From: a virus
Strand: one strand, 5' to 3'
Virus record (IMG/VR): IMGVR_UViG_3300043773_000793
Coordinates: 1-32,130 of that record
Length of the DNA stretch: 32,130 bases
Below the pieces are notes generated by a model. That model was not told the DNA's origin and did no database searches. It saw nothing but the letters and a program-made list of their open reading frames with translations. Each line of letters opens with the position of its first letter. Positions within the stretch are counted from its first letter, which is position 1. Of the stretch, positions 1 to 32,130 are shown piece after piece. Both the position numbers and the translations under genes were made by a program.

Positions 1-1210
1 TTCTATTAACTCCATTATCTGCATCAATTTTTACTCGTGTAGTTGTAGCACCCCCATCAATATGCAATTTTTCAGCACCAGCGGCAACACCTATTCCTAT
101 TGTGTCAGCAGTTAATGAATGAATTCCTAAATCTACATCGGCAGTTGCACCAGTATAAGGAACACCACCAGCGCCAATATCACTCAACATCGCAAATGTT
201 TGCGGGCTTGTTGGCTTATCGGGCAGTTTTGCAACGTAACTTGCAGTAACCAACGATGCATCAATATTTACATCTCCAGTATTGCCCGTTGCTATTCGTA
301 TATAACCATTGCCTATTTCAGTAGAATTGCCTACCCCATCATCTGATAACAACCTATTTGTTGTTGTCAATCCTGCATCAGTTACTTGTTGTAGGTCGGG
401 AATATTTGATTCTTGCACCCAAATCCCTGATGCAGCATTTAGACATGTATAAACAGTACCATCATCTAATACCCAACGTGACCCTATTGCATAACCTTTT
501 GTAGAATCATCTGTAAATGTTGGTGCAGTTGCAAAATTGTATAAAGATAATCTAATAGTTGTACCATTTCCATCCATCACATACAACCTCCCTGCTTCCC
601 ACTTTAACTCATAACCAACTGCACATATTTGAGCAATGCCTTTATTACCACCTAAACCAGCATCAATTGTTCCCTCACGAAGTCTTGATGTGTTTGAGAA
701 TAATAAACCTTGTGTTGCATCAAATTCAATATCGTTTGCGCCCGAAGTATTGCCTAATATTAATGTTTGTGCTAATGTTTGTGCGCTACTTACAATAGGC
801 GAAAACACATCGGTAGTAATATCATACGTTCCTATTTCGCCAGTTGTGGCATCGATTCCAAATGGATATAAATTTATATTGCTTTCGGCAGTAACCAACA
901 ATGTGATAGTTGATCCTACCGCATCATTTATTCTGTAAAACTTTCCACCTACTGCTAAATTTGCAGTTAAGTCAGTAATTAAATCGGCTCTTGAAATCTC
1001 CTCATCGTAATAGCTTGAAAACATTTCATTGTTTGAATCTGTTCCCACATACCCATCAGTTTGGTCTTTATCACTTAATATATTTGGACTACTATCAAGC
1101 AAGTTTACAAACCTATCTTGCGCGTTTTGGCCGGTAATAAAATTGATTACGTTATTAAAGATATTAGTTGTAATATCTATGAGCATTTGCGCTCTATTTT
1201 TTTGCGACAT
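1..1210 (-). CDS. Tail fibre / receptor-binding structural protein, 3' end cut by the window
   Basis: The reading frame opens at ATG 1210 and runs off the left edge after 403 codons without a stop, so the C-terminus is missing. The N-terminus (MSQKNRAQMLIDITTNIF) is followed by short beta-rich, Gly/Asn/Thr-rich segments. Around residues 345-360 is a VPYTGATADVDLG stretch, a motif I recall from tail-fibre and tail-spike shafts of Bacteroidota phages. It then continues with ADTIGIGV and a His-Ile-Asp-Gly-Gly segment, as is common ahead of C-terminal receptor-binding or chaperone domains. It starts 2 nt after the preceding gene's stop and is the last gene of the leftward structural operon. Host recognition is inferred from position and composition; the receptor domain is not in the window. 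Confidence 0.7.
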   Translation of the reverse strand, partial: MSQKNRAQMLIDITTNIFNNVINFITGQNAQDRFVNLLDSSPNILSDKDQTDGYVGTDSNNEMFSSYYDEEISRADLITDLTANLAVGGKFYRINDAVGSTITLLVTAESNINLYPFGIDATTGEIGTYDITTDVFSPIVSSAQTLAQTLILGNTSGANDIEFDATQGLLFSNTSRLREGTIDAGLGGNKGIAQICAVGYELKWEAGRLYVMDGNGTTIRLSLYNFATAPTFTDDSTKGYAIGSRWVLDDGTVYTCLNAASGIWVQESNIPDLQQVTDAGLTTTNRLLSDDGVGNSTEIGNGYIRIATGNTGDVNIDASLVTASYVAKLPDKPTSPQTFAMLSDIGAGGVPYTGATADVDLGIHSLTADTIGIGVAAGAEKLHIDGGATTTRVKIDADNGVNR

Positions 1211-1212
1211 TA

Positions 1213-1806
1213 TTAAGGATTGTCAAATGAATCATCAAAACTATTGTCAAATGAAGCTCCATAAACATTAGTGCTAATGTTGCATACAAATACATTGTCA
1301 GGCTTCAAATATTGTTGAGGTAATAAATCGTGTGTCCAACGTGCAGTAATAGTGTACAACACATCATCTTTCACACTATTTTTTATAGGTAAATTAACTA
1401 TTAAATTACAAGGCCGTTGTGCCAAGTGCAATATAGTTTCAGTTATAAATGCAAGATAGTAATTTCTGCTGCCATTTATCGCATTGTAATGCTCTACATT
1501 GCCATAAAAGTCGGGGTCTTGATAAGTTACAAGATGTTTAAATGCTACAAATGTTTCTTCACTATATCCATAACCTCGGCCATTTATTGGTTCGGCAGTA
1601 TATTCGCCATTTGTTTCTGGTAATAATACAATCATTCCTAAATTAACACCTGCTTGCCAAACGATGCTATTTTCAGGATCAATTGCTACTTGATTATAAA
1701 ATGATTTATGTATTAACGCAACACCTCTAACGCGACCCATCTCTGCTTCGCAAGTACAAGATTGATGTGTTGGTATTTCATTGCAGTTACTTGGGTAGTA
1801 AGCCAT
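1213..1806 (-). CDS. Major tail (tube-like) protein, paralogue A
   Basis: This 197-aa protein begins MAYYPSNCNE and aligns along its whole length with the next upstream gene (MAYYPSGCDS at 2398). Shared blocks include R-V-R-x-VA, GxGYxxxEE, a Y-x-DP segment, NAINGSRNYYLAF versus NTIKGSRNFHVAF, and the end PDNVFxC. It lies downstream of the connector genes, where siphoviruses carry tail-tube genes, so a tube or tube-decorating subunit is likely. Unlike its paralogue it carries an acidic tail with a threefold SFDN/SFDD/SFDN repeat. A short A-rich leader with no Shine-Dalgarno sequence precedes the ATG. I cannot say from sequence alone which copy is the main tube subunit. Confidence 0.6.
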   Translation of the reverse strand: MAYYPSNCNEIPTHQSCTCEAEMGRVRGVALIHKSFYNQVAIDPENSIVWQAGVNLGMIVLLPETNGEYTAEPINGRGYGYSEETFVAFKHLVTYQDPDFYGNVEHYNAINGSRNYYLAFITETILHLAQRPCNLIVNLPIKNSVKDDVLYTITARWTHDLLPQQYLKPDNVFVCNISTNVYGASFDNSFDDSFDNP

Positions 1807-1820
1807 TGTTTTTTAGTTTA

Positions 1821-1857
1821 AAATTGATGAAACCTTACGGGGTTTCTAAATCAATTT
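1821..1857. other. Intergenic hairpin between the two tail-protein paralogues
   Basis: Arms AAATTGAT (1821-1828) plus GAAACC (1829-1834) pair with GGTTTC (1841-1846) plus ATCAATTT (1850-1857), leaving a 6-nt loop and a 3-nt bulge. It overlaps the last bases of the upstream gene's stop codon. The bases that follow on the minus strand are A-rich, not a T run, so it does not look like an intrinsic terminator. It could stabilise or process the mRNA upstream of the second tail gene. Confidence 0.5.
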
Positions 1858-2398
1858 ATGGTACGTAACAGGTAAATACGTTGTCTGGTGTAATTGCTTC
1901 AGCAGGGAAGTTTTCCGATGTCCATTTTACCTCAATATCCCAAGTGCGCTCTAACTTTAAGTCATTAGCAATAGGATTTTTTGGTACAATAGTACAAGGC
2001 TCATCACTAATTGAAATCACAGTTTCGCTTCTGAAAGCAACGTGAAAATTACGTGAACCTTTTATTGTGTTAAAATGGTCGCGGTTGCCTACATAGTTAG
2101 GATCCTTGTATGATAACATGTAAGTGTAGCTATTTAGCTGCTCTTCAGTATCGCCATATCCCTGACCCATGTTTGGTGTTCCGCCATCAAATTCACCTTG
2201 CACTTCTGGGTAAATATAAATATTTCCAGATGCAATACCAGCAGCCCATAATGAACTATCTTCAAGGTCAGTTATAAGTGTTGGGTAGTATTGTTTGTTT
2301 ACGAATGCAACAGAACGTACGCGAGATAATTCGACTCCGCAAGTTCCGCATACGTGGTCTGCGATGTTTGAGTCGCAACCCGATGGATAATAAGCCAT
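1856..2398 (-). CDS. Major tail (tube-like) protein, paralogue B
   Basis: This 180-aa protein starts at MAYYPSGCDS (ATG 2398). An upstream in-frame extension to 2521 runs into the preceding gene in another frame and is rejected, because the MAYYPS start matches the paralogue and has the same A-rich leader ending ACAATGGC. The N-terminus has several Cys (DHVCGTCG). The body is a beta-rich sequence colinear with the 1213-1806 product, ending PDNVFTCYVP. By position after the connector proteins it is the best candidate for the main tail-tube subunit; the tandem copy suggests duplication followed by divergence. Confidence 0.6.
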   Translation of the reverse strand: MAYYPSGCDSNIADHVCGTCGVELSRVRSVAFVNKQYYPTLITDLEDSSLWAAGIASGNIYIYPEVQGEFDGGTPNMGQGYGDTEEQLNSYTYMLSYKDPNYVGNRDHFNTIKGSRNFHVAFRSETVISISDEPCTIVPKNPIANDLKLERTWDIEVKWTSENFPAEAITPDNVFTCYVP

Positions 2399-2406
2399 TG
2401 TTTTTT

Positions 2407-2964
2407 TTAGTTTGTGCAGTCGCAGAATGTTTGACAACCTCTGCGATAGCTTGTTTTGATTTCGTATCGGATTGCAATTAATCCATATTGACCTCCAACT
2501 CTCACGTTGGGTTCGGTGCATTCTTCTTTAAACACAACATTGCTATTCATTTCTGTACCTCTAACCTCGATAGTGCAATTAAATATCTGCAAACTCTCAC
2601 ATATTGCTTTATTTAACACACTTGGAAGCGCAGAAACAAACCAGTCTTTTATTGTTTCAAAACTTAATGCAGCGCGAGTAAAAATTATTAATTGGACAGG
2701 TGTAGTTTCTTCTACTTTGTCCATTTTATTACCATAGTTATATTCCATTACACTCAACACACTTGTTGAAGTACGATGATACCAACTTAATTTATATTGA
2801 TCTTGCAAGAATGGATTAATTATTTCTTCTTTATCAATGATACCTGGATATTTTTTATCGTTATCAAAATAAAAATCAGCCATACCAAATGCACGTTTGT
2901 TTTCTACCTTAATAGCATCAATTAAAGCTTTGTCTATTTCAGTTATAATTGCTTTATTGTTCAT
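2407..2964 (-). CDS. Tail terminator / tail completion-like protein
   Basis: This is a 185-aa protein with no motif I can name firmly. Its ATG overlaps the stop of the gp10-like gene by 4 nt (ATGA), and it sits between that connector gene and the tail-tube genes, the slot of the tail terminator in many siphoviruses. The C-terminus is beta-rich and ends in a Cys cluster (RRGCQTFCDCTN). The role is inferred from gene order only. Confidence 0.5.
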   Translation of the reverse strand: MNNKAIITEIDKALIDAIKVENKRAFGMADFYFDNDKKYPGIIDKEEIINPFLQDQYKLSWYHRTSTSVLSVMEYNYGNKMDKVEETTPVQLIIFTRAALSFETIKDWFVSALPSVLNKAICESLQIFNCTIEVRGTEMNSNVVFKEECTEPNVRVGGQYGLIAIRYEIKTSYRRGCQTFCDCTN

Positions 2965-3413
2965 TTTAAAAATAGTTCTTGTGCAGTTGCTTCAGCTACT
3001 ATGCGTGTTATTTCAAGTTCTGCTTCTGTTAACAACCAAATGTCACCATACTTTTCAGTTAAGTAATCTATCTTTGTTTTACTATCGTTTTCTATTGTGT
3101 TACCAAAATTATCAATAGTATAGCCTTTATCAGTTGCTTTTAATGTATAACCACCCTCTAATTGCCTTGTTAACGATGCAACAACATCCTTGTCCGATGT
3201 TCTATTGTAACGCTCACGCACTTTCATATAACTATTTGAATATGTGCCTATCTTACTTCCTTTGCTATTCTTACCCTGCACGTGTATTCGATCATGTAGT
3301 TCAGGTAATACTGCCAATGCAGCAGCTCGAGAAACTGTTTCTGGGTTTTCTAACTCACGAAACTTGGCTAATATCGTGCCGATTACAAATGGTATGTTGT
3401 CAGTTACTTGCAT
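2961..3413 (-). CDS. HK97 gp10-like head-tail connector / tail completion protein
   Basis: This 150-aa protein has an N-terminal helix with AALAVLPELHDRIHVQGK. It then has SGS-type residues followed by a basic YMKVRERYNR and DVVASLTRQLEGGY, and near the C-terminus IDYLTEKYGDIWLLTEAE. The layout (helix, R-x-R loop, beta segment, and a Y-G-x-W/I segment) resembles gp10/virion-morphogenesis proteins of Bacteroidota phages. Its ATG overlaps the upstream stop by one base (TAATG) and it overlaps the next gene by 4 nt, so the connector genes are translationally coupled. Confidence 0.55.
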   Translation of the reverse strand: MQVTDNIPFVIGTILAKFRELENPETVSRAAALAVLPELHDRIHVQGKNSKGSKIGTYSNSYMKVRERYNRTSDKDVVASLTRQLEGGYTLKATDKGYTIDNFGNTIENDSKTKIDYLTEKYGDIWLLTEAELEITRIVAEATAQELFLK

Positions 3414-4423
3414 TATGGTATCTGACTAAATACTTGAACTAAACTATTGCATTCTAAACATCCATCACATTCAAATTTTAAGCCACCTAATGCATTCTTT
3501 AAAGCCTCTTCGTATCTAACATTGTAAAGATTGATTAACTCTTTTGCTTCCTCTCTTTTAATCGATGTGTAAAAGTTAACACGCTCGGAGTAAAGTCGCT
3601 CTTCTAAAAATTCGATACCTAATAAGTACCAATATGCTTCGGCAAATAATAGCCTATTGTTGCATACGGCAGCGTTATAACTACATCCAAGTGTTACTGT
3701 TGCACGTAAACTATTGATGGTGTTATTTTGAATGTAATTGCCGTTGTTTTCAGCAAATCCATAAATGTAACCGCAACCATCAACACCATAGCACTCATAA
3801 AAGCACGATTGAAAGTTTGCATTTACATCAACAGTTTGGTAAGTAACACCATTAATGTTTGTATCGGTAAAACCTATTGCCAATAATGGCGCATTAAATT
3901 CTTTTAATATGCTGATTTCATTCCAACCCAATGACAAATCTGCCATAGTTAAGGTCTTTGTGAATAGAACTTCCTTTGTTAAATAGTTGACAAATTTTAT
4001 GTCAACAGTTGTAGCCGTGTTTGTGGCCGATTTGTAAAATGATATTCTATCAACTTGCAATGTTTGAAATGGACTAATAACCCAATTCTCATTCAATGTC
4101 CAAGCTTGAACAAATACCATCCCCTTAAATGTATCATCACTTGTTGCTACCACTTCTGGCGCACCTGTAACTGATACTGTTCTGCGAACACGTTTGATGT
4201 CATAACGTGTCGACATATGGCTGATAATTTGATTCTTTATGCGAGCTTCTGCACGTTCATTGATGGCATTCCACACACCCATGTAGTTCACTTGCTCACT
4301 ATTAGCAACTTGCTCAAATGATTTTAAAGAAATGCCGGGTAGGCTGTTTAATGAATAAACAGCCTCCGACATCTCGGTAATTTGGCAACCTGCAAGTTTT
4401 ATTAATCCTTGTAAGCAGGCCAT
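3413..4423 (-). CDS. Head-tail adaptor-like structural protein
   Basis: This 336-aa protein lies directly after the capsid gene. It has an N-terminal YSLNSLPGISLKSFEQVAN segment, a central beta-rich region, and a C-terminal helical part rich in YxxRYEEAL that ends in Cys residues (CDGCLEC). I recognise the N-terminal segment as typical of large hypothetical proteins placed after the capsid gene in Bacteroidota phages. By position it could join head and tail or decorate the capsid. It starts 3 nt after the capsid stop, and its stop shares one base with the next start (TAATG). Function is inferred from context. Confidence 0.5.
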   Translation of the reverse strand: MACLQGLIKLAGCQITEMSEAVYSLNSLPGISLKSFEQVANSEQVNYMGVWNAINERAEARIKNQIISHMSTRYDIKRVRRTVSVTGAPEVVATSDDTFKGMVFVQAWTLNENWVISPFQTLQVDRISFYKSATNTATTVDIKFVNYLTKEVLFTKTLTMADLSLGWNEISILKEFNAPLLAIGFTDTNINGVTYQTVDVNANFQSCFYECYGVDGCGYIYGFAENNGNYIQNNTINSLRATVTLGCSYNAAVCNNRLLFAEAYWYLLGIEFLEERLYSERVNFYTSIKREEAKELINLYNVRYEEALKNALGGLKFECDGCLECNSLVQVFSQIP

Positions 4424-4426
4424 TCG

Positions 4427-5539
4427 TTAAATGTTTGTTGCAGTATAACGTAATGAACCATTGTTGCCAGTTAAGCGATCAGCAGATAAGAATGCATCAC
4501 TTGGTACTTGCCACAATGCAAAACGTTTGCTCATAATTAATGAGTAACCTGCACCAAGTGTAGTTTCTGAATAACCAACAGTTGTTTCTTGTGGGCAATC
4601 GATTTCTTTTAATTGGAAGTCGATGTTAAGCATACCCAATAAACCATCAGCACCTGGTAAATCAACAGGTACTGCCATGTTCCAAAACGTTGAAGTTCCT
4701 AACTTCTTTGCTCTAAAACCTCTGTATCTGTCTAATTCAACCAAACCAAAAGTACCCGGCATAAATACACCAAATTGATTTGATCCCCATGCTGATGTAG
4801 CATAAAGGTCATGATACCAATCAATGTTACCAGCAGCAGCGTTATTGTTTAATTGTGCATATTGAGTCATAGCACCATTAGCTGCTTGTATCATTGCACT
4901 ATTAACTAAACCACTACCAATTACAATCGGTCTACCTTGGCCTTCATTTACTGTGTAATCAGACAATACTTTTGTCCATCCTTCAGCAAATGAATTTACT
5001 GTGTTGTCATCGTTGAAGTTAACAGTTACCGCAGTATTGTTACCAGTTACGGCATTTGTTCCCCAAGTAATTTGACCTAATAATGTCTGGTCAATCTTAC
5101 CAACGAAGCCATTCATTGCAGCCATTAAGCCTGCTAAATGCTCTTGCATAAATGGAGTTGGTGCTGAACCAATTTGAACTGAAGCAGAAGCCTCATCGCA
5201 GTAACGTGCGATTGTAGCATCATCGAAATGCAATCCAAACTTTACAATTGAAGTAGTATCAATTGTCATTTCATCATAAGCCTGAACTAAATCAACATCG
5301 CAATTGTCGCTTGTTGACATTTGTGCAGGGATTGTACGATTGTAATACTTTAATCTCAAGTCTTTAATGTGACCAGCAGTATTACTTAATGATAGCGCAT
5401 CTTGTACAGGTGTCGCTTGTGCGCCTTTTTCTAAAGTTGCACGTAATAAACCACTCGGAGTGATTTTGTGTTCTGGTGCGTTTTGTCCAATCACATATTT
5501 CATGTGCATTAACATCGCGGGGCAATATCCTAAAGCCAT
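4427..5539 (-). CDS. Major capsid protein
   Basis: This 370-aa protein directly follows the scaffold-like gene and precedes the connector genes. It shows the capsid-type mix of alpha and beta: an N-terminal arm (residues 1-60), a long central region with FGLHFDDATIARYCDE, a helical stretch AGLMAAMNGFVGKIDQ, and a GSGLVNSAMIQAANG segment. Near the C-terminus are FGVFMPGTFGLVELDRYRGF and a final IMSKRFALWQVPSDAF. Length and order fit an HK97-fold capsid subunit. No prohead protease is encoded nearby, so maturation probably depends on scaffold release rather than on a phage protease seen here. The leader is A-rich with no Shine-Dalgarno. Confidence 0.75.
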   Translation of the reverse strand: MALGYCPAMLMHMKYVIGQNAPEHKITPSGLLRATLEKGAQATPVQDALSLSNTAGHIKDLRLKYYNRTIPAQMSTSDNCDVDLVQAYDEMTIDTTSIVKFGLHFDDATIARYCDEASASVQIGSAPTPFMQEHLAGLMAAMNGFVGKIDQTLLGQITWGTNAVTGNNTAVTVNFNDDNTVNSFAEGWTKVLSDYTVNEGQGRPIVIGSGLVNSAMIQAANGAMTQYAQLNNNAAAGNIDWYHDLYATSAWGSNQFGVFMPGTFGLVELDRYRGFRAKKLGTSTFWNMAVPVDLPGADGLLGMLNIDFQLKEIDCPQETTVGYSETTLGAGYSLIMSKRFALWQVPSDAFLSADRLTGNNGSLRYTATNI

Positions 5540-5566
5540 TTTATTTTGTTTTTTTGTGCTGCGAAA

Positions 5567-6415
5567 TTAATTAAAGCCTTCAAGTGCTTTATCTAAATCA
5601 GCCATTGCGTTATTCGCAGCGTTATTAAGTTTTGGAGGTGTGCCTCCTTGTGTCGGTTTTGGTGGTGTTGTGCTACCATTACCATTTACTTTAATAAACT
5701 TATTGTCGGCCAAAGCCATGTTCGTGAGAGCGTCCAGGTCGAGTTCCTTTCCGTTGTCAAAGATAAACATTTTTTCATCATCTTTTGCAACTAATTTTAA
5801 TTTTCCATCAATTCTTTTTATAGATGCGTTTTTTTCTGCAAGTTTTTTATTTAAAAACTCACGTGCAATCTTTCGCTCAACTTCATTATCAAACTGTCCG
5901 GGCAATGGTTTAGAACCAATCATTGCATCGATTTCTTGTTCCGTAAATCTATTCTCATACTCATTGCGTACACTATTTACCGCTTCATCACGTTCGCGAG
6001 ATTGTTGAGAAAGCATTTGATTTAACTCATTAATTTTTTGCTTTAGTTCAGCATCATTTGTTTTTGTTTGAGGCTTGTTTGCTGCTATAGCTACGATGGC
6101 TTTCTCAATCTTTTCAAATGTATTTTTATTTTCGCTAATAGCTTTTGCTTCATCTTCACTTACTCCGTTATCTGTTAACCACGTTTCAACTTTTTTATTG
6201 AATGGATCAAGGGCATTGCCGTAGTAATGTGCTTTTAATAATGGGTTATGCTTTGCTTCATCTATTGTAAGCAATGTTGGTAATGCTTCTCTAACTTTGT
6301 CTGGTACTTCAAATGCTACTCCTTTATTTTGTACTATTAAATTGAACTCTTCAGTACCTTGATGGATGCCGATTTTCGGCAATAATTGTTCTAATATTTC
6401 AGCTAATAATGCCAT
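5567..6415 (-). CDS. Head scaffolding-like protein
   Basis: This 282-aa, highly charged protein sits just upstream of the capsid gene. It has a globular N-terminus (residues 1-95), a long Lys/Glu/Gln-rich coiled coil (about 115-165), a second charged helical region around residues 160-205 (ERKIAREFLNKKLAEK), a low-complexity linker GNGSTTPPKPTQGGTPPK, and a short C-terminal helix (MADLDKALEGF). Coiled coil plus flexible linker plus short helix is the usual scaffold architecture, in which the C-terminal helix binds capsid protein. Its leader carries TTTAAAATTAAT (plus-strand reading) 11 nt from the ATG, a motif seen before other genes here. No protease signature is visible. Confidence 0.65.
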   Translation of the reverse strand: MALLAEILEQLLPKIGIHQGTEEFNLIVQNKGVAFEVPDKVREALPTLLTIDEAKHNPLLKAHYYGNALDPFNKKVETWLTDNGVSEDEAKAISENKNTFEKIEKAIVAIAANKPQTKTNDAELKQKINELNQMLSQQSRERDEAVNSVRNEYENRFTEQEIDAMIGSKPLPGQFDNEVERKIAREFLNKKLAEKNASIKRIDGKLKLVAKDDEKMFIFDNGKELDLDALTNMALADNKFIKVNGNGSTTPPKPTQGGTPPKLNNAANNAMADLDKALEGFN

Positions 6416-6440
6416 GTTGTTTTTGTTTTAAAATTAATAA

Positions 6441-6497
6441 TTATCGACTTCCTCCGCAGCAACCGCCACGTGGTTTTGATGGTCTTGTTTTAGCCAT
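6441..6497 (-). CDS. 18-residue basic Gly/Cys-rich micropeptide
   Basis: The frame reads MAKTRPSKPRGGCCGGSR. It overlaps the last 8 nt of the upstream gene and has a strong Shine-Dalgarno (AAAGGAGGAA, 6501-6510) with 5 nt of spacing to the ATG, rare in this genome. The peptide is strongly basic at the N-terminus and ends in a CC flanked by Gly pairs. It fills the only gap between the 120-aa gene and the scaffold gene. The SD doubles as Lys-Gly-Gly-Lys codons of the upstream gene, so it may be a coding coincidence. No function can be assigned. Confidence 0.45.
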   Translation of the reverse strand: MAKTRPSKPRGGCCGGSR

Positions 6498-6852
6498 TTT
6501 TTCCTCCTTTTTTAACTGCTTCAATTACTGCTAATCTCTCTGCAAGCTCTTGATTTTGTTTTAACAACATAGCTACAATGTCATTTGATTGATTTGATTG
6601 TTGTTTGCGTTGTACCGGATAGAGTTCTGAATAGGCTTCGGCAATTCCAATTGCTGCTGCTTCTTCAATTGATAAATCAACTTCTTCAATCAAATACTTT
6701 TCGCGCTTATCCTTTGTCAATGTTGACTTGTAAGCGGTGTAGTAATCTTTGTTTGCTTTGTTAAATGGCACATGTTTTTGAATGCCTCTTGTGTCAGTAA
6801 TTAATAATAATTTAAACTTTTTAATTGGTGTTTGTGTCGGATTTGTTTCCAT
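6490..6852 (-). CDS. Hypothetical protein with C-terminal coiled coil, between minor head and scaffold genes
   Basis: This 120-aa protein has an N-terminal basic beta-like segment (IKKFKLLLITDTRGIQKHVP), a central TKDKREKYLIEEVDLSIEEAA, and a C-terminal helix (IVAMLLKQNQELAERLAVIEAVKKG) with heptad-like Leu/Ile spacing. It starts 4 nt after the minor head stop. By location it could help head assembly, but no family is recognised. Its last codons encode Lys-Lys-Gly-Gly-Lys and form the Shine-Dalgarno of the next micropeptide. Confidence 0.6.
   Translation of the reverse strand: METNPTQTPIKKFKLLLITDTRGIQKHVPFNKANKDYYTAYKSTLTKDKREKYLIEEVDLSIEEAAAIGIAEAYSELYPVQRKQQSNQSNDIVAMLLKQNQELAERLAVIEAVKKGGKNG
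6501..6510 (-). promoter_or_regulatory. Strong Shine-Dalgarno for the 18-residue peptide
   Basis: The minus strand reads AAAGGAGGAA, with GGAGG (6507-6503) five bases before ATG 6497. Most genes in this window have A-rich leaders without an SD, so this one stands out. It lies within the coding end of the 6490-6852 gene. Confidence 0.5.
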
Positions 6853-6856
6853 TTGT

Positions 6857-7771
6857 TTATTTATTTAGTGAATTGATAATGTTCTTTGGTACTAATATTT
6901 TTGGTATTGGATATGCCTGATGACCACAATTATAACCACCGCGATAAACTTGAAAATTACTTGTATTAGTATCTTCAATCATCCCTTGTGGCAAATTAGT
7001 ACGATCATAAATTTGTCCATTCATTGCTTTAAATTCTTCAAAGTTACCCTTGATAATTTGAGGCAGTTCGCTTATGTGGTAATATTGTTTTTGAGTTAAA
7101 GCTTTACAAAATGTGCGTGTTGTCTTTATGTTACTTCCAACATAGCGAAACCACTCCCACCCCAAATCAGATGCAAGTACACTATTAACTGTTGCCGTAT
7201 ATTGATTTATTGAATCGGTTGCAATTTGTTTAGTGTACTTGACCAATGCGCCATCAATCTCTGGTGTTCCGTTAATGTAATTATTCAACTCTTTGGTCAT
7301 CTTTGAATAGCTACCACCAGTTGTTGTATACGCAGTAATCATTTCGCGTATGGGTGTAATTAACTCTGTGTTCAATCCACTCTCGGTCAAGCTATCTACA
7401 AGTATCGAAACCGATTGCTTGCGAATAGCATCCATAACTTTTGGTGGCTTAAACTTTTTTTCAAGTGCCTTAAAATATGAGTAATTTAACGTGTCAACTT
7501 TCTCATACAACTTGCCAAGTTTTGTTACACTTTCAAGATAGTCTGTATCGTTAAGTATAATGTATTCTAAATCACTTTTTAAACTCGATAACAACTGAAT
7601 ATTCTTAACACTATTCGTGATAGTATCTCCTTGAACAATCAGCTCTTTTTGAAAACGTAATAACCTTCGATAAATCTGCTCTTGAATAGCAGGTATTGCC
7701 TCATTAAAGTCAATCAACCCATTATCAACTGCATTTAATACTTTTTGTATTTCTTTATTGCCAACGGCCAT
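6857..7771 (-). CDS. Minor head protein, SPP1 gp7 / Mu F-like
   Basis: This 304-aa protein is directly after, and translationally coupled to, the portal gene (TAATG overlap at 7771). The C-terminal half carries the family signature: GWEWFRYVGSNIKTTRTFC (about residues 204-222), then HISELP, and the closing YRGGYNCGHQAYPIP (276-290), with C222, C282 and H284 as likely metal or structural residues. The N-terminal part is helical. In known phages these proteins bind the portal and enter the capsid in few copies, acting in head assembly and DNA delivery. The length is typical for a stand-alone gp7-like protein. Confidence 0.8.
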   Translation of the reverse strand: MAVGNKEIQKVLNAVDNGLIDFNEAIPAIQEQIYRRLLRFQKELIVQGDTITNSVKNIQLLSSLKSDLEYIILNDTDYLESVTKLGKLYEKVDTLNYSYFKALEKKFKPPKVMDAIRKQSVSILVDSLTESGLNTELITPIREMITAYTTTGGSYSKMTKELNNYINGTPEIDGALVKYTKQIATDSINQYTATVNSVLASDLGWEWFRYVGSNIKTTRTFCKALTQKQYYHISELPQIIKGNFEEFKAMNGQIYDRTNLPQGMIEDTNTSNFQVYRGGYNCGHQAYPIPKILVPKNIINSLNK

Positions 7772-9720
7772 TAAGTCAATTGTGTTATTTTATTCAATTG
7801 TTCTTCAGATGTTATAATTTTTGGTGTTCCTATTTGTGCTTTTGCCTGCTCATATGTCAATCCAAATCTATCCATAACCATTTGTATAGCTGCCTCTAAA
7901 TCGTAAACACCACTACTTACCGCTTTAACGATTTCAATTATACCAGTTAAACCTCCAACTGTATATTTTAAATCTGCTGGAGATGGTGCATTGCCAGTAG
8001 ATACTTGTGCATCTGAAATATTAAATATCTTGTTTACAATTGAATCTTTAACCTCAATATTCTTTAATTTCTCTGTTGCATATTGTTCCAAAATAGCATA
8101 CTTCTGCGCCTTGGTTTGATTTATAAAATCCTTATTTTCGGCAATGGCACGATCAACAAAATCAAAAATATAAGTGCTTATTATAGCATCTAATTTTGAC
8201 ATCAATCGACTGCTAACTAATAAAGCTTTTTCTTCATCACTCTTGCCTGATGCAGGATCAAGTTCAAATGCATTGCGTAATTTATTTTGCATTGCAACGT
8301 CATTTGGAAAACGTTTTTTTATAAACTCAAGCTCCATCTCACTTAATACCGCATCATTTAATGTGCTATCCTTGGCTGCTTTTATCTCTTCTACGATGGT
8401 TTGAGAACCTAACACATCAAATGTATTAGGAACGATGCAAATCGGACACATACGTTTTAAATCACTATCATCGTACAAATTACCATATCTCCATTTTGCA
8501 ACTAAAAAAGACATACGTTCCATCATCAATGCCAAGTTTGTTGCAACGGCATAAAAAGTGTTGTTTGTTTCATCTCTATCGTATGCCTTTGCAACACCAC
8601 TTTGAGCAGCAGGTGCGCTTTCTAAAAATTGCATGTTTACCGCAGCCAAAGCACGATAACGCATCTCATTGATACGCTTATCTTGCAACTCGGCTATCTC
8701 TGGCTGCTTTTGAATGTAACCCATCGGTGGTGTAGGTGCTGGCACTTCTCCCATGGATGTCTTCGCAGGTCTAACTCTCAATGTTTCGTAAGGAGATAAT
8801 GGTATTTGACCATTACTACATCTGCTATTTGTACATGGCACACGTTCGTTTTCGCGCATTAACCATCCATTACCATTGCAAGTTGGACATTGCTCATCCT
8901 GATAAATCCAAACAGTTGAATGTATGTGCTGCGTTATCTCTGCACGTAAGTCGCTAAACTCGATAGTTGCTACATTTAGCCATGGTAACATCGCACGAAA
9001 TACAGATTGATATTCTCGGCCAAGCTCCTCTTCTTCCTCAACAATTCCACCAATAGTAAAGCCAGGGAATATTCCAAGGTTATGAATTGATTGCTCAATT
9101 AACACATACTTGTTTGTCCTATAATCACGTTTGTATTTATTCCAACTATACTTATCAACTGAATAGTAAATATTGCGATCATCATCATCCTTGTACACAA
9201 TTGAATTGCCTTCATACGAATAAATAATGCGGTCACTATTTATGATGTATGGTGTAGGTTTAGTATACTCTGTGTCTGATACTTCTTCTTCATTCCATAA
9301 GATAATAACGGCATTAACATCTATTACGGCTTGTTTTAAACCAACTTGAAAAGTCCAGTTAAATAGAGATTTTGATGCAGTAAAATTATAGTTAAGATAT
9401 ACATCTAACTTTTCATCCTTGCTTATTTTAGTAAATTCAGATTGGTCTGGGAATTTCAACATAAAACCATCTGCACGTTGTATTTTATTTAAAGAATTTA
9501 ACACTCGGTCAAACACTTCGCTGAATACTGGCTGATAAGTTTTCTTACGATATTCCTTTGCAATGTTATGTTCATTAGGTCTATTTTCATCAATTAATTT
9601 ATGCGGATATTCATCATCTGAATAAATCAAAAATTGTTCATATTCTTCACTCTCAATATGTGGATGTCTAATGATTTCCGTAACAATTCCGGCATCAATA
9701 ATAGGGAATTTTTTATCCAT
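7771..9720 (-). CDS. Portal protein with an inserted DnaJ-like zinc finger
   Basis: This 649-aa protein immediately precedes the minor head protein. It has a helical stem and clip region and a C-terminal region rich in long helices (residues 440-620) with a final FGLTYEQAKAQIGTP segment. Portal identity rests on size, order before the gp7-like gene, and the pattern AAVNMQFLESAPAAQSGVAKAYDRDETN, which resembles phage portals. Between residues 278 and 304 is CPTCNGNGW followed by VPCTNSRCSNGQ, a CxxCxGxG(x11)CxxxxCxxG zinc-binding module like half of a DnaJ finger. A glycosyltransferase gene precedes it, coupled by one shared base. Confidence 0.75.
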   Translation of the reverse strand: MDKKFPIIDAGIVTEIIRHPHIESEEYEQFLIYSDDEYPHKLIDENRPNEHNIAKEYRKKTYQPVFSEVFDRVLNSLNKIQRADGFMLKFPDQSEFTKISKDEKLDVYLNYNFTASKSLFNWTFQVGLKQAVIDVNAVIILWNEEEVSDTEYTKPTPYIINSDRIIYSYEGNSIVYKDDDDRNIYYSVDKYSWNKYKRDYRTNKYVLIEQSIHNLGIFPGFTIGGIVEEEEELGREYQSVFRAMLPWLNVATIEFSDLRAEITQHIHSTVWIYQDEQCPTCNGNGWLMRENERVPCTNSRCSNGQIPLSPYETLRVRPAKTSMGEVPAPTPPMGYIQKQPEIAELQDKRINEMRYRALAAVNMQFLESAPAAQSGVAKAYDRDETNNTFYAVATNLALMMERMSFLVAKWRYGNLYDDSDLKRMCPICIVPNTFDVLGSQTIVEEIKAAKDSTLNDAVLSEMELEFIKKRFPNDVAMQNKLRNAFELDPASGKSDEEKALLVSSRLMSKLDAIISTYIFDFVDRAIAENKDFINQTKAQKYAILEQYATEKLKNIEVKDSIVNKIFNISDAQVSTGNAPSPADLKYTVGGLTGIIEIVKAVSSGVYDLEAAIQMVMDRFGLTYEQAKAQIGTPKIITSEEQLNKITQLT

Positions 9721-10571
9721 TATAAATGTGTTCTATTTGCAAGCCATTTTCTTTTTGGTTGCGCTTTAAATGTTTGTCGCAAATTTAAAATCTTTGCATA
9801 AATCGTAACTAATACATCGTAGGCTTCGCGTTGTACAGTTGGAATTGCATTGCCTCCAATACTTAAACCGCAATATCCTTCCTCCTTCATATCCTTAATT
9901 CTCTTTTGCAGTTTACTATCCTGATTAAACCAATAAATGGGATTGTAATTATCTATGTGCGGTTTGGTGTTCGTTTGAGCCATTGAAATAAACAATGGTA
10001 ATTCATCGGCAACGCAACCAGCAAAATTAGTTGGTTTAACTTTTAAATTCTCAAAGTTTTCTGCCCATTTTACCATTGCAGGGTGGCCTTTTTTCCACCA
10101 TATAAACTCGGAATGTATTTCATACACATCTTTATTTTCAAGTTCATAAACTTTAACAACCTCATTCATATCCGCCCAAATAGATACAGTTTTATTAAGT
10201 CCTTTATTTTTAATTGTAAAGTCAATGTCTTTTAATTTTTCAATCTCTGCATTGATAGTGCCATTATTTAACGCAAGCACATCTGCATCTAAAAACAATG
10301 TGTAGTCATATGGTGTCAACTCATCCATATGTGCCTTTGCTTTGATGAAACACTCAATATTATCATTTAATGTTATGTGTTTATCATCAATCAAAACAAA
10401 GTCGGTAAACAAACTCAAATATTGTTCATCAAGTCGCGTAATTGTGTCCTTTTGATGCGCTAAACATATTGGCAATGTAACATTATTAGCACGTAATGAA
10501 GCTGCCAATGAACCTGCTAATTGTCCATAACCCTTCGCACCTACTGCTATTATTAGTATTCCAGTTTTCAT
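9720..10571 (-). CDS. GT-A-type glycosyltransferase in the virion operon
   Basis: This 283-aa protein begins MKTGILIIAVGAKGYG and carries TLFLDADVLAL, where D95-A96-D97 fits the metal-binding DxD of GT-A enzymes. Downstream are SEFIWWKKGHPAMVKWA and a DELPLFISMAQ segment, resembling GT8 or hexosyl-transferase-like phage proteins. It would transfer a sugar from a nucleotide-sugar donor. Its location between tail-tip and portal genes, with one-base overlaps on both sides, suggests use on a virion protein or late in infection. Donor and acceptor cannot be read from the sequence. Confidence 0.65.
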   Translation of the reverse strand: MKTGILIIAVGAKGYGQLAGSLAASLRANNVTLPICLAHQKDTITRLDEQYLSLFTDFVLIDDKHITLNDNIECFIKAKAHMDELTPYDYTLFLDADVLALNNGTINAEIEKLKDIDFTIKNKGLNKTVSIWADMNEVVKVYELENKDVYEIHSEFIWWKKGHPAMVKWAENFENLKVKPTNFAGCVADELPLFISMAQTNTKPHIDNYNPIYWFNQDSKLQKRIKDMKEEGYCGLSIGGNAIPTVQREAYDVLVTIYAKILNLRQTFKAQPKRKWLANRTHL

Positions 10572-11473
10572 TATAAACAGTTTGAATTGAAATTGTTAAA
10601 TGGCGTTTCAAAGATACTAAAATCCGCTGACCAAACAGATACGTTCTGCATAATTTCTGGGAAATTATTGTTATATTCATCTTCAAATCTTACCTGAATA
10701 CCATTTGTTAAGTTCTCCGGTGTCAAAGTTATTTGATCATGATTAAGAGCAACAACAATATTTTGATGAGCTTCCTCTGTTACATTGTCAACAAATGCCT
10801 TGTATTTTTTTGCTAACCTTGCAGATAACAATTTACGGCTTCCATCACTACGGACATAAACATTTTTTGTGCTGCTTATTATTGGTTCTTTTAGATACAA
10901 TGGTAAGCGAATATAGTTTGTTGTTGGTATAAGTAATGGTGGTGCAGGTGGTGGATTAATAACAACAACTGCGGTTCTATAAAGAAAACCAAATGCGTTT
11001 TCATTATTAAAATATTGTAGTTTAGTTGTCAAACATTTATCGTTAATTTTTTTAAAGCATTGATTCGATATAAAAGTAGGTGTTCTTACATCTGGAACAT
11101 CAACATCTAATTGTAAAGTAAAACAATCTCCATCAAAAGTATTATCAAGCAAATTAGATAACACAAACGAAAAATAAATATTGTAAATCGGCACTCCACT
11201 TTGTGTTCCATTACTTACAATGCTTATTATTACATCATTTAAATTTACACTTGTTCCATCTGCCATAACTTTAAAAACTGTTATGCTACTTATAGCACCA
11301 CTCGATACTATTTGCGTTTGAAAAGCCAGGTCTCCCAACTCATAAATAGGATAGCAAAAATCCTTTTGAATTCCGCAATTTGTATCGGTAATATATTCAC
11401 TACGGCCAACATCTGTGCCAAGGTCATAAAATGTTACAAAACTATTTGGTATGTTTAATATTGATACTGGCAT
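10571..11473 (-). CDS. Tail-associated (distal tail/baseplate-like) protein
   Basis: This 300-aa beta-rich protein sits next to the large tail-tip protein. Around residue 140-165 it has CLTTKLQYFNNENAFGFLY, a segment I associate with a tail-protein family of Bacteroidota phages. It is followed by a proline-rich linker (INPPPAPPLLIP) and a basic C-terminal domain with YVRSDGSRKLLSARLAKKY and ALNHDQITLTPENL. It is coupled to both neighbours. A structural role in the tail tip is inferred from synteny. Confidence 0.5.
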   Translation of the reverse strand: MPVSILNIPNSFVTFYDLGTDVGRSEYITDTNCGIQKDFCYPIYELGDLAFQTQIVSSGAISSITVFKVMADGTSVNLNDVIISIVSNGTQSGVPIYNIYFSFVLSNLLDNTFDGDCFTLQLDVDVPDVRTPTFISNQCFKKINDKCLTTKLQYFNNENAFGFLYRTAVVVINPPPAPPLLIPTTNYIRLPLYLKEPIISSTKNVYVRSDGSRKLLSARLAKKYKAFVDNVTEEAHQNIVVALNHDQITLTPENLTNGIQVRFEDEYNNNFPEIMQNVSVWSADFSIFETPFNNFNSNCL

Positions 11474-11474
11474 T

Positions 11475-13682
11475 TTATCTTCTAATTAAAAGTTTAAATG
11501 TTGCAAGTCCGGTGTTTGGTTCATGGCTTAATGTTACAATGTTTCCAAGGTATAAATCATTCCCACAACGAAACCTAATTGCACCATACACGTTTGTTTT
11601 TATCGCTTCAAATTGCACCATTGATAAAGGTGCTTCAAATGTTGCATAAATTGTTTTCCAAATCGGTGTTATGTAATAGTCATTGTCGAAGTTGCTCACA
11701 TCTATAGTTTCCTTTTCAGATAATGTGCTGCCCTCAATCGGACAGTAATAAAGCATTTGACCTTGCGCAATGTAGTTACCAGTGCCGCTTGTGAATATAA
11801 AGTTTTCATTAGCAACAGTTGGTTGTGCTGCGGCAATGGATTTAAACCAACGCATCAATGAACGCGCAGGAGTTAACGCATAATTCATTCGTGTGTTAGG
11901 TGAATAAACGTTATCAGGGTTAGCATCGATGCCTCTGTAAGCATATAAGTTGCCCTCAATAACATTAGCGTTAACAATAAACAAATCATCATCATAACGC
12001 CAGTCACTTGTGCCCGTTTCGGCTTGGTTTTTTCTGCGTGTTATTTCAATCGTATATCCTGCACTTATGATGTCAGACATTAGGTCTAACTCGGTTGGGT
12101 TTGAGTCGATGTTTCTGCGATATTGTCGCTCGGTATTCATCTCATCAAGTCCGTTATACTCCTCGGCTTCCCACTTATTATAACCAACATTAATCGTACC
12201 GTAAATCAAATCTTTCGCATTTGTAAATGTAGCTTTGTTAACCAACCCGACATCGACAACTATTGTTGAGTTATAAAACTCTTCAATACGTGCAATCTTT
12301 AATTCGGTTTCGTTATTGTCAAATCCCCAACCGATGTTAAATATCTTTCTGCATTGCTCAAATAAATACTCGTATGATGTAAATAATTTTGGAACACTTG
12401 GCTCGGTTACTTGGCGAATAAATGAGCCCTTAGTTATTTGATAAAAATCTAAACATTGATTCAATTCCTCTTCCATTACTACCGATGGGCAATCCTCATC
12501 CATGTATGCAGTTGGGAGAAACTTTAACAACTCGGGCAAATAAACTGATGTGGCAACAGATGCAGAATTACTACTATTCGCTTCCATATTGAAATAGTTA
12601 ACACCACCACCATCATAATCAACGCTTACATCAAATGTATCAAGACCTGAAGTTGTTGTTTTTATAATATCAATGTTAAAATAATAACTTATTTGCTGCA
12701 AAACAAACGATGGGTTTGTAACTGTCCCTGAAAATGTTACATCAAAAGATACAACTAATGGTGTATTTGCAGCTATTGAGCCTGTTGCAATGTATGTGCT
12801 TCCTAAGATTGTAAAAAGTTCAAAGTTTGATGCTTTTTCTGCAAAAAGATAAAGGTCAAAGTCTGCATCGTAACTGCAAGTTATTGTCATTGTACCTTTG
12901 CATCGCCATGTAACATCTATTGTATTGATAATATTTTCAGATGTTGTTGCTTCGTAAAATGATAAATTTTGATAACCCAAATATTGAATGGGTAACATTG
13001 GCCAAACTATTATATTAGATTGTGCATTATCTATATAAACAAGTGATGGAGATACATTTGAAATATTGCTTTCTCCAAACTCCATAATCGGATTATTAGG
13101 CAAATAAACTGGAAAGTAGTAGTATCTATTAGCAGGAGATATACCAATATTGTCATCATGGTGTCCACTCCAATTTGCACCATCCTTATTGTTTGCAGTA
13201 TTCTGCAAAAAGATATCTTGACCCTCAATGTTTAATACCCTCAACAATGGTGGTGTTATTGCTTGCCCGTCAAAGTTAGTTGTTGATTCAATGTCAACAT
13301 CTTGACCCATGCGTGATAAAAATATATCTGTGCATTTTGTTGCGCTTACATCGCACTTAATAAAACAATAATCTAAACATTGCCTTTCAAATGTATTGAA
13401 GTCAAATTTGCCTTGAAAATAAGTAGTATACCCATCGCCATCTGCACACTCATACTCAATTAACAACTCCATTGTTCCGTTAGCACCATTGGTTTGATAC
13501 TCTGCATACAACAAATCGTAAGCATCATCCACCCATTCAAATGAGTTTGTAGTTACGTTAGTAAATATGCCGTGATGCATCATATTGCGTGTAAAATTAC
13601 ACGCAATGCCATCCCAACCTATTGGCTCATCAACTATTACCGACATATTGGTTATGTCTATTAATCTAAATTGCCAAATCAT
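11475..13682 (-). CDS. Tail tip / baseplate protein downstream of the tape measure
   Basis: This 735-aa protein starts MIWQFRLIDITNMSVIVDEPIGWDGI. The DEPIGWDxI opening is the hallmark, as I know it, of large tail proteins following the tape measure in Bacteroidota phages. The rest is beta-rich, with CxxDYCFIKCDVSATKC (about 118-134) and a C-terminal domain with an RRNIDSNPTELDLMSD region. It overlaps the tape-measure stop by 4 nt. It probably combines distal-tail and tail-associated functions, forming the hub below the tube. No peptidase or lysozyme motif is seen. Confidence 0.65.
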   Translation of the reverse strand: MIWQFRLIDITNMSVIVDEPIGWDGIACNFTRNMMHHGIFTNVTTNSFEWVDDAYDLLYAEYQTNGANGTMELLIEYECADGDGYTTYFQGKFDFNTFERQCLDYCFIKCDVSATKCTDIFLSRMGQDVDIESTTNFDGQAITPPLLRVLNIEGQDIFLQNTANNKDGANWSGHHDDNIGISPANRYYYFPVYLPNNPIMEFGESNISNVSPSLVYIDNAQSNIIVWPMLPIQYLGYQNLSFYEATTSENIINTIDVTWRCKGTMTITCSYDADFDLYLFAEKASNFELFTILGSTYIATGSIAANTPLVVSFDVTFSGTVTNPSFVLQQISYYFNIDIIKTTTSGLDTFDVSVDYDGGGVNYFNMEANSSNSASVATSVYLPELLKFLPTAYMDEDCPSVVMEEELNQCLDFYQITKGSFIRQVTEPSVPKLFTSYEYLFEQCRKIFNIGWGFDNNETELKIARIEEFYNSTIVVDVGLVNKATFTNAKDLIYGTINVGYNKWEAEEYNGLDEMNTERQYRRNIDSNPTELDLMSDIISAGYTIEITRRKNQAETGTSDWRYDDDLFIVNANVIEGNLYAYRGIDANPDNVYSPNTRMNYALTPARSLMRWFKSIAAAQPTVANENFIFTSGTGNYIAQGQMLYYCPIEGSTLSEKETIDVSNFDNDYYITPIWKTIYATFEAPLSMVQFEAIKTNVYGAIRFRCGNDLYLGNIVTLSHEPNTGLATFKLLIRR

Positions 13683-16051
13683 ACTTTTATGCGAAGTTTA
13701 GCGTTTCTAAATTCAGTTTTGCTGCTCATCTTCTCAACATACTTATTAAAGCCATTCTCATCAATGTTTATATTCACGTTGGACTTATTGCGCTCTAACA
13801 CTTTGCCAAGTTTTTCAATGTCCATTGATGGTTTATTTTGCCCTTGAGATTGATGGTATTGTGATGCAAGATTAAATGTACCATCAGCCAATGCAGTCAA
13901 TATATTATTGGCAAATGTAGGTTCAACCTCTCTGTTATGTATTGCTGATAATGCCGGAAAGTAATCACTATTTACTGATGCAGGGACAACACGTTCTCCG
14001 TGTGATAAATATGCAAGATTATTATCGCTTCTACCTGTACCTGCACCAACTAAAAATTCAGTTCCATCCGCAAATTTTGGCGGTTTTGTATTAGAAATAA
14101 TTGCCACTTGTGCTGCCGTTGCTACACCTGCTGCAATAGCTGCTGGTATGGCTGCTGGTAATCCTAAAGTCCAAGCTCTACTAACTGCAAGCGCACCATT
14201 AATTATTGCTTGTGCTAAATCGGCTGATTTTTGTTGCTCCCATGCTTGTCTCTTTAACTTTGCTGCTTCTTGACTATAACGTTTTTCAATCTGCAATCGT
14301 TGTGCTTCAGTTAAATTCTTGTTATCCAGTTCACGTTCACGGCCTTCATCAAGTCTTGACATTTGTGCATCAAATTCTGCTTGTCTATTTTGCTCATTTA
14401 GTGTAAATATAGTGTCTGTAATTACACGTGCTTGATCAATTACAAATGCTGCTTTTTGCCTTTCTAATTCAATTGATTTTTTAGTTGCATCAACTTCTGC
14501 CTGATAACGCTTTGCTATCTCCGCATAAATTTGAGCCGATGTTGTAAGCCTACCTTCTTGTGCAATTTTTTCATATTCAGCATCAACTTCTGCTTGTGTT
14601 TTTTTAAACTGAATTTGTATGTCGGTTTGTGCGTAATAATTTTGCTTTATTTGTTGATTTGCTGCCATATCAATTTGCGCTTTTTTTATGGCTGCTTGTT
14701 GTTCGGCTTCTAATCGTTTTTCAATTTCAGCATAAATTTGCTCGGAAGTTGTAAATCTTCTATCTTGTGAAAGTTCAGCATACATCGCATCAATCTCATC
14801 AACGTTTTTTAAATATTCGGTTTGAATTGCTTCTTGCCTAATCATATTTTGTTGCAGTTGTTGCGTTAAATCTGCTAAAAGTTTAGCACGTGCTTCTGCA
14901 TCTGCCTCCGCTTTTTTACGTGCTTCATCTGCTATTTTATCTGCATCTGCTTTAGCTTTTTCTCTAATCTTTTTTTCTTCATCTGCATACTTTTGTCTAA
15001 TATCTGAAAGGTTTTTTTGATGCACTATTTCTTGATCAGCAAATTTAATTTTTGCAGTATCATCATCAATTTCTCTATCTCTTAACTGTCTTCTTATTTC
15101 AGCACGTGCATTGCTATCGTAATAAGTTTGCAATTCAATTTCTTTTTCTAACCCATCTTTTTTGGCTTTAATTATATTTTCAACATGGTCTAAACTTGCT
15201 TGTTCTAAATTCTTATTTCTATCGGCTTGTGTCGCGGTTATTCTTGCACCTTCATCTTCTGCATCTTGCATTGATACAACCATTGCAGCAATAGCAGCTA
15301 TAACTAATGTCAAACCCATAGTAGCTGCTGCCATTGATGTGGTAATAGTCACACCTAACACTCTACTACTTACAGTTGCAAGCTTTTGTGCGCCATCTAA
15401 AAACAATGTCTTTGTCGCATTTTCAGATGTTGCTAATGCTGCTATCTCTTGAACACCTGCTAACAATGCCATTGCTGCTTGTGCCTTTTGCGCTGCCTCG
15501 GCCATTTGTTTGTTTTCAGTTCCGAACAAAGCAGTTGCACCTGCTGCTATTGATGCTGCTGCTGCTACTCCTTTCATTGCACCAACCATAGCATCTATTC
15601 TCTTGGTGTCAGATGATAGAGCTTTAATTTTTTCATTGACATCTCCTAAATGGTCAGTTAATTCAGCAGCACGTTTGGTCATTTGAGCCAACTCTTTTCC
15701 GGTAAAATTACCAGATGCTATTTGTTGCTTCAGTTCTCTTAACTCTGCCTTTAATGTTTTAGCACCAGTCATAGCATTAGTGCTATTGGTGGTAAACTCT
15801 TCCAAATCAGCAGCAGCCTTGCCGATAACGTTTTGCGACATATTTTTGTTTAGGTCACTTACTTCATTAGACAATTTGCCCATTTCAGTAGTTGACTTGT
15901 TCACATTTTGAATGAACTCTTTTTGCTCTTGATTTATCTGATTAAACTTGGCTGCATCTTCCTCACTAATTTTTCCTAATAATTGCAACTGCTTAATCGC
16001 AGGTTCAAGACCAGATGTGTCGGCAACAAATTTTATTATTACATTTTCCAC
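13679..16051 (-). CDS. Tail tape measure protein
   Basis: This 790-aa protein is the longest here and largely helical and coiled-coil, rich in Ala/Gln/Lys/Glu. It has hydrophobic segments near residues 155-175 (GVAAAASIAAGATALFG), 235-262 (TLVIAAIAAMVVSM) and 610-655 (AIPAAIAAGVATAAQVAIIS). A C-terminal FLVGAGTGRSDNNLAYLSHG with ERVVPASVN is typical of tape-measure ends. Two diverged repeats (about residues 420-460 and 485-530) share the pattern (TTS/TTS)-x-QIYAEI-x-KR. The start is GTG at 16051, since the next in-frame alternative would lose the coupling: the GTG shares a base with the TAG of the -1 frame extension (TAGTG). It sets tail length and extends through the tube. Confidence 0.85.
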   Translation of the reverse strand: MENVIIKFVADTSGLEPAIKQLQLLGKISEEDAAKFNQINQEQKEFIQNVNKSTTEMGKLSNEVSDLNKNMSQNVIGKAAADLEEFTTNSTNAMTGAKTLKAELRELKQQIASGNFTGKELAQMTKRAAELTDHLGDVNEKIKALSSDTKRIDAMVGAMKGVAAAASIAAGATALFGTENKQMAEAAQKAQAAMALLAGVQEIAALATSENATKTLFLDGAQKLATVSSRVLGVTITTSMAAATMGLTLVIAAIAAMVVSMQDAEDEGARITATQADRNKNLEQASLDHVENIIKAKKDGLEKEIELQTYYDSNARAEIRRQLRDREIDDDTAKIKFADQEIVHQKNLSDIRQKYADEEKKIREKAKADADKIADEARKKAEADAEARAKLLADLTQQLQQNMIRQEAIQTEYLKNVDEIDAMYAELSQDRRFTTSEQIYAEIEKRLEAEQQAAIKKAQIDMAANQQIKQNYYAQTDIQIQFKKTQAEVDAEYEKIAQEGRLTTSAQIYAEIAKRYQAEVDATKKSIELERQKAAFVIDQARVITDTIFTLNEQNRQAEFDAQMSRLDEGRERELDNKNLTEAQRLQIEKRYSQEAAKLKRQAWEQQKSADLAQAIINGALAVSRAWTLGLPAAIPAAIAAGVATAAQVAIISNTKPPKFADGTEFLVGAGTGRSDNNLAYLSHGERVVPASVNSDYFPALSAIHNREVEPTFANNILTALADGTFNLASQYHQSQGQNKPSMDIEKLGKVLERNKSNVNINIDENGFNKYVEKMSSKTEFRNAKLRIKV

Positions 16052-16763
16052 TAACGCTTGGTTTGTTGTGGTTTAGGTGGTGTCTTCTTCGCTTCATTAG
16101 CAAAGAAAAAGAAATCGTACAAAGATAATAAATTTATTGGATAATTCGCTGGTAAATATTTTAGCACGGTTATTTTCAATCGTTCTCGGCTTGCAATTCC
16201 ATCTCTAATGTTTGCAATAAAAGAATATCCTGTTGTATCTTCTCTATTTTTTCCACCACGTTCAAATACATCAGAGAAGTGTGTTCTGATTGTTGCAAAA
16301 ACGGAATTAATTTCTTTATTGGCATTGACAAAAAAAAACTATCTCCGGCATTCTCCTTCCAGTTCTTAATCTTTTTTTCGTTGGCCTTAAAGTCATAACG
16401 TGTTAATGGTTCATTCTTATCAACAAATGCAACTGAAGCAACTTTGTAAATTATTTCTTTACTAACGATATAGTTGCAACGTTCTTCAAATCGTGATTGC
16501 AACTTTATAATTTCGTTGAGGTTGATTTTCTTGGGATCGGATAACAGTTGATTCATTTTTGCATTATAAGCCTTAATGTAATCATTGGTTACACCATTCT
16601 GCATTTCTTGATAAAATGTCAGAGCTTCAAGTCCACGTTCGTAAGGAAGATTGTTTTTATCTACAAACTCAAAGTAGTCAACATCGCCACATTTAAAAGC
16701 AAATTCCAACGCATAATCCGTTTTATAAGTTGGTTTAGATTTCTTGAATATCTTTGATAACAT
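16051..16763 (-). CDS. Predicted -1 frameshift product (GT-type tail assembly chaperone)
   Basis: Translation to residue 144 followed by a -1 slip at the T TTT TTT site (16332-16338) continues for 93 codons to TAG 16051-16053, giving 237 aa. The extension starts FVNANKEINSVFATIRTHF, has TTGYSFIANIRDG and LKITVLKYLPANYPINLL, and ends PPKPQQTKR. The -1 frame is blocked by TAG (16341-16339) directly before the slip site and open after it, and its stop overlaps the tape-measure GTG by one base. This mirrors lambda gpG/gpGT, whose fusion links tube protein and tape measure during assembly. Alternative: a separate TTG-started ORF at 16179 (TTGA overlap with the 195-aa stop). Frameshift is favoured, not proven. 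Confidence 0.7.
16176..16763 (-). CDS. Tail assembly chaperone, short (G-type) form
   Basis: This 195-aa zero-frame product lies directly upstream of the tape measure, where tail chaperones normally sit. It is charged and mainly helical: YALEFAFKCGDVDYFEF near the N-terminus, ALTFYQEMQNGVTNDYIKAYN centrally, and a C-terminal IEKIQQDILLLQTLEMELQ coiled segment that is replaced in the frameshift form. The slippery run encodes Ser-Phe-Phe-Leu (S142 to L145). In known systems the short form is made in excess and coats the tape measure before tube polymerisation. Sequence similarity to known chaperones is not evident by eye; the call rests on position and frameshift architecture. Confidence 0.65.
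   Translation of the reverse strand: MLSKIFKKSKPTYKTDYALEFAFKCGDVDYFEFVDKNNLPYERGLEALTFYQEMQNGVTNDYIKAYNAKMNQLLSDPKKINLNEIIKLQSRFEERCNYIVSKEIIYKVASVAFVDKNEPLTRYDFKANEKKIKNWKENAGDSFFLSMPIKKLIPFLQQSEHTSLMYLNVVEKIEKIQQDILLLQTLEMELQAEND
16332..16338 (-). promoter_or_regulatory. Slippery heptamer T TTT TTT for -1 ribosomal frameshifting
   Basis: Zero-frame codons read AGT TTT TTT TTG, so the heptamer fits X XXY YYZ with full re-pairing after a -1 slip. It lies in a run of nine T (16330-16338). The new frame opens exactly here, since a TAG at 16341-16339 closes it upstream. A 6-bp hairpin (ATCAGA 16290-16285 with TCTGAT 16275-16270) lies about 42 nt downstream, farther than usual stimulators, so its role is doubtful. 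Confidence 0.65.
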
Positions 16764-16911
16764 TGTTTATAGTTATTTTTTTCGTTCGTGTATAAAATAC
16801 TAATTGGTCACTTTCCTTAACATAGTAACGCTTTTTCTCTGCACCTCCACAACCACAACTTTCACGTTTAAAAACCCAACCTGCTGCCGTTATTCGTTCG
16901 TGTGTTCCCAT
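16735..16911 (-). CDS. Small CGCGG-motif protein (58 aa)
   Basis: The frame starts at ATG 16911 (MGTHERITAAGWVFKRESCG) and continues CGGAEKKRYYV, ending DIQEI before TAA. It overlaps the upstream membrane-protein gene by 22 nt and the chaperone gene by 29 nt, filling what would otherwise be a 127-nt gap. The C-G-C-G-G cluster preceded by a W-x-F-K-R segment resembles small proteins I recall from tail regions of Bacteroidota phages. Its Cys pair could bind metal. Function unknown; being real is supported by full occupation of the gap and sensible composition. Confidence 0.6.
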   Translation of the reverse strand: MGTHERITAAGWVFKRESCGCGGAEKKRYYVKESDQLVFYTRTKKITINNVIKDIQEI

Positions 16912-17210
16912 GTAATGTATATTATCGCTGATAGCAGACCATTAAGTCCGCATAAGGCAAGTAAATAAATAATGATATTGACATCAGGTGCAAAGTAAAA
17001 CCAACCAGCAATACCCCACACCGAAGCCATACAAGGTGGACAGTCATACAATGGTTTGCGAATGTATTCATGCCAATCATCATTGACAAAAGGATAAAGC
17101 AACATACCAACTCTGGTTAATAAATGAACACCAATAATTACAAGGCTATTCAGGACAAGTGCATGGTATAATGACATAATCATTTTCTGTTTGAATGTTA
17201 GTAAAATCAA
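16890..17210 (-). CDS. Small integral membrane protein with CPPCMAS motif
   Basis: Up to 106 aa, with about three hydrophobic helices: LVLNSLVIIGVHLLTRVGML, SVWGIAGWFYFA, and NIIIYLLALCGLNGLLSAII. Between the first two is YDCPPCMASVWG, a CxxC segment at a membrane edge that recurs in Bacteroidota phage or prophage membrane proteins. The ATG at 17210 overlaps the upstream gene by 65 nt; internal ATGs at 17183 or 17177 give shorter overlaps and may be the true start. Role unknown; a late membrane or envelope function is possible. Confidence 0.55.
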   Translation of the reverse strand: MILLTFKQKMIMSLYHALVLNSLVIIGVHLLTRVGMLLYPFVNDDWHEYIRKPLYDCPPCMASVWGIAGWFYFAPDVNIIIYLLALCGLNGLLSAIIYITWEHTNE

Positions 17211-17505
17211 TGTTTATTCCATTGTATGTAGCATCGCAATGAGTAAACTCAAATGAAGCACAATTGACCTCATCGTTAAAAAACTCAAACACAACCTCTC
17301 CTGTGCCGATGTGCCAATAGTTTTCATTACTAATGGTAAACTCATCAGTATATCCATTGAAAATAATAGGTTGTTGTACTGATGCGCCTGATTGAAAAGT
17401 AAATCTAACAGTCCAATCGTTAGCAGATGTTATACCAGGTATAGTAAAATTAAGGTCACTTACGCAACCACTTACTGACTGCGTGTAATGTGTTGAACAA
17501 ATCAT
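17146..17505 (-). CDS. Hypothetical Cys-containing beta-rich protein
   Basis: This 119-aa protein (MICSTHYTQSVSGCVSDLNF) is rich in beta-forming residues, Thr and Asn, with six or more Cys and a final PCTCPE. Composition resembles a small virion or decoration protein rather than an enzyme. It is coupled to the methyltransferase gene by a 4-nt overlap. No family recognised. Confidence 0.5.
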   Translation of the reverse strand: MICSTHYTQSVSGCVSDLNFTIPGITSANDWTVRFTFQSGASVQQPIIFNGYTDEFTISNENYWHIGTGEVVFEFFNDEVNCASFEFTHCDATYNGINIDFTNIQTENDYVIIPCTCPE

Positions 17506-18029
17506 TTTTTGATGCCATAAAAATATAAGTCTTGAGGAAACGTTGTGCGTGACTTAAACTTATATTGTGTGAATATCTTATCAATGTCAACCTCGGCACG
17601 TATGTCGGCTTCGGTTAGGTTTTTATAGTAATCAGTTGTGTATGGACTATCTTTTGGCGATGTGCGTTTTGTGCCATGTTCTGGCCTTCCATCGGTGGCG
17701 CAAGTAAATATAAATAGACCACCTTTTTTTAAGAGCTTATTGCAAATATTTCTCAAAGTTTCGCCATAATTGGCATCGTGTTCAAAACACTCTGTACTTA
17801 TGACCACATCAAACTTTGTTTTACTCTTATATTCGTGACCACTACATACCTCATCAACATTCGCACCTTCACCAATGTCAATGCCGGTAATGTCGCAATG
17901 ATAAAATAAATAACGATTGTTGCCGTTAATGTCTAACGATCCAACATCAAGAACACTAACTCCAACGAAGTATTCCGGGTGTGCAACCTTAATTAGGTTA
18001 CACCATTCTATTTGTTCAAAGTGTGCCAT
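17502..18029 (-). CDS. Class I SAM-dependent methyltransferase
   Basis: This 175-aa protein shows the Rossmann-fold signature of methyltransferases. Motif I is VLDVGSLDINGNN (residues 26-38), the acidic strand-2 end is ITGIDIGEG (47-55), motif IV-like is FDVVISTECFEHD (73-85), and the post-motif is LLKKGGLFIFTCATDG. This is the Methyltransf_11 pattern, small-molecule or sugar/protein type, with no DNA-methylase NPPY motif. It overlaps the upstream glycosyltransferase by 22 nt, so the two probably act together, for example methylating a transferred sugar. The substrate is unknown. Confidence 0.75.
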   Translation of the reverse strand: MAHFEQIEWCNLIKVAHPEYFVGVSVLDVGSLDINGNNRYLFYHCDITGIDIGEGANVDEVCSGHEYKSKTKFDVVISTECFEHDANYGETLRNICNKLLKKGGLFIFTCATDGRPEHGTKRTSPKDSPYTTDYYKNLTEADIRAEVDIDKIFTQYKFKSRTTFPQDLYFYGIKK

Positions 18030-18601
18030 ATTTTGCTATCTTCTTCCGCAATAGCTATAAACTCTGCCTCGCGTGATGTTGTACTCATTTCGGTCGATAT
18101 TCTTATGCCGTTTATGTTGTATCTATTTTTTGCATTCTTAAATAACCAATCATCGCCATAACTTACACGCATACTTGGGATAGGCAAATAGTCCTCATTC
18201 CTCATAAGCATCAAACATCCCCATCCGTGACCTCGTGAATTTATTGGCGAAACAGTTGGGTAATCAAATTCAAATTCGCAATCATAACAAGATGAACCAA
18301 TGCCAAAAATATCGCCATAGTCTGGTTCTAATTCAAACATCTTGCTGGCAGAAAAGTTGATATCATCGTTGCAAATCGCGATAAGTGAATTGGAAGCAAC
18401 GTGTACTCCCATATTCCAACTCGGATTAACGTAATTGTTTTTTCCATTTGATAATATTTTAACCTTACCACCATCAGCAATGTGTCCTTGATTGTTATCA
18501 ATTATTATAACCTCTCCAACCTTATCGCATTGCACAAGCTCCGATATTAATCGTAACGTTCTATTACTGCGCCAAAGTGTTGGAATTATAACCGAATACA
18601 T
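18008..18601 (-). CDS. GT2-like glycosyltransferase
   Basis: This 197-aa protein begins MYSVIIPTLWRSNRTLRLIS with EVIIIDNNQGH at residues 30-40 and LIAICNDDINFS at 73-84, the nucleotide-binding strand and DxD-like NDD of family 2 enzymes. WGCLMLMRNEDYLPIP and SYGDDWLFKNAKN follow, matching the acceptor-side ED/GDD segment. It is short for a stand-alone GT2, so a soluble minimal enzyme is likely. It lies between terminase and methyltransferase in the late operon. Confidence 0.7.
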   Translation of the reverse strand: MYSVIIPTLWRSNRTLRLISELVQCDKVGEVIIIDNNQGHIADGGKVKILSNGKNNYVNPSWNMGVHVASNSLIAICNDDINFSASKMFELEPDYGDIFGIGSSCYDCEFEFDYPTVSPINSRGHGWGCLMLMRNEDYLPIPSMRVSYGDDWLFKNAKNRYNINGIRISTEMSTTSREAEFIAIAEEDSKIWHTLNK

Positions 18602-18624
18602 AATGCAAATGTAATAATATTTGT

Positions 18625-19866
18625 TTAGGTTGTAATAAAATTATTTAAAAAAACATTACATGCATAACGAAATGTATCTAATGCATCGGCTTGCTGTGCA
18701 GGATCATTTCGGTCATGCTTTTTCATTGTCCCATCCGCAAGTACCGACACGTTATCCAAATCAAATTGAAGTGCTTTGGTTTTATTACGATTTAATCTAA
18801 CATTGCCTCGGCTCAATAATGAGTTTACAAGTACTCTATTCTCCGCAATTTTTGGATTAATAGTAGGCACTTGAAATTGTCGCATATTCAAGTTTAGTTG
18901 TGTTGATATTATTTTGTAATAGTTAAGGTTATCAGCTACCATTGCGCTTCCCGATTTTCCTGAAGCATCGCCAGTAACGATAAATAATCTGTTGCCATAA
19001 ACATTTTTTATGTATTCGCACATCTGATAAATGTCTGAATTAGGAATCTTAATCGTTTCGTAAATATCTATCGAGTTAAACCTGTCAGTTTGTACAACCG
19101 AACATGTCATTGGGTTTCGGTTAAAATCGAAACTTAAAATAGTTTCTTGTGCCGGGTTGAGTTCAAAATCAGCAATGTGTTTATTGGAATCGTAAGCGTA
19201 TGCCCACAACATAGACCCAACGCTAACATCTTCGGCCATGTACTCACATAAAAAAAACAATGGATCGGTTGTGAGCTTTGCACTTTCAATTTCATTTGCA
19301 TCAATAAATGGATTATCGTAGGTGCTAAATTTCCACGATTGCCATTCGTGTTCAAATTTATGATTACTCGCACGTGAATGCAATTCTTTAAAATAGGTTT
19401 TGCCGAATTGAGGTGTTGATAGAAACCAAGCATCTCCTTTGAAATCGGTCAACGTTGCTCTTATTGTTCCGTTCCAGGCCGTTTGCAAGTGCGATGCCTT
19501 TTCGCACTCATCAACAACAACACGCTTATATTTTCGGCCTCGGCCAGAATCTGGATCATCCATTGACCACATATCAATTACACCTCCACCAATCAATCTA
19601 ATTTGTTTTAGTTGCTCGGATTTGCTTTTAATAATATCGTGAACAATTGATTTAATGACTGTCCAAAATTCTTCCAAATCTTTATAAGTTGGAGCATAAT
19701 AGGCAACCGGAAAACCATCCAATGCTGGGTCAATAATTAATTCTTCAGCTAAAGATGTCTTACCAAATCTTCGGCCACATTTTAAAACATTAAATCTTTT
19801 CGCAGTAGAAATAATATGCTCTTGATTTGGATGTCTTTTTTTTAAATTAATTATGATTTCAGTCAC
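18625..19866 (-). CDS. terL: Terminase large subunit
   Basis: This 413-aa packaging motor has ATPase and nuclease halves. Walker A is GRRFGKTS (31-38) and Walker B is RVVVDECEK (115-123), with E120 catalytic. A coupling segment FLSTPQFGKTYF (148-159) follows. The nuclease shows LSFDFNRNP (D247), VTGDASGKSG (D300) and QQADALDTFRY with acidic residues at 394/397. It overlaps the small-subunit gene by 4 nt. It translocates DNA into the procapsid through the portal and cuts concatemers. Packaging type (cos or pac) cannot be read here. Confidence 0.95.
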   Translation of the reverse strand: MTEIIINLKKRHPNQEHIISTAKRFNVLKCGRRFGKTSLAEELIIDPALDGFPVAYYAPTYKDLEEFWTVIKSIVHDIIKSKSEQLKQIRLIGGGVIDMWSMDDPDSGRGRKYKRVVVDECEKASHLQTAWNGTIRATLTDFKGDAWFLSTPQFGKTYFKELHSRASNHKFEHEWQSWKFSTYDNPFIDANEIESAKLTTDPLFFLCEYMAEDVSVGSMLWAYAYDSNKHIADFELNPAQETILSFDFNRNPMTCSVVQTDRFNSIDIYETIKIPNSDIYQMCEYIKNVYGNRLFIVTGDASGKSGSAMVADNLNYYKIISTQLNLNMRQFQVPTINPKIAENRVLVNSLLSRGNVRLNRNKTKALQFDLDNVSVLADGTMKKHDRNDPAQQADALDTFRYACNVFLNNFITT

Positions 19867-20153
19867 GAACGAACAACGCGAATAGTAACATCACTTGAAC
19901 CACTTTGCTCAACTTTTTGCACAGGTTGTGAATAGGTGTACTTTAGCAATAGTTCAGCAGCCTTGGCATCACCTTTAGCTGCCTTGGCTTGTAACGCTGC
20001 AAGTATTACTTCAAGAGCATTTCTGCCATTTTTTTCCTCACCTAATATATTGGCCATAGCCTCTTTTAAATCAGGCAATTTGGGTCTACCTTTGGGATTG
20101 CCAGACTCGCCTTTTTTCCATCTCGGTTGTATTTGTCCTCTACCTCCAGCCAT
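19863..20153 (-). CDS. Terminase small subunit-like / DUF5681 protein
   Basis: This 96-aa protein starts at MAGGRGQIQP (ATG 20153). A longer in-frame reading to 20228 runs through the 47-aa gene in another frame and is rejected. It has RWKKGESGNPKGRPK, the DUF5681 signature found next to TerL in many phages, then a helical segment ANILGEEKNGRNALEVILAA and a C-terminal SDVTIRVVRS. Position directly before TerL with a 4-nt overlap supports a packaging role, binding phage DNA for the motor. DUF5681 is not itself proof of small-terminase activity. Confidence 0.7.
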   Translation of the reverse strand: MAGGRGQIQPRWKKGESGNPKGRPKLPDLKEAMANILGEEKNGRNALEVILAALQAKAAKGDAKAAELLLKYTYSQPVQKVEQSGSSDVTIRVVRS

Positions 20154-20172
20154 ATCGTTGTTTTTTCGTTGT

Positions 20173-20316
20173 TTAACGTTTCTTTGCTGCTTTTTTTGCA
20201 GTTTTAGCCACCGACATCGAAATAGCAACCGCTTGCTTGTATGGTTTACCTGCTTTCATTTCGGTTTTAATATTTTTTTCGATGCTTGGCTGCGAATAAC
20301 CTTTTTTTAGTGGCAT
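20173..20316 (-). CDS. Small basic phage protein (DUF6496-like), 47 aa
   Basis: ATG 20316 opens MPLKKGYSQPSIEKNIKTEM, followed by KAGKPYKQAVAISM and a Lys/Ala-rich end. This is the pattern of a small protein common beside terminase genes (MPLKKG..., K-x-GKP-x-KQAVAIA). It is strongly basic and may bind nucleic acid. It sits between the 79-aa and small-terminase genes with 17- and 19-nt gaps. Function unknown. Confidence 0.75.
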   Translation of the reverse strand: MPLKKGYSQPSIEKNIKTEMKAGKPYKQAVAISMSVAKTAKKAAKKR

Positions 20317-20333
20317 AATGTATTTATTTATAG

Positions 20334-20573
20334 TTAACAATTCCAACGATCACGTGCTGCTTTACCACGCTCACCTGTCCATCCCTCCGAACGTGCGCAA
20401 AATGATTTCTTGCGTGCCTTATCACTATCGGTCTTTGGGTTAGGTGCAGGTGCTTTAAGATTTGAACCTGTTGCTTTATTATAAGCTTTACGGCCTGCTT
20501 CTGTCATCCCTGCACCTTGTGCTACTGACAAGAAGTGTTTGCCTTTACCAGTTGTAGTTTTCTTTATTGCCAT
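20334..20573 (-). CDS. Small DUF6321-like phage protein
   Basis: This 79-aa protein is Lys/Ala/Gly-rich, with GMTEAGRKAYNKATGSNLK (residues 22-40) and KARKKSFCARSEGWTGERG, ending in DRWNC. These blocks are characteristic of a phage-wide small family near terminase genes. It is the first gene after the predicted late promoter at 20602-20633. Role unknown, possibly packaging or DNA binding. Confidence 0.75.
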   Translation of the reverse strand: MAIKKTTTGKGKHFLSVAQGAGMTEAGRKAYNKATGSNLKAPAPNPKTDSDKARKKSFCARSEGWTGERGKAARDRWNC

Positions 20574-20584
20574 TTATATTGATT

Positions 20585-20944
20585 TTAAACGCACTTTGGT
20601 ACAAAGGTATGTATTATATCCATAAATTCCAAAAGGCTTCTGCAAACGTAATATTTAAAGCCGTGTTCGATGACCAATCTCTCCCAATCTTTTTGTTCCA
20701 TGTGCTGCTTACCGGTATCTGTTTTCATCTCAATAAAAATTGCTTGACCTTGATAGTAAAATGTAAAATCACTTCTACCTGGTTGCAAACCCTTGGCCTT
20801 GTTTCTCGCGCCATCAATTTTATTTTTTGAATTGTTTAGGTTATAGCACAACAAACCACGGTGTTGTGGGTAGGTATTATGAAACCATACATAACAATCA
20901 CTCTGTATTTTATCCTCCGATTGTTGCTTCTTTTCGTTTTGCAT
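20585..20944 (-). CDS. VRR-NUC domain nuclease
   Basis: This 119-aa protein carries the PD-(D/E)xK-type motif of VRR-NUC nucleases: QPGRSDFTF (54-62, D59), FIEMKTDTGKQ (70-80, E72 and K74) and a following E-Q-K-DW. The length is that of a stand-alone VRR-NUC enzyme. Such phage enzymes act on branched or junction DNA in replication and packaging. It overlaps the helicase gene by 35 nt, a common SF2-helicase/VRR-NUC pairing. Its 3' end holds the late promoter. Confidence 0.85.
   Translation of the reverse strand: MQNEKKQQSEDKIQSDCYVWFHNTYPQHRGLLCYNLNNSKNKIDGARNKAKGLQPGRSDFTFYYQGQAIFIEMKTDTGKQHMEQKDWERLVIEHGFKYYVCRSLLEFMDIIHTFVPKCV
20602..20633 (-). promoter_or_regulatory. Predicted Bacteroidota-type late promoter
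   Basis: On the minus strand TTTG (20633-20630), a 20-nt spacer and TACCTTTG (20609-20602) fit TTTG-N19/20-TAnnTTTG. Transcription would start near 20595, just upstream of the gene starting at 20573, and lead into the packaging and structural operon. It lies inside the 3' end of the nuclease gene. Confidence 0.6.
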
Positions 20945-22403
20945 TCAACAAATTTACAATAAAATCTTGATGCCACCTATTATTTTGCTTTTCATATTTT
21001 TTGCACCAAACAGATAGCTGCTCACCTGCCATTTTTACGGAATGGTAATGAGTTATTATTGGCGAATGTTTTAACTCATACTGAATAATATGGTCGCAAA
21101 TCTTGTGCAAAACTGCGTATGGTTTCCATTTGCGTTCCTCTGCTAATTGAAATAAATGTTGTGTAGGTATATTAATAGGTTTTTCTCTGGTTAGTTTTAC
21201 AAGTTCTTTTATTTTTTCTTCCGCTTCTTGTGCTTTTCTCTCCTCTTCAAAATCGTGACCACAACTTTCGCACTTTATTTTTCTCGTATGCTGAAGATGA
21301 CCACAATTTGGACATTCCTTTACTGGTGACATCCCAACACTTTTATTTTCTTTTTTAGTGCCATTCTTGAAATATGTTTGCCAATCAAAAAAGTCTGTAT
21401 ATTGACCATGTCTTGCAGTATTTTTGCCCAAATCAATAACAGTAAATTTATCCTTATTTTCGCTTGGTCTGCTTCCCCTACCAATCATTTGCAGATATAA
21501 TGATAGAGATTTTGTTGCTCGGTTAAGTATTATCGTTTCAATTGTTGGCTCATCAAATCCAGCAGTCAACACACCCACATTACAAATTATGGCATCATTT
21601 TCTGCTTTGAATTTTTGCAATATTTCACTACGTTCTTTTTTTTCCGTTTCACCGGTAATACTATACACATTTAAACCCTCAAGTAATAAGGCAGAATAAA
21701 CTGCATCGTTGTGTTTTAGATTTACATTGAATATTAATGTTTTCTTACCTGCTGATAATTTCCAATAGCTCTCAATTACATTGTTAACCATCTTTTCGCT
21801 GGAATAAAATTCCTCCATTTCTTTTTCATCAAATTCACCGCCTTTGATTTTAAATTTTTGAGCTGCTACTAAATCAGATGCAAAACCATACGCATCACAG
21901 TTTAGTAAATAGTTGTTATCAATCAAATCGGTAATGGTAACTGGTTGTAATAGTTCAGCATAATAGTTTGCCAATGGGTATTCATTTATCGGTGTTGCAG
22001 TAACTCCAAGCACTTTACAATCTATGTCTTGAAAGAATGGCATCTTCTTAAAATTACCGATGTGGCATTCATCAATAATTACCAAACCAAATTTAGGCAA
22101 CTTATTTATTCTTCTTGCAACTGTTTCCACCATACCAACATAGTAGGCATAATCATTTGGTATTGATTTTACACCTGCCTCAATCAAGAAACAACGTTCT
22201 CCAAGACTATTCTTGGCTTGTTGTAATAGTTCTTGTCTATGCACCAATATTAGCACACTTGTAATATTTTCTGCGTAATGCCTTTTAGCTACTTCGCAAA
22301 AGGTAAAAGTTTTGCCACTTCCGGTTGGCATTTGTAGAGCGATGTTTTTATTTTGATTGCTCTCAATTAATGTTATTGCTTGTTTTTGGTATTCTCTCAA
22401 CAT
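20910..22403 (-). CDS. SF2 DEAD/DEAH-box helicase with C-terminal zinc ribbon
   Basis: This 497-aa protein has REYQKQAI at the N-terminus, Walker A MPTGSGKT (25-32), motif Ia ILVHRQELLQQA (52-63), DECH (111-114), motif III GVTATP, motif V with GVLTAGFDEP, and motif VI QMIGRGSRP (305-313). CPNCGHLQHTRKIKCESCGH (364-383) is a four-Cys zinc ribbon. It probably unwinds or remodels DNA or forks in phage replication. It follows the repeat-rich intergenic region 22404-22591 and overlaps the VRR-NUC gene. Confidence 0.9.
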   Translation of the reverse strand: MLREYQKQAITLIESNQNKNIALQMPTGSGKTFTFCEVAKRHYAENITSVLILVHRQELLQQAKNSLGERCFLIEAGVKSIPNDYAYYVGMVETVARRINKLPKFGLVIIDECHIGNFKKMPFFQDIDCKVLGVTATPINEYPLANYYAELLQPVTITDLIDNNYLLNCDAYGFASDLVAAQKFKIKGGEFDEKEMEEFYSSEKMVNNVIESYWKLSAGKKTLIFNVNLKHNDAVYSALLLEGLNVYSITGETEKKERSEILQKFKAENDAIICNVGVLTAGFDEPTIETIILNRATKSLSLYLQMIGRGSRPSENKDKFTVIDLGKNTARHGQYTDFFDWQTYFKNGTKKENKSVGMSPVKECPNCGHLQHTRKIKCESCGHDFEEERKAQEAEEKIKELVKLTREKPINIPTQHLFQLAEERKWKPYAVLHKICDHIIQYELKHSPIITHYHSVKMAGEQLSVWCKKYEKQNNRWHQDFIVNLLNAKRKEATIGG

Positions 22404-22414
22404 AGTTACACTTT

Positions 22415-22637
22415 TTACAGATGTTTACACTTTTTTTTCAATCTGTAACTTACTCTTGCAAGGTAGTTACAGATTTACACATTTATATCATTTATTTAAC
22501 TTACTATACATTATACACACACGCACACACACGCACACATTATTTTATACAGCATAATAGAAATTCGCTTTTTATGTGTAATCTGTAACCTTTAGAACGT
22601 ATCATTTTGATTTTCAATACTATAAGAGGTTACAGAT
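22415..22637. repeat. Iteron-like cluster of TTACAGAT repeats, candidate origin or operator
   Basis: Five exact copies of TTACAGAT or its complement occur in 223 bp: 22415-22422 (+), 22441-22448 (-), 22467-22474 (+), 22581-22588 (-) and 22630-22637 (+). Copies two and three form a near-palindrome: AATCTGTAAC with GTTACAGATT, 13 bp in total with a bulged T. Copies four and five form an 11-bp perfect inverted repeat (22581-22591 with 22627-22637). Copies one and three continue into TTTACAC. The stretch 22404-22591 has no gene; the last copy lies in the 3' end of the primase gene. Position between primase-helicase and helicase suits an origin. Confidence 0.6.
22515..22539. repeat. Short CA-rich tandem repeat inside the candidate origin region
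   Basis: Alternating A/C with two interruptions (ACGC) reads as about two and a half units of a 10-bp ACACACACGC repeat. It lies within the gene-free, AT-rich 22404-22591 interval between iteron copies three and four. Alternating purine-pyrimidine DNA can be flexible or unwind easily, but no function is shown. Confidence 0.7.
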
Positions 22638-24703
22638 CCTTTGATTTTTATCTCGTAAGCGCGAATTACTTTTGTACCTACCTTCATAACTTGCTGAAAA
22701 TAGCCACATTTTTTCAAAGCCTGCCCCATTCTTTTGGTGTTAGTTTTGAAAGTTGGATGTATTTTTTGCAATTCAAGGATGACATCCGTGTTAGTCATTT
22801 TGCTTGTTGGGTCATAAACAATGTTTTTGTTTATCAATTCGACCTCGCTCATAACTTCGATGTTTTTTTCGTTGGCTTTGTTCAGGTATTCGATTTCTCT
22901 TTTCGTGAGAAACCAAGCCTCTTTATCACTTTTCCATTCGTTGTAAAGCTCAATAAATAGTTTGTCCTTATCAATCTTAATGTATGAATCAAAATCAAAG
23001 CTAATAAGGTTTATTGGGATTATTCTTCGGTTTCCTGTTGGGTCATTAATTACCTCGGCATCATTTGATGTACCTCCTAATACTGCCAATCTCATCAGGT
23101 CTTCAGAAACTCGGCCATAAGGCATACGAATGGAGAATGTTTGTTGGCTGCTTAAACGTTTTAATTTTGTAGCATCTTTTTTTGACTTACCTCCAAACTC
23201 ATCATCAACTATGAGCCATTTTTTAGTCATTAAAATTTCTGAATCTTTGCCTTCATCCAGGTTTGATTCAGCATAAAATTTACGCAATTGTTTCGGCAAA
23301 AGATTTCTATAAAATTCAGTTTTTTTGATTCCTTGTTCTCCGGTAATTACCAAAATCATTAATGAGTATGTGCCATAAGCAGAACCAATCAATCCTAATA
23401 ACCATTTTTTTAAATAGGTATCTAAATAGTCATCAAATGTGTATACACCATCATTCTCATAAATCAATTGTTCTATCTCAAAACACTTTTTTAGTTTGTC
23501 AAATTCATTATTAGTTTGCAGATGTGAATTACGTTCAAACCAATCTTTAATCGGGTTATACGATGTGCTATTGTCTTTATTTTGAATCAATGTAAACACT
23601 TTATCCTTTGAAATTCCATCATCTATTTTCATCCATACCTTTGTATAAAAATTAGCAAGAATACGATCGGTCATTTCTTCGCCATTGAATTCAAAATTTC
23701 GTGTAATCTCGTTAAATTTTACATTGTTTAATTTTATCAATTCAATAATTTCATCAATCTCTGTATTTTCTTTTTTTAAATTAGGTTTAAGAAATTCATC
23801 GGCATCGGTAATATTTAATTTTGCAAGCTCTTCTTTTGGGTTATCTGAAAGTTTGACAATGCTCTTTATTTTTTCGGTTCGCTCGGATGTTGTGCTAATA
23901 CCTGCTTGGCGAAAAATGTAGTAGATAGATGCAATGCTCACTCCAGTTCCACTTCTTTGTAAAGCTACATTATAATCTTTTTCTGCTTGCCTATGGGAAT
24001 ATTTTGGTGAAGATTGGCAAAGTGAATGAAAATAGTTGCGACCATTTTCGCTAAATTCCTGCGTCAAAGCAAAAGCCAAACGAATATAGTCTTCATAATT
24101 ATCAAACAAATTCATTGGTGCTGCCTTTACCACCATTTCATCAAAATCAGTTTTAATAACTACTGGCTTTGGCTTTGGTTTGTCTTTTTTCTTTAAGTAG
24201 GTCTTAAATTGTTTTGATTTCTTATTAATGTAGATGTCTGGGTCATATGACACAAAACGCAAACGAGATGTGTCCTTGCAAGACTTGTCCAGCACAATTG
24301 AAAACTGAACCATAAAGTAATTTTCAAGCGAAAGAAAAGCATCCAAATGCCTTGCACCATCAATGCGAATAAAGACTGCATAGCCATTACCAGATAGTGA
24401 ACGATGCACCGAGTAAACATACTCATTGCGTTTTATTCTCTCAATGTCAACTTCAGCAATTTGGTCTTTCGCATCAATATCAAGACAAATGAAACCACTA
24501 TGTTCAAGCAATTTATTGGCTGCCCTTTGCTTGAATGAACCACTCGCAGTTACGCAAGTAGTTAACTCTTTTTGTGTGCGACCAGCACGAAAGTTTAGCA
24601 CCTCATCTTGCCAACGACCATTTTTAATACCATCAAAATACTCATCTACCTCAATACTGGCATCTGATTGGTTACTTTTTGCACTCTTAAATAATGATAT
24701 CAT
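22592..24703 (-). CDS. BT4734-like primase fused to VapE/VirE-type helicase
   Basis: This 703-aa protein combines two modules. The N-terminal BT4734/BF3469-like region has MISLFKSAKS at the start, FICLDIDAKD (71-80, D75/D77 as AEP-primase-like acidic residues) and SLSGNGYAVFIRID. The C-terminal SF3/VapE-like ATPase has LVITGEQGIKKTEF (451-464), WLIVDDEF (496-503) and, near 545-560, GGTSNDAEVINDPTGNRRII. The P-loop reads GEQGIKKT, so the usual Gly before Lys is Lys. Expected role: priming and unwinding at the phage origin. It lies downstream of a promoter and structured leader. Confidence 0.85.
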   Translation of the reverse strand: MISLFKSAKSNQSDASIEVDEYFDGIKNGRWQDEVLNFRAGRTQKELTTCVTASGSFKQRAANKLLEHSGFICLDIDAKDQIAEVDIERIKRNEYVYSVHRSLSGNGYAVFIRIDGARHLDAFLSLENYFMVQFSIVLDKSCKDTSRLRFVSYDPDIYINKKSKQFKTYLKKKDKPKPKPVVIKTDFDEMVVKAAPMNLFDNYEDYIRLAFALTQEFSENGRNYFHSLCQSSPKYSHRQAEKDYNVALQRSGTGVSIASIYYIFRQAGISTTSERTEKIKSIVKLSDNPKEELAKLNITDADEFLKPNLKKENTEIDEIIELIKLNNVKFNEITRNFEFNGEEMTDRILANFYTKVWMKIDDGISKDKVFTLIQNKDNSTSYNPIKDWFERNSHLQTNNEFDKLKKCFEIEQLIYENDGVYTFDDYLDTYLKKWLLGLIGSAYGTYSLMILVITGEQGIKKTEFYRNLLPKQLRKFYAESNLDEGKDSEILMTKKWLIVDDEFGGKSKKDATKLKRLSSQQTFSIRMPYGRVSEDLMRLAVLGGTSNDAEVINDPTGNRRIIPINLISFDFDSYIKIDKDKLFIELYNEWKSDKEAWFLTKREIEYLNKANEKNIEVMSEVELINKNIVYDPTSKMTNTDVILELQKIHPTFKTNTKRMGQALKKCGYFQQVMKVGTKVIRAYEIKIKGSVTSYSIENQNDTF

Positions 24704-24720
24704 ATTTTATAAATTAAAGA

Positions 24721-24771
24721 AACCCCTAACAAAGTGCGCCACCGCCAAGAGGCTGCACGATGATAGGGGTT
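24721..24771 (-). ncRNA. Structured leader RNA before the primase-helicase gene
   Basis: On the minus strand AACCCCTA (24771-24764) pairs with TAGGGGTT (24728-24721), and inside it GTGC-A-GCC (24758-24751) pairs with GGC-GCAC (24740-24734), leaving a 10-nt loop. It lies in the roughly 100-nt leader between the predicted promoter (24812-24843) and ATG 24703. After the outer stem comes TCTTTAATTTATAAAAT, which is not a clear terminator. It may control translation or attenuation of the primase mRNA. No known RNA family is recognised. Confidence 0.5.
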
Positions 24772-24811
24772 ATATTATTAAATTTCTTCAAGTTGGCGGT
24801 TATTTCGTTTG

Positions 24812-24843
24812 CAAATATAAGTAATAATTACTTAATCTGCAAA
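24812..24843 (-). promoter_or_regulatory. Predicted promoter for the primase-helicase leader
   Basis: Minus strand TTTG (24843-24840), 20-nt spacer, TATATTTG (24819-24812) matches TTTG-N19/20-TAnnTTTG. The -33 box lies in the last codons of the Gp157-like gene. Start would be near 24805, about 100 nt before the ATG at 24703, leaving room for the hairpin. Confidence 0.6.
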
Positions 24844-25322
24844 TTACGATGTGTTGCAATGCTGCATCCAGCAACATCAACACCATCCTTTAACGCTGCT
24901 TTAATAGCAGCCTTATCGGCTTGTTCAGTAACTTTGACCACCTTGTATGCAGCAGGCAAAGCATTCACATCTTCCACCTCAACAGTTTCAGATTTTCTAA
25001 AGTTAATCTTAACCAATGGTGTTTTAATTTCATCAATGCTGAATAAATCCATAGCGTGTTTAATGCGGTCTTTAAGGTATTCTGATGCCTTTTCACGTTG
25101 CTTCTTCGCTGCCTGCAACCTCTTTATTTCAGCCTCAATAATTTCAACATCAGCATCCATTTGCTTAATAACAAATGAATAGGCAACAGATTTATTCTGT
25201 AGCTGCTCTTCGGTGATTGCAAGTGCTTCCTCAAGAGAGGGGGTTAATTCACCCCCATTCTCGATTAATTCTTCAGCTAATTGGTTATAGCTTTGTTCGA
25301 TGTTATAGATTGTTAGTTTCAT
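24828..25322 (-). CDS. Siphovirus Gp157-like protein
   Basis: This 164-aa protein has the family layout: an N-terminal YNIEQSYNQLAEELIENGGE helix and a central coiled coil (MDADVEIIEAEIKRLQAAKK, then REKASEYLKDRIKHAM). The C-terminal beta segment has KTPLVKINFRKSETVEVED and VDVAGCSI. Gp157-like proteins often accompany phage recombination genes. Its ATG shares one base with the ATPase stop, so the two are coupled. The reaction is unknown. Confidence 0.75.
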   Translation of the reverse strand: MKLTIYNIEQSYNQLAEELIENGGELTPSLEEALAITEEQLQNKSVAYSFVIKQMDADVEIIEAEIKRLQAAKKQREKASEYLKDRIKHAMDLFSIDEIKTPLVKINFRKSETVEVEDVNALPAAYKVVKVTEQADKAAIKAALKDGVDVAGCSIATHRNLQIK

Positions 25323-26155
25323 TATGCTTCGGTGTTAGGTGTTAGTTTGGTTTTCATTTCATCCTTAATTGTAACATAAGTATTTTTATCTGCTGCTGAT
25401 AGCGAATTAAAAATATTAGCTAATTCAGCTATAGTTGTAGCTTTCTTTAATCTTTTATCAGCACTTTCAACACCTTGTTCACACCATTGCTTAATTGCTT
25501 TACCAGTTTCTTCAGTAATCAAAAAAGGTTGTTTGCCCTCAAATAAATTAGTGCGGTCTTTTGATGGTGTAGCTAAATGTGTATCTCTATCCAAATTTAA
25601 TGAAACAGTCAATTCATATTCCCATCCCTCACGTTGCACATCTTTCATACCTACTTTATGAACTTTCTTGCCCTCACCCATCACAGTTTCCATTTTTGAC
25701 CGTGTGCAGGTAATAACGTGAGCATTAGCGTGTAGAACAGATGCTACAAATTTATCGTGTCTTGGTGTTGTTTTGCTCCAAGCACTCCAAGTATTGCCTC
25801 TAAAAGATGTTTGCGCTAACACTTCATTTTCATCTAATAGGCAATTCCATTCGTGACTGCTACTATCAATAATTATTACTTCCATTCCTGCATCAACACA
25901 AGCGTTAATTGCCTCCGTGTATTTCTCTGGTTGATATGGAGGTCTTAAATCTACAACATTGAATTCGCCTAAATGTGAATATAATGATGCACTACCATTT
26001 TCGGTATCAATAACCGCAATCTTTGACCAGTCTTGGCAAAGGCCATAGGCCATTAATAATGCTGAATAGGTTTTACCTGCTCCAGATGGAGCAGATATGT
26101 TTAACCTCAATTTTACTTGTTGTCTGGTTGCCTTTTTTAATTGAATTGTGTTCAT
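25322..26155 (-). CDS. Sak4-like RecA-fold recombination ATPase (AAA_24-type)
   Basis: This 277-aa protein has Walker A APSGAGKT (22-29), an IAVIDTENGSASLY segment (46-59) and Walker B EVIIIDSSSHEW (92-103), then a sensor-like VITCTRSKMETV. This fits AAA_24 phage nucleotide-binding proteins and the Sak4 branch of RecA-like annealing ATPases, which work with phage ssDNA-binding proteins. Neighbours are a Gp157-like protein and a DUF3127 protein with an SSB-like tail, which supports a recombination role. Its leader includes TTTAGATTAA before the ATG. Confidence 0.7.
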   Translation of the reverse strand: MNTIQLKKATRQQVKLRLNISAPSGAGKTYSALLMAYGLCQDWSKIAVIDTENGSASLYSHLGEFNVVDLRPPYQPEKYTEAINACVDAGMEVIIIDSSSHEWNCLLDENEVLAQTSFRGNTWSAWSKTTPRHDKFVASVLHANAHVITCTRSKMETVMGEGKKVHKVGMKDVQREGWEYELTVSLNLDRDTHLATPSKDRTNLFEGKQPFLITEETGKAIKQWCEQGVESADKRLKKATTIAELANIFNSLSAADKNTYVTIKDEMKTKLTPNTEA

Positions 26156-26173
26156 TGTTAGTTATGTTTTAGA

Positions 26174-26527
26174 TTAAAAAGGTAAATCATCATTACTTAT
26201 TGGTGCGCTTGGCTTTGAATAACTTTCTTGTGGTTCTTCAGTCTGGGTGAATGGATTCGCATCTATCTTCCAACACGCAATGGTATTGAACACCTTAACC
26301 TCACCTTGTGGTGATGTCCACTCACGACCTCTGATGTTAATGTATGCCTCAATGTCTTGCCCTACCTTAAGGTCATCTGCAAGTGAGCAGGCTTTCTGCT
26401 GCAATTCGATTGATACTACTTGCGGATATTGGTCTGCGGTTGTTAGGATTAGTTCTCTCTTTGAGAATTTACCATCACTAACTGTTGTCGTTGCGCCAAT
26501 GCGCTTTACTGTGCCTTTGATTGTCAT
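26174..26527 (-). CDS. DUF3127 protein with SSB-like acidic tail
   Basis: This 117-aa protein starts MTIKGTVKRIGATTTVSDGK and continues with an OB-like run of strands (RELILTTADQYPQVVSIELQ, DIEAYINIRGREWTS, FNTIACWKID). The body matches DUF3127 of Bacteroidota. The end, PISNDDLPF, closely mimics the DDIPF tip of bacterial SSB, which binds partner proteins. Inference: a phage ssDNA-binding protein acting with the adjacent Sak4-like ATPase. It lies 18 nt from that gene. Confidence 0.7.
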   Translation of the reverse strand: MTIKGTVKRIGATTTVSDGKFSKRELILTTADQYPQVVSIELQQKACSLADDLKVGQDIEAYINIRGREWTSPQGEVKVFNTIACWKIDANPFTQTEEPQESYSKPSAPISNDDLPF

Positions 26528-26536
26528 TTGATTTAT

Positions 26537-26827
26537 TTATTTGTTTTTGTGTAAAAAATCGGTTAATACCATTGAAAGAAATGAGGTGTGCGGAATGTAA
26601 TCGTTAAATTGTAAGTTAATTTCGTGTTTGTCATTGCTAACTGCCAAATCACATAATTGCATTGTCCAGAATGCATCTTTAAGTTCGATTGAAGCAGTTA
26701 TTTCGTTGTCTTTATTCCACACATAAAATGTTTGGATTTCTGATTCATATTCTATGCGTTCTTTAGAATTTTCGATTTGCCACGTTGTAAGTGTAGACAC
26801 ATTTGTGATTACGTTAATTGAGTTCAT
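26537..26827 (-). CDS. Hypothetical early protein
   Basis: This 96-aa protein (MNSINVITNVSTLTTWQIEN) is mixed, with a mid-region KDNEITASIELKDAFWTMQL and a hydrophobic C-terminal SFLSMVLTDFLHK. No motif recognised. Its leader ends CTAACAATG after an ATTAATCTTAAA element (26853-26842), shared with other early genes, and it lies 9 nt upstream of the DUF3127 start. Confidence 0.5.
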   Translation of the reverse strand: MNSINVITNVSTLTTWQIENSKERIEYESEIQTFYVWNKDNEITASIELKDAFWTMQLCDLAVSNDKHEINLQFNDYIPHTSFLSMVLTDFLHKNK

Positions 26828-26848
26828 TGTTAGTTTAGTTGTTTAAGA

Positions 26849-27067
26849 TTAATATTGATTTTGGTATGCAGATACTATTTTATTGTAGCAATGTTTTTTG
26901 GCTTGTTGGTGCATTGCTTTATTACTGTCATCATTCAACCAATCGAATGCTTCAGAATCGGTTGTGTGCGCTTGAATTTGTTTACCTCTGTAAGTAGCAG
27001 ATACAATGTATTGTCCATAACCATTTCCTCTGCTGATTTCTAATGTTACTTTTCTAAATGTGTTCAT
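26849..27067 (-). CDS. Hypothetical small early protein
   Basis: This 72-aa protein (MNTFRKVTLEISRGNGYGQY) has a beta-like N-terminal half with IVSATYRGKQIQAHTTDSEA and a helical C-terminal HQQAKKHCYNKIVSAY. Function unknown. It is driven by the strong predicted promoter at 27102-27132, and its leader contains ATTAATCTTAAA (27091-27080), 12 nt from the ATG. Confidence 0.6.
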   Translation of the reverse strand: MNTFRKVTLEISRGNGYGQYIVSATYRGKQIQAHTTDSEAFDWLNDDSNKAMHQQAKKHCYNKIVSAYQNQY

Positions 27068-27101
27068 GTTGTTTTGTTTTTTAAGATTAATAATGTGAGT
27101 G

Positions 27102-27132
27102 CAAATGTAGTTATATTAATTTAACCTACAAA
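27102..27132 (-). promoter_or_regulatory. Predicted early promoter, copy 1 of a repeated 40-bp element
   Basis: TTTG (27132-27129), a 19-nt spacer and TACATTTG (27109-27102) on the minus strand fit the consensus well. Positions 27102-27141 match 27583-27622 at 37 of 40 bases, including a 25-bp perfect block (27117-27141). Transcription would start near 27095, before the 72-aa gene. Confidence 0.75.
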
Positions 27133-27144
27133 TTTATTTTAAGT

Positions 27145-27561
27145 TTATTTTGATAAAAAAGCGTTAACTGATTCTTGAGTAAACTTTTTTGAGAAAAATT
27201 CACGAGCAAATTGTTTGTTAGATTTTACGAATGCATAGTAATCTTTAAGCAATTTACCTGCTAATTTTACTTGACCTAACACATCTGAAGATGCTTCCTT
27301 GTTAGCTGATAATTTAGCCTTGTTTTTTTCAGCCTTTTGGTCTGCTCTAACTTCTTCAGTTAAGAAAAATAATTTCCACTCACGCTCTAATTCTTTGTTT
27401 CCAGCAAGAATAGCACCTACCTTATTATTATGCCATTCGCAGCGTTGTTGAGCAGCAGCCCACCCAATGATGTATGGCTCATAAGATTCAACTGTTCTGA
27501 TTACTAACATTGCGTTGTAATTTCTTTTTGCGTTTTCGATTTGTTTTTGTGTGTAGTTCAT
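27145..27561 (-). CDS. Hypothetical basic early protein
   Basis: This 138-aa protein starts at MNYTQKQIEN (ATG 27561). An upstream ATG at 27585 lies within the predicted promoter and is rejected. It is Lys/Asn/Ala-rich, with IIGWAAAQQRCEWHNNK and REWKLFFLTEEVRADQKAEK, and a Lys-rich C-terminus. Its helical, basic character might suit nucleic-acid or host-protein binding, but no family is recognised. It has its own promoter at 27583-27613. Confidence 0.6.
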   Translation of the reverse strand: MNYTQKQIENAKRNYNAMLVIRTVESYEPYIIGWAAAQQRCEWHNNKVGAILAGNKELEREWKLFFLTEEVRADQKAEKNKAKLSANKEASSDVLGQVKLAGKLLKDYYAFVKSNKQFAREFFSKKFTQESVNAFLSK

Positions 27562-27582
27562 TGTTCTTGTTTTTTGATGGGA

Positions 27583-27613
27583 CAAATGTAACTATAGTAA
27601 TTTAACCTACAAA
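27583..27613 (-). promoter_or_regulatory. Predicted early promoter, copy 2 of a repeated 40-bp element
   Basis: TTTG (27613-27610), a 19-nt spacer and TACATTTG (27590-27583) on the minus strand. The 40 bp 27583-27622 repeats 27102-27141 with three mismatches, all between the boxes. The start would be near 27576, 15 nt before ATG 27561. Confidence 0.75.
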
Positions 27614-27627
27614 TTTATTTTATGCTT

Positions 27628-27870
27628 TTAACATATTTTAACATATTTCTTTGCAAGGTTATAAACTTTAAAATGTTGTGGCTTCCAGTTTGCCACACGA
27701 TTTCGCAGAATGTTTTTGACTTGTTCTTGGGTCATAAAACATTTTTCACCAATGGTCACGAATGCGCCTTTGCCAGCATTTCTGCCATAGGTCTGCACTC
27801 TTTCAAGGTTAATTTGCTTGATTGCATCGTAAATTTCTTGTAGTTGTTCGGGTGTTGGTTTATTATTCAT
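27628..27870 (-). CDS. Hypothetical small early protein
   Basis: This 80-aa protein (MNNKPTPEQLQEIYDAIKQI) has helical N-terminal Gln/Glu residues, a GRNAGKGAFVTIGEKCFMT segment and a C-terminal NWKPQHFKVYNLAKKY. No motif recognised. Its stop lies just upstream of copy 2 of the repeated promoter, and its start is 1 nt from the next gene's stop. Confidence 0.55.
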   Translation of the reverse strand: MNNKPTPEQLQEIYDAIKQINLERVQTYGRNAGKGAFVTIGEKCFMTQEQVKNILRNRVANWKPQHFKVYNLAKKYVKIC

Positions 27871-27871
27871 A

Positions 27872-28075
27872 TTATTTTTTTGTTTCGGTATCTAAATAAT
27901 CTATTTTTTTCTTAATGTCCATCATTGAATTATATTCTAATTCAACTTTTAATGAGTTAATAATTTTACCAGCGGTATTGGCTAATTCCTTGCCTACATT
28001 TAAACCCATTTTTCCTGCTTTCATTTTAGTGTAATTATCACTTAAGCTATTTCTTAATTCTACGATGTTTTGCAT
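27872..28075 (-). CDS. Small conserved phage protein of unknown function
   Basis: This 67-aa protein reads MQNIVELRNSLSDNYTKMKA then MGLNVGKELANTAGKIINSL and VELEYNSMMD. The pattern (ELRNSL, KxGKM/KELANxAGKI, KVELEY) is one I recall as widespread in Bacteroidota phages and prophages. It is helical. It overlaps the zinc-finger gene's 3' end by 16 nt. Role unknown. Confidence 0.7.
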   Translation of the reverse strand: MQNIVELRNSLSDNYTKMKAGKMGLNVGKELANTAGKIINSLKVELEYNSMMDIKKKIDYLDTETKK

Positions 28076-28620
28076 ATTCTTTTTGTTTTTATGATTAATC
28101 TTTTAATTTCTAATAATGATGGATTATTTTTTAATTGCTCAATTGTAAATCCGTTTTTTTCTCTCAATAATTTTGACACATATCTATCAGTTACATTTTC
28201 TCTTCTGTTAGCTTCCAATAAGCGTGTCTTATTATTAATTTCAGTTTTGTTTTTTTGAAAGTAATTTTTTGCAGTATGAATATTTCTTTTGTGGTTTTCA
28301 TTTCGCCAAACTTTTTTTATTTCTACTTTACAATCAAAACAATACCTTGATAATAACTGCCTACCTATTAATGAGCAATTGCATTTAATACATTTGTTTT
28401 CAATTTGCTTTCTCAATTGAATTTCTTTTTTTTTAGCAGCAACTTTTGGTCTTGACCTTTCATTATATTCTTTGACCTTATGCTTATTTTTTTCAATCCA
28501 ATTTTTTTGCATTAAGTAATTACAACTTTTACAATACGAACGTAATCCCGACTTAACACTATTGTCTTTGCAAAAATCAGTTAGTTGCTTTTCGCATTTA
28601 CATTTGCTGCAAGTTTTCAT
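28060..28620 (-). CDS. Double zinc-finger protein, possible HNH-related DNA-binding protein
   Basis: This 186-aa very basic protein starts CSKCKCEKQLTDFCKDN and SYCKSCNYLM, a zinc-ribbon seen at the N-terminus of many phage HNH endonucleases. A second pair lies at CIKCNCS and YCFDCK. The C-terminus has TDRYVSKLLREKNGF and SLLEIKRLIIKTKR. No HNH active-site H-N-H core is apparent, so nuclease activity is doubtful. It may be a DNA-binding early protein. It overlaps both neighbours by a few bases. Confidence 0.6.
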   Translation of the reverse strand: MKTCSKCKCEKQLTDFCKDNSVKSGLRSYCKSCNYLMQKNWIEKNKHKVKEYNERSRPKVAAKKKEIQLRKQIENKCIKCNCSLIGRQLLSRYCFDCKVEIKKVWRNENHKRNIHTAKNYFQKNKTEINNKTRLLEANRRENVTDRYVSKLLREKNGFTIEQLKNNPSLLEIKRLIIKTKRICKTS

Positions 28621-28982
28621 AATTCACTCATTATTAATATTTGATTTGTATTTTCTTTTTTTGCTTTCCGAATAGCCATGTAAATGTTATTCGCTATTCT
28701 TTGTTTAAATTCCATTGCAGCCTGCACCGAAGCGAAATCTTCGCTCCAGTCTTCAGCTATTTTTGATTTGTTTTTCAATCTCTCTACTATGCCCGAAATT
28801 ATACTTGTGATTTGGTGTACTTTTATTCCGAACACCATAGCGCATTCAACCGATGTAAGACCACTATTATATTTGATCCAAACATCCCAATGCTCTTGCG
28901 TAATGGTTGCAGGTTTTGGAACGTGAATGTAACTGTCACAAATTGCTCTTCCAAGTTTGCGTTTTGGTTTAATCTTTTGCAT
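28617..28982 (-). CDS. Possible helix-turn-helix early regulator
   Basis: This 121-aa basic protein has a central helical segment: ITQEHWDVWIKYNSGLTSVE, then CAMVFGIKVHQITSIISGIV, which could form a helix-turn-helix. Later come ASVQAAMEFKQRIANNIYMA and a Lys-rich tail. It overlaps the 53-aa gene by 14 nt and the zinc-finger gene by 4 nt. The HTH call is weak; it may simply be a helical early protein. Confidence 0.5.
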   Translation of the reverse strand: MQKIKPKRKLGRAICDSYIHVPKPATITQEHWDVWIKYNSGLTSVECAMVFGIKVHQITSIISGIVERLKNKSKIAEDWSEDFASVQAAMEFKQRIANNIYMAIRKAKKENTNQILIMSEL

Positions 28983-29130
28983 TGCGAATTTGATATTGCA
29001 TTAACACTAATGCTGAATGTATGGCTTCAGCGTTGCCACCTTTATGCGTTAATTTTGCGCCTCCTTTAGGAATGTAGGCTTCTGGGTTATTTCGGTAACC
29101 GAAGAGTAATTTTTGAATTAGTGCTTTCAT
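28969..29130 (-). CDS. Small early protein, first gene of the leftward arm (53 aa)
   Basis: ATG 29130 opens MKALIQKLLFGYRNNPEAYI, followed by PKGGAKLTHKGGNAEAIHSA and LVLMQYQIRN. It overlaps the next gene by 14 nt. It is the nearest gene to the leftward promoter at 29152-29182, about 15 nt after the predicted start site. It is basic and has no recognised family. Support comes from the promoter, tight spacing and a sensible reading frame. Confidence 0.6.
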   Translation of the reverse strand: MKALIQKLLFGYRNNPEAYIPKGGAKLTHKGGNAEAIHSALVLMQYQIRNAKD

Positions 29131-29151
29131 TTGTTAGTTTTTTAATTTCGG

Positions 29152-29182
29152 CAAACCTACTATAAATTTTTATTAAAACAAA
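29152..29182 (-). promoter_or_regulatory. Leftward promoter of the divergent region
   Basis: Minus strand TTTG (29182-29179), 19-nt spacer, TAGGTTTG (29159-29152). It faces the rightward promoter at 29184-29214 nearly back to back. The start would be near 29145. The 107-nt gene-free stretch 29131-29237 holds only these two promoters and short leaders. Confidence 0.65.
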
Positions 29183-29183
29183 A

Positions 29184-29214
29184 TTTCTATTTAATTATTT
29201 TATTTTTATCTTTG
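29184..29214 (+). promoter_or_regulatory. Rightward promoter of the divergent region
   Basis: TTTC (29184-29187, one mismatch to TTTG), 19-nt spacer, TATCTTTG (29207-29214). Transcription would begin near 29221, 17 nt before ATG 29238, and would read through the small genes into the lysis module. The leader is A-rich with no Shine-Dalgarno. Confidence 0.6.
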
Positions 29215-29237
29215 TCAAAATTTAAAACTAAATAACT

Positions 29238-29405
29238 ATGGAAACAACACTAACATTACATTGGGATTATGAGGAAACAGACCGCGAAAACAACATTAGA
29301 GGCGGTTGGGTGCTAACGGATATTACGAATGGTGACAAACCTATCTATTTAAGTCCGAAATTAGAACAACTATTGAACGAAGAATTGGATCCTGAAAATT
29401 TATAA
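29238..29405 (+). CDS. Small hypothetical protein, first gene of the rightward arm (55 aa)
   Basis: ATG 29238 opens METTLTLHWDYEETDRENNI, followed by RGGWVLTDIT and PIYLSPKLEQLLNEELDP. It is strongly acidic and beta- then helix-like. It is 3 nt from the next gene. No family recognised. Support comes from the promoter 24 nt upstream, the tight packing and coding-like composition. Confidence 0.6.
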   Translation: METTLTLHWDYEETDRENNIRGGWVLTDITNGDKPIYLSPKLEQLLNEELDPENL

Positions 29406-29408
29406 ATT

Positions 29409-29600
29409 ATGAAAACAAAACTATCTTTAATATTATGGGCAGCAGCAGCCTTATTCCTTTCTTGCTGGTCAGTAGGTTTCGCAATGTCTGGAGTGTTCTA
29501 TGGCAATAGCGAATTCATAACTTTTACCCTCTCATTATGCGCTTCACTTGTTAGTGCCGTGTGTGGTGCAGGGTGGATGCAACAATGGATGAAAAAATGA
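29409..29600 (+). CDS. Small two-helix membrane protein
   Basis: This 63-aa protein has two hydrophobic segments, LSLILWAAAALFLSCWSVGF and FITFTLSLCASLVSAVCGAG, with a short loop and a C-terminal basic tail (WMQQWMKK). Its stop overlaps the next start (ATGA, 29597-29600). Membrane topology and place in the lysis arm make a holin-like or regulatory role possible, but a more holin-like gene lies at 31296-31550. Confidence 0.55.
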   Translation: MKTKLSLILWAAAALFLSCWSVGFAMSGVFYGNSEFITFTLSLCASLVSAVCGAGWMQQWMKK

Positions 29601-30013
29601 AACTGTTTTACAAACCTACCAAGTTAACCTGCGAATTTATTGTGCCTGACATTGCCAAGTCAGATGGTGTTCAAAAGGTTATAGGATTTTCTCGAGGTTG
29701 GCATCATTGGAATAGCATTAGGCTTGGTATACGTAAGGAAGAAGATTATTGTGTGTTATATTTTTATGCGTATATTAAAGGCCAGCGTATTATTCAACGA
29801 ATTGGAAGATACACAATAGGTGAGCTTGTGAAGTGCCAGTTGCATTGGGGGTTTTACATTGAGTGTAAGGCCAACGATGGTTACGCATTTAGAGTTGCAC
29901 CAAAATGTTCATTCCCCATTGGCTATCTGCTTAACAGTTACGCAGAGAAAGATGGTGTAGAGGGTGTGCAAGTGCCGATTGACATTGAGATAATTAATTT
30001 AAAAATTGATTAA
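29597..30013 (+). CDS. Hypothetical protein in the rightward arm
   Basis: This 138-aa protein starts at MKLFYKPTKLTCEFIVPDIA (ATG 29597, 4-nt overlap with the membrane-protein stop). The longer reading to 29561 lies inside that gene and is rejected. It is beta-rich, with FSRGWHHWNSIRLGIRKEED and CVLYFYAYIKGQRIIQRIG, ending in IEIINLKID. No motif recognised. Confidence 0.55.
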   Translation: MKLFYKPTKLTCEFIVPDIAKSDGVQKVIGFSRGWHHWNSIRLGIRKEEDYCVLYFYAYIKGQRIIQRIGRYTIGELVKCQLHWGFYIECKANDGYAFRVAPKCSFPIGYLLNSYAEKDGVEGVQVPIDIEIINLKID

Positions 30014-30014
30014 G

Positions 30015-30248
30015 ATGGAAGCAAAAGAGAAAGCAATAGAATTAGTAGAAAAGTTTTTAGGCAAAATACCATTTGCAGATACAAAGGTCTATAAAGACTG
30101 GAAAAAAGAAATGAATAATAAAGCCAAACAATGTGCATTGATAGCAGTTAATGAAATATGTGAAGCAATACATTACCATTATGATGATTCAACTGACATT
30201 GAATGGAAATATTGGCAAGAAGTTAAACGAGAAATAGACAACCTATGA
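30015..30248 (+). CDS. Hypothetical small helical protein
   Basis: This 77-aa protein starts at MEAKEKAIELVEKFLGKIPF (ATG 30015). A TTG two codons upstream is less likely. It is largely helical, with KKEMNNKAKQCALIAVNEIC and a C-terminal WKYWQEVKREIDNL. Its stop overlaps the endolysin ATG (ATGA, 30245-30248). Role unknown. Confidence 0.55.
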   Translation: MEAKEKAIELVEKFLGKIPFADTKVYKDWKKEMNNKAKQCALIAVNEICEAIHYHYDDSTDIEWKYWQEVKREIDNL

Positions 30249-30739
30249 AAACAAATAGTTGTGCGTGTTATGGCTCAAATCAAATACACGAATGCTATTG
30301 TAATAAACAAAACAATATGAAACCAAAAGATGAAACCAAGCCATACGAATCGAGATTAATCGAGGACTTGCATCCAACACTTGCCAACGCATATAAGAAA
30401 GCCGAAGCGCAATTTAACGCTGCACACAACGATGTTCACGTAATCATTGTTTGCACGTATAGAAACAATGCAATGCAGGAAGTGTATTTTCATAAGCGCC
30501 CAAAGATTACTAATGCCAGAGCAGGTCAGTCACCGCACAATTATTATCCATCTCGTGCTTTCGATATAGCTTTTGTAAAGGTTGGTAAACGTGAACTTGA
30601 CTACTCTGCAAAGCACTTTAAAGAATTTTGGGAGTTGCTGCAATCGGTAAGCAATAAGCTAACTTGGGGTGGCAACTTTAAATCGTTTAAAGATTTACCG
30701 CACTACGAATTAACTAACTGGAAAATGACCATCATATGA
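30245..30739 (+). CDS. Endolysin, M15 (VanY/L-Ala-D-Glu) peptidase
   Basis: This 164-aa enzyme cuts peptidoglycan stem peptides. Motifs (numbered from 30245) are SPHNYYPSRAFDIAF with H98 and D107 as zinc ligands, LTWGGNF at 139-145 and DLPHYEL with H153 as the third ligand. This is the M15_4 pattern. The first 24 residues (CACYGSNQIHECYC) have two CxC pairs and no signal peptide. An internal ATG at 30317 (MKPKDETKPYESRL) would give a more typical 140-aa form, so the start is uncertain. It is followed by an ATGA overlap and lies near holin- and spanin-like genes. Confidence 0.85.
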   Translation: MKTNSCACYGSNQIHECYCNKQNNMKPKDETKPYESRLIEDLHPTLANAYKKAEAQFNAAHNDVHVIIVCTYRNNAMQEVYFHKRPKITNARAGQSPHNYYPSRAFDIAFVKVGKRELDYSAKHFKEFWELLQSVSNKLTWGGNFKSFKDLPHYELTNWKMTII

Positions 30740-30921
30740 CACGCAACACACGCTACACTAATGGTAACGAGGTAATAACCTTTGTTAAGATTGATTTCAT
30801 TGTCATCGGTGGTCGAAAGATTGACCACGTTTATTTTAGGCGCAAAGATAAAGTAGATTTGATAATGCCTTTGGTCGAATGGAATATTAAGGCTAAATTT
30901 GAATGGGAAATAATTAATTGA
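30736..30921 (+). CDS. Small hypothetical protein after the endolysin
   Basis: This 61-aa basic protein (MTRNTRYTNGNEVITFVKID) contains RRKDKVDLIMPLVEWNIK and ends in EWEIIN. It overlaps the endolysin stop by 4 nt (ATGA), so it is probably made with it. No family recognised; a lysis-related role is only inferred from location. Confidence 0.5.
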   Translation: MTRNTRYTNGNEVITFVKIDFIVIGGRKIDHVYFRRKDKVDLIMPLVEWNIKAKFEWEIIN

Positions 30922-30922
30922 T

Positions 30923-31258
30923 ATGGAAAAAATAGCAAACAAAGAACAAATCAATAAGGACAATATGCTGTTAAGTGAAGTTATATCTAAGTTGGCAAAA
31001 AAAGAACTGCAAGTAAAATTATTAGTTGGTTATCGTGATTGCATAAATGGTTATGGTTGGCACGTTCGTTATTATGTTGAAGTAATTCAATGCATTGAGT
31101 ATTGCCCTAAATGTAGAGTAAAATATAATGTAAATTATAAAGATGACCATTACCCATTGCACCATCAACATTCTCATCATCAAGAATACAAAACAATTTT
31201 TGCAAAGGAATTTATGTCTGAAAACGATATGTGTATGGAATTGCTTAATTTCGCCTAA
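30923..31258 (+). CDS. Hypothetical protein with Cys and His clusters
   Basis: This 111-aa protein has an N-terminal helix (MEKIANKEQINKDNMLLSEV), an YRDCINGYGWHVRYY segment, EYCPKC, and a His-rich HYPLHHQHSHH stretch, which could bind metal. It is 1 nt after the preceding gene. Function unknown. Confidence 0.5.
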   Translation: MEKIANKEQINKDNMLLSEVISKLAKKELQVKLLVGYRDCINGYGWHVRYYVEVIQCIEYCPKCRVKYNVNYKDDHYPLHHQHSHHQEYKTIFAKEFMSENDMCMELLNFA

Positions 31259-31295
31259 TTATAGATATACGCTATTAATATCGAAATCAAACAAA

Positions 31296-31550
31296 ATGAA
31301 TCTAAAACAAAAATACCGCAGCCCAGACAACAAGCAGTTAAAAAAGATTGCAGACTACTTAATCTACGTTCTATTGCCTTTCATTCAAACAAGTTTAGCA
31401 CTCGCAGAAACGCAAGGTCTTATCAGTTTAAAGCAAGCGTTTTGGGGCGGATTGGCAGCTACGTTTTTATTGATTAATACTAAATTCTTAACTAAATTCA
31501 CAACCGAAAAACCAACAACAACTGCGGTTATTGATGGGGATGGGTGCTAA
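31296..31550 (+). CDS. Holin-like membrane protein
   Basis: This 84-aa protein starts at MNLKQKYRSPDNKQLKKIAD (ATG 31296), where an A-rich leader precedes it; a longer frame to 31143 lies inside the previous gene and is rejected. It has two hydrophobic segments, YLIYVLLPFIQTSLALAETQ and QAFWGGLAATFLLINTKFLT. The N-terminus is basic and the C-terminus polar. Position between endolysin and spanin-like genes fits a holin, which opens the inner membrane so endolysin can act. Confidence 0.6.
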   Translation: MNLKQKYRSPDNKQLKKIADYLIYVLLPFIQTSLALAETQGLISLKQAFWGGLAATFLLINTKFLTKFTTEKPTTTAVIDGDGC

Positions 31551-31560
31551 CAACAACAAT

Positions 31561-32127
31561 ATGAAACCACAACACCAACTAATCACATTCGCAGCACTAT
31601 GCCTGCTATTAATAATCGGCTTAAATCATTGCGCAAAGGAGAAACCGAAAACTATCCCATTTGACTACAAATTAGAAGCGGAACTAATGAAAAAACAATT
31701 CGGTATTGAGCAGGCAATATTGTTAAACCAGTTGGAATCAGTTAACCGAAGACTGCAAGTTGCAGTTAACGCAAAAGATTCGATTAGACAACGTGAAATA
31801 TCATTAACCAACACTAACATAGCATTGATGAAGAAACTGCGTAATACGTTGCCAAAAGAGTGTGACACAGTATTCGTGTTATGTGATGAAATAATCAATG
31901 TAAAGGATTCAAGTTATGCTGCGTTATTTAATGCGTTTCAAAGTTGTGTTGATGTTTCAACAATTAAGGATAGTTTAATAGTTGGTTACAAGGCGGAGAA
32001 CGTAACCGATAGCACTCTGTTAGTAATAAGCAAACAAGAAACGAAACAACAACGCAAAGGTAAGATAGCAGCCTGGTGTGTTGGTGGGGCAATGTTTTTA
32101 GTTTGGTTGTTTGTGGGTTTGAAATAA
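31561..32127 (+). CDS. Spanin-like (Rz-like) membrane-anchored coiled-coil protein
   Basis: This 188-aa protein starts at MKPQHQLITFAALCLLLIIG (ATG 31561, 11 nt after the holin stop; upstream ATGs exist at 31534 and 31540). It has an N-terminal hydrophobic anchor ending LNHC, a coiled-coil middle (EAELMKKQFGIEQAILLNQL, and a Ser/Thr/Lys-rich stretch), and a C-terminal hydrophobic helix AWCVGGAMFLVWLFVGL. LNHC does not fit a standard lipobox. A fused spanin spanning both membranes is possible, but the C-terminal helix is unusual, so this is a context call. Confidence 0.55.
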   Translation: MKPQHQLITFAALCLLLIIGLNHCAKEKPKTIPFDYKLEAELMKKQFGIEQAILLNQLESVNRRLQVAVNAKDSIRQREISLTNTNIALMKKLRNTLPKECDTVFVLCDEIINVKDSSYAALFNAFQSCVDVSTIKDSLIVGYKAENVTDSTLLVISKQETKQQRKGKIAAWCVGGAMFLVWLFVGLK

Positions 32128-32130
32128 ATT

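Follow-up and report, generated by a model that had tools for sequence, protein, structure and literature searches.

A repeated phage promoter with a strictly spaced AGGT element as a probable seam of a cargo-gene hotspot

T4-like phages carry promoter early stem-loop (PeSL) cassettes (Arbiol et al. 2010; Comeau et al. 2014), as related in the part of PMC4503421 that deals with them, and the MotA-dependent middle promoters of T4 are treated in the relevant part of PMC6755090. In the Bacteroidetes, promoters of the primary sigma factor have the consensus -33 TTTG / -7 TANNTTTG, according to the promoter sections of PMC6847099; section 14 of that paper gives the -7 box as TAHHTTTG and places the transcription start 4 to 5 nt beyond it. 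Judging by titles and the beginnings of abstracts, none of the papers found deals with such promoters in phages of Bacteroidetes. Here we describe a locus that shares features with all of these and compare it across a group of related viral sequences.

The window, i.e., the whole stretch of DNA analyzed (32,130 bp), is an entire virus record. The first-pass annotation had described a 40-bp early promoter that occurs twice in it, and the repeat was recovered exactly as described. The two stretches, 27102-27141 and 27583-27622, have the same base at 37 of their 40 positions, and 25 of these form an uninterrupted identical block, which spans 27598-27622 in the outer copy (minus-strand sequence, TAAAATAAATTTGTAGGTTAAATTA) and 27117-27141 in the inner one. 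The copies are 481 bp apart, a distance mostly taken up by a single 138-aa ORF (27145-27561, minus strand; P1 below). Without gaps, the repeat reaches 45 bp at 89% identity. The 25-bp block is the longest exact direct repeat of the window, while in 100 order-1 Markov simulations the longest exact repeat averaged 15.7 bp and never exceeded 19 bp. When the window was searched with the 25-mer, allowing up to 3 mismatches, these two places were the only matches, and none of 100 shuffled sequences had two. Both copies are on the minus strand, in the same direction as the ORFs behind them.

Read along the minus strand, the locus begins with P3, an 80-aa helix-turn-helix (HTH)-like protein and candidate regulator (27628-27870). 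The outer promoter copy, the cargo gene P1, the inner promoter copy, and the 72-aa cargo gene P2 (26849-27067) follow. The conserved 96-aa gene G96 (26537-26827) closes the variable segment and is followed by genes for a DUF3127 single-strand DNA-binding protein (SSB; 26174-26527), an AAA_24/Sak4-like annealing protein (25322-26155), a Gam-like/Gp157 protein (24828-25322), a primase/helicase, and a helicase. This order places both promoters within a replication/recombination gene block. P3 precedes the outer copy, the AGGT of which starts 22 nt after the first base of the P3 stop codon, and the variable gene P1 precedes the inner copy. The genes served (SSB, Sak4-like, Gam-like, and primase/helicase) fit early or middle expression.

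Both copies fit TTTG-N19-TANNTTTG with TACATTTG as the -7 box, the outer one at 27583-27613 (AGGTTA at 27603-27608) and the inner one at 27102-27132 (AGGTTA at 27122-27127). Given the start distance reported in section 14 of PMC6847099, transcription is predicted to start at about 27577-27578 and 27096-27097, respectively. The pattern TTTG-N17-21-TANNTTTG had nine matches in the window, compared to 2.65 expected, and none of 100 shuffles had nine. Thus, consensus fit and position support the promoter reading of the first-pass annotation. Inside the block, TAAATTTG (27610-27617 and 27129-27136, minus strand) could be a box for a second start site. Two further conserved promoter-like sites were seen on the minus strand. 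One, TTTGTTTTAATAAAAATTTATAGTAGGTTTG at 29152-29182, lies ahead of the P3 operon and, from the gene order, likely serves it; versions of it were present in 13 of 26 listed loci, a list in which some contigs appear twice and some begin too late to show the site. The other, TTTGCAGATTAAGTAATTATTACTTATATTTG at 24812-24843, precedes the primase/helicase gene and has a perfect palindrome, AAGTAATTATTACTT, in its spacer, so that it looks like an operator; it is identical in L014, L017, L020, and L026, with a variant in L012.

Neither megablast of 26400-28400 nor tblastn of P3 and P1 detected relatives in the phage record collection. Relatives were obtained with P3 (21 contigs), the DNA pattern (24 viral contigs and one contig of a metagenome-assembled genome [MAG]), G96 (43 contigs), the 103-aa cargo protein of L018 (4), P2 (17), and a profile of three P3 types (78 loci), many contigs recurring between these queries. 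The 78 profile loci, the window, and L048 make 80 P3 loci, 69 of them distinct over 220 bp; the other 11 repeated the same 220 bp and were dropped. The 69 loci belong to three P3 classes: I (21 loci, the class of the window), II (43), and III (5). The counts leave out L036 and L043 (a look-alike sequence; tblastn with six proteins of the window gave no match), L055, L089, and L090 (G96 present but no P3 match), L028 and L041 (no P3 found ahead of the promoter), and L093, L094, and L101-L111 (a cargo protein has its relatives there at other places). The phage contig L048 (CANMBF010000074.1), which belongs to the group, was assigned to the bin of a Bacteroidetes MAG (isolate ZE-17mar17-168); this hints at Bacteroidetes as the host phylum.

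In all 69 distinct P3 loci, window included, AGGT stands right behind P3, always exactly 18 nt upstream of the -7 position; the search pattern demanded AGGT at this fixed spacing, and none of the 69 loci had been discarded for want of it. In Flavobacterium johnsoniae (F. johnsoniae) numbering, with the -7 box at -12 to -5, the element is at -30 to -27. The pattern AGGTWW-N12-TANNTTTG was present no more than 45 nt from the P3 stop in 67 of the 69 loci, as was the -7 element TANNTTTG itself; in the other two, L138 and L145, the -7 box is altered. The -33 TTTG was found at N19 in 27 loci and at N18 in 33, and was missing in 9. Thus, AGGT is kept more strictly (69/69) than TTTG (60/69), and it is retained even though P3 identity drops to 26-42% between classes (window P3 versus aligned class II and III members).

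This element was also looked for in the MAG holding L048. There, TTTG-N19-TANNTTTG fits 78 sites and a reversed control pattern 36, so that perhaps half of the 78 are due to chance. AGGTW occupies the corresponding place in two of the 78, both in the phage contig, and in none of the other 76; AGGTWW-N12-TANNTTTG occurs seven times (two in the phage contig), as does the reversed pattern. AGGT is therefore not part of the promoter consensus of that genome as seen here, a genome that may not be the host's. The conserved spacer had been taken as a possible shared binding site for a regulator and had been expected to persist in close relatives. The first idea gains indirect support from the AGGT spacing, fixed in 69/69 loci, together with its absence from 76 other promoter-like sites of the MAG. 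The second holds for one half of the spacer (TAGGTTwAA), while the other half is free. Conservation of a spacer is not special by itself, because that of the 29152-29182 site is conserved, too. The strictness of AGGT and its absence from the other bacterial sites support a regulator-binding element near -30, which is plausibly read by P3.

Behind the outer promoter, gene content varies. In 48 loci, the first ORF belonged to one of 22 families, 12 of them seen in one locus each; in seven loci it was G96 itself, i.e., there was no cargo. Four cargo families accompany P3 genes of two or more classes. PHROG and Pfam yielded no match for P1, for P2, or for seven of ten other cargo proteins compared with both databases; two of the ten had Pfam matches below the cut-off. 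Three PHROG matches were obtained for the cargo of L020, two of them of unknown function (E values of 3.2e-05 and 4.2e-04), and its 186-aa cargo protein (L020, 2399-2959) is weakly similar to a Q-like antiterminator (phrog_6060, E value of 0.01). From their position and variability, we would guess that the ORFs between the promoter and G96/SSB are candidates for counter-defence or host-takeover functions.

Individual cargo genes differ in their distribution. A viral_contigs scan for close relatives revealed one relative of P1, in L027, with 54% identity and behind a different promoter. L027 has another promoter plus leader (TTTGCATCATCAAAATCACAC) twice, at 4944-4990 and 8666-8713, with TATCA...TGATA inverted repeats in the spacers; one of these copies precedes the P1 relative. 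The P2 protein is 100% identical in L010 and 97% identical in L015, and distant relatives (40-76% identity) are present in 11 other viral contigs (L101-L111), so the P2 cargo family extends beyond the group; near these relatives, neither G96 nor a promoter of this type was found. In L018 (approximately 1640-1690) and in the matching end of L028, the last part of the 103-aa cargo gene of L018 resembles, in a different reading frame, the 3' terminus of P3 genes (GTTAACAGATATAAATAAACC), which would fit arrival of the inner promoter together with a fragment of a P3 gene.

We propose as the probable explanation that the repeat consists of two copies of one phage-specific promoter which mark the seams of a cargo-gene hotspot, with activation by P3 and recombination at the seam as parts of this explanation. 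Pairwise comparisons showed where identity between genomes changes. In L011 and L018, identity starts at the promoter core and continues for 274 bp downstream, while the sequences ahead of the block are unrelated; their 67-aa cargo gene is identical at 204/204 positions, and their P3 and SSB genes are 91% and 84% identical, respectively. L018 and L028 are identical over 133 bp upstream (up to the end of L028), have six core differences, and are unrelated downstream. The window and L015 also have six core differences; their upstream sequences are unrelated, and the stretch 8 to 184 bp downstream is identical. Between L017 and L019, ten core differences are followed by identity from 5 to 257 bp downstream. 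Finally, L016 and L041 agree completely over 290 bp upstream and throughout the core; the two positions that follow are different, and identity drops to 88% in the next gene.

Furthermore, left and right promoter halves occur in all four combinations in three four-gamete sets. In one, TTAGG/TTTTG is combined with AAACTC-TATATTTG/TAATTG-TACATTTG, approximately 12 bp apart; the other two are between class I flank types, approximately 30 bp apart. This reshuffling indicates that the promoter marks the left edge of the cargo hotspot. In L009, which lacks P1, the promoter core combines the 5' difference of the outer window copy with the two 3' differences of the inner copy (three informative sites), and outer-type sequence upstream is joined to an inner-type leader downstream, as recombination between such copies, in either direction, would be expected to give. 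The P2-family gene of L009 is 69% identical to that of the window; hence, any such event must be old, and L009 is no direct before-or-after partner of the window. The Sak4-like, SSB, and Gam-like genes adjoin the promoters in this phage, and according to PMC2327257, the lambda Red Gam system recombines DNA with 22% divergence.

The same junctions bear on a different explanation, in which cargo enters by illegitimate joining together with its own promoter, as morons do, and the promoter is kept for the host sigma factor and perhaps a regulator, with no role in recombination. Sharp switches in identity (at least 97% on one side and at most 87% on the other, over 100 bp) were found at the promoter in 3 of 322 pairs, versus 2 of 210 at the P3 5' end and 2 of 253 at the SSB start. 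These control positions thus show some switches as well, with no clear excess at the promoter, which is in line with moron-like entry and counts against a recombination seam. No sharp switch was detected in mid-P3 (0/210) or inside SSB (0/253). Since intact genes can be joined only between genes, random joining followed by selection could produce a like pattern, and selection would leave junctions between intact genes. The P2 relatives of L101-L111, near which no such promoter was found, also agree with independent entry. However, cargo of different families shares a single promoter at a single site instead of each family having an unrelated promoter of its own, the P1 relative in L027 has a quite different promoter, and some identity changes fall inside the promoter, with four-gamete spans of approximately 12 bp (one set) and 30 bp (two sets). 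Entry of each cargo gene with its own promoter is possible but not likely.

Activation by P3, the other part of the proposed explanation, was approached through the protein. A model computed from the three aligned P3 classes has four helices (mean pLDDT, 90.6; pTM, 0.78), and helices 36-43 and 48-55 are arranged like an HTH; the mean pLDDT was 85.6-90.6 in four of the five models and 53.9 in one. An earlier model from close relatives alone was poor (pLDDT, 54) and was set aside for the three-class model. In Foldseek searches with the model, the best PDB match had an E value of 0.48 and none was significant, but nearly all of the 50 matches listed were HTH DNA-binding proteins, among them XRE, C-protein, lambda and P22 repressor, SinR, HipB, and LacI-type proteins. 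The best BFVD match (E value of 0.25) and the best VIA match (Z score of 5.5) were not significant either, with HTH proteins mixed with unrelated helical ones in VIA. At the sequence level, class II and III P3 proteins matched HTH_37 (E value of 0.0062), an HTH PHROG (0.0082), and sigma-70 region 4 (0.06), the Pfam HTH matches being below the curated cut-offs. The window P3 itself had no HTH match in the Pfam and PHROG profile searches, and a profile search of the PDB gave nothing usable (best E value of 0.057 for a DNA ligase, followed by homeodomains). Altogether, P3 has a confident helical model but weak HTH matches, and it may have an XRE/lambda-repressor-like HTH fold.

P3 also covaries with the promoter. 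The Mantel set comprised 48 of 49 hand-chosen loci from those fetched at that time, near-identical contigs being omitted and L075 being kept out due to its altered -7 box. P3 divergence correlated with the -33 half at r = 0.88 and with the -7 half at r = 0.35. Cargo correlated with the left half at r = 0.17 and with the right half at r = 0.20, so that the right half tracks the cargo family weakly. All six correlations, those with the "wrong" halves included, were above all 2,000 permutations. Covariation of P3 with the left half would also be expected from linkage with this adjacent half alone. Based on modeled fold, position, and covariation, we infer that P3 is a regulator that binds this promoter.

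A regulator at this site could also be a repressor, autogenous or of the lysogeny type, for which the block would serve as an operator. The block overlaps the -33 box, repressors (lambda, P22 c2, SinR, and HipB) are frequent among the weak structural matches of P3, and the inner copy has an imperfect palindrome over its spacer (27110-27125). But in the outer copy the search for this palindrome gave nothing beyond 6-bp arms, and the -33 TTTG is lost in nine of the 69 loci in which AGGT is kept, a loss more readily understood if AGGT aids transcription. We consider an operator rather unlikely.

Two promoter copies were present in four of the 69 loci, the window, L016 (=L004), L018, and L048, all of class I and all with ORFs between the copies. 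When the whole records behind 27 loci were scanned, L004, L018, and L048 had two copies each, L027 had none, and the remaining 23 had one. The first-pass annotation had offered recent duplication as one origin, and a tandem duplication of the promoter segment in this lineage, later split by insertion of P1, would agree with the high identity of the copies (37/40) over a short stretch in the same orientation. We compared 28 promoter instances from 25 loci, a set which includes two near-identical contig pairs and in which the second copy of L048 was missed by the pattern. Three within-genome pairs differed at 3, 4, and 7 of 34 positions, compared to a median of 5 between viruses; of 375 between-virus pairs, 27%, 39%, and 79%, respectively, differed by no more. 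The window pair is the one with three differences, equalled or undercut by those 27%. Moreover, the four two-copy loci hold eight copies, and for all of these except the outer copy of L048, another virus carries the very same 31-bp core; both window copies are among these seven. The inner copy of L048 has AGGTAT, the class III form, beside a class I P3, and its 31-bp core is identical to that of L132. Divergence of the between-virus kind, shared cores, and this class III copy speak against local duplication, which we regard as improbable; acquisition from outside by recombination fits better. A tandem promoter without a regulator, with TAAATTTG as a second, upstream -7 box, is very improbable. 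TAAATTTG does fit TAHHTTTG (PMC6847099, section 14), and of the 21 class I loci, 20 have a TANNTTTG in the 14 nt that precede AGGT, as do all 5 class III loci. However, none of the 43 class II loci has such a box, and they nevertheless keep AGGT.

In summary, the promoter has a Bacteroidetes-type -7 box and an AGGT at fixed spacing, approximately -30 to -27, and is the site following P3 in every P3 locus examined. Variable genes extend from it to G96/SSB, ORFs lie between the copies, copies in one genome differ in origin, and promoter halves are reshuffled. We propose that P3 would be made from an upstream promoter, probably that at 29152-29182, would bind the AGGT region, and would help host RNA polymerase to start there, as T4 MotA does at -30. 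Once P3 is made, the replication/recombination operon and the cargo would be turned on. Since the group's phages have one promoter block in common at this place, recombination could join genomes inside it, perhaps via the phage's own Sak4-like/SSB annealing system, and cargo could be gained, lost, or swapped there without loss of expression. In this phage, P1 would be such cargo and the inner promoter a second seam. More tentatively, the locus might represent a middle-promoter class of its own, in which a new 69- to 88-aa HTH family (P3) activates at AGGT at -30 and the same block is the seam for exchange of counter-defence-type cargo.

The locus bears on how phages trade small accessory genes readily and yet keep their expression timely. 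Here, seam, switch, and candidate switch protein sit and vary together across dozens of viruses, which makes the proposal testable with one protein and one reporter. As a practical handle, the interval from the promoter to G96/SSB may locate candidate host-takeover and counter-defence genes in Bacteroidetes phages.

Among known systems, the nearest kinds are the PeSL cassettes and the MotA promoters of T4, and the locus is a member of neither. Like PeSLs, as presented in the part of PMC4503421 cited above, it has a conserved phage promoter between small variable genes that is proposed as a shuffling seam, and the promoter is repeated between such genes, with two copies and ORFs between them in 4/69 loci. 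Unlike PeSLs, which that source describes as being at high density in T4-like phages, it is present in one or two copies per record, and both the promoter type and the phage group are different. Neither a stem-loop nor a terminator was found beside either window copy, and the 77-78 nt upstream of the copies folded no better than shuffled sequences (z = 1.32 and -0.06). PeSL membership was rejected due to the missing stem-loop at the window copies. With MotA promoters, as characterized in the part of PMC6755090 cited above, the locus shares a -10/-7 box combined with a phage-specific element near -30 (AGGT in 69/69 loci), a position before replication/recombination genes, and a small phage-encoded, DNA-binding-like protein as candidate activator (here P3). 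It differs in that the -33 TTTG is usually still present in P3 loci, and the MotA family was not among the Pfam matches of five P3 proteins in sequence-profile searches at E values of up to 1. From Bacteroidetes primary-sigma promoters, as defined in the promoter sections of PMC6847099, it differs by the additional strict AGGT at about -30 and by the absence of TTTG in 9/69 P3 loci; both boxes and their spacing match, and by sequence the promoter fits this Bacteroidetes class plus one added element.
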